DNA of 32,600 bases, from IMG/VR virus record IMGVR_UViG_3300037460_000138, positions 1 to 32,600 of that record; one strand, given 5' to 3'. The notes beneath the pieces are model-generated. The model was not told the origin of the DNA. It ran no database searches and worked only from the letters and a program-made list of their open reading frames with translations. The stretch comes from a virus. Below, piece by piece: positions 1-32,600 of this stretch. Made by a program: the position numbers and the translations under genes. Within the stretch, counting starts at the first letter, position 1, and the number at the start of each line of letters is the position of its first letter.

Positions 1-245
1 GGGAGGTAGGGGAGGCTCTCCGGTGTGCCGTCTGACCTAGCCTTGAGCACTCCACCAATTCCGTTCCCTGCACAGTTCATGATAGGTCGTATGCAGTACG
101 CTCCCGCAGGAGCGTCAGTCCCACATGGGCCACAGAGGTAGCCTAGCCTTTCAGCGAGAGTTAGCTTGTTGAATATCCACTTATCCCGCTGCTCAACCAG
201 AGGGTACGCTGCCCGATCTTCTATGTCTGCCGGTAGGTCAATCAT
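1..245 (-). CDS. Partial paralogue of the neighbouring 201-aa protein, 3' end cut by window edge
   Basis: The reading frame opens with ATG at 245 on the minus strand, overlapping the stop of the upstream gene by 8 bases, and stays open to base 1. The visible 81 residues begin MIDLPADIEDRAAYP and contain DKWIFNKLTLAE and GAYCIRPIMNCAGNGIGG. These line up with HRWIFNKIELEE and GDYCVRPAINISGSASGG in the gene just upstream, so the two are tandem paralogues from a duplication. This copy has an extra Cys-containing insert (LCGPCGTD) between the shared blocks. Similar small proteins occur near tail-fibre genes in other aquatic phages as far as I recall, but I know of no assigned function. The paralogy is directly visible; a role in the virion or the fibre is inference from position. 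Confidence 0.75.
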   Translation of the reverse strand, partial: MIDLPADIEDRAAYPLVEQRDKWIFNKLTLAERLGYLCGPCGTDAPAGAYCIRPIMNCAGNGIGGVLKARSDGTPESLPYL

Positions 246-843
246 TTGGTATTTCCTCTAAGTAGTATGCCCCGTCACGGTAGAAATGGCGGAACTTAGG
301 GCGGAAGCCCCAGTCCCCATATGACGGTGGCTGGTAGTCTGGGTCAAACTGCCAGTAATCAGCAATAACCTCTTGTCGCATTTCGTATAGGTCATGGCGC
401 GGCCCCACATCTATGATCCGATCCCCCAGCCGCTCTACGAGTAAGTACCGTGATATACCACGGAGGCTCTCAGGTAGAACCATGCAGGGTTCGCACTCCA
501 CCATAGTCTCAACCTCGTTGGTTAAATCTACAGTCTTCTGTGAGTACCAGCACTCATCGTCTACGAAGGCGTGCCATTCGCGATAGTCATTAGTCCATGG
601 TGTGACACAGTGGCCGTAAGGCTCCCTGATAAAATCAGGTTTCGTAAGGACAACACGACGGAAGCCCCCAGACGCGCTGCCGCTGATGTTTATGGCTGGC
701 CTCACACAGTAGTCCCCCACAGGGAACTTCAGCCCCACCGGGAGCGCCTCTTCTAGCTCAATCTTGTTAAAGATCCACCTGTGCTTCTCGGGGACCTCAC
801 GGTAGGCTTGCCACTCGGGGATGTATGGGGGTAGAGTGATCAT
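238..843 (-). CDS. Hypothetical protein next to tail-fibre genes, tandem paralogue of the next gene
   Basis: A 201-residue acidic, aromatic-rich protein with no signal peptide or membrane segment. The conserved-looking core is near residues 22-55: RWIFNK followed by GDYCVRPAINISGSASGG, shared with the partial gene that follows it. A Trp/Tyr-rich middle (about residues 80-100) and a charged C-terminus ending in YYLEEIPND follow. The ATG at 843 overlaps the stop of the upstream gene as ATGA, so translation is coupled. It sits at the distal end of the operon that starts with the giant fibre and the SET-domain gene. I do not recognise a catalytic family; the RP-x-x-N-x-x-G block is reminiscent of nucleotide-binding loops but this is weak. 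A fibre-associated or late accessory protein is possible. Confidence 0.75.
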   Translation of the reverse strand: MITLPPYIPEWQAYREVPEKHRWIFNKIELEEALPVGLKFPVGDYCVRPAINISGSASGGFRRVVLTKPDFIREPYGHCVTPWTNDYREWHAFVDDECWYSQKTVDLTNEVETMVECEPCMVLPESLRGISRYLLVERLGDRIIDVGPRHDLYEMRQEVIADYWQFDPDYQPPSYGDWGFRPKFRHFYRDGAYYLEEIPND

Positions 844-1598
844 GTGCCGATACAGTCCAAATCATAGCTGTGGGAGGCCACAGCCACTCCGCTGCCCGTT
901 GCTCGTATCTCAACATCTACTGTCAGCGTGTTCGTGCCAGTGTTAGGATTCTTCGCTGTACCGTTTGTACGATTGAACCCGATGCCCCCATCATGCGTTG
1001 CGTCAGCATGGTCAGCTGACACAGTGTCCAGTAAATACCACACATCAGTCGTACGGTTCACCCCTAAGTTATCAGGGAACAGATGCGAAATACCACCGTC
1101 GGATGAAAAATTCAAATAGCGTATATCCCAGTTCAGACCCTCACTAGTGTCAGGCTGGTCGGGCCACCATTCGCTCGTGTGGTCGTTAGCGTCATCAGTC
1201 TGGGTTGTCAACGCTACATAGATAATTGACGCTTCGTTGGTAGCATCAGTGTCAGCTTCCATACCCCCATCGGTATCATAGGCGTATTGCTGACGAGCCG
1301 GAGTCGGAGCAACCGATGATGTTGCATTGACAATGTCCGACAGTATGGGAACGACCCCACCAGTTGGAATCACATTGACGAAGGGAGTGACACTTACCGA
1401 GCCACGCTGGAGCTTTGGCCCTTTGAAGCGTCGCATACCGAGTATATGGTTGAGCTCGCCCCTGCGCGTCCGCCATATCTCTTCCCACGTGCGCTTCGGC
1501 TGTCTGAACCAATCAGGGCCATACAGAACTCGCAGTACCCCGACCATTTCTGATTCGCTAGGCCTCAGCGTTTCAAACCAGCTCAGTTGTTTAACCAC
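840..1598 (-). CDS. Hypothetical virion-type protein, beta-rich C-terminus
   Basis: A 252-residue protein starting with GTG at 1598, 16 bases inside the end of the SET-domain gene. Residues 1-65 are charged and helical-looking, with many Trp and Arg (WFRQPKRTWEEIWRTRR). Residues 70-252 are Thr/Ser/Asp/Gly-rich with alternating hydrophobics, typical of a beta-sandwich of a virion decoration or receptor-binding protein. It has no transmembrane segment and few cysteines. Position just downstream of the 2003-residue fibre and SET gene fits a late structural or fibre-accessory role, but there is no family motif I can name. The Shine-Dalgarno before the GTG is weak, so coupling to the upstream gene is likely. 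Confidence 0.7.
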   Translation of the reverse strand: MVKQLSWFETLRPSESEMVGVLRVLYGPDWFRQPKRTWEEIWRTRRGELNHILGMRRFKGPKLQRGSVSVTPFVNVIPTGGVVPILSDIVNATSSVAPTPARQQYAYDTDGGMEADTDATNEASIIYVALTTQTDDANDHTSEWWPDQPDTSEGLNWDIRYLNFSSDGGISHLFPDNLGVNRTTDVWYLLDTVSADHADATHDGGIGFNRTNGTAKNPNTGTNTLTVDVEIRATGSGVAVASHSYDLDCIGT

Positions 1599-1960
1599 GA
1601 TCTCGACGGGTCCTTGTGTGAGTACTTCCGATAGTCCGCAGTTATCTCTTCCCCCGCCAGTATGTCCCGTGCTGCGACATGATTCTCTCCAGACATCGTC
1701 AGACTAGCGTTGGGGGAGTGATTTAGGAAACACTCCGGGCCGAAGCAAACGTGGAAGTTACCATCTACGTCATTCCAGGAGTATTTGTAGACATCAGGCT
1801 TACAGCCTTCAGGTAGGGCTTCGTACTGCTCCGGCGTCAGCACTATCTGGGGCTCAGAGGTGACATCTCTAACCAGAGTTCCCGCTGGGATAAACTCAGC
1901 AGCGAAAACACCGAGGCCCTCTATTGCAGAAAGCGCAACGATTGTTCGGACGACCAACAT
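1583..1960 (-). CDS. SET-domain protein, putative protein-lysine methyltransferase
   Basis: A 125-residue minimal SET domain. SET enzymes transfer a methyl group from S-adenosylmethionine to lysine side chains of proteins. Visible landmarks, in order: the N-terminal GxG strand region GLGVFAAEFIPAGTLV (residues 15-30), the NHxxxN block FLNHSPNASL (78-87) matching the NHSCxPN SAM-binding motif, and VAARDILAGEEITADY (95-110), where AGEEIT-x-DY is the classic SET C-terminal signature including the catalytic Tyr. No pre- or post-SET cysteine clusters are present, as is usual for small bacterial and viral members. The ATG at 1960 overlaps the fibre stop (TAATG), so it is co-translated with the 2003-residue fibre. 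The substrate is unknown; the fibre, another virion protein or a host protein are all possible. Confidence 0.85.
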   Translation of the reverse strand: MLVVRTIVALSAIEGLGVFAAEFIPAGTLVRDVTSEPQIVLTPEQYEALPEGCKPDVYKYSWNDVDGNFHVCFGPECFLNHSPNASLTMSGENHVAARDILAGEEITADYRKYSHKDPSRSWLNN

Positions 1961-4900
1961 TATGGATTTATCCCAGATCCCCAGCAGTAGTAGACAGTTG
2001 CGCTTTCACGCCACACATTCACCACACCACCAGGATCAATCGTGATGCCACCCGCTGAATCTACCCTCGTAGTGCCATCTAGGACGTACAGGGTCGTACT
2101 AGCCCCCTCAGTCACCGTGTACAGGCCCGAAGTAAAGGCGTTGACGACAGTTGTCATACCATCCACCGGGAAGTCCAAATCAACGTTGGATGCCAGTGTT
2201 AGAGTACGAGCTGTTGACGAATCTTTGAACGCCATCTGGCCACAATGTGATGCTTCCAGTGTATCACTGACATTATCGTTAAATTTCCGGATAACATTGA
2301 AGCCAACATCCAGGCCGTGACCACTATGGGCGAGTATCTGTGCGCCACTGGTGTTACCAGTCCCGAAGTACTCCAGCGTTTGGAATGGGTAGACGCCACC
2401 GTAGCCAAGGAAGGTCGCACCACCCCCAATACTCTTAAACCCTTGCGTTCCGTTGAAGCGTATCTCAAATTCATCAGTCGCACCAGCAAGGTTCAGTCGG
2501 AATTCGCTGACTGCATTGTTCCAATCAAAGACTGCGTCGCCACCAGCAGTATTACCAAACCTGAGCTCAATAGCATCTCCGAGCTCAACATGGTCCGCCA
2601 TGACGAGAGCTCCTGCGTTCGTGCTAAATATCGCATTTGCGCCATCATGTAGGATATTAACGAAGTCGGTATCAACTGCACCGTTCTCGTATATGGTCAT
2701 GCCTCCAGTTTCCTGGATGCTCCATATAGTGTTGATACCTCTAATAATAGAGTAAATATGCCCAGAGGTTTGAAGCAATGACAGAGTTAGCGACGTTGGG
2801 AAGCAACTCCAGCTTGCTCGTTCAAGGCCAGCCACTTCCATCGTAATAGCACTAGCGATGGATCCATCAGATATTAACCCATCACCCTGTACCGAAGCAT
2901 CAAAGCGGTAGAAGTTTGCATTATTGAACAGCAGCCCTGCCGATGAGTTGCTGAGGTTGATATTAAAGACCGTAGCCGATACTGGGTCAATCTCAAGGTA
3001 CTGAGCATCAGTGGGGTCGTAGAAGCGGTGACGTAGCCCGTCGCGCCAGTTCCAAATCTGACTAGACGCTAAACTCTCTACCTCAAAGTCAACCCCGTCC
3101 CAGTCCATTGTAATGTCAGTGCCAGTACCGAACTGAATCTGTTCATTGTCCAGCAGCACGATGGGGGGAGTGAACCCACCTGATGCGTTCAGTGCGAAGC
3201 TAGTACCGTCATCCGCTGTGAACATAGGAGTCTGCGTAGCGTCATTTCGTACCCACCACTGACCCTGTGTCGGAACATTCGCGGCTGCTGCCACTCTTTC
3301 AACTTCGTAAATAACCTGAGAACACTCAAGATTGCCGACAATGTCGACAGTCTGGCCTTGAATGTCAATTTCAGTAATGACACTACCAGTGCGAAAGATC
3401 TGGAATACATTGAACGCTATTGCATCAGCGTCAGTATAGCCAGTTAGGAACAGAGTGCCAGCGTCAGCCCTCCAACGGTAGACCTTCTCGTTTACTGACG
3501 CATTGGTGTCGCGTAGCTCAATGTACGGAGCTGTGTTTTGAACTTCAAAGTTGCCATCAGTGAAGAGCGTAGAGCCATCCCACGTTAGCCCAGCTTCGCC
3601 CTCAATGTCGTTCGCTGTTACAGCACCGAAGGCGATCTGGTTATTCGTGATCGCACCACCAATCTCGGGGATGGTATCCGGGGGAGCAGCCCACGTTCCG
3701 TCAGCTCTCAGGAAGTTGGTCGTGCCGCCGCCCGATAAAGGAGCCAAGCCGTCAAGGGTACTAGTGAAGTTAGGCAGTATCGTGTTAGCTTGCAGTCCTG
3801 TCAGCTCAGCTACGATACCACCAGCCCCAGCGATATTTCCGAGTATGCGGTCATCTGATACTACGTTCTGTATCTTAGCATAGGTGACATTGTCATTGGT
3901 GATCTGTGCCGTCACTACCTGAGCCGCTAAGAGGCCAGCCCCTTGAGCTCCCAGCACAGTGTTCGCAGGGATAGCTAAATCTTGCGGGTCACCTGAACCA
4001 GCACTACGACTCTTAACTGTGTTCGCAGCCATGTCAGCAAGCTGGGAGTTCGCCACGGTGTTAGCGGGGATGGTGGCGACCTGGGAGCCAGAGCCGGGGC
4101 CAGCCGTGACGTCACCTGTTAGCTGTGTGATACCTGTGGTGTCGGGCGGGGTGGAGTAATTGCCAGTCTCGTCAAGGTAGTCTGTCGCTGCCCCTGCATT
4201 ACTAAGAGTCACACCGTTGACGCTCACACCTGTAATCGCAGCGTCAAGGTTGACAATGGGGTCAACGCCAGTGCCAGTGACGTTTATGTTCGTGCCACCA
4301 CTAACTGAGTCTACTTGGCCTCCGCCAGCAGGGACAGAGTATGCTCCTGTCTCATCTAGGTAGCTGGTCGCTGCCCCGGCAGTACTGAGGGTAACTCCGT
4401 TCACACTTACACCGAGGATGGCAGCATCAAGATTGACGATGGGGTCAGCCCCTGTACCCGACACATTGATGTTCGTACCACCACTAACACTGTCTACGAT
4501 GCCGCTACCAGCAGGAACTGAATAAGCTCCTGTCTCATCCAGATAGGCTGTCGCTGCCCCCGCGTTACTAAGAGTGACACCGTTGACACTAACACCGAGG
4601 ATAGCTGCGTCCAGATTAACTATAGGGTCAGCCGCAGTACCGGAGACATTGATGTTTGTGCCGCCACTGACCGAGGCAACTCCACTCGCAGATGCCCCAA
4701 ACAGTATGAGGATGTGACACTTAGCATTGCTGTCGGGGATAGTCCCACTGTTGCTCACAGTACCAGCTAGAGAGAACCAGCCGGTATTGTCAACATTAGC
4801 CGAGACATCAAAGAGGATGTACTTGCTGGCATCGTTGTCCTGTTGGAAGTATACGCGATCTCCAGCTGAAATAAAGCTCAAAATATTCTGTAAATCAACG

Positions 4901-7900
4901 CCATTGTCCGTTGTGGCGGATATAAAGAGCTCAGTTACGGACGCTGGGGTCGCATTGTCATAGCGAAGGTTGCCACTTCCGGGGTCAGCCTCAACTATAC
5001 TCGTCTGGAACCGATACGCAGCGATAATACTTGAGCCGCCCTGCACTTCCAGAAGATTATAGTCAACGCCAGTGTCATCTGTGAACATTGGGACGTTCGG
5101 AACGTCATCTCGTACCCAAAATTGTCCGTAGTCAGCAACGAAGGCGTCAGCAGCCGACCTTTCTTCCATGAAGAAGACCCCACCTTCCGTAGAGAGGTTG
5201 CCAAGGAAGATTCTAAGGTCAGTTTGGACATCTAGCTCCTGCCAAGCTGTGCCAGTTCGGTTAGCCCCCATGAGGAATGGGCCATTAGAGCCGCCATCAG
5301 TAACAGACTGAATAGCGAACCCGGCAAAGTTGTCCATTTTGATATAAGTGCGCTTCTCGTCTACCGCAGCGCCAGTTGTCCAAAGCTGCAAGAACGCTCC
5401 GCTGCCCTCGATGTCAACGAAGACTGCACCAGCAGAACGATGCCTGACACCTGTGATTTCAACCCACGCTGAACCGCTCCATCGTAACGTGGCATTGGTG
5501 ACAGTACCAGCTACGATGCTAGGCGGGACAGAGTACGCCCCTGTTTCATCTAGGTAGCTCGTAGCTGCTCCAGCGTTGCTGAGGGTCACACCGTTAACCG
5601 ACACACCCACGATGGCTGCATCTAGATTAACGATGGGGTCTACAGCAGTACCAGTGACATTGATGTTTGTGCCACCACCGACACTATCTACCTGACCAGT
5701 GTCAGGTGGGAGCGAGTATGCCCCTGCCTCGTTTAGATAATTAGTCGCAGCTCCAGCATTTGTCAGTGGTACGCTGTTGAATGACGGACCATCCAAATTA
5801 TTCGTTAGAGGATCGTTTGTTGTATCTAATCTCAGGTAGAGTACGTCAGCATCTGCTTCCTCTAGGTACGTGCCAGTGAGGTAGAGCTGCTGCCAGCGGC
5901 TGACGCCTCCCTCGTACCTATACGTCACACTACCTTGGGGAGCTATTGTAATCGGGCCACTATTCGCATTTTGGAATCTGTTGGCCGCGACACTGAGCAC
6001 ATCCTCGTTAGTAAACGTCATGGTGAACGCAGAGGTATTGATTATAGTTCGCTGGTCTCCATCTTGGGCGAAGCCAAAGCTAGATACTATACCTGTGATA
6101 TTGTATGCGCCGTCACTGTCCATGAGGACAATGGTCCGCATAGCGTTGTTCGGTGCTAGGCTCCAGTCATTGGTGTTCGCCAGGAGCTGGGCAGGAGACT
6201 CACTCCCGTAGGATATTGCCCCATCCAGTGTGAACCGCCCTGTCATCTGTAGCGAATGTACTAGAGTAGCACCGAACGATGCCATGCCTTCAATGCGAAC
6301 ATTGGCGAGGTCAGCAATCGTGCCGCCGTTCAGCAAGATGGCGAGGGAGTTAACCTTGAGGGACGCCACCTCAGACATCGCCAGCCCATCAATATCCAGC
6401 GCTCCTCCTGCACTATACAGGATATCTGAATACTCACCGGGGACGTTAGGCGTCCTCAGGCTAGGAGCAGAGTAAATAGCGAACCAGTTATTGGAGTGAG
6501 GCGTTGCGGCAGTCGTACCGAATGATATAGCATTGACATCAAACTGCATACCGATGTCTTGTGTGCCTGTGCTCGCGTGACGCCAGATCCATTCGTCTTG
6601 TGCGTTGGGCTCCAAGTATAGAGGGTTGCCGCCGACACCAAAGAAGGTAGACCACACCATCGCCGATTGCGCCGACGCCCAGCCATGGATGATGTCCGGG
6701 TTAGCCAGCGTGTTGCCGAACATCGCATAGTTGTTGTCGTTCAGGTGCCAGTCACCATTACCAAACTCTGACTGTGCTGTTCCAATATTATTAAGGAACC
6801 GAGCATTGCTGGCGGCAGCGATGTTAGATCGTAAGGCTGCCTTCGGTATATTACCGCCGAATCCCAGAATGTCCACATCAACCGCATACAGAGCAGTTGC
6901 AGTCTCTGCGCCAGCCCCCGGCTGGAAGATGCCGACCGCTGGGTTCCTATACCATAGCCCTCGTATAGCGCCGAGGTTTGCAGTAGAGCCAGCGACTGTG
7001 CTGAATGTCGGAGCACATGATACAGCGGTCTGATTGGTCTTTGTCAGTACCGCACCAGAGATAGAAGTTCTGGTTAGTGGTGCGAAGCTTACCCCTGTCG
7101 TACCCGGCGTCGTGCTCGTCCCTGCTGTTTCGCGATGATGTTGTAGGCCGACGTTTATGACCAACGCTGATGGGAGATTGAAGTTGCCGTCGTTCCTGAT
7201 TATAGACAACTCGTTGATAAAGGTGACCGCACTAAAGCCCGGAGCAAGCCCGATATTGTAGAGGTTGCTGTCTGAGAAGATAGCTGGTATGAACAGAGCA
7301 GTCGCAACATCAAAGACCGCTGCCGTGTTTAAGAAGCCTCCGATATAGCTCGCGTTGATAGCAACAGCCGGACGCCATCGCATCGCGTATTGCTCACCGG
7401 GGGTCGTATTACTAAAGGTGTCGTACAGGATCTCCATGGGAGACTCAGACTCTACGCGCCCTTTATCAGGCGAGCCGCTGCTCCCCGATAGAGTCAGGAC
7501 CGTACCTGCGACGGTTCCCCCAAAGATAAGACCAGCAAGGGTTCGCACCCCTGTGTTCTCCACCCAGTCAGCGCCGTCCCACCTCAGCGTACTGCTCACC
7601 ACTGTTCCCGGTGTTACCCCGGCAGGGATGTCTACCCATGTGACGGTGCCGGCTCCATCAGTCTGCATTATCTGATCAAGCGCACCGTCAGCAAGGGGAA
7701 GGATAAAGCTGGTGAACTCAACCCAGACGCCGCCTCCTGCATCCCAGCGTAAGATGGAGTTGTCAACCGTACCGGCCGGGATCGTCGCACCGCCGCTGGC
7801 CAGACGTACTAGATTTATAGCATCAGGGCTGTAGTAGAGTCCTGCTCCGGCGCCGGGATCGTATAGCAGGTGATAGATACGCCAGCGATCGACGTTCTGC

Positions 7901-7971
7901 GGCAGATCCGCAGCCGTCTTAATGACATACATATTGTCATTAGGAAGTAGGCTTGAAAACCTGTCGGTCAC
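1960..7971 (-). CDS. Giant tail fibre / receptor-binding structural protein, repeat-rich (2003 aa)
   Basis: The largest gene in the window. Composition is Gly, Ala, Thr, Asn, Ser and Val rich and poor in Cys and Lys, as in trimeric beta-helical tail fibres. It contains four full copies of a ~60-residue module (SVSGGTNINVSGTG..DPIVNLDAAI, then GVSVNGVTLSNAGAAT.YLDETGAYS): one near residues 757-815 and three in tandem near 1097-1277, plus a partial copy at about 728-757. Three shorter LRW[DS]G..WVE.TG motifs occur near the N-terminus and near residue 830. Two WVR[ND]D...PMFT.D.G motifs recur near residues 960 and 1580. The C-terminal ~150 residues resemble a beta-roll with no S74 chaperone motif. 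The start is GTG at 7971 with a GAGGAG ribosome site inside the end of the upstream gene. Role: host recognition; the receptor is unknown. Confidence 0.85.
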   Translation of the reverse strand: MTDRFSSLLPNDNMYVIKTAADLPQNVDRWRIYHLLYDPGAGAGLYYSPDAINLVRLASGGATIPAGTVDNSILRWDAGGGVWVEFTSFILPLADGALDQIMQTDGAGTVTWVDIPAGVTPGTVVSSTLRWDGADWVENTGVRTLAGLIFGGTVAGTVLTLSGSSGSPDKGRVESESPMEILYDTFSNTTPGEQYAMRWRPAVAINASYIGGFLNTAAVFDVATALFIPAIFSDSNLYNIGLAPGFSAVTFINELSIIRNDGNFNLPSALVINVGLQHHRETAGTSTTPGTTGVSFAPLTRTSISGAVLTKTNQTAVSCAPTFSTVAGSTANLGAIRGLWYRNPAVGIFQPGAGAETATALYAVDVDILGFGGNIPKAALRSNIAAASNARFLNNIGTAQSEFGNGDWHLNDNNYAMFGNTLANPDIIHGWASAQSAMVWSTFFGVGGNPLYLEPNAQDEWIWRHASTGTQDIGMQFDVNAISFGTTAATPHSNNWFAIYSAPSLRTPNVPGEYSDILYSAGGALDIDGLAMSEVASLKVNSLAILLNGGTIADLANVRIEGMASFGATLVHSLQMTGRFTLDGAISYGSESPAQLLANTNDWSLAPNNAMRTIVLMDSDGAYNITGIVSSFGFAQDGDQRTIINTSAFTMTFTNEDVLSVAANRFQNANSGPITIAPQGSVTYRYEGGVSRWQQLYLTGTYLEEADADVLYLRLDTTNDPLTNNLDGPSFNSVPLTNAGAATNYLNEAGAYSLPPDTGQVDSVGGGTNINVTGTAVDPIVNLDAAIVGVSVNGVTLSNAGAATSYLDETGAYSVPPSIVAGTVTNATLRWSGSAWVEITGVRHRSAGAVFVDIEGSGAFLQLWTTGAAVDEKRTYIKMDNFAGFAIQSVTDGGSNGPFLMGANRTGTAWQELDVQTDLRIFLGNLSTEGGVFFMEERSAADAFVADYGQFWVRDDVPNVPMFTDDTGVDYNLLEVQGGSSIIAAYRFQTSIVEADPGSGNLRYDNATPASVTELFISATTDNGVDLQNILSFISAGDRVYFQQDNDASKYILFDVSANVDNTGWFSLAGTVSNSGTIPDSNAKCHILILFGASASGVASVSGGTNINVSGTAADPIVNLDAAILGVSVNGVTLSNAGAATAYLDETGAYSVPAGSGIVDSVSGGTNINVSGTGADPIVNLDAAILGVSVNGVTLSTAGAATSYLDETGAYSVPAGGGQVDSVSGGTNINVTGTGVDPIVNLDAAITGVSVNGVTLSNAGAATDYLDETGNYSTPPDTTGITQLTGDVTAGPGSGSQVATIPANTVANSQLADMAANTVKSRSAGSGDPQDLAIPANTVLGAQGAGLLAAQVVTAQITNDNVTYAKIQNVVSDDRILGNIAGAGGIVAELTGLQANTILPNFTSTLDGLAPLSGGGTTNFLRADGTWAAPPDTIPEIGGAITNNQIAFGAVTANDIEGEAGLTWDGSTLFTDGNFEVQNTAPYIELRDTNASVNEKVYRWRADAGTLFLTGYTDADAIAFNVFQIFRTGSVITEIDIQGQTVDIVGNLECSQVIYEVERVAAAANVPTQGQWWVRNDATQTPMFTADDGTSFALNASGGFTPPIVLLDNEQIQFGTGTDITMDWDGVDFEVESLASSQIWNWRDGLRHRFYDPTDAQYLEIDPVSATVFNINLSNSSAGLLFNNANFYRFDASVQGDGLISDGSIASAITMEVAGLERASWSCFPTSLTLSLLQTSGHIYSIIRGINTIWSIQETGGMTIYENGAVDTDFVNILHDGANAIFSTNAGALVMADHVELGDAIELRFGNTAGGDAVFDWNNAVSEFRLNLAGATDEFEIRFNGTQGFKSIGGGATFLGYGGVYPFQTLEYFGTGNTSGAQILAHSGHGLDVGFNVIRKFNDNVSDTLEASHCGQMAFKDSSTARTLTLASNVDLDFPVDGMTTVVNAFTSGLYTVTEGASTTLYVLDGTTRVDSAGGITIDPGGVVNVWRESATVYYCWGSGINP
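4143..4683 (-). repeat. Three tandem ~180-bp coding repeats in the giant fibre
   Basis: Three consecutive units (about 4143-4320, 4321-4500, 4501-4683) each encode one copy of the SGGTNINV...DPIVNLDAAI...GVSVNGVTLS.AGAAT.YLDETG.YS module. Protein identity is high, but the DNA copies differ at many third codon positions (for example gacgctcacacctgt versus gacactaacaccgag). They are therefore diverged duplications kept under protein-level selection, not a recent expansion or assembly artefact. Confidence 0.85.
5525..5793 (-). repeat. Fourth full and one partial copy of the fibre module
   Basis: About 5525-5703 encodes the full module (VGGGTNINVTGTAVDPIVN ... YLDETGAYSVPP). 5704-5793 encodes a half unit (SFNSVPLTNAGAATNYLNEAG) containing only the second part. 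It is separated from the three-unit array by about 840 bases of non-repeat coding sequence, as expected for a modular fibre shaft with intervening domains. Confidence 0.8.
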
Positions 7972-7973
7972 GC

Positions 7974-8279
7974 CTACTCCTCGAATTCTTTCATAGTCTC
8001 TTCAATGTCCCTACGGCGAAGAGCAGCGTGGTCCTCAGCCTCAGCCGCTGGAGCAGCCTCGATCATGTAGTCGCCCGGATTGTCCTTGTACGCCTCCAAC
8101 GCCTTCTTGTGTTCAAACTTGGCTTTCCGTACCGCCATGGAGTAAGCGAGGTTGTCGTCTACGTAGTCGGCCTTGTCAGGCAGGACTAACTCAGGAGGGG
8201 GAGCCTGTACCATCTCCCGCGCTTTAGGGTCGGCTTCACTGCTAAACAGTGACTCCCAAAAACCTTTCTCCTCTGGCAT
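7974..8279 (-). CDS. Hypothetical small acidic protein
   Basis: A 101-residue, highly charged, helix-prone protein (MPEEKGFWESLFSSEADPKA...). It is rich in Glu, Ala, Lys and Asp, has no Cys and no membrane segment, and ends in a Glu-rich helix (RRRDIEETMKEFEE). The length and predicted coiled-coil tendency fit a phage scaffold-like or assembly factor, but no family motif is visible. It begins at 8279, sharing that base with the stop of the preceding gene, and ends two bases before the giant fibre's GTG, whose ribosome site GAGGAG lies in its last codons. Confidence 0.7.
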   Translation of the reverse strand: MPEEKGFWESLFSSEADPKAREMVQAPPPELVLPDKADYVDDNLAYSMAVRKAKFEHKKALEAYKDNPGDYMIEAAPAAEAEDHAALRRRDIEETMKEFEE

Positions 8280-8524
8280 TACGTTCCCCCTCCAACGCTA
8301 GAGCTCGTAGAGCTAACTGCTGCCTTCTTCTTCCTACTAGCTCGCAATGCGCCAGCCTGAGCCTTCTGCCTCTCCATCTTGGCCCCCGGAGTCTGTGGGC
8401 CTCCTGGACTCCCCATGTCCGCGCCGATACGTTTCGGTGGACCGCCCCTCGCTTTCTCAGGCTTTTTCCACGTACTGGTCTTGGGGGTCATGGTACTCTT
8501 GTGCTCTGGGATGTTGTCTGCCAT
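8279..8524 (-). CDS. Hypothetical basic, disordered small protein
   Basis: I place the start at ATG 8524 (MADNIPEHKSTMTPK), because a strong GAGGAG site sits about 7 bases upstream and the previous gene stops 4 bases before it; a longer frame to 8581 would overlap that gene for no reason. The 81-residue product is Lys, Arg, Pro, Gly and Ser rich, with low-complexity tracts (KKPEKARGGPPKR, RASRKKKAA) and a Ser/Gly tail. It looks intrinsically disordered and could bind nucleic acid or act as a minor virion protein. No known domain is recognised. Confidence 0.65.
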   Translation of the reverse strand: MADNIPEHKSTMTPKTSTWKKPEKARGGPPKRIGADMGSPGGPQTPGAKMERQKAQAGALRASRKKKAAVSSTSSSVGGGT

Positions 8525-8528
8525 TAGA

Positions 8529-8942
8529 TTACTCCTCGTCGAGGGGACCCCTCGGTAATATGTGTCGCACCCTAATCTCACCGGAGTGCTCTAATTGGTT
8601 GTTCGCTTGGGTGGGGAGCAGTCGCGCGTACAGCTTAAAGAACGCGGACGGGCTCTGGTCAGCCCAGTGAGCTAACCGGGGGACACCACCAATCAACTCA
8701 AATGCCTCGTGGAAAGCATTGACCACCTTCTCACGTTTCACCTCGCGCGGTAAGCTCAGACGCGTCACGCCATTGCCGCTTTCGGCCATCTCAGACAGAG
8801 GTTGAAGAGACCGGCACTCTATTGCTGCCTCGCTATAAGGCTCTGTGTCCTCATACTCAACTGTCCGTATCTCGGCCTTTGCCTCGTCCTCGACAAAGTC
8901 CTCCGCTGGGATAAATTCGTGTATCACTTGTTCCTTGCTCAT
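8529..8942 (-). CDS. Hypothetical protein, possibly small terminase-like
   Basis: A 137-residue protein with an acidic N-terminal half (many Glu, residues 1-50) and a conserved-looking helical block at about residues 72-112: NAFHEAFELIGGVPRLAHWA and DQSPSAFFKLYARLLPTQ. This A(F/Y)xxxGGxxxLxxWAxxNPxxFYxLYARLLP type of sequence recurs in small podovirus proteins, some of which I recall being labelled small terminase or DNA-binding. I see no clear helix-turn-helix signature, so the terminase idea is an inference of low weight. It is the first gene of the leftward operon and directly follows the repeat-rich control region, with an AAGGA-type site before ATG 8942 (CAAGGAACAAG context is inside the gene). 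Confidence 0.65.
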   Translation of the reverse strand: MSKEQVIHEFIPAEDFVEDEAKAEIRTVEYEDTEPYSEAAIECRSLQPLSEMAESGNGVTRLSLPREVKREKVVNAFHEAFELIGGVPRLAHWADQSPSAFFKLYARLLPTQANNQLEHSGEIRVRHILPRGPLDEE

Positions 8943-9072
8943 AGCAAGGAATTATACACCCTCTGCCCTGGGACTTGCAACCGTTTTCTTTAAGAGGAGT
9001 GAAAACAGTCATTTTCTACGTAGGGCTCGAGTGATTGTATTTGTGTTTGTTGGGGGTGATGGTCCCGGGGAC

Positions 9073-9154
9073 TTAACATAACGCCTGATGTTACATAACG
9101 CTGTCTGCGTTATGTTAAACCAGAACTTAACATAATGTATCTGCATTATGTAAA
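9073..9154. repeat. Cluster of five TTAACATAA-type elements, two forming hairpins
   Basis: Elements lie at 9073, 9091, 9110 (inverted), 9127 and 9146 (inverted). Two variants alternate: one followed by CGC (9073, 9091, 9110) and one followed by TG (9127, 9146). The hairpins carry no adjacent T-tract, which argues against simple terminators and for protein binding. Confidence 0.7.
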
Positions 9155-9185
9155 AGAAAGGGCTGTTGCGTTTCCGCAACAGCCC
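9151..9185 (-). terminator. Rho-independent terminator after the 82-aa gene
   Basis: A perfect 11-bp stem (9160-9170 with 9175-9185, arm GGGCTGTTGCG) is closed by a GAAA tetraloop on the minus strand. It is followed on that strand by TTTCTTTTAC. It starts 6 bases after the stop of the 82-residue gene and so isolates that gene from the virion operon to the left. Confidence 0.85.
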
Positions 9186-9191
9186 AGACGT

Positions 9192-9440
9192 TTAGCTTAC
9201 CAGAAACGGGCCATTTTCACCCGTGAGGTACGTTACCCATCCCTTGACAGGCTCCGCGGTCCCTTTCTTGGTAAGATGGGGGCAATCCTCGCCAACGCTG
9301 TCAACGAAGGCTGACAGCGGCTGACCGGCGAGGCTGGCCATACGTTCGGCGTAAGCCGCCCGCATTGTCCCAGGACGGAACGTACCCTTGAATTCCGGGT
9401 TCGCGCGTATCGTTGCTACTTTTTCTGCTTTCTTAGCCAT
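9192..9440 (-). CDS. Hypothetical small basic protein between repeat regions
   Basis: An 82-residue protein (MAKKAEKVATIRANPEFKG...) with a basic N-terminus and a compact C-terminal domain containing FRPGTMRAAYAERMASLAG, then PVKGWVTYLTGENGPFLV. The R.GT...Y...L.G...F....G.....GW......G layout resembles the small alpha/beta domain found at the C-terminus of many phage hypothetical proteins; it is loosely echoed in the 107-residue protein at 19403. It has its own terminator and is flanked on both sides by TTAACATAA-type repeats, an arrangement expected of a regulator that controls its own region or an origin-binding protein. That role is inference. Start ATG 9440 is preceded by TAGGAG. Confidence 0.7.
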   Translation of the reverse strand: MAKKAEKVATIRANPEFKGTFRPGTMRAAYAERMASLAGQPLSAFVDSVGEDCPHLTKKGTAEPVKGWVTYLTGENGPFLVS

Positions 9441-9518
9441 TAGAGGCTCCTAGTTAGGACGCTGGTAAAATTGCCAGCATGAGAATGGTACCACGGGACG
9501 CAGCCCAAGTGCGATCGT

Positions 9519-9646
9519 TTTTACATAATACGCAAATTAGATGGTTTAACATAATGCGTCTTCTATTTAACATAATACCGAAGTTCAATAGATTTTATTA
9601 TGTTAAATGGCACGGATTTTGCCCAGATGAGCCTGGATTATGTTAA
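9519..9646. repeat. Second cluster of TTAACATAA-type elements
   Basis: Copies lie at 9521-9528 (TTACATAA), 9546-9554 and 9567-9575 (TTAACATAA, forward), and at 9598-9606 and 9638-9646 (TTATGTTAA, inverted). The forward copies precede the inverted ones, giving an overall head-to-head array. The intervening DNA is AT-rich. Confidence 0.7.
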
Positions 9647-9767
9647 ATGATCTATTGAGCTCGGGATTTAGGGCTCTAGATGTCCAAGCTTCGCTTCCTA
9701 CCGACTTCTAGAGTCCCCGAGAGGGGATGGGAGGACTGGAGCGCGCTTCGTGTATCAGTCTAGACTC

Positions 9768-9809
9768 CAATAATGGTCGATTTAGGGACAATAATGGCTG
9801 GATTTGGGA
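9768..9809. repeat. Two tandem 21-bp direct repeats
   Basis: Unit one (9768-9788) and unit two (9789-9809) both run CAATAATGG...GATTT.GGGA and differ at three positions. They lie between the AT-rich element cluster and the GTAGCC arrays. Confidence 0.75.
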
Positions 9810-9815
9810 GCTCGG

Positions 9816-9928
9816 GTAGCCGGGGTAGCCCGAGTAGCCAGTCATACCATTGTCCGTATTATATAGGGGTGGATACAGGCGTATGTATGGAGTCAATATT
9901 TACTGGCTACTCTGGCTACTCTGGCTAC
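9816..9928. repeat. Inverted pair of 9-bp GTAGCC tandem arrays
   Basis: Three GTAGCC units with a 9-bp period lie at 9816, 9825 and 9834. Three GGCTAC units, also with a 9-bp period, lie at 9905, 9914 and 9923. The arms are reverse complements with a ~65-base AT-richer centre. Further units occur at 9979-9984 (GTAGCC) and, inside the end of the primase gene, at 9999-10004 and 10020-10025 (GGCTAC), where they encode the repeated Gly-Ser-Gln of the protein's tail. Confidence 0.75.
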
Positions 9929-9987
9929 CTGGACCACCGATCCATAGGCTTGGCGCGGCCTCCACTCCTCCTAGACAAGTAGCCACC

Positions 9988-12075
9988 CTAGTACTTCTGG
10001 CTACCATTCTCCCCTTCCTGGCTACCTTGTCCTTGTTCACTGTCCCTAAGCCTACGCCAGAACAGCCTATCGTTCACTTCACCTGCCCAACTATAGACTG
10101 GACCTGCTGGTTGTCGTACCATGAAATACCGCGTTGGGATGCCTAACTCACCTTTAATCTTCTTACCATCGTTGGCCATCTCCACTCGTGCGTTCTTTAA
10201 TGCTCTGTTCATGACCATAACGTGCTTCGCTTCTATTTCAGTCATGGTCAGCCTACCGCGTTCAAAGAGCCAAGCCAGCTCCCGCGCAGACGCTACATTA
10301 CCGTCCACTTCACTAAAGCCTTGCTGGAGTATGTTGTCCGGTGCTTCCAACAAGTCAGCTATCCATGCTTCGTGTGTTGTTTGGAGCATCTCCACCATAT
10401 CACCCTTGATCCGAGTTAGAGGTGCCATGCCCTTCGGGTTGAAACCGCGCAAGTCACGGTTAAGGAGGTAGCCGTATATCGCTTCAGCACCAAAGCCCTC
10501 CTCCAGCCACTTCCACCTGGGATCCCAGTACGACTGATTATTGGCCACGCTTCCAACCTCGCACTCAACACACTCAAGCACAGCCATCCTCCTATCGCCG
10601 TGGTCTAGCTTAAAGATCCCCACGTTGTTCCCTGTTAAGAAGCAGTTTAGACAGTTGTCTATTAGCCGAGCGTCCACACCCTTCTTCTCAAGGCGAATGG
10701 TCGTGCTGGTAATCAAGTCTTTAAGATTGTTGTACACGCGACCGCCAGTACCTCCCCCTCCTACCTCGTCAGTCTCCTCAATAATGAATAGTTGCTTCGC
10801 CGCTATATCCGCGTTAAATGGTCGCTCAAGGACAGTAAGTGGAGCCTTCGCCACGTTGTCCCTACCGAATATGCGCTGCATTATCTCGGACACCCAGCCC
10901 TTCCCTATCCCAGGGGGACCAATCACAACGAGCGCGGTAGTCAGCTTCCCACCAAGGTTCTGGAGTTGCCATGCCCACCAATCCAGGAAATACTCCCGCT
11001 CCACATCGGAGTCGAATATATCGTCCACCCATTGCGTGAAAAGGCTAACGTCGGCAGCCAGTGGAACACAGCCCATCTCCTTCCATAGATTATAGTACTC
11101 TGTCCCTACTATCCTCTCTTCCCCCGGCCTGTACTTGATGTCCTGTACTTCCCTACGATACTCCCATTGCATCCATACCTTCGCCACTTGTATCGGCTTG
11201 TCGTCCCTCCACACAATGCGATTCGCATAGCTGACACCCTCAAAGTCACTCTTGCGTAACTCGTAGCCATGCTCAATGTCGATCACTCTATTTGTGCTTC
11301 TACACACCACCACTTGATCGTTCAGTATATTGAGGTGGTCAGACATCTCGCTTGGTAGCGGCTCGCCTTCACCATTAAGGAAGGCAAGCGTCGGCTCCTT
11401 GCCATGCTCTTGGTAGTAGTCATCCAGTCCCCAATGGGAACCGTCTGCTTGTGGGGGAAGGAACAGTATGTCGGAGTGGACACGTTGGTGGACTTCAAGT
11501 GCAGCACTTAGACGTCGTGCAGCAAGCAAGAGGTTAGGCTTGTCCTCGCATACATTGGAGTCGAAACAGATGGCAGGCTTCAACCTTAAATCGGTCCACG
11601 GCAGTTGTTTGAACTCGTAGTTAAGCTCGCCTCCTGTAGACCAGCCCCAACACCCTGATATCCCAACAGCATGGAATCCCAAGGAGCAGGCAATGTCTGC
11701 CTTCAGAAATGACTCACAAAAATAGATCCGCTGCCCGTATTCGAGATTATCCCAGTTGGCGAGCGGTGAATAGTAGACTCCTGGGACCTTGCTAAACTTA
11801 GAGTTCATTAAGAACTTAGGTTTACTCGGGTCTACTATAATCCCCCTCTGATACCAGACCCTAGCGCCGAGCTTGCCAGTTTCCACACCCATGAGGTCCC
11901 TAAGCTTCCAAACGATGCCTTTGGAGAGTCCGGGTATTCGGGGGAATCCATTTTCAAACAACCACGTCGCGGTCTTAACTTCAAGGTCGCAACGTCGTAT
12001 GCTGAACTGTGTATGTCCTCTTTCTTTTAGGTATAATATCTGCTCTTTGAATTCTTCCCATTCTGGCTGCGCCAT
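9988..12075 (-). CDS. Primase-helicase (Toprim-like DUF3854 plus SF3/D5-type helicase)
   Basis: A 695-residue replication protein combining primer synthesis and DNA unwinding. The N-terminal part resembles a Toprim-like DUF3854 domain: IYFCESFLKADIACSLGFHA with Glu121, then ICFDSN with Asp172 and LDDYY near 217. The C-terminal part is a DUF5906/D5-type ATPase: Walker A GPPGIGKG (386-393), Walker B LFIIEETDE (429-437), a sensor-like FLTGNNVGIF (479-488) and HGDRRMAVLE (492-501). The extreme C-terminus (GSQEGENGSQKY) is encoded by the same GTAGCC units that fill the adjacent non-coding DNA. It is transcribed away from the other replication genes, from its own likely promoter at about 12116-12146. 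ATG 12075 is preceded by AAGGAAAAACG. Confidence 0.9.
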   Translation of the reverse strand: MAQPEWEEFKEQILYLKERGHTQFSIRRCDLEVKTATWLFENGFPRIPGLSKGIVWKLRDLMGVETGKLGARVWYQRGIIVDPSKPKFLMNSKFSKVPGVYYSPLANWDNLEYGQRIYFCESFLKADIACSLGFHAVGISGCWGWSTGGELNYEFKQLPWTDLRLKPAICFDSNVCEDKPNLLLAARRLSAALEVHQRVHSDILFLPPQADGSHWGLDDYYQEHGKEPTLAFLNGEGEPLPSEMSDHLNILNDQVVVCRSTNRVIDIEHGYELRKSDFEGVSYANRIVWRDDKPIQVAKVWMQWEYRREVQDIKYRPGEERIVGTEYYNLWKEMGCVPLAADVSLFTQWVDDIFDSDVEREYFLDWWAWQLQNLGGKLTTALVVIGPPGIGKGWVSEIMQRIFGRDNVAKAPLTVLERPFNADIAAKQLFIIEETDEVGGGGTGGRVYNNLKDLITSTTIRLEKKGVDARLIDNCLNCFLTGNNVGIFKLDHGDRRMAVLECVECEVGSVANNQSYWDPRWKWLEEGFGAEAIYGYLLNRDLRGFNPKGMAPLTRIKGDMVEMLQTTHEAWIADLLEAPDNILQQGFSEVDGNVASARELAWLFERGRLTMTEIEAKHVMVMNRALKNARVEMANDGKKIKGELGIPTRYFMVRQPAGPVYSWAGEVNDRLFWRRLRDSEQGQGSQEGENGSQKY

Positions 12076-12099
12076 CGTTTTTCCTTAGAGGGGTGTGGT

Positions 12100-12117
12100 C
12101 TAATTTTACATAATTAG
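12100..12117. promoter_or_regulatory. Palindromic operator candidate in the divergent promoter region
   Basis: CTAATT-TTACAT-AATTAG is a 6-bp inverted repeat around a TTACAT core, the same core as the repeat elements near 9.1 and 9.5 kb. It touches the predicted -10 of the primase promoter (12116-12121), so a bound protein would block transcription. Confidence 0.45.
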
Positions 12118-12146
12118 TATAGCACGGCCAGCCGCGAGGTTGTAAA
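12116..12146 (-). promoter_or_regulatory. Predicted sigma70-like promoter for the primase-helicase gene
   Basis: On the minus strand an extended -10 reads TGC-TATACT (12124-12116). A TTTACA or TTACAA -35 lies 18-19 bases upstream (about 12140-12146). The GTGCTATA(C/A)T core is shared with the strong plus-strand promoter at 19336-19364. Confidence 0.55.
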
Positions 12147-12164
12147 GTCTTTATTCCAAAGGGT

Positions 12165-12221
12165 TGTGCTTGACTATTTTTACATATAATATGGTTATGT
12201 ACACTAACTAAGGATAAGATC
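12165..12221 (+). promoter_or_regulatory. Rightward early promoter and leader (type shared with 22516)
   Basis: Upstream of the first rightward gene are TTGACT (12170-12175), TATAAT (12184-12189) and the block GGTTATGTACACTAACTA starting at 12193, followed by AAGGATAA as ribosome site and ATGGG. The block from GGTTATGTAC to ATGGG recurs with few changes at 22516-22550. The -35/-10 spacing for the obvious hexamers is too short for standard sigma70, so the exact start is uncertain. Confidence 0.5.
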
Positions 12222-12386
12222 ATGGGTATCAAAGAAACAGAGCATAAGCCGATTTGCGGCGAGTATTGGGACCGGGGACTTAACTGTCCTTGCATTCCAA
12301 AGGAAGAGCAGGAGCGCATTGCTTCTGCCCTAAAACGTGGTGACGACATCGATGATATTATTGATGCAGGATGGGGGCCGAACTAA
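12222..12386 (+). CDS. Small early protein (54 aa), hypothetical
   Basis: ATG at 12222 follows AAGGATAAGATC; the frame runs 54 residues to TAA at 12384. The protein reads MGIKETEHKPICGEYWDRGL, then NCPCIPKEEQERIASALKRG and an acidic end. Three cysteines (C-x9-C-x-C) and a charged helix are visible. There is no known family. Its stop overlaps the next ATG (TAATG). As the first gene after the rightward promoter it is probably expressed immediately on infection, where small host-takeover proteins are usually found. Confidence 0.7.
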   Translation: MGIKETEHKPICGEYWDRGLNCPCIPKEEQERIASALKRGDDIDDIIDAGWGPN

Positions 12387-12649
12387 TGGACGCTATACTA
12401 ATCGTTAACCTTGAGGACTCAGTGCTTGGCGCTATTCACCAAGTGACCTTGGAAGAGAAGGTGACAGATGGCCTACACTCTTATATTACGCGCATCAACG
12501 GGACGAGCATCCCAATGAAACATGAGTTCCACTTACGCATGGTTCAACTTGCCATGTCCTTCAACGACCACTTCGCAGGCATTATAGATTTAGACGAACA
12601 CTTGATGCCATACGACGCTACTCTTATGGACCCGGAGGCCAACCGATGA
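12386..12649 (+). CDS. Small early protein (87 aa), hypothetical
   Basis: I choose ATG 12386 (MDAILIVNLEDSVLGAIHQV) because it overlaps the preceding stop as TAATG; an in-frame ATG five codons upstream would lie inside the previous gene. The product is acidic, with alternating hydrophobic strands and a helical middle, no Cys and no membrane segment. It ends in ATGA overlap with the next small gene. No function can be assigned. Confidence 0.7.
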   Translation: MDAILIVNLEDSVLGAIHQVTLEEKVTDGLHSYITRINGTSIPMKHEFHLRMVQLAMSFNDHFAGIIDLDEHLMPYDATLMDPEANR

Positions 12650-12741
12650 AAATTTCCAACCAACTACAGAGTGACCTGATCGGGTACGCTTTGCTCCTTG
12701 TACTCGTCTCCCCCTTCCTTATATGGTGGGCGATGCAATGA
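12646..12741 (+). CDS. 31-aa single-pass membrane peptide
   Basis: A very short gene that is supported by its context: its ATG overlaps the previous stop (ATGA at 12646) and its stop overlaps the next ATG (ATGA at 12738). It begins MKISNQLQSD and has one hydrophobic segment, LIGYALLLVLVSPFLIWWAM (residues 11-30). This fits a small inner-membrane protein with a cytoplasmic N-terminus. Such peptides in early phage operons can interfere with host membrane processes or superinfection, but no role can be claimed here. Confidence 0.6.
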   Translation: MKISNQLQSDLIGYALLLVLVSPFLIWWAMQ

Positions 12742-12920
12742 ACAAACTTCAGAAGTACTACATCATACGCGAGCACAAAGCCAAGGTGGAAATCATCGGC
12801 ACCAACTCCGGGCAAGCCTTTGTTCGGGCTGCTGCCGATAAGCACATGGAACGCCTGCTCAATCGTATCACCGGCACCTTCCAAATTGTGGAAGTCGCCA
12901 AGCTAAAGGACTTCATCTAA
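12738..12920 (+). CDS. Small early protein (60 aa), hypothetical
   Basis: MNKLQKYYIIREHKAKVEII and then NSGQAFVRAAADKHMERLLN form an alpha/beta layout with a basic character. It lacks Cys and membrane segments. It is coupled to both neighbours (ATGA before, TAATG after). No recognised family. Confidence 0.65.
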   Translation: MNKLQKYYIIREHKAKVEIIGTNSGQAFVRAAADKHMERLLNRITGTFQIVEVAKLKDFI

Positions 12921-13123
12921 TGGGCTGCGGAGTCGCAATGCTACAGACCGTACCGAACGGGCCGTACGACTATAAAGAGTCTCCGGCCAAGTGCGGTCAA
13001 ACGAGTATTCACGGTAGCGAGCTGCGCTGTGACAAGTGCAGCAAGAAACGACCGTGGTACATCTGTAAGCATGGGCGCGACGTATCGGAGTATCAGTGTG
13101 ATACCTGTGAGATGGAATCATGA
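12920..13123 (+). CDS. Small Cys-rich, zinc-ribbon-like protein (67 aa)
   Basis: The ATG at 12920 overlaps the preceding stop (TAATG). The protein has eight Cys and two His: CGV near the start, AKCGQTSIHG, LRCDKCSKKRPWYICKHGRD, YQCDTCEMES. Two C-x2-C knuckles (CDKC, CDTC) separated by about 20 residues and a lone CKHG suggest a zinc ribbon or treble-clef, typical of small nucleic-acid or protein-binding phage factors. Zinc binding is inferred from cysteine spacing only. Confidence 0.65.
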   Translation: MGCGVAMLQTVPNGPYDYKESPAKCGQTSIHGSELRCDKCSKKRPWYICKHGRDVSEYQCDTCEMES

Positions 13124-13359
13124 ATGCCTTAATCAAGGACAAGATGTACTTTGTGCAGATGTGCGCCGTCCGTGGTGCGCTTCGGCTGGAGCTTGTAGGA
13201 ATGAAACGGTCACGCTCACCGACTGCGTATGTGATAGCAAAGCGTGACTTCGGGTGTAAGGGGAGTCGGCAAGCTGTGTTAGATCAGCTTACGGCTATGA
13301 TAGAAGAAGAACATATTAACCAAGAAAGGAAATACAGTAATGTCCACTCTATTAAATGA
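13120..13359 (+). CDS. Small early protein (79 aa), hypothetical
   Basis: ATG 13120 overlaps the previous stop (ATGA). The product is basic (MNALIKDKMYFVQMCAVRGA...) with a predicted beta-rich first half and a C-terminal helix (SRQAVLDQLTAMIEEEHINQ). Its end overlaps the next gene by 20 bases. No family recognised. Confidence 0.65.
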   Translation: MNALIKDKMYFVQMCAVRGALRLELVGMKRSRSPTAYVIAKRDFGCKGSRQAVLDQLTAMIEEEHINQERKYSNVHSIK

Positions 13360-13747
13360 CATCAAGACCACGTTCCGCAATGAAAAGCGGGAGTGGCGGA
13401 AGCGTAAGGCTTTCTTTAAGGCAAGCGAAGCTGACATAGCTGCGGTTCTAAACGAGCTTGACCTTAGCACAGCGAGCACTGGACGCATGGACTGTGATGC
13501 AGACGACGTCAACTTTTACGTGACCGGAGCTGCACCAGCCATGAAGGAGATATTCCGTGCCTTCCGTAAGCTAGGGTACGACCCGAGCAAGCGGCCCGGA
13601 GTTAAGCCTGAATCCAACTTCACCTGCTACTTCAGCCAAACGGATAAGCCGACGTTCTACCTTAGCTTCTCCAGTACGGTCTGTCATCGTGTGAAAGTTG
13701 GCACTGAAACTATTGAACGTGACGTATATGAGGTGGTGTGTGAGTAA
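13340..13747 (+). CDS. Hypothetical early protein (135 aa)
   Basis: The ATG at 13340 is preceded by AAAGGAAATACAGTA. The N-terminal 50 residues are strongly basic and helical (RNEKREWRKRKAFFKASEAD), followed by a mixed alpha/beta domain with aromatic strands (FTCYFSQTDKPTFYLSFSST) and a C-terminal VVCE. It could contact nucleic acid through the basic helix, but no motif supports a named function. It overlaps the following GTG-started gene by 8 bases. Confidence 0.65.
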   Translation: MSTLLNDIKTTFRNEKREWRKRKAFFKASEADIAAVLNELDLSTASTGRMDCDADDVNFYVTGAAPAMKEIFRAFRKLGYDPSKRPGVKPESNFTCYFSQTDKPTFYLSFSSTVCHRVKVGTETIERDVYEVVCE

Positions 13748-14084
13748 CGATGACGAAATGATTAAAATGTTTCTGCAAGCAGCGACCGCCAGCGGCGACC
13801 CTGATGAAATCGTGGCTATGGTGGGGAAGGTGCAGAGCATCCTTGTCGCCCTGTTCAGTCTGTACATACTCATACAGGCCACGGAGCACGAGAAGCATGG
13901 TGACGACTGTGAAGTTATGCCGAAGCTTCCCAAGGCTATCGACTCCTTCATTTCCCAGCTTACGGATGATATCCGGATACACGTTGGCTTGAACCTAAAG
14001 GTCAACGGTATGGAGTTAGAGAAGACAGCCGCCCAGAAGCAGTATGAAGAAATAATGGCTGAAATAGAAGCCCAGGACGAATAA
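13740..14084 (+). CDS. Hypothetical early protein (114 aa), GTG start
   Basis: I choose GTG 13740 (VSNDDEMIKMFLQAATAS) because a GAGG site lies about 7 bases upstream and it overlaps the previous stop; ATG 13758 is the alternative. The product is acidic and helical. It has a hydrophobic stretch, IVAMVGKVQSILVALFSLYI (about residues 21-40), that could be amphipathic or membrane-associated, and an acidic C-terminal helix (KQYEEIMAEIEAQDE). No known family. Confidence 0.6.
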   Translation: MSNDDEMIKMFLQAATASGDPDEIVAMVGKVQSILVALFSLYILIQATEHEKHGDDCEVMPKLPKAIDSFISQLTDDIRIHVGLNLKVNGMELEKTAAQKQYEEIMAEIEAQDE

Positions 14085-14153
14085 GAATGCCTGCACGAAC
14101 CCCTGCCTTATGTTATACTGACTAGGCAAGCCACCACAAAGAAGGAGAATACT
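14085..14153 (+). promoter_or_regulatory. Probable internal promoter before the replication genes
   Basis: TTATGT-TATACT at 14109-14120 gives a -10-like TATACT preceded by the TTATGT core seen in the other control regions. A weak -35-like CTGCAC lies 17 bases upstream. AAGGAGA follows as the ribosome site of the GTG-started gene at 14154. Confidence 0.4.
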
Positions 14154-14531
14154 GTGGACTTAGCAGACCTCAAAGAGACAGCCCTTGAGTACAGTACCAA
14201 GAAAGCCGAACGACTTGCTGCCGACAAGGTGGCACGATCCCTTAAGACCGAAGAAGACAACCTAGCCTTCGCCATCACTCTGTATTGCAGGGAAAATGGG
14301 GGAGCTGGGGTGGATTTGGCTACCGTGATGATTGAGTACGACACCAAGCTGACGCCAGTGGCGCAGGACTGGGATGCCATACATCAGTACATCAGGGAGA
14401 ATGACGCCATTGACCTCGTCCATAAACGGTTGACAGAGAGTGCGGTTCGGCTGCGTTGGGATGACGACATTGTTATCCCGGGGGTTGGTGATAAAATAAC
14501 CGAGAAGATAAAGGTGACAGTAAATGACTAA
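14154..14531 (+). CDS. Hypothetical protein of the replication operon (125 aa), GTG start
   Basis: GTG 14154 follows a good AAGGAGA site. The first half is a charged helix (DLKETALEYSTKKAERLAAD), followed by ITLYCRENGGAG and a compact DTKLTPVAQDWDAIHQYIRE region. It stops 8 bases inside the next gene, so it is co-translated with the Cys-rich DNA-binding-type protein. Proteins of this type accompany that gene in other phages as I recall, but without a function. A replication accessory role is inferred from context. Confidence 0.65.
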   Translation: MDLADLKETALEYSTKKAERLAADKVARSLKTEEDNLAFAITLYCRENGGAGVDLATVMIEYDTKLTPVAQDWDAIHQYIRENDAIDLVHKRLTESAVRLRWDDDIVIPGVGDKITEKIKVTVND

Positions 14532-15267
14532 GAAAAAGAAGGCAAGTAGCGAAACGGGCATAGTGTCCTGGCAAGACATGATGGCCGACGAAGCCAAGGA
14601 AGTTGCTAAGACAGAGCGACCTAGCGTTGGTAGGATATCACTACAGTCGGGGGTTATGACGTACGAAGGTACGCCTGTGCCTGACAATGAGATGATTTGC
14701 ATTGTGGCTGACGTGATCGAAGAGCAAGTGTACTACGATCAACCATACGAGGCTGGGGTGGTGAACCCTCCCGCTTGCTTCGCCTATGGTGAACCGGGTA
14801 GCGGACTTCATAGCCACGAGGCTGTGCCAGACCGTGACTGGGAGAAGTGGGGCAACTGCGATACCTGCATCATGAACCAGTGGCGCAAGCCTCCTAAGAA
14901 GGGCAAGCCCTGTGGGAATCGGCGCAAGCTGGCTATCCTTCCCGCTGGTGACGATATGACTCCGGCTGATTACGAGAAGGCTGAAATAGCCATACTGAGC
15001 CTGCCAGTCATGTCCGTTAAGAACTGGGGGACGTATGTGAATATACTGAACGCCCAGTTCCAGCGACCAAGTTGGGGGATGCTTACCAAGATAATGGTGA
15101 GACCTGACCCTAAGTCACAGTTCAGGGTACACTTTGAGCACGTAGTCCCACTGTCGGATGATATCATTGGTGCTGTCCACGCACGGAGGGACTTATGCCG
15201 AAGCACCTTGATGGTGCCATATGACCTCACCCCCAAGGAGGAGACAGAAGACAGCGGGAAATACTAG
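14524..15267 (+). CDS. Putative phage ssDNA-binding-like Cys-rich protein (247 aa)
   Basis: A 247-residue protein just upstream of the polymerase, where single-stranded DNA-binding proteins often lie. It has a Lys-rich N-terminus (MTKKKKASSETGIVSWQDM), a central cysteine set (PPACFAYGE at ~82, NCDTCIMNQW at ~117-126, GKPCGNRRKLAIL at ~135) that could bind zinc, and beta strands after it. The C-terminus is acidic (TPKEETEDSGKY), like the acidic tails of phage SSBs. The C...CxxC...GKPC..RR pattern is widespread in phages as an uncharacterised family. SSB function is an inference from position, zinc-type cysteines and the acidic tail. Its stop overlaps the polymerase GTG (TAGTG). Confidence 0.6.
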   Translation: MTKKKKASSETGIVSWQDMMADEAKEVAKTERPSVGRISLQSGVMTYEGTPVPDNEMICIVADVIEEQVYYDQPYEAGVVNPPACFAYGEPGSGLHSHEAVPDRDWEKWGNCDTCIMNQWRKPPKKGKPCGNRRKLAILPAGDDMTPADYEKAEIAILSLPVMSVKNWGTYVNILNAQFQRPSWGMLTKIMVRPDPKSQFRVHFEHVVPLSDDIIGAVHARRDLCRSTLMVPYDLTPKEETEDSGKY

Positions 15268-17048
15268 TGATAACGCTGGACTTCGAAACGGAAGCCATAG
15301 GCCCGAACCCCCTATGGCTTCCACCTCGCCCCGTCGGGCTGGCCGAGCACATTGACGGCCAGACCCCCGAATATTACACTGGTGATGCCATGAAACAAGT
15401 GTGGCTTCACCATATGTCCCACGACATACCTGTCCTCGGACATAATATGCAGTTTGACCTCGCAGTAGGCTTGAAGTGGCTGGGAGGAGACCGGCCCCAC
15501 TGGAGCAAAGTACATGACACAATGTACCTTCTTTTCCTGGATGACCCGTATAGTCACAGCCTTTCGCTCAAGCCCAGCGCCGAGCGCTACCTTGACCTCC
15601 CACCGGATGAACAGGATGAACTCATTGAGTGGATTCTCGCACACGTCCCAGAGGCAACAAGGAAAACAGCAGGAGCTTTTATATCGTACGCTCCAGTCGC
15701 TCTTGTCGCCCCGTACGCGATCGGTGATGTGGTGCGTACGCGACGCCTCTTCGATCTTCTCCATCCTAAGGTCCCTACGGAGCCTTATGACCGAGAGCGT
15801 CGGCTTGCCCCTCACATGGCGGAAAGTAGCCGAGTTGGAATACGAACTGATGTCGAACGACTCGGTGCTGACGTTGAAATTTGCACTGATGGGCTCGCAC
15901 AAGTGGAACAAAAGATCTACAAGAGACTCGGATGCGGTGAAATTAAACTAGTCGGGGCGCAGCTCGCTAATGCGCTTGACAATGCAGGGGTGATGGATCA
16001 GTGGTTCTACACTCCTACAGGCAAGCGAAGCACCGCTAAGGACAATCTAATCATGGGCATAAATCCTGCCCATACCGATTTACTGGATCTCTTAGCATAC
16101 AGGTCAACGATGGCAACCTGCCTGAATACCTTTATGACTAAGTGGCTCGCATTTGCAGAGGAGGATGGCCGTGTCCACACAGAATGGAACCAAGTTGCTA
16201 ACGACGAAGGGGGTCACTCCGGGGCGCGTACTGGGCGATTGTCTAGCGCACGGCCAAACTTTCAAAATCCTCCTAATCCCTTTGACTGGACAATTCCCGA
16301 CGGCCTGCCTCCATTGCCGAACATGCGGAGCTATCTACTCCCTGAGCCAGGACACATATGGATCAAACGTGACTTTTCAAGCCAGGAGATCAGGATACTC
16401 GCCCATTTCGAGGATGGGGCGCTTCTGGCTGCGTATTGTGCGAACCCTTTCCTGGATCCCCACACGATGGCGCAGGAACTTATACAGCAGATTACCACGT
16501 TCCTATATGCCCGACCGGACGTCAAAATAACAGGCTTCAGCATTATCTACGGCAGCGGCGTACCCGGCCTTGCTCAACAGCTAAAGAGACCGCGCTCAGA
16601 AGCCTATGTGCTGCGCGAAGCCTACTTTAAGGCTATGCCAGCGGCGGCGCAACTCGCTGCGTCTACGCGCCGTCGAGGGGCCTCTGGTGGCACAATCCGC
16701 ACTTGGGGTGGACGGTACTACCCTGTGGAGCCACCGAAAATAATCAAGGGTCGTTTGAGAACCTGGGAGTACAAACTGCTGAACTATTTGATTCAGGGCA
16801 GCGCCGGGGACCAGACGAAGCAGGTAGTCTGCGATTGGTGGGAGGACTACAAAGACCCTGAGACCGTCTTTATGGCGACCATACATGATGAAGTCAATGC
16901 TTCCGTACCGGAGGAGATTGCCACGCAGGAAATGTTACAGCTTCGCGATGCCATGGACCAAGACTTGTTTGACTGTCCAATGCGTAGCGAGGGATACCAC
17001 GGCCCGAATTGGGGTAGTTTGATAAAAACGGAGAATGATTATGAGTAA
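15267..17048 (+). CDS. DNA polymerase, family A, with 3'-5' exonuclease
   Basis: A 593-residue replicative polymerase. The N-terminal DnaQ-like exonuclease has LDFETE (Asp5, Glu7), GHNMQFD (Asp64) and YAIGDVVRT (Asp154). The polymerase domain has RTGRLSS..PNFQN, motif A KRDFSSQEIRILAH (Asp369), the O-helix VKITGFSIIYG (Lys420, Phe424, Tyr428) and motif C ATIHDEV (Asp541). All catalytic residues are present, so it should be active and proofreading. The residue equivalent to E. coli Pol I position 762 is Phe. There is no 5'-3' exonuclease domain, as in T7-type enzymes. The start is GTG 15267, coupled to the upstream stop. It presumably works with the primase-helicase at 9988-12075. Confidence 0.95.
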   Translation: MITLDFETEAIGPNPLWLPPRPVGLAEHIDGQTPEYYTGDAMKQVWLHHMSHDIPVLGHNMQFDLAVGLKWLGGDRPHWSKVHDTMYLLFLDDPYSHSLSLKPSAERYLDLPPDEQDELIEWILAHVPEATRKTAGAFISYAPVALVAPYAIGDVVRTRRLFDLLHPKVPTEPYDRERRLAPHMAESSRVGIRTDVERLGADVEICTDGLAQVEQKIYKRLGCGEIKLVGAQLANALDNAGVMDQWFYTPTGKRSTAKDNLIMGINPAHTDLLDLLAYRSTMATCLNTFMTKWLAFAEEDGRVHTEWNQVANDEGGHSGARTGRLSSARPNFQNPPNPFDWTIPDGLPPLPNMRSYLLPEPGHIWIKRDFSSQEIRILAHFEDGALLAAYCANPFLDPHTMAQELIQQITTFLYARPDVKITGFSIIYGSGVPGLAQQLKRPRSEAYVLREAYFKAMPAAAQLAASTRRRGASGGTIRTWGGRYYPVEPPKIIKGRLRTWEYKLLNYLIQGSAGDQTKQVVCDWWEDYKDPETVFMATIHDEVNASVPEEIATQEMLQLRDAMDQDLFDCPMRSEGYHGPNWGSLIKTENDYE

Positions 17049-17721
17049 CTACGGGCCATACTCGTACAGTCGTATGGCGACTTTTAAGAAATGCCCCCAG
17101 AAGTTTAAGTTCGCATACGTGGACAAGCTGGACATTCCCTTTGAGCCTAGCCCTGCGATGCTCCGGGGGTCAGCCGTACACGATACCCTAGAGCAGTTCA
17201 TGTTAGGTCACAGCGAGCAGCTTCACCCAGACATCCACGAGCACTATGGACAGTACTTCTTTAGCCTGCGAGAAGACCACAAAGGTCACTTGGAGCCAGA
17301 GGCCAAGTGGGGCATCACATGGGACATGACCCCCTGTGAGTATGGCGACTCGGACTGCATGGTTCGTGGCTACATGGACTTACGCTTCGTAACCCCAGAC
17401 GAACCCATTGCTGATGTCTTTGAGTACAAGACGGGGAAGCGTTACCCAGAGCATACTCACCAGCAATGGCTCTACGGCGTGGCCACTCTAGCGAAGCACC
17501 CCATCTTACAAGGGGTGAACGTAACAGCCATCTATCTGGACCAAAAGAAGAACAACAAGATTTACTATCCGAACAGTATGATGTTTGAGTACCGACCTGC
17601 CCTGATGCGGGAGATTATGGAGATAGAGAACACCAAGCCAGAGGACATGATCCCCATGCAACACTTCATGTGTCGGTATTGCCAGTTCTCCAGGCAGAAT
17701 GGCGGACCGTGTCAGTTTTAG
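17041..17721 (+). CDS. PD-(D/E)XK exonuclease, Cas4/RecB-like, with Fe-S-type cysteines
   Basis: ATG 17041 is preferred over 17035 because the GGAG site is then about 7 bases upstream; it overlaps the polymerase end. The 226-residue protein has the RecB-family nuclease core: LRGSAVHDTLEQF (His47), VRGYMDLRF (Asp113), VFEYKTGK (Glu128, Lys130) and QQWLYGVA (Gln141, Tyr145). Four cysteines, Cys18 near the N-terminus and Cys211, Cys214 and Cys224 at the C-terminus, match the Cas4/AddB layout that holds a 4Fe-4S cluster. It probably processes DNA ends during replication or recombination, or helps degrade host DNA. It overlaps the VRR-NUC gene. Confidence 0.85.
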   Translation: MSNYGPYSYSRMATFKKCPQKFKFAYVDKLDIPFEPSPAMLRGSAVHDTLEQFMLGHSEQLHPDIHEHYGQYFFSLREDHKGHLEPEAKWGITWDMTPCEYGDSDCMVRGYMDLRFVTPDEPIADVFEYKTGKRYPEHTHQQWLYGVATLAKHPILQGVNVTAIYLDQKKNNKIYYPNSMMFEYRPALMREIMEIENTKPEDMIPMQHFMCRYCQFSRQNGGPCQF

Positions 17722-18020
17722 AAAGCAGTACAGAAGGAAAGGCTTCAACTTATGCTGAGAGTATCGGTTACATATCACTTAAAGTCCGGGTCACGGGACA
17801 GCGGGGATGGCCAGACCATGTGTTCATTAATCCTTACGGGTATCACGTATGGATTGAGTTTAAGAAGGACAAGAAGAAGCCTACTAAACTTCAAGACCAC
17901 CGACTCAAAACGCTTACTGAGCAAGGTACTGAAGCGCATTGGACGGACAACCTTACCAGAGCTAAGGAGATACTAGATGCAGCCGTGGACACCACACGAC
18001 TACCAGCTCCGCGCAATTAA
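17709..18020 (+). CDS. VRR-NUC nuclease
   Basis: GTG 17709 is the best start (VSVLESSTEGKAST), 13 bases inside the end of the Cas4-like gene. The 103-residue protein is a stand-alone VRR-NUC domain: an N-terminal Glu helix, GWPDHVFI (Asp36), IEFKKDKKKP (Glu50, Lys52) and QDHRLKTLTEQG (about 62-73). VRR-NUC enzymes are PD-(D/E)XK structure-selective nucleases, some acting on branched DNA such as Holliday junctions. A phage role in resolving replication or recombination intermediates before packaging is a reasonable inference. It overlaps the helicase gene by 44 bases. Confidence 0.85.
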   Translation: MSVLESSTEGKASTYAESIGYISLKVRVTGQRGWPDHVFINPYGYHVWIEFKKDKKKPTKLQDHRLKTLTEQGTEAHWTDNLTRAKEILDAAVDTTRLPAPRN

Positions 18021-19332
18021 GCTCCTATTATCGCAGGGGAGTGGTGGACTGTTGCTAGACCCCGGACTTGGGAAGACGGCTGTGGCACTCGCAGCCTACA
18101 AGATTCTTAAGAGCAAAGGGATGGCTCCTCGCGGTATGCTAGTCATCGCTCCCCTGCGTCCCTGTTACGATGTATGGCCCAGTGAAATAGAGAAGTGGGC
18201 TGAATTTAATGAGTTGACCTATGCAGTCATGCACGGAGCGGACAAGAAGGCCATGCTAGACTTGGATGTTGACCTGCATATTATCAACCCCGAAGGGCTG
18301 GCATGGCTCTTTAATCCACTAGCGACTCACCGTAAGGATTGGACCATCCTATGCGTAGACGAGAGCACCAAATTCAAAAACAGCACGACCAAACGCTTCA
18401 AGCTAATGAGGAAGAGATTCCCCACATTTGCTCGGAAGTGGATACTAACAGGAACCCCGATGCCACTAGGCCTCCAAGACCTATTCGGACAGATTTTCAT
18501 ATTAGACGACGGGGCAGCTCTTGGGAGGTATATTACCCACTTCAGGACTAAGTTCTTCTTTACTGAGCCGTGGAACCCGTACCAGTACTTCCCCAAGGAA
18601 GGTGCGTTCCAAGAAGTTATAAGCAGAATAGACCCGTATGTTCTACGCCTAGCAGCGAAGGACTACTTAGATATGCCCCCGGTCATACAAGAAACAATTT
18701 ATATTGACCTCCCCCCTGACGCAAGGAGTAAGTACCGTGACATTGAAGAAGACTTCATCACCCAAGTCGAGGCAGGAACCATTGTCGCAGCAAATACCGC
18801 TGTCGCTGGAGGTAAGTGCAGACAGATCTGTAACGGCGCTCTCTATATCAACAAAGAGCACGAATGGGAGCCCATCCATGCCGCCAAACTGGAAGCATTG
18901 GGAGATCTTATTGAACAACTCGGAGGAGCTCCCACACTTGTTATGTATGAGTTCAATCACGACAAAGCAAGAATACTTGGACGCTACGGTTCTGATCTCC
19001 CTGTTCTCGGAGGAGGCACGTCGGCTGGACAGTCTCACCAGTACATACAGGAATTTAATGATGGCAAGCACCCGTTGATGATCTGCCACCCTGCGAGCAT
19101 GGCCCACGGACTGAACTTGCAGGAGGCGTGTCACCACATCATATGGTTCGGCATAACGTGGAACCTTGAGCACTATGACCAATCAGTAGCACGAGTCTAC
19201 CGGCAAGGTCAGAAGTTCCCCGTTATGGTGTATCACATACTGGCCCGTGACACGTTAGACGATCGAGTCATGGACGTATTAAAGGAGAAAGACCACAACC
19301 AACAGATGTTGTTCAAAAGTTTGAGTAAATAA
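17977..19332 (+). CDS. SNF2-family DNA helicase/translocase (SF2)
   Basis: A 451-residue helicase starting at ATG 17977 with AAGGAGATACTAG upstream. Motifs in order: Q-region HDYQ, motif I DPGLGKT (28-34), Ia VIAPL, II VDESTKF (from Asp128, with DEST instead of DEAH), III LTGTP, V GLNLQEACHHIIWF, and VI QSVARVYRQGQ (about 402-412). Both RecA-like lobes are present. Phage SNF2 proteins paired with VRR-NUC genes are common, and the 44-base overlap suggests the nuclease and motor work as a pair on branched or forked DNA. It lacks chromatin-type accessory domains. Confidence 0.9.
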   Translation: MQPWTPHDYQLRAIKLLLSQGSGGLLLDPGLGKTAVALAAYKILKSKGMAPRGMLVIAPLRPCYDVWPSEIEKWAEFNELTYAVMHGADKKAMLDLDVDLHIINPEGLAWLFNPLATHRKDWTILCVDESTKFKNSTTKRFKLMRKRFPTFARKWILTGTPMPLGLQDLFGQIFILDDGAALGRYITHFRTKFFFTEPWNPYQYFPKEGAFQEVISRIDPYVLRLAAKDYLDMPPVIQETIYIDLPPDARSKYRDIEEDFITQVEAGTIVAANTAVAGGKCRQICNGALYINKEHEWEPIHAAKLEALGDLIEQLGGAPTLVMYEFNHDKARILGRYGSDLPVLGGGTSAGQSHQYIQEFNDGKHPLMICHPASMAHGLNLQEACHHIIWFGITWNLEHYDQSVARVYRQGQKFPVMVYHILARDTLDDRVMDVLKEKDHNQQMLFKSLSK

Positions 19333-19335
19333 AGG

Positions 19336-19364
19336 TTGCAGAGGGTCCGTCCCTGTGCTATAAT
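19336..19364 (+). promoter_or_regulatory. Strong sigma70-type promoter with extended -10
   Basis: TTGCAG (19336-19341), a 17-base spacer and TATAAT (19359-19364), with TGC in front of the -10 (TGn motif). It lies immediately after the helicase stop and directly upstream of the 107-residue protein, which is followed by its own terminator. Confidence 0.8.
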
Positions 19365-19402
19365 CAGAATGCCAAACACAAACCCTAAGAAGGAGAACGA
19401 AA

Positions 19403-19726
19403 ATGGCTAAGACGAACGCACCGCCTGAAGGCGGAAAGGCTGCAAAGACAGCTAAGACTGCTGATGGCGATAAAAAGCCACGCGCCCCACGAAAGGACTA
19501 TGGCTTCGCTAAAGGAGCCACCATCGCATTGACGGATGGTGAAAAGACCTACAAGGGCAACCGACTTCGCTGGTACAGTTACCTCACAAAGTCTGACGGC
19601 AAGACCGTTGAGCACTTTGAGAAGCTGGCGACAAAGGCAGAAGAGAAAGAGGGAGCCAGAGGCTGGCTACGTTTCTTCGTTGAAAACGAAGCCTGCACAC
19701 TGACAGCTCCCCCGGCTGAAGCGTAA
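19403..19726 (+). CDS. Small basic, probably abundant DNA-binding-type protein (107 aa)
   Basis: Expressed as a single-gene unit: strong promoter at 19336-19364, ribosome site AAGGAGAACGAAA, and a terminator right after the stop. The N-terminal 35 residues are Lys/Ala/Pro-rich and disordered (AAKTAKTADGDKKPRAPRKD), like histone or nucleoid-protein tails. The C-terminal domain has GEKTYKGNRLRWYSYLTKSD, then GKTVEHFEKLA and GARGWLRFFVEN. This layout resembles the small DNA-binding-type domain seen at the C-terminus of other phage proteins and loosely the 82-residue protein at 9192. A nucleoid-like or regulatory protein is the best guess; there is no decisive motif. Confidence 0.7.
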   Translation: MAKTNAPPEGGKAAKTAKTADGDKKPRAPRKDYGFAKGATIALTDGEKTYKGNRLRWYSYLTKSDGKTVEHFEKLATKAEEKEGARGWLRFFVENEACTLTAPPAEA

Positions 19727-19731
19727 GCCTC

Positions 19732-19772
19732 CGAGCTCGGCTGGTCACTGACTGGTCGAGCTCGTTTTGTTT
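19732..19772 (+). terminator. Rho-independent terminator
   Basis: An 8-bp perfect stem CGAGCTCG (19732-19739 with 19757-19764), whose 17-base loop can pair further, is followed by TTTTGTTT. It separates the small basic protein gene from the DNA-modification cluster. Confidence 0.8.
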
Positions 19773-19786
19773 ATGGAGATGACTCT

Positions 19787-20611
19787 ATGAATTTATACAT
19801 TATGACAAGAGGGCGCATAGGCGCTCAGCGGACGTACACTTCCATCCCCTACTCATGGCGGGATAAATGCTTCCTCGTAGTACCAGAGGACGAGCATGAA
19901 CAGCACTACACTCTTGGCGGGGATGATGACTTCGGTAAGAAAATTCCGACCATCGCTGTGCCAGCCCACGTTGACAACTACAGCAAGAAAATGAAGTGGA
20001 TCATTGAAGACGGCATGGAGGACGGGGAGGAATGCTGTTGCATCATAGATGATGACCTTGTGTTCAGCCAACAATGGATTAAACCAGATGGAAAAATTGG
20101 ACTCAAAACAGTTGAAGGAGCAGACACCGAACGACTCCTTACCCTTTTCGCTTATATGGAGCTTCTTTTGGAGGACACGGCTCTGGTTGGGGTACACCCC
20201 CGACAGATGGGGCATGTTCAAAAGCCTCCGTATGTTGACAATGGAAAGGTTATCTGCGTACAGGGAATTAATCGTCGTCTTGTGGGAGATATTCCTTATC
20301 TTGACAAGTTTCCTATACTTTCCGATGTGGTGCTTAACGCGACTCTCTTAGCACGAGGGCAGGGGAACAAAATACTCACCACTTGGTTCCAGGACTGGGG
20401 GAGCTGTAATGCTCCGGGTGGATGCTCACTATACCGAACGCCTGAAATGCAAGCCGAAGCCTGTTACTGGCTAGAGGAGCGATTTGGGCCGTACATCAAG
20501 GCTGTAGAAAAGGAGGCCAAAAGTGGATGGTTGGGAGGAAAGCGCGTTGACTTTAGAGGTCAATGGAAGAAGTTATACAAGGCCGGAGCTGCTGGCTTAT
20601 TGGATATCTGA
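19787..20611 (+). CDS. Glycosyltransferase, GT-A, GREB1/TET-associated (TAGT-like), DNA-modification candidate
   Basis: A 274-residue protein with a GT-A start (NLYIMTRGRIGAQRTYTSIP, where xYxxxRGRxxxxxT is typical of the TAGT group), a VVPEDEHEQHY strand at 31-41 and the metal-binding IIDDDLVF (Asp88-Asp90). GWL near the end and FQDWGSCNAPGGCSLYRT (about 203-220) may form the acceptor site. The family includes the kinetoplastid base-J glucosyltransferase and GREB1, and phage members were predicted to glycosylate hydroxymethyl-pyrimidines in DNA. Here it is followed, with overlapping reading frames, by an amino acid:DNA transferase, and then by a dUMP hydroxymethylase candidate. The predicted role is therefore sugar transfer onto 5-hydroxymethyluracil. 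No TET/JBP dioxygenase is present, so the acceptor would come from the nucleotide pool. Family assignment is by motif reading only. Confidence 0.7.
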   Translation: MNLYIMTRGRIGAQRTYTSIPYSWRDKCFLVVPEDEHEQHYTLGGDDDFGKKIPTIAVPAHVDNYSKKMKWIIEDGMEDGEECCCIIDDDLVFSQQWIKPDGKIGLKTVEGADTERLLTLFAYMELLLEDTALVGVHPRQMGHVQKPPYVDNGKVICVQGINRRLVGDIPYLDKFPILSDVVLNATLLARGQGNKILTTWFQDWGSCNAPGGCSLYRTPEMQAEACYWLEERFGPYIKAVEKEAKSGWLGGKRVDFRGQWKKLYKAGAAGLLDI

Positions 20612-21392
20612 ACGTGAACGAATTAGACTTGCCAGAAAACGGGGAGAAGATAAGCCTTGGTCCGATGACCATGTCTTTCAAAACACCTATTTCTGCAACG
20701 TTCACCGAGAGGATGATAAAGTTACGCGATGGATCAGGGAAAATTATACTCCAGATCTCTTCGGAGAGTACTATGAAGTTGCGATTGTTGCAGCCCGTAT
20801 CTTTAACAGACCGGAAACTTTAGAGGCCATTAAGTTCCATCTAGTCCCTAGCCCACACATGAACCTATGGCAAGTCCTTACGGATATGCAAGAAGCCAAG
20901 GAGCAAATTTGGAGCGGGGCTTACCTGATCACAACTCATGGCCGTAAGATGTCTAAGATAGACTACTGCACAGAGTTGCTTCAGAACTGCATCGACATCA
21001 CCCCTGTCCACATGGGGGAGCCCACTTGCGAAGGGTACTTCTACGCCTTCAAGCGTATTGACGGATTGGGTAGCTTCCTCGCTGCCCAGATAGTGGCTGA
21101 CCTAAAGAACACCAAAGGTCACCCGCTGGAGGGAGCACCTGATTGGATGTACTTCAGTGCTCCCGGCCCCGGTTCGCTGCGTGGGCTGTCATGGTTCCAC
21201 CATAAGCACATCACGAACAGTATGTACCAGGACGCCATAACGGAAGTTAAGAGCTATGTGGAGAATCGGATAGGCGGGTCTATGTTCACTATGTGTATGC
21301 AGGATCTGCAGAACTGTATGTGTGAGTTTGATAAGTATTGTCGGGTCTTAACGGGTACAGGGCGGAGCAAGCGCAAATATGCCGGTTCCTGA
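20523..21392 (+). CDS. Amino acid:DNA transferase / aGPT-Pplase-type base hypermodification enzyme
   Basis: GTG 20523 is the start: a perfect AGGAGG (20511-20516) lies 6 bases upstream, inside the glycosyltransferase gene, giving an 89-base overlap. The 289-residue protein carries the hallmarks of the DNA base hypermodification family: WISERERIRLARKRGEDKPW (27-46), FCNVHREDDKVTRWIREN (57-74), an HhH-like IDGLGSFLAAQIVADL (179-194), PGPGSLRGLSW (214-224) and the C-terminal QDLQNCMCEFDKY (260-272). In thymidine-hypermodified phages (SP10, ViI, M6, W-14), enzymes of this type displace pyrophosphate from phosphorylated 5-hydroxymethyl-dU in DNA with an amino acid or amine. Which nucleophile is used here is unknown. 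It is not a P-loop kinase: no Walker A is visible. Confidence 0.8.
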   Translation: MDGWEESALTLEVNGRSYTRPELLAYWISERERIRLARKRGEDKPWSDDHVFQNTYFCNVHREDDKVTRWIRENYTPDLFGEYYEVAIVAARIFNRPETLEAIKFHLVPSPHMNLWQVLTDMQEAKEQIWSGAYLITTHGRKMSKIDYCTELLQNCIDITPVHMGEPTCEGYFYAFKRIDGLGSFLAAQIVADLKNTKGHPLEGAPDWMYFSAPGPGSLRGLSWFHHKHITNSMYQDAITEVKSYVENRIGGSMFTMCMQDLQNCMCEFDKYCRVLTGTGRSKRKYAGS

Positions 21393-21403
21393 GCTAAAAC
21401 GGC

Positions 21404-21482
21404 CCCCTCGACTGCCGCAGGACGCAAAATCGCAGCATGGCCTTGGCCTTGGTATGGCCTTTTTATTCTGCCAGTCGAGGGG
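21404..21482. other. Structured intergenic element closed by an 11-bp inverted repeat
   Basis: CCCCTCGACTG (21404-21414) pairs perfectly with CAGTCGAGGGG (21472-21482). The 57-base interior contains repeated TGGCC/CCTTGG tracts and a T-run (21459-21465) after GGTATGGCC. It could be a terminator with a complex fold, an mRNA-processing or stability element, or a small RNA. The exact role is not resolvable by eye. Confidence 0.5.
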
Positions 21483-21516
21483 CTTACAATAACACTATAT
21501 AAAACAAGGGGTTACA

Positions 21517-22488
21517 GTGTCAATTATCACAATAACAGGTCGTAATGTCCCACAGGCGTACATAGAAGGTCTGTGGGCATTCCGTACGAGCGCCAAATCG
21601 GAGGATACGAGGAACGGGGAGGCTATGGTGCTCCCCGCCCCTACGTTCTTAACCATACAATTTCCTGAGGAGCGTCTACTCAATTGCCCGGTACGGAACG
21701 CCAACCCGTTCTTCCACTGTATGGAGTTTGTGTGGATGATGGCTGGGTCTAATGAAGTGGATTGGTTATCACAATTTAACAGTAGGATGATAGATTATGC
21801 TGACAGTAACATTCTCCGTGGAGCCTATGGATGGAGGTGGGCCAACCCTTCGCCGCAAATTCACGATACCATATCTTTATTACAAGGCGATGCCGGAACA
21901 CGTCAGGCTGTCCTTGCAATGTGGGATCCAGTTTACGATGGTCATAGGGCAAAGACCAGCGACCGTCCATGTAATACACATATCTATTTCAGGGTAGACG
22001 ACATGGACTGTCTTAACATGACAGTATGCAACCGAAGCAATGACTTCATCTGGGGTATGATGGGGGCGAACGCTGTCCACATGACCTTGCTTCAGGAGCT
22101 CATCGCAAGCGCGGCCGGATTCAAGCTAGGGATGTATCATGTGTTCAGCAATAACTGCCACATCTACACAGGCCTCCCCCACTTTCACGATGTGTATAAC
22201 TCAGTGCTTCCGGTAGACGTCTATAAGGGGGAGGGCCGCTGTGAAAACCTAATGCCTCTACTGGCAGGGTGCGACTACAAGACCTTTATGCTGGAGTGCG
22301 AGGATTTCCTACAGGGGAGGAAAACCTTTAAGAGCGAGTGGCTCCAACACGTCGCGTACCCTATGCAGAAAGCCTACCTCGACAAAAAGCGAAGGTGGCA
22401 TTGGATCAATGAAATCATGGCCTTGGATTGGCATCGGGTATGCGAAGACTGGGCAACAAGACTGGAAGATAGACGCAAACTCAATTAA
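21517..22488 (+). CDS. Thymidylate synthase homologue, predicted dUMP 5-hydroxymethylase
   Basis: GTG 21517 follows AAGGGG. The 323-residue protein has the ThyA fold landmarks: NPFFHCMEFVWMMAGSNEVD (63-82), RGAYGWRW (101-108), the catalytic Cys152 in SDRPCNTHIYF, NRSNDFIWGMMGANAVHMTLLQ (172-193) and SNNCHIYTGL (211-220). Asn185 in GANAVH aligns with the Asn of thymidylate synthase that selects dUMP; dCMP hydroxymethylases have Asp there. Using methylene-tetrahydrofolate it would make either dTMP or 5-hydroxymethyl-dUMP. The two cannot be told apart by motif alone, but the two adjacent base-modifying enzymes favour hydroxymethylation. It is the third gene of the modification cluster and probably supplies the 5-hmdU that the other two act on. 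Confidence 0.8.
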   Translation: MSIITITGRNVPQAYIEGLWAFRTSAKSEDTRNGEAMVLPAPTFLTIQFPEERLLNCPVRNANPFFHCMEFVWMMAGSNEVDWLSQFNSRMIDYADSNILRGAYGWRWANPSPQIHDTISLLQGDAGTRQAVLAMWDPVYDGHRAKTSDRPCNTHIYFRVDDMDCLNMTVCNRSNDFIWGMMGANAVHMTLLQELIASAAGFKLGMYHVFSNNCHIYTGLPHFHDVYNSVLPVDVYKGEGRCENLMPLLAGCDYKTFMLECEDFLQGRKTFKSEWLQHVAYPMQKAYLDKKRRWHWINEIMALDWHRVCEDWATRLEDRRKLN

Positions 22489-22546
22489 CACTTGAAAATG
22501 TCCTTATGGCATACTGGTTATGTACCCTAACTATAAGGATAATCTA
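22489..22546 (+). promoter_or_regulatory. Leader/promoter block shared with 12193
   Basis: TTGAAA (22492-22497) and CATACT (22510-22515) precede GGTTATGTACCCTAACTA (22516-22533), then AAGGATAA and ATGGG. From GGTTATGTAC onward the block matches the one at 12193-12225 almost base for base. Confidence 0.5.
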
Positions 22547-22690
22547 ATGGGAAACGATGACGTGAAGACATATGACGGAGAAATGGAAGTAGCTGATTGG
22601 ACCGAGAACGTTTACAAAGGGATCAATCATATAAGGGTGGGAATTTGGGTGCTCGTAGTACTAGAGTGTGCCAAGTTCCTTATCTGGTGA
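22547..22690 (+). CDS. Small membrane protein (47 aa)
   Basis: ATG 22547 follows AAGGATAATCTA. The product is acidic at the N-terminus (MGNDDVKTYDGEMEVADWTE) and ends in a hydrophobic segment, VGIWVLVVLECAKFLIW (residues 31-47), fitting a tail-anchored inner-membrane peptide. Its TGA overlaps the GTG of the DUF3310 gene (GTGA). Its leader is nearly identical to that of the first early gene at 12222, so the two are probably expressed together. No family is recognised. Confidence 0.65.
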   Translation: MGNDDVKTYDGEMEVADWTENVYKGINHIRVGIWVLVVLECAKFLIW

Positions 22691-22977
22691 GCGCGAATGA
22701 ACGGCAGGTCGGTGGCGACCACTACAAAGGAGCTCCCTGCCCTCACTGTGGTAATCCTTTGCAGCATTGGGATATTGCTTGGGCCTTTCGCTTTGATCAG
22801 TTCCAGTATTGTATATCAAAGTACATTTGGCGGAAGAAGGGTCCGGGTGGGCGTCAACTCATTGCGGACCTTGAAAAGGCGAAGCACCACCTTGAGAAGT
22901 ATATTGAGGTGATGCAAGCTGCGGAAGAGGAGACTGAGGGACTAGCCCCCGGCCCTGAATACGTGAACCAAGACTAA
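22687..22977 (+). CDS. DUF3310 protein (nucleotide-kinase-associated)
   Basis: GTG 22687 overlaps the preceding stop (GTGA) and gives a 96-residue product starting VSANERQVGGDHYKGAPCPH. DUF3310 landmarks: GGDHYKG, LQHWDIAWAFRFDQFQYCISKYIWRKKGP and LEKAKHHLEKYI. An inserted CPHCGNP gives a C-x2-C knuckle. DUF3310 is part of T7 gp1.7, a nucleotide kinase acting on dGMP and dTMP; stand-alone copies are common in phages and their activity is mostly untested. Next to the modification cluster it could help handle modified nucleotides, but this is speculative. An upstream ATG at 22597 in the same frame lies inside the membrane-peptide gene and was not used. Confidence 0.75.
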   Translation: MSANERQVGGDHYKGAPCPHCGNPLQHWDIAWAFRFDQFQYCISKYIWRKKGPGGRQLIADLEKAKHHLEKYIEVMQAAEEETEGLAPGPEYVNQD

Positions 22978-23047
22978 TATCCGCCCGAGATGTCCGATGG
23001 GTGACTAGTTAGCTCTGGGTGCGGCCGGAGTCAGGCATCACCGCACG
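22978..23047. other. Convergent intergenic gap
   Basis: The rightward operon and the leftward lysis operon meet here. A 6-bp inverted repeat (GTGCGG 23019-23024 with CCGCAC 23041-23046) has no adjacent T-tract, so a terminator is not convincing. Confidence 0.4.
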
Positions 23048-23473
23048 TTATTCTGGCTTCACGCCTGTACGGGCGACCCCTAGTCGCTTCTCGTAGGTAC
23101 GAAGTCCACCTAGACCGAGCATACCTAGCATGAGGGTCATGAGGGGGCCGGTATCGAGGATAGGGATAGGAGGAAGCTCCACACCAGAAACCACCACACC
23201 CCATGTGATCATTGGGGACAGGACAAACTGCCATGCGACCCCGAAGCCACAGACCCAGCCGATGAACGGACGCCAGCCAGCAACGAAGATGCTGCCATGC
23301 TCGGCTTCCTTCTGATTAATCGCAAGTTGGCCTTGAACTAGGCCAGTCATGGCGGCAAGCATCTGGAGTTCAAACTGCTCCTTAGCTTCAGCCCTTGCAC
23401 CCTTGTCTGGGATCAAACGGAGCACCCCATCTAAGATGGGTCCCAGCGCACTCTTTAATAGACTTCCCAACAT
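23048..23473 (-). CDS. Holin-like membrane protein (GTA-type 3TM holin family)
   Basis: I start at ATG 23473 (MLGSLLKSALGPILDGVLRL), which overlaps the stop of a tiny upstream gene as TAATG. The 141-residue protein has an amphipathic N-terminus, a helix around KEQFELQMLAAMTGLVQ, and the family hallmark GWRPFIGWVCGFGVAWQFVL (67-86), then PILDTGPLMTLMLGMLGLGG (104-123) and a basic RTYEKRLGV end. This matches 3-TM holins of gene-transfer-agent type. It would form membrane lesions that release the endolysin encoded just upstream. It is the last gene of the leftward lysis block. Confidence 0.8.
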   Translation of the reverse strand: MLGSLLKSALGPILDGVLRLIPDKGARAEAKEQFELQMLAAMTGLVQGQLAINQKEAEHGSIFVAGWRPFIGWVCGFGVAWQFVLSPMITWGVVVSGVELPPIPILDTGPLMTLMLGMLGLGGLRTYEKRLGVARTGVKPE

Positions 23474-23583
23474 TACATTCTTGGCCCCCCAATGACCATC
23501 CAAACGAAGGCTACCGCACACACGATCAATGTAATCGTGAGGATAGCTGCAAGACACCCCTTTGTAAAGTCACCGTCCGCCAT
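23473..23583 (-). CDS. 36-aa membrane peptide in the lysis block
   Basis: ATG 23583 lies inside the end of the peptidase gene, with GAGGTG just upstream, and its TAA overlaps the holin ATG (TAATG). The sequence MADGDFTKGCLAAILTITLI then continues with VCAVAFVWMVIGGPRM, so one transmembrane segment spans about residues 10-30. Location between endolysin and holin suggests a lysis accessory such as an antiholin or small holin, as inference. The start-stop coupling is the main evidence that it is real. Confidence 0.6.
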   Translation of the reverse strand: MADGDFTKGCLAAILTITLIVCAVAFVWMVIGGPRM

Positions 23584-23914
23584 GCATCACCTCATAGTGG
23601 TTGCCGTCGTTATAGCGTCCACCCCAACGGCAGAGCTCGTGACGGGACTCCCACTTTTCCCCGGACCGGCGATGCCCTTCCGTTGAAGTAATGAAGTCCC
23701 CATCCTTAAAAAGGTTGACGTCCCCAGCTAACTTCAAGTAGTGGAGACTATCAACCTTGTGTCCATCGTGGGCATGGACATCACCCAGCCTTGTGCGATA
23801 CCCCTGCTCATATAGCCAGACAATATGCTCGGCATACAGGATAGCGAAGAGCTCCTGCTTCTGACCTAGGCGTAGGTCAGTTCCTTGTAGCTCAGTTGGG
23901 AGGAGCGTCACCAT
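23570..23914 (-). CDS. Endolysin-like M15-type peptidase
   Basis: A 114-residue single-domain peptidase if started at ATG 23914 (MVTLLPTELQGTDLRLGQKQ); an in-frame ATG at 23980 lies deep in the preceding gene. Zinc-peptidase M15 landmarks: GDVHAHDGH, then SLHYLKLAGDVNLF (SxHxxGxAxD-like, His58, Asp65), CRWGGRYNDGNHYE (third ligand His106). It should cut peptidoglycan stem peptides (D,D-carboxypeptidase or L,D-endopeptidase type). It has no signal peptide and no cell-wall-binding domain, consistent with holin-dependent lysis of a Gram-negative host. Confidence 0.8.
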   Translation of the reverse strand: MVTLLPTELQGTDLRLGQKQELFAILYAEHIVWLYEQGYRTRLGDVHAHDGHKVDSLHYLKLAGDVNLFKDGDFITSTEGHRRSGEKWESRHELCRWGGRYNDGNHYEVMHGGR

Positions 23915-24140
23915 TCCCTGCTGGTATGTCGGGGACTGCTGCTGGAGCCGCTGCCGTATCCAAAACCCGGAGCTGACCATTAGCGATTGCTGCGAGCCAT
24001 AGCTTGAGCTCCACTACTGCTTCGGCTTGGGCTGAGGATACTTGCACTCCCGCGCCCTGCGAAAAGATTTGATGTATACGAGCAGCCATCTGCTGATGCC
24101 CGTCTACTGGTTGCTGAACTTGATCTGCTGGTGCGTTCAT
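23892..24140 (-). CDS. Hypothetical protein of the lysis block (82 aa)
   Basis: ATG 24140 (MNAPADQVQQPVDGHQQMAA) has an AGGAGAG site just upstream; longer in-frame starts lie inside the preceding gene. The protein is Ala, Gln, Pro and Val rich with one central helix (AQAEAVVELKLWLAAIANGQ) and disordered ends. There is no membrane segment. It overlaps the peptidase start by 23 bases. No function can be assigned; a lysis or virion accessory role is inferred from position. Confidence 0.65.
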   Translation of the reverse strand: MNAPADQVQQPVDGHQQMAARIHQIFSQGAGVQVSSAQAEAVVELKLWLAAIANGQLRVLDTAAAPAAVPDIPAGNGDAPPN

Positions 24141-24141
24141 T

Positions 24142-24483
24142 CTACTCTCCTTCTTCTTGTAATGCTCCAAGGGCTTCTTGGAGTGCTTGTAATTCAATTT
24201 TCTTATCGGCAAGGGCGACCGAGTCTTGTGCGGTCCATTCCTCCTCCCTCTGCCTGAACTCATCTTTAGCGACACTCCGCTTTAGTGCGTTTATGTCCCT
24301 CAATAATAGCACAACAAATGCGTTCTGCATAGGGGCAGTAGATTGCTGAACCACCTCCTTGATATCCTCCGCCATAGCATCAACGATGATAGGCTGGCCG
24401 ACAAACCACAAGATAGGGATCAGTGTAGCATAGGTGATAATTTGATTCACCCCTATGCTGATACCATGTTCTCTAGAACTCAT
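24142..24483 (-). CDS. Membrane-anchored coiled-coil protein, possible inner spanin or lysis accessory
   Basis: A 113-residue protein with one transmembrane segment near the N-terminus (NQIITYATLIPILWFVGQPI, about 13-32), then a long charged helix (RDINALKRSVAKDEFRQREE to LQALQEALGALQEEGE) with coiled-coil character. This N-in, single-TM, coiled-coil layout is that of an inner spanin, which would span the periplasm to help disrupt the outer membrane. I see no overlapping lipoprotein gene with a lipobox, which a two-component spanin would need, so the role is uncertain. ATG 24483 overlaps the stop of the fibre gene (ATGA). Confidence 0.65.
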   Translation of the reverse strand: MSSREHGISIGVNQIITYATLIPILWFVGQPIIVDAMAEDIKEVVQQSTAPMQNAFVVLLLRDINALKRSVAKDEFRQREEEWTAQDSVALADKKIELQALQEALGALQEEGE

Positions 24484-25718
24484 AAGTTTTGTAGTGACCT
24501 AAAGGCTCCGCCTGTTCCAGCGTACACGAGGGCGTCGGCCCCTGTGTCTGCCAGTTTCGCCATGCGAACCGACTGTGTGACTTTATTCGGCCCATTACTC
24601 AGCGTACCAAAGACCGTGATGTACGTGGCATCCGGAGAGCCAACCCCATCGGTAGCGATGTCAACGATGTTAGTAATGACCTCACCAATGCCCGAGCGTA
24701 GCCCCTCCATACCGGAGCCGCCTCCGCCACTCCATATGACCATGCCAACGAACAGGGCATCAGTATCAATGACTAGTTCTAGTCTAAGGTCATCTGCTGC
24801 GGGGGAGAAGGCTTGGAAGGAAGCCTGGAACACATACGTCGTGTCCGGCTTGGGCTGGAAGTTAAGTATCTGCACGAAGCTAGTAGTCTGAAGAGCAAGT
24901 GTGCTGGCAACATTGACATCAGCTTCATTGATTGAACAGATAGAGAATTGGTTCCCCGTTTCATCTGTCCACATAAGGCTCTGGTTAAAGCCATCATCTC
25001 GTGTCCATAGCTGGCCATAGTCTACGATATTGGCTTCCGCCAAGCTCTGCTGCTCCATGTACAAGACGTTCGCTTCTTGCAGGAGGGCTGTGCTCTCTTC
25101 CCATCCAGCTACTGCGTTCGCTCGTAGCATGGCGAACTGCGTTGTGCTAGGAGCTTGGCTAGCTCCAATAATACTATGAACTGCTGCCCCAGTATAGATG
25201 AAGGCATCCCCCGCAGTCTTCCACATATCACCTTCAACGGGGACAGTAGGCTCAACTCCTAGCGGTATGTTGAAGCCAGCCCTCGCTGTGGTGCTATCGT
25301 CAGTAATCAGCCTACCTTCCCATGTCCAATCACCTATGATAGTAGCAGGGCTGAACACATCAGTTACAGCACGGAAGGAGGCATCGCCTACGTTCCAAAC
25401 TGACAACGGGTTGCTCGCATGGGCAGTGAGCTGTAGTTTGTCAACCCCAGACGAGGCCCACCGTTGATCGTTAAGGCCAGCCCGATAGATACCACTGGTG
25501 GACTCGTTAACCCATGAAATACCGGGGGAGCCTACGGCACCGTCGGCGTTGAGGAATGGCACGAGCATACCGCCCGACCCTGTACGTGAGAGGGAGTCAG
25601 TAAGAGCCGCTGCAACGTCAGTCATTGTGGGGTTCGCCCACGTTACGTCAATAATTGTACCCGAAACGACAGGGTTGCCTGCCGGGAGGGTATAAGTTCC
25701 TGAGCCATCGCGTGGCAT
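24480..25718 (-). CDS. Second tail fibre / tail spike-type protein (412 aa)
   Basis: The N-terminus (MPRDGSGTYTLPAGNPVVSG, then ANPTMTDVAAALTDSLSRTG) is a widespread phage tail-fibre attachment motif. Residues 60-200 are beta-rich and Gly/Asn-rich. Around residues 232-256 it carries QLWTRDDGFNQSLMWTDETG, the same type of module found twice in the 2003-residue fibre. The C-terminal ~140 residues (FVQILNFQPKPDTTYVFQAS onward) look like a beta-sandwich receptor-binding head. It lies between the lysis block and the ejection-protein gene, coupled to both. Two fibres of different length suggest binding to two receptors or a branched fibre. Confidence 0.85.
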   Translation of the reverse strand: MPRDGSGTYTLPAGNPVVSGTIIDVTWANPTMTDVAAALTDSLSRTGSGGMLVPFLNADGAVGSPGISWVNESTSGIYRAGLNDQRWASSGVDKLQLTAHASNPLSVWNVGDASFRAVTDVFSPATIIGDWTWEGRLITDDSTTARAGFNIPLGVEPTVPVEGDMWKTAGDAFIYTGAAVHSIIGASQAPSTTQFAMLRANAVAGWEESTALLQEANVLYMEQQSLAEANIVDYGQLWTRDDGFNQSLMWTDETGNQFSICSINEADVNVASTLALQTTSFVQILNFQPKPDTTYVFQASFQAFSPAADDLRLELVIDTDALFVGMVIWSGGGGSGMEGLRSGIGEVITNIVDIATDGVGSPDATYITVFGTLSNGPNKVTQSVRMAKLADTGADALVYAGTGGAFRSLQNL

Positions 25719-27421
25719 TACGTCTCTCCTTCCTGTTGTAAGATCTGCGCTTTAATCGCTGCCTGCTGGCGAGCTCCATAGCCTGCCGTCTTAAGGAAGG
25801 CTTGGAACTGAGGATGGTTAATCAATGCGGCACCTCGGTGCTTACCCATGAGGAACTCCTGGAATGATTTGGTAGCCATGAGTCTACCTACCCCAAGAGC
25901 TGAAAGAGTTGGCACCACTGGGAGGCCAACACCTGCGAAGACCTTGCCAGCCAGCCCGAGCGAAGCAACTATCTGGAAGATACCTTCGCGGGAGGGGAAG
26001 TCAGGCAGCGCTCGCATTGCTTCATCAGCAGTTTGCTGGAAGGCATTGCCTCCACTCCTAGCACCAGCCCCTCCCTTTTCAGCCGCTGCGGTGAGCAACT
26101 GTTGAGGAGTAAACTCTTGTCCCATACCCTTGGCTTTATCAACTGCACCTTTAAGAACATTGTAGTTCTGGTACGCAGGGCGAAGAGCAGAGTACTGCCT
26201 CCAAGCCTCCGGCGATAGCTGTGACTCCAGCTGATCATCAATGTTCTTAAGGGTTTTATCAAACTTAGAGTGAAGACCTCTAGTGAACTGGCTGTTTTCT
26301 GTAGCCATCTTCAACTCAGTAATTGCATTGCGAAAGTTAAGTACCTTCTGCACACTGACTTCACCACTAGGCACACGATAGGGGAGCCCCACCTCTTTAG
26401 CCCGAGCGTTGATGGCATCACGTGTGACCTTGTTGACCTTCACCTTGCTGGCGTTCATCACACCTGCACCTATCTCATCATAGGCACCAACGAGTCCCTT
26501 ATCTTTGTTGCCCTTCCAATAATCATCCAGCTTGGTGAAGATAGTATGTATGTCATCCTCTGCACTAATAGCGATGTTAGCAAACTCATCATCAGGGTGG
26601 GCTTGTGTTCCTGCCCACTGGCGGAGGTCCTTTACGGAGTCTCGGTACTGCCTTCTAATTGTGGACGAGCCACCGGGAAGGTTAGCGAGGATACCATTGT
26701 AGATGTTACGTAGGACGCCAGTACCTGACTGGGACAGGGGGATGAACATACCTGTCTTTTCCATCAGCGCCTTAGCTTCAGGGAGCAGGTTGACCTTGGC
26801 ACTCTGCCATAGGTTCCCCAGTCCATGTCCTAGTCCTGTGATGCCAAGGCCGAAGCCAGCACCAAGAGCTGCACCCGTACCTCGGTTGTCTGGGCCACCA
26901 AAAATCGTACCATACGCAGCCCCCTCGACGGCAGTCCGCCCGTACCTGTTACCAAGTACCGCCGCACCTGTTTTCGCAGCTCGACCAGCGTTACCCGCAG
27001 CCACAGCCCCCGTCAAAGCCTTGCCGCCAGCCCCCACACCCGCGCCAATCGGGGCAGTCGCTATGAGCTCACCTGCAACGTTCCCTATGCCACCTCCCCA
27101 TGTCCTGAGGAGTGCTTTGTCCAGAGCCTCTGCATCATCAATCTCTTGGTCGCTTACCATGCCGAGCATATTACCGAGCTGCATACCCGTATGAGTAATG
27201 CCTCGGTCCAAACCAACGAGGAGGTTTTCAGCAAAGCTCCCTGTGGGGCCAAGGTCTTCCGTGTACTCACCGCTACTCTTGGTGAACCCACTCTTGTGTC
27301 CGAAGTCCTCTGGCTTGGCAAGACCGCCGCGTATGACCCTCTCCATCAGGCCATACTTATTCATATCATCGGGTACGTCCTCTACGATGACTCCGTTGGG
27401 TAGTGTCACATCGTATGGCAT
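25718..27421 (-). CDS. Putative ejection (internal virion) protein, 567 aa
   Basis: The N-terminus (MPYDVTLPNGVIVEDVPDDM) contains a short LPNG/VP motif common at the start of phage virion proteins delivered with DNA. Residues about 75-210 are Gly/Ala-rich with amphipathic or hydrophobic helices (AVAAGNAGRAAKTGAAVLGN, LGAGFGLGITGLGHGLGNLW), a composition typical of ejection proteins that form a conduit across the cell envelope. The remainder is long helical and charged, ending in a helix with IKAQILQQEGET. No lytic transglycosylase motif is seen. Membrane insertion is inferred from composition. It is coupled to both neighbours by TAATG. Confidence 0.7.
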   Translation of the reverse strand: MPYDVTLPNGVIVEDVPDDMNKYGLMERVIRGGLAKPEDFGHKSGFTKSSGEYTEDLGPTGSFAENLLVGLDRGITHTGMQLGNMLGMVSDQEIDDAEALDKALLRTWGGGIGNVAGELIATAPIGAGVGAGGKALTGAVAAGNAGRAAKTGAAVLGNRYGRTAVEGAAYGTIFGGPDNRGTGAALGAGFGLGITGLGHGLGNLWQSAKVNLLPEAKALMEKTGMFIPLSQSGTGVLRNIYNGILANLPGGSSTIRRQYRDSVKDLRQWAGTQAHPDDEFANIAISAEDDIHTIFTKLDDYWKGNKDKGLVGAYDEIGAGVMNASKVKVNKVTRDAINARAKEVGLPYRVPSGEVSVQKVLNFRNAITELKMATENSQFTRGLHSKFDKTLKNIDDQLESQLSPEAWRQYSALRPAYQNYNVLKGAVDKAKGMGQEFTPQQLLTAAAEKGGAGARSGGNAFQQTADEAMRALPDFPSREGIFQIVASLGLAGKVFAGVGLPVVPTLSALGVGRLMATKSFQEFLMGKHRGAALINHPQFQAFLKTAGYGARQQAAIKAQILQQEGET

Positions 27422-28281
27422 TACTGTGGGACCTCACTAAATTTGATTCGGTTGTTGCCACCAGCTCCCGGCATGGTAGAGGTGGAACCTGGGATGCCGC
27501 CTTCCCTACCTAGGTTCAGGAGGTAAGTATCCTTAACCTCATCGGTAAAGCCAGCATAGATATTCTGCTCACCCCTAGCGACCTGCTCCTTAAAGTCAGT
27601 CCAGCTACGCAGGAAGTCTTCATCAGTATTCATTACACCAAGGGAGAACTCAGTTAGCAACCGCTCAGCTTCCGACGGAGTTACTGCACCGCCAGACCGA
27701 GCCTTCAAAATCATGTTACGAATCTTGGCGACCCTAGCTTTCATAGCCCTGCCGCCCTCAGTAAATGACCACTCCCCAATGTTAGACATACCACCTATCC
27801 CGGGGAGGCCTGCATCAGATTCAATGTAGGGGCGGAGCTCGTCATCAATCTGAGCGATACCAGCTTGGAGGTCAGGCAGTTGCGCCTTCGTTATGTTAGC
27901 GGACAGCTTCTGTACATCACGGTCAAGCGTCTTCTGCAAGGCAGAGTTAACCCTCCCCTCCATTGCTAGGTTGTGACGTTCAGTCTCTGTCTGCTTACGA
28001 AGGGCCATTGTCTGAGCTAGGCCAGCCTGAGCCTTCTGAAAATCGTAGTACCCGGAGGTCAGCTCACGCTGCGACTGCTTATCGGACCGGTCCATTTCTT
28101 TCAATACTTCACGGTCAGCAGACAGGCTCAACTGTTTGCCGAAGGGCATAAGGACTTCATCACCAGTGAGCTGACCAAGCTGTCCTATTTCACGGCGGCG
28201 ACGGAGACCATCAGACAGAGCTCTCTGCATATCGGTATCCCGATCGCCTGTCTCCATAAGCATAATGTCCATCGGGTCCAT
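27421..28281 (-). CDS. Helical internal virion protein candidate (286 aa)
   Basis: A mostly alpha-helical, charged protein (DGLRRRREIGQLGQLTGDEV, LMEGRV-type coiled regions) with Gln-rich stretches and no Cys or membrane segment. A Gly/Pro-rich C-terminus (REGGIPGSTSTMPGAGG) is probably disordered. Position between a putative ejection protein and other virion genes fits an internal or ejected protein; there is no catalytic motif. It starts with MDPMDIMLMETGDRDTDM at 28281 and is coupled to its neighbours by TAATG. Confidence 0.7.
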   Translation of the reverse strand: MDPMDIMLMETGDRDTDMQRALSDGLRRRREIGQLGQLTGDEVLMPFGKQLSLSADREVLKEMDRSDKQSQRELTSGYYDFQKAQAGLAQTMALRKQTETERHNLAMEGRVNSALQKTLDRDVQKLSANITKAQLPDLQAGIAQIDDELRPYIESDAGLPGIGGMSNIGEWSFTEGGRAMKARVAKIRNMILKARSGGAVTPSEAERLLTEFSLGVMNTDEDFLRSWTDFKEQVARGEQNIYAGFTDEVKDTYLLNLGREGGIPGSTSTMPGAGGNNRIKFSEVPQ

Positions 28282-28847
28282 TAGTATAGCCTCCCCAGCA
28301 TCTCATCCTCTTCATCTTCAAGCTCTTCGTCTACCTTGTCCCGCTTGCGAAGCAGATCAATAAAGCTGCGGCGACCTTTAGTCTGCTCTTTGCCCAGCTT
28401 CTTGGTGTCCTTCGTGCCCTTGTAAATCTTAGCCCCGCGTACGATGTGAGCTACTGGAGAGTCAGCCACGTAGGTTCGGCCATTGTTGACAAGGAAGCCT
28501 TCCAGTGCCTCGGTATCTCGCATGGCCTCAGCTTGCTTCCGCTGCCGACCTAAGTCACCCATCCCGGCGTACTTGTCCGCAGCTTCATCGGTCATGTTCT
28601 CAAAGATACCTTCCAATGCACCTGTTCCGGCCCCTGCCTGAGGAGTTGCCGTTGCTTCGGGCAACGCCCCGGGAGCTCCACTGGGAGGCTCGCCTGTCGG
28701 GTACACCGGAGGATCACCTACCCCAACCGAACCACCTTGGTCTCTGTTGGAAGCTTCAATGAGCTCCGTAGGTACTCCTTGGTCTGGTGTCCAGCCCTGA
28801 GCATAGAGCTTCTCCAAAACCTTTTCGTACTCGCTTGCCGAAGCCAT
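28281..28847 (-). CDS. Hypothetical virion-region protein (188 aa)
   Basis: Starts at ATG 28847 (MASASEYEKVLEKLYAQGWT). A short helical start is followed by a Pro/Gly/Ala-rich linker (about residues 35-75, PPVYPTGEPPSGAPGALPEA), a helical block, and a very charged end (KRDKVDEELEDEEDEMLGRL). It has no Cys and no membrane segment. It resembles a flexible minor virion or scaffolding protein, but nothing identifies it further. Confidence 0.65.
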   Translation of the reverse strand: MASASEYEKVLEKLYAQGWTPDQGVPTELIEASNRDQGGSVGVGDPPVYPTGEPPSGAPGALPEATATPQAGAGTGALEGIFENMTDEAADKYAGMGDLGRQRKQAEAMRDTEALEGFLVNNGRTYVADSPVAHIVRGAKIYKGTKDTKKLGKEQTKGRRSFIDLLRKRDKVDEELEDEEDEMLGRLY

Positions 28848-29212
28848 CAGTACATACCTCTTCCGCCACCACGCATTCCGCCGCGCATTGGCATACGACT
28901 TCCACCAGGATTAGGAGCAGCTTGGCGAGGCTTACCCCATCCACCGCCTCCGCCTCTGCCGCCACGCATTTGCTGAGCCATCGCTTGCTGCTTCTGCATC
29001 ATAGGGTTCAGCTGAGGACCTCCGCCGCTAGTGGGAGGCATGGCCCGAGGATCAGCAGCTCCCTGTGCCTGTTTCTGAGCCATCAGCCGCTGCATCATAC
29101 CGCCCATGCCTCTGCCTTGGGGAGGAGGTGATCCACCGCCGCCATGAACACTGGGGTCTGGACACGGTCCGCCTCCGCCGCCTCCGCCACCACCACCTCT
29201 AAAATTACCCAT
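28847..29212 (-). CDS. Gly/Arg/Met-rich low-complexity protein (RGG-type, ~121 aa)
   Basis: ATG 29212 is preferred over 29215 because AGGAG then sits 6 bases upstream; both overlap the previous stop. The protein starts with a run of about ten Gly, then Pro/Gly tracts, a Gln/Met/Ala-rich helix-prone middle (MMQRLMAQKQAQG, MMQKQQAMAQQMRG), and an RGG-rich tail (GGRGGGGGWGKPRQ, GGMRGGGRGMY). It is almost certainly intrinsically disordered. RGG tracts often bind nucleic acid; a DNA-associated or ejected virion component is one guess. Coding is supported by tight coupling and third-position variation (ggt/ggc/gga mix). Confidence 0.65.
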   Translation of the reverse strand: MGNFRGGGGGGGGGGPCPDPSVHGGGGSPPPQGRGMGGMMQRLMAQKQAQGAADPRAMPPTSGGGPQLNPMMQKQQAMAQQMRGGRGGGGGWGKPRQAAPNPGGSRMPMRGGMRGGGRGMY

Positions 29213-30300
29213 CATACTCTCCTGTAGTCAACGACCATGAAGCCGTTGATCGTACCAGCCACCATGTCAAGGTTTTCCTGAGCCAAGACACCAAAGTCCG
29301 AGCCTCCTGTGATCCAATCCCACAAGTACCATCGGCGACCATGTGCATCACCTGCGTACCTAATGTTCTTCTTCAGCCTAGCATCCGACATGGACATAGC
29401 CGAAGCACCAGCGTTCAAGACACTCTGTGTCATGGCTTGCTGTGCGCTGAAGGCATCCATCTCAGCAGAGTAGGAGTCCTGCGCTGCCCCGGTCATGTCT
29501 GCACCACCAACGACCCCAGCCGTATTGAATCCTGGCATTCCCGGCATACCGATTTGCTGGCCACTGAGGATAGCATTGATTTCATTAAGGCTGAAGCCTC
29601 GTTGCTGCATCTCCTCTGCAATCTGCTGCTGGCGGAGGGTAGTGTTGAAGCCTCCGGCTGCAACGTCCATGCCCTGCATCCTGCTGCCTTCTGCGCCGGC
29701 TCCAATAGTCGCACCATATTGAGCCTGCTGATAAGCATCTGTCTCTTCATTGCCTAGGTTCATCATGGCATTGTCGTAAGCCTCGTCCCCCGGCCTCAAG
29801 CCTTGGTTGCGAAGCTGGGACTCAGTAGCTTCTCTCTTCTGGGCAAAGCGAGGGTCCAACCGGGAAGTGGACCGACCATACAGGGCATCTTCTGCACTAT
29901 CACTGTAGTAGTCACCACCTTCAATACGATCCCCCATTTCACCAAACTGCGACCAGTCCATCGTATCGCCAAACTCTTCCTGTGCCCGACCCATCAAGCT
30001 ACCGGCAAGTTCACTACGCTGACGCGTGATGCCTAGCTGTTGATCAAGCGCAGCCTGTTGATCAGGGTTAAGGCTGATGTTCTGTACCCAGCCACCTTCC
30101 GTACCGCCTTCCATCCTGCGGGTCTCGGGGTTCCATGTTCCAGCCGTACCCTCAAGTTCCTCCCATGTAAGGTCACCCCACGGAGTATGCTGATCAGGTC
30201 GGTTAGCCCGAGTCTGAAGCTCCAGCATTTCAAGATTGCCAGCGGCAGTTTCTTGAGCAGCGGCAGCGTAGTCAGGCGCTTTGGGAGCGGATTTGCCCAT
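29212..30300 (-). CDS. Internal virion-type protein with S74-like C-terminal motif (362 aa)
   Basis: Starts MGKSAPKAPDYAAAAQETAA, an opening typical of a group of podovirus virion proteins, with AAGGAACGAAG as ribosome site. The body is Gln, Ala, Gly, Met rich and helical (NPDQQAALDQQLGITRQRSE). The last 58 residues begin SDARLKKNIRYAGD (from about 305), with YLWDW, FGVLAQE and VDYRRV. SDxRLKxNI is the signature of the peptidase S74 / endosialidase intramolecular chaperone, where the Ser-Lys dyad cuts the chaperone off; both residues are present, but the domain is shorter than usual. Its first 29 bases overlap the GNAT gene. Confidence 0.75.
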   Translation of the reverse strand: MGKSAPKAPDYAAAAQETAAGNLEMLELQTRANRPDQHTPWGDLTWEELEGTAGTWNPETRRMEGGTEGGWVQNISLNPDQQAALDQQLGITRQRSELAGSLMGRAQEEFGDTMDWSQFGEMGDRIEGGDYYSDSAEDALYGRSTSRLDPRFAQKREATESQLRNQGLRPGDEAYDNAMMNLGNEETDAYQQAQYGATIGAGAEGSRMQGMDVAAGGFNTTLRQQQIAEEMQQRGFSLNEINAILSGQQIGMPGMPGFNTAGVVGGADMTGAAQDSYSAEMDAFSAQQAMTQSVLNAGASAMSMSDARLKKNIRYAGDAHGRRWYLWDWITGGSDFGVLAQENLDMVAGTINGFMVVDYRRV

Positions 30301-30715
30301 CTTCGTTCCTTATGTATTTGCAGTTCTCTTTGCGGTACTCAGTAATCACAAAGTCAATGCCCTGTTCAAAGCCATCTTTGAATCTGAAGATCTCTACAAA
30401 TCCAATGTGCTTAATGAACCTTATGGCTCGTTCGTTACACGCTGGAGTGATCCCTAGGATGACGCCCTTGTCGCACTGGTTGAAGGCGTAGTCAAAGACA
30501 GCCTCTCTGAAGTCATGCTTAAAAATAATCATATCGTCAACAGCTATGTGGATATGAACACTGTTGTGTGACCAATGGTCAAATGTCACAGCACCCACCA
30601 GCTTCTTATTCCGGTAGGCAACGATGCCCTTGCTGTCAGCTGACTGGACACACTCAGCTCTCGCCGCAATCCAGTCCCACTCTTCCTTACTGGTCATGGG
30701 GTGGATGGTAATCAT
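30272..30715 (-). CDS. GNAT-family N-acetyltransferase
   Basis: A 147-residue protein starting MITIHPMTSKEEWDWIAARA at 30715, overlapping the nozzle gene stop as ATGA. GNAT landmarks: GIVAYRNKKLVGAVTFD (29-45, strands 2-3), VHIHIAVDD (53-61), a helix with FREAVFDYAFNQ, GVILGITPACNERAIRFIKHIGFVE (about 84-108, where NERAIRFIKHIGF is the motif B end) and FRFKDG. It would transfer an acetyl group from acetyl-CoA to an unknown amine. Similar GNATs lie among virion genes in other podoviruses. Target could be a virion or host protein. Confidence 0.8.
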   Translation of the reverse strand: MITIHPMTSKEEWDWIAARAECVQSADSKGIVAYRNKKLVGAVTFDHWSHNSVHIHIAVDDMIIFKHDFREAVFDYAFNQCDKGVILGITPACNERAIRFIKHIGFVEIFRFKDGFEQGIDFVITEYRKENCKYIRNEDGQIRSQSA

Positions 30716-32307
30716 AACATACCTCCCGTGTCCCAGATGACGCCCATCGCAATAAGGGTAGTTTCTGTCAGTGACCTACCACTGAGAACCAGAGCCACTG
30801 TCTTCCCTATGCCATACGCTCCTATGGGAGGCTGGAAGGGGACAGCTCCGCCACCCCACAGACCTACGTCCCACAGGCTGGAGTCCCAAATGCCGGTAGC
30901 TCCTACCACAGCATTAGGAGGAGCCGCCAGTTCAGATAAATCATAGTCGTAATGTGCTCGTACTGTGTACGAAGGCTTAGACTCAGCCAGGAAGATAGGA
31001 CGTATGAATTGCATACGTTTGAAGACTTCAGGTGACTCCATATCTTGGTAGCTGGTGAGTAACTGCCAGCCAATCTGCCGAGCATCCACTGTCGGGGCAG
31101 CGATGGTGATGTTATCCTGTGTACCCTCCATTATCCACACGTCTGGGCCAGTAGAACCGAAGTAAAACTTCTTGTTGTACTGCTCCGAAGTGATGATGGG
31201 TACGTCCTGCCAAATGCTCCACGCTTTGAGGTTGAGGTCATACACATACTGAGTGTACGCCGCTGACCCTGCCTTGGGGGAGCTAATAATCAGCCGCGAT
31301 ATATTTGGGTGGATCTTAATCTCCCACCCAAACTGTGAAGCTGTGTTCAGCAGATCAGTATTGAGGAACGATTGTATCTTCCAGCTCAGACTGGCTTCTA
31401 ATGAGAATGGATCCTTGCCCTGAAGCAAAGCTCCCATACTGATTAGACCAAAGGTGGACAGCACGAGCATATCACCACCATACAGGGAGATGATACGACG
31501 CCCAAAGGGAACAGCACCAATGAACCACAGCCCAATGAGGCCAAAGGTCGCTGCGCTTGAAGGGTCGGTGCCGGAATACACAATGACGTCCCCGGCCGAG
31601 CTAACTGCTACGATATAATCGTCTGGGCCTTCACCACTGTCAAGTGTCCAGTCGGCTAACACGGAGAGTATTCCGCCATACCTGAACCGGCTACCGAAGT
31701 TGAATTCAGTAAGCGTACCACCGAACACCCCAACGTCACTGTACCACGCAGAGGTGCTATTCTTTTCAATGTACCACATCCTGTTCTTCCAGGACATGAC
31801 GAATACTATGTCAGAGTCTCCCCCTGCTGGCCCGATGACGCCCGGGAATGACCATAGGCCGGTGGACTCAGTATACACTTGAAGTCCGTTATTCTCGTCG
31901 GCCAGCAGGAGGAAATGACCACCACCATCGTTAGTGAACTGGGTGAAGGAGCACCGGCCGGACTCTATATTCTTGTCCGCCCAGTCAATATCTTTTACGG
32001 GAGTCGTCGTAGTGGCACTGATATTGTAGACGCCATCACTGTTCGCTGCCCAGAGCTTATCCTCTGACCCGTCATCCTGCGAGCCAGTATAGGGAATAAG
32101 AGTCTGTATGTTAAGGCCAGAAGCGAACCCGTTGGCATACTCATTGTAGCCCGGACGTACCTTCATCCCATAAGTCGTAGCGTCAATGTTAACCGATAGG
32201 ATACAATCCCGAGGATCCATACCATAGAGGTTCACAATGGAGTTGATACCACTGGTGGGAGCCGGGAAGGTGTACGGCTGAGCTTGCTGTTGTTGAGCTG
32301 CCAGCAT
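30712..32307 (-). CDS. Putative tail nozzle / tail tubular-type protein (531 aa)
   Basis: ATG 32307 overlaps the adaptor gene stop (TGATG); a TTG one codon upstream is less likely. The protein is beta-rich throughout with repeated W, G, D and Y-containing strands (GSQDDGSEDKLWAANSDGVYN, MSWKNRMWYIEKNSTSAWYS, DYIVAVSSAGDVIVYSGTD), suggesting a beta-propeller. T7 gp12 and P22 gp10 nozzle proteins have this build and lie beside the adaptor gene, as here. The opening PTSGINSIVNLYGMDPRDCI is typical of podovirus nozzle-like proteins as I recall. Assignment is by fold type and context rather than motif. Confidence 0.6.
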   Translation of the reverse strand: MLAAQQQQAQPYTFPAPTSGINSIVNLYGMDPRDCILSVNIDATTYGMKVRPGYNEYANGFASGLNIQTLIPYTGSQDDGSEDKLWAANSDGVYNISATTTTPVKDIDWADKNIESGRCSFTQFTNDGGGHFLLLADENNGLQVYTESTGLWSFPGVIGPAGGDSDIVFVMSWKNRMWYIEKNSTSAWYSDVGVFGGTLTEFNFGSRFRYGGILSVLADWTLDSGEGPDDYIVAVSSAGDVIVYSGTDPSSAATFGLIGLWFIGAVPFGRRIISLYGGDMLVLSTFGLISMGALLQGKDPFSLEASLSWKIQSFLNTDLLNTASQFGWEIKIHPNISRLIISSPKAGSAAYTQYVYDLNLKAWSIWQDVPIITSEQYNKKFYFGSTGPDVWIMEGTQDNITIAAPTVDARQIGWQLLTSYQDMESPEVFKRMQFIRPIFLAESKPSYTVRAHYDYDLSELAAPPNAVVGATGIWDSSLWDVGLWGGGAVPFQPPIGAYGIGKTVALVLSGRSLTETTLIAMGVIWDTGGML

Positions 32308-32600
32308 CAAGGGTTCCCGTAGTTCGTGTTCGGTACGTTCCAGTAATCCAAGTAGTGAATGCCAGCGTTGCGACGCCCAGCATTGATCATGGGAGCACTC
32401 TTGTTCCCACCCGTAGCCAACTCATACGCCCGTTCAAATGCTGCCAGAGCTGGCGCTGAGTTGAAGCCCTTAGCATCCAGGAATTTATACCTCAGGTACT
32501 GCACTATCATCACTGGCTTGAACAACACGACGTTTGCATTCGCATCAATCGTATCACAGTAAGTGCCAGAGCCAGCGGCAGACTCTGCCCAGTTCCTTGA
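32307..32600 (-). CDS. Partial head-tail adaptor-like protein, 5' end outside window
   Basis: The frame is open from the stop at 32307 to the right edge, so the gene begins beyond 32600. The visible 97 residues include NWAESAAGSGTYCDTIDAN, ANVVLFKPVMIVQYLRYKFL, DAKGFNSAPALAAFERAYEL and a C-terminal LDYWNVPNTNYGNP. A helical block with R.KFLDAKGF and a neighbouring nozzle-like gene fit the tail adaptor that joins portal and nozzle. An internal GTG at 32528 could be taken for a start, but the upstream residues are in good coding style and I regard them as part of the gene. Confidence 0.6.
   Translation of the reverse strand, partial: SRNWAESAAGSGTYCDTIDANANVVLFKPVMIVQYLRYKFLDAKGFNSAPALAAFERAYELATGGNKSAPMINAGRRNAGIHYLDYWNVPNTNYGNP

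Follow-up and report, generated by a model that had tools for sequence, protein, structure and literature searches.

Among the described systems that modify thymidine in phage DNA, the cassette of the Pseudomonas phages M6 and PaMx11 comprises a kinase, HMUDK_hel (the helical protein that partners the 5-hmdU DNA kinase), a pyrimidine hydroxymethylase, ADDT and tailoring enzymes, and in M6 each of these parts has its own gene (gp51 ADDT, gp54 kinase, gp55 HMUDK_hel, gp56 Nmad5 and gp58, of the thymidylate-synthase type). The thymidine hypermodifications of phages ViI and PhiW-14 are likewise known. An M6-like cassette has been described in PMC9476957, and the DNA of SP-15 carries glucosylated dihydroxypentyluracil (PMC5977210). 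Outside the phages, kinetoplastids have base J, beta-D-glucosyl-hydroxymethyluracil. A further point of reference is TAGT (PF20691), a glycosyltransferase group that includes the beta-glucosyl-HMC-alpha-glucosyltransferase of T2/T6. As far as the accessible part of a 2022 account of HTVC023P-type pelagiphages goes (PMC9599517), a thymidylate synthase homologue, aG/PT-PPlase1 and sometimes a beta-glucosyl-HMC-alpha-glucosyltransferase lie in one region near the DNA polymerase; that part presents the co-location as broadening the system, but describes neither the absence of kinase and ADDT, nor the exclusion between kinase and glycosyltransferase, nor a swap of the two. No published account of an exchange of the kinase for a glycosyltransferase was found in the part of the literature covered, to which the main primary papers do not belong.

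We analysed a 32,600-base IMG/VR virus record (the window), which has in common with the M6/PaMx11 cassette an HMUDK_hel gene and a predicted hydroxymethylase gene of the thymidylate-synthase type next to a family A polymerase, HMUDK_hel being immediately preceded by the gene of a modifying enzyme. The family to which the window belongs differs in that a TAGT-type glycosyltransferase occupies the slot of the kinase, and in that kinase, ADDT and the radical SAM, PLP and FAD tailoring genes are absent. Its glycosyltransferase shares with the TAGT systems the DXD motif, the link to DNA base modification and, judging by phrog_842 and the matches of its homologues, probably the group itself, but no TET dioxygenase or cytosine methylase is seen, the predicted substrate is 5-hmdU made by the thymidylate synthase homologue, and the enzyme is paired with HMUDK_hel. 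The predicted product, a glycosylated 5-hmU, would resemble base J, although base J starts with the oxidation of thymine in DNA by JBP, whereas the prediction for the window is that 5-hmdU arises at the nucleotide level.

Gene layout and protein identities

The preliminary description of this DNA had read three consecutive rightward genes as a thymidine hypermodification cluster that combined a glycosyltransferase with an amino acid:DNA transferase. The three genes were confirmed as open reading frames, and dozens of independent viral contigs have them in the same order. The notion of a cluster of the 5-hmdU type, with a glycosyltransferase and without a kinase, is supported by the analysis, whereas the amino acid:DNA transferase part of it had to be given up. 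The features are as follows (GT, HEL and TS denote the three genes and their products).

15267 to 17048, plus strand: DNA polymerase family A, replication module adjoining the cluster (PF00476, E=3.6e-44)
17977 to 19332, plus strand: SNF2-type helicase, upstream of the cluster (PF00176, E=2.2e-23)
19732 to 19764, plus strand: terminator-like stem-loop of 15 bp, immediately upstream of GT
19787 to 20611, plus strand: GT, predicted DNA glycosyltransferase, TAGT-like, GT-A fold, DXD-type DDD at residues 88-90 (phrog_842, Pfam matches of homologues, AF2/Foldseek)
20510 to 20516, plus strand: Shine-Dalgarno-like AAGGAGG of the HEL gene, within the GT gene (sequence)
20523 to 21392, plus strand: HEL, HMUDK_hel (PF18723, former aGPT-Pplase1), predicted HhH DNA-glycosylase-like fold, GTG start (Pfam, AF2, VIA-align)
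21404 to 21482, plus strand: HEL-TS intergenic inverted repeat, 11-bp arms at 21404-21414 and 21472-21482 (sequence; folding -40 kcal/mol)
21517 to 22488, plus strand: TS, predicted thymidylate-synthase-type dUMP hydroxymethylase, Cys152, Asn185 (PF00303, phrog_5131)

The HEL and GT genes overlap by 89 bp, and the GTG start of HEL at 20523 stands 6 nt 3' of the AAGGAGG, the position of which is kept in close relatives that start with ATG or GTG at the same site. Neither Rfam nor tRNA scanning gave a match in the window. A search of the window for a 5-hmdU kinase, ADDT or a TET/JBP protein found none of them, in line with the earlier remark that no P-loop kinase and no TET/JBP are visible there, and no cytosine methylase or TET was seen among the main open reading frames.

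The GT protein matches phrog_842 (beta-glucosyl-HMC-alpha-glucosyltransferase) with E=2.4e-19. Its own match to Pfam TAGT reaches 12 bits, under the cut-off of 27.5; 62 of the 74 aligned homologues match the same profile at E<=0.01. An AF2 model (pLDDT 93.3) has GnT-I, POMGnT1 and nucleotidyltransferases (RmlA) as Foldseek matches, and together with D88-D90 this indicates a GT-A fold with the DXD metal/nucleotide-sugar motif. The DDD is identical in all 110 homologues, beyond chance. Sequence-profile searches found a solved homologue neither of GT nor of HEL. Judging by its profile matches and those of its relatives, GT is probably a divergent TAGT, much as had been proposed when it was called a GREB1/TET-associated-type glycosyltransferase with DDD at residues 88-90.

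TS scores 57.7 bits against PF00303 and 249.6 bits against phrog_5131, its nearest phage relatives are the hydroxymethylases of the M6/YuA/PaMx11 type, and its best PDB match is a CMP 5-hydroxymethylase. Both residues singled out at the outset, Cys152 and the dUMP-type Asn185, are present and identical in 156 of 156 homologues, again beyond chance. Going by these relatives, TS is predicted to be a dUMP hydroxymethylase rather than a thymidylate synthase. Asn185 is the residue of the U-specific enzymes, and it weighs on the question of what GT modifies. One could imagine that its target is 5-hydroxymethylcytosine, on which the T2/T6 TAGT enzymes act (PMC13216743), or something other than DNA, such as the capsid or the host surface, other targets being possible for phage glycosyltransferases, and that HEL and TS act separately. 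With a U-type Asn in every TS homologue, no cytosine methylase or TET in the main open reading frames, and a GT gene that stays in close linkage with HEL and TS and shares an overlap with the former, we regard this as rather improbable.

The second gene had been described as an ADDT/aGPT-Pplase family amino acid:DNA transferase on the strength of two stretches, FCNVHREDDKVTRW and QDLQNCMCEFDKY, both of which are indeed present in HEL. When the gene was searched against Pfam, as had been suggested, ADDT (PF18724) was not matched and was rejected; what was matched instead is HMUDK_hel, with 121.2 bits against a cut-off of 25 (E=7e-35), over the full length (positions 6-276 of 281). The ADDT profile gave no meaningful score against 91 aligned HEL homologues, the best single member reaching E=0.054. 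In the ADDT alignment R93, R97, R98 and R101 are invariant, and the corresponding cluster [ER]RRx[FY]R occurs in 8 of 15 ADDT sequences but in none of the 91 HEL sequences.

The AF2 model of HEL (pLDDT 93.6) aligns best, by VIA-align, with PaMx11 gp46/PUGT (Z 10.2), the structurally solved glycine transferase, followed by DUF2419 and by HhH glycosylases of the OGG/AlkA type (Z 9.8-7), with Z 9.5 for Tm1821; the alignments span 170-217 residues, and a Z of about 10 in a mostly helical protein is not decisive. The predicted fold resembles both ADDT and the helix-hairpin-helix DNA glycosylases. In sequence, IDGLGSFLAAQIVADL resembles a helix-hairpin-helix, and an invariant D207 follows about 24 residues downstream, a distance typical of the Asp in glycosylases. 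Alignment by hhalign to HhH-GPD and ADDT profiles also places the HhH-like motif in register, but with low probabilities, so that we do not take it as proof of kinship, and a regular expression for the HhH-like GxGxF had no match in either the HEL or the ADDT family.

The predicted fold that HEL shares with the glycine transferase and the glycosylases, the invariant Asp placed after an HhH-like motif as in glycosylases, and the retention of a Lys and of the CExDKY motif could all mean that HEL has an enzymatic activity of its own, working after GT as transferase, ligase or glycosylase on the base that carries the sugar and giving a doubly modified base. We consider this unlikely. The Arg motif of ADDT is absent from HEL, and the residues kept in HEL, including N59, R62, D65, N95, Y134, K145, D207, R220, C267, E268 and K271, are conserved both beside a kinase and beside a GT, none in the alignment distinguishing the two types; since the same residues are conserved with a kinase partner, a catalytic role specific to the sugar is improbable.

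Recurrence of the cassette and exclusion of the kinase

Homologues of HEL and GT were gathered from viral and prokaryotic contigs, and iterated profiles were used to score the loci for HEL, GT, kinase (KIN), ADDT and TS. Of 181 non-redundant loci, 99 contain both GT and HEL and 38 both HEL and KIN, but none both GT and KIN, and ADDT is confined to kinase loci (23 of 23). The same slot is used by both partners: GT or KIN immediately precedes HEL, which in turn immediately precedes TS, with 80 slots of the order GT-HEL-TS and 28 of the order KIN-HEL-TS. GT-HEL-TS is thus a recurrent cassette and KIN-HEL-TS its alternative, and the oddity is wider than the window. When only loci retrieved by HEL and with at least 2.5 kb upstream are counted, 38 have GT only, 23 KIN only, 27 neither and none both (Fisher P=1.7e-7, related loci not being independent); in the group with neither partner, a weak GT-B candidate was seen upstream in only two viral loci (L040 and L050). 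On the HEL tree, obtained by a quick method with SH-aLRT support only, the GT and KIN labels require at least 12 changes, and two KIN loci (L051 and L048) are nested among GT loci inside the window's own group of 42. Fused HEL-kinase proteins were sought as proof of contact, but the 181 loci hold no fused open reading frame, and in ViI and PhiW-14 the two are separate genes.

The preliminary description had offered two explanations for the missing kinase. The first, that it lies outside the window, would leave the standard M6/ViI pathway of kinase and ADDT intact, with both genes on the part of the genome that the window lacks and GT adding a further sugar. The window is indeed partial, being about 10 kb short of G011, a relative of 40.9 kb that is collinear with it, and ViI and PhiW-14 encode their kinase tens of kb from HMUDK_hel. 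The suggested search for a 5-hmdU kinase was extended from the window record to its long relatives, using a 26-sequence kinase profile and Pfam ADDT over whole records. Neither gene was found along the full length of 31 records with all three cluster genes (37-44 kb in most cases and up to 59.7 kb), which include G011 and the complete 50.8-kb genome of the cultured Brevibacterium phage LuckyBarnes, whereas the positive controls M6 and MW202557 gave the kinase at E of about 1e-60 and ADDT at 1e-48 and 1e-39, respectively (2.3e-48 for M6). Together with the complete lack, among the 181 loci, of any having both GT and KIN, these results disfavour a kinase simply beyond the window, and we regard the standard pathway as very unlikely here. 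The second explanation, an ADDT homologue that acts on a glycosylated base, has nothing left to rest on, since ADDT never co-occurs with GT in these loci. In the same whole-record search, a 496-aa open reading frame of another record (G043) gave a partial match of 12.8 bits, which we take as chance.

A proposed base-presenting role for HEL

Computation shows to which families and folds the proteins belong, that their catalytic residues are conserved, how the genes are ordered, that kinase and GT exclude each other and that ADDT is absent; on this basis we think it fairly probable that the cluster makes an O-glycosylated 5-hydroxymethyl-deoxyuridine in phage DNA, similar to base J, with GT in the slot of the kinase and HEL presenting the base. 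The TS homologue would convert dUMP to 5-hm-dUMP, which host or phage kinases would phosphorylate further, and the resulting triphosphate would be incorporated by the phage PolA. HEL, with its predicted glycosylase-like HhH fold, would then bind the DNA and present, perhaps by flipping, selected 5-hmdU bases, possibly in a complex with its neighbour, and the GT-A enzyme, standing where M6-like phages have the 5-hmdU kinase, would use a nucleotide sugar, probably the host's, as donor and attach its sugar to the hydroxymethyl group. Such a sugar may protect the DNA against host nucleases. HEL would accordingly be the common recognition partner, working either with a kinase, towards 5-PmdU and the amino-acid chemistry of ADDT, or with a glycosyltransferase. 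Its conserved residues are the same with either partner, and we infer that HEL recognises 5-hmdU and presents it to the neighbouring enzyme. It is not required by every such glycosyltransferase, as the circular phage MW202897 has GT and TS without HEL, and the T-even TAGTs are reported to function without it.

More tentatively, and with somewhat less than even confidence, one could speculate that HMUDK_hel is a general module for presenting 5-hmdU in DNA, of DNA-glycosylase ancestry and not a domain of the kinase, serving interchangeable enzymes (P-loop kinase, GT-A and perhaps GT-B), and that the window family makes glycosylated 5-hmdU as an undescribed bacterial-virus counterpart of base J. 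In its glycosyltransferase form the cassette for thymidine hypermodification keeps the helical partner of the kinase, which suggests that phages mix and match the parts with which they disguise their DNA. If the model is true, phage DNA modification has a widespread branch in which 5-hmdU receives a sugar instead of an amino acid, the helper protein of a known pathway is a reusable base-recognition part, and a 5-hmdU-specific glycosyltransferase with its presenting module could be useful for labelling 5-hmU in DNA.

Cultured phages with either version

In LuckyBarnes, gp38-gp41 are a TS, two TAGT glycosyltransferases and HMUDK_hel, annotated as a predicted dCMP-hydroxymethylase and glycosyltransferases, with HMUDK_hel left hypothetical. 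The gene order differs from that of the window, as does the presence of two glycosyltransferases, but TS, a TAGT glycosyltransferase and HMUDK_hel are common to both, without kinase or ADDT. Cultured Microbacterium phages show the same swap between kinase and glycosyltransferase: in Golden, HMUDK_hel is preceded by a P-loop nucleotide kinase and there is no TAGT, whereas in Quartz, Neferthena and Pajaza HMUDK_hel is accompanied by a TAGT-type glycosyltransferase (under the cut-off in Pajaza), with no kinase match. In these three the glycosyltransferase lies a few kb from HMUDK_hel and is not adjacent to it. For Golden and Quartz, Pfam confirms a protein of the TS type; for Neferthena and Pajaza its presence is given by the annotation. 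Because these SEA-PHAGES isolates of the kinase version (Golden) and of the glycosyltransferase version (Quartz, Neferthena and Pajaza) share the host Microbacterium foliorum, the model is directly testable.

Other settings of HMUDK_hel and a possible third partner type

At two loci, L040 and L050, HMUDK_hel (formerly aGPT-Pplase1) is found with neither the TAGT-like glycosyltransferase nor the P-loop 5-hmdU DNA kinase, and a gene upstream of it, with a weak likeness to GT-B enzymes, is possibly a third kind of HMUDK_hel partner.

L040, 6237-7466: weak GT-B (Glyco_transf_4) match, upstream of HMUDK_hel
L050, 6689-8002: weak GT-B (Glyco_transf_4) match, upstream of HMUDK_hel
L106 (Eremiobacterota MAG), 6772-7983: HMUDK_hel gene immediately 3' of the gene for DpdA (deazapurine-in-DNA)

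The bacterial contigs L107-L115 and L127-L131 carry HMUDK_hel, some with the thymidylate-synthase-type gene and some without, and both the kinase and the glycosyltransferase are absent from them. A role as defence genes has been predicted for aGPT-Pplase domains (PMC13092281).

Public records label the 5-hmdU or P-loop kinase as 'terminase small subunit' (M6 gp54, Golden gp55 and similar).

An inverted repeat within the cluster

21404-21482: long inverted repeat between the HMUDK_hel and predicted hydroxymethylase genes, 11-bp arms, fold -40 kcal/mol

In relatives, the intergenic DNA likewise forms strong folds but its sequence differs; Rfam returned no known family for the window's repeat.

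Other genes of the window

30272-30715 (-): GNAT/acyl-CoA N-acyltransferase, phrog_4470
1960-7971 (-): 2003-aa protein, unmatched in Pfam and PHROG
1583-1960 (-): small protein with a SET domain (PF00856, E=1.5e-11)

The GNAT gene, in the minus-strand late region, is kept in the collinear 40.9-kb relative and shows no linkage to the modification cluster. The SET-domain gene, here carried by a phage, adjoins the giant ORF.
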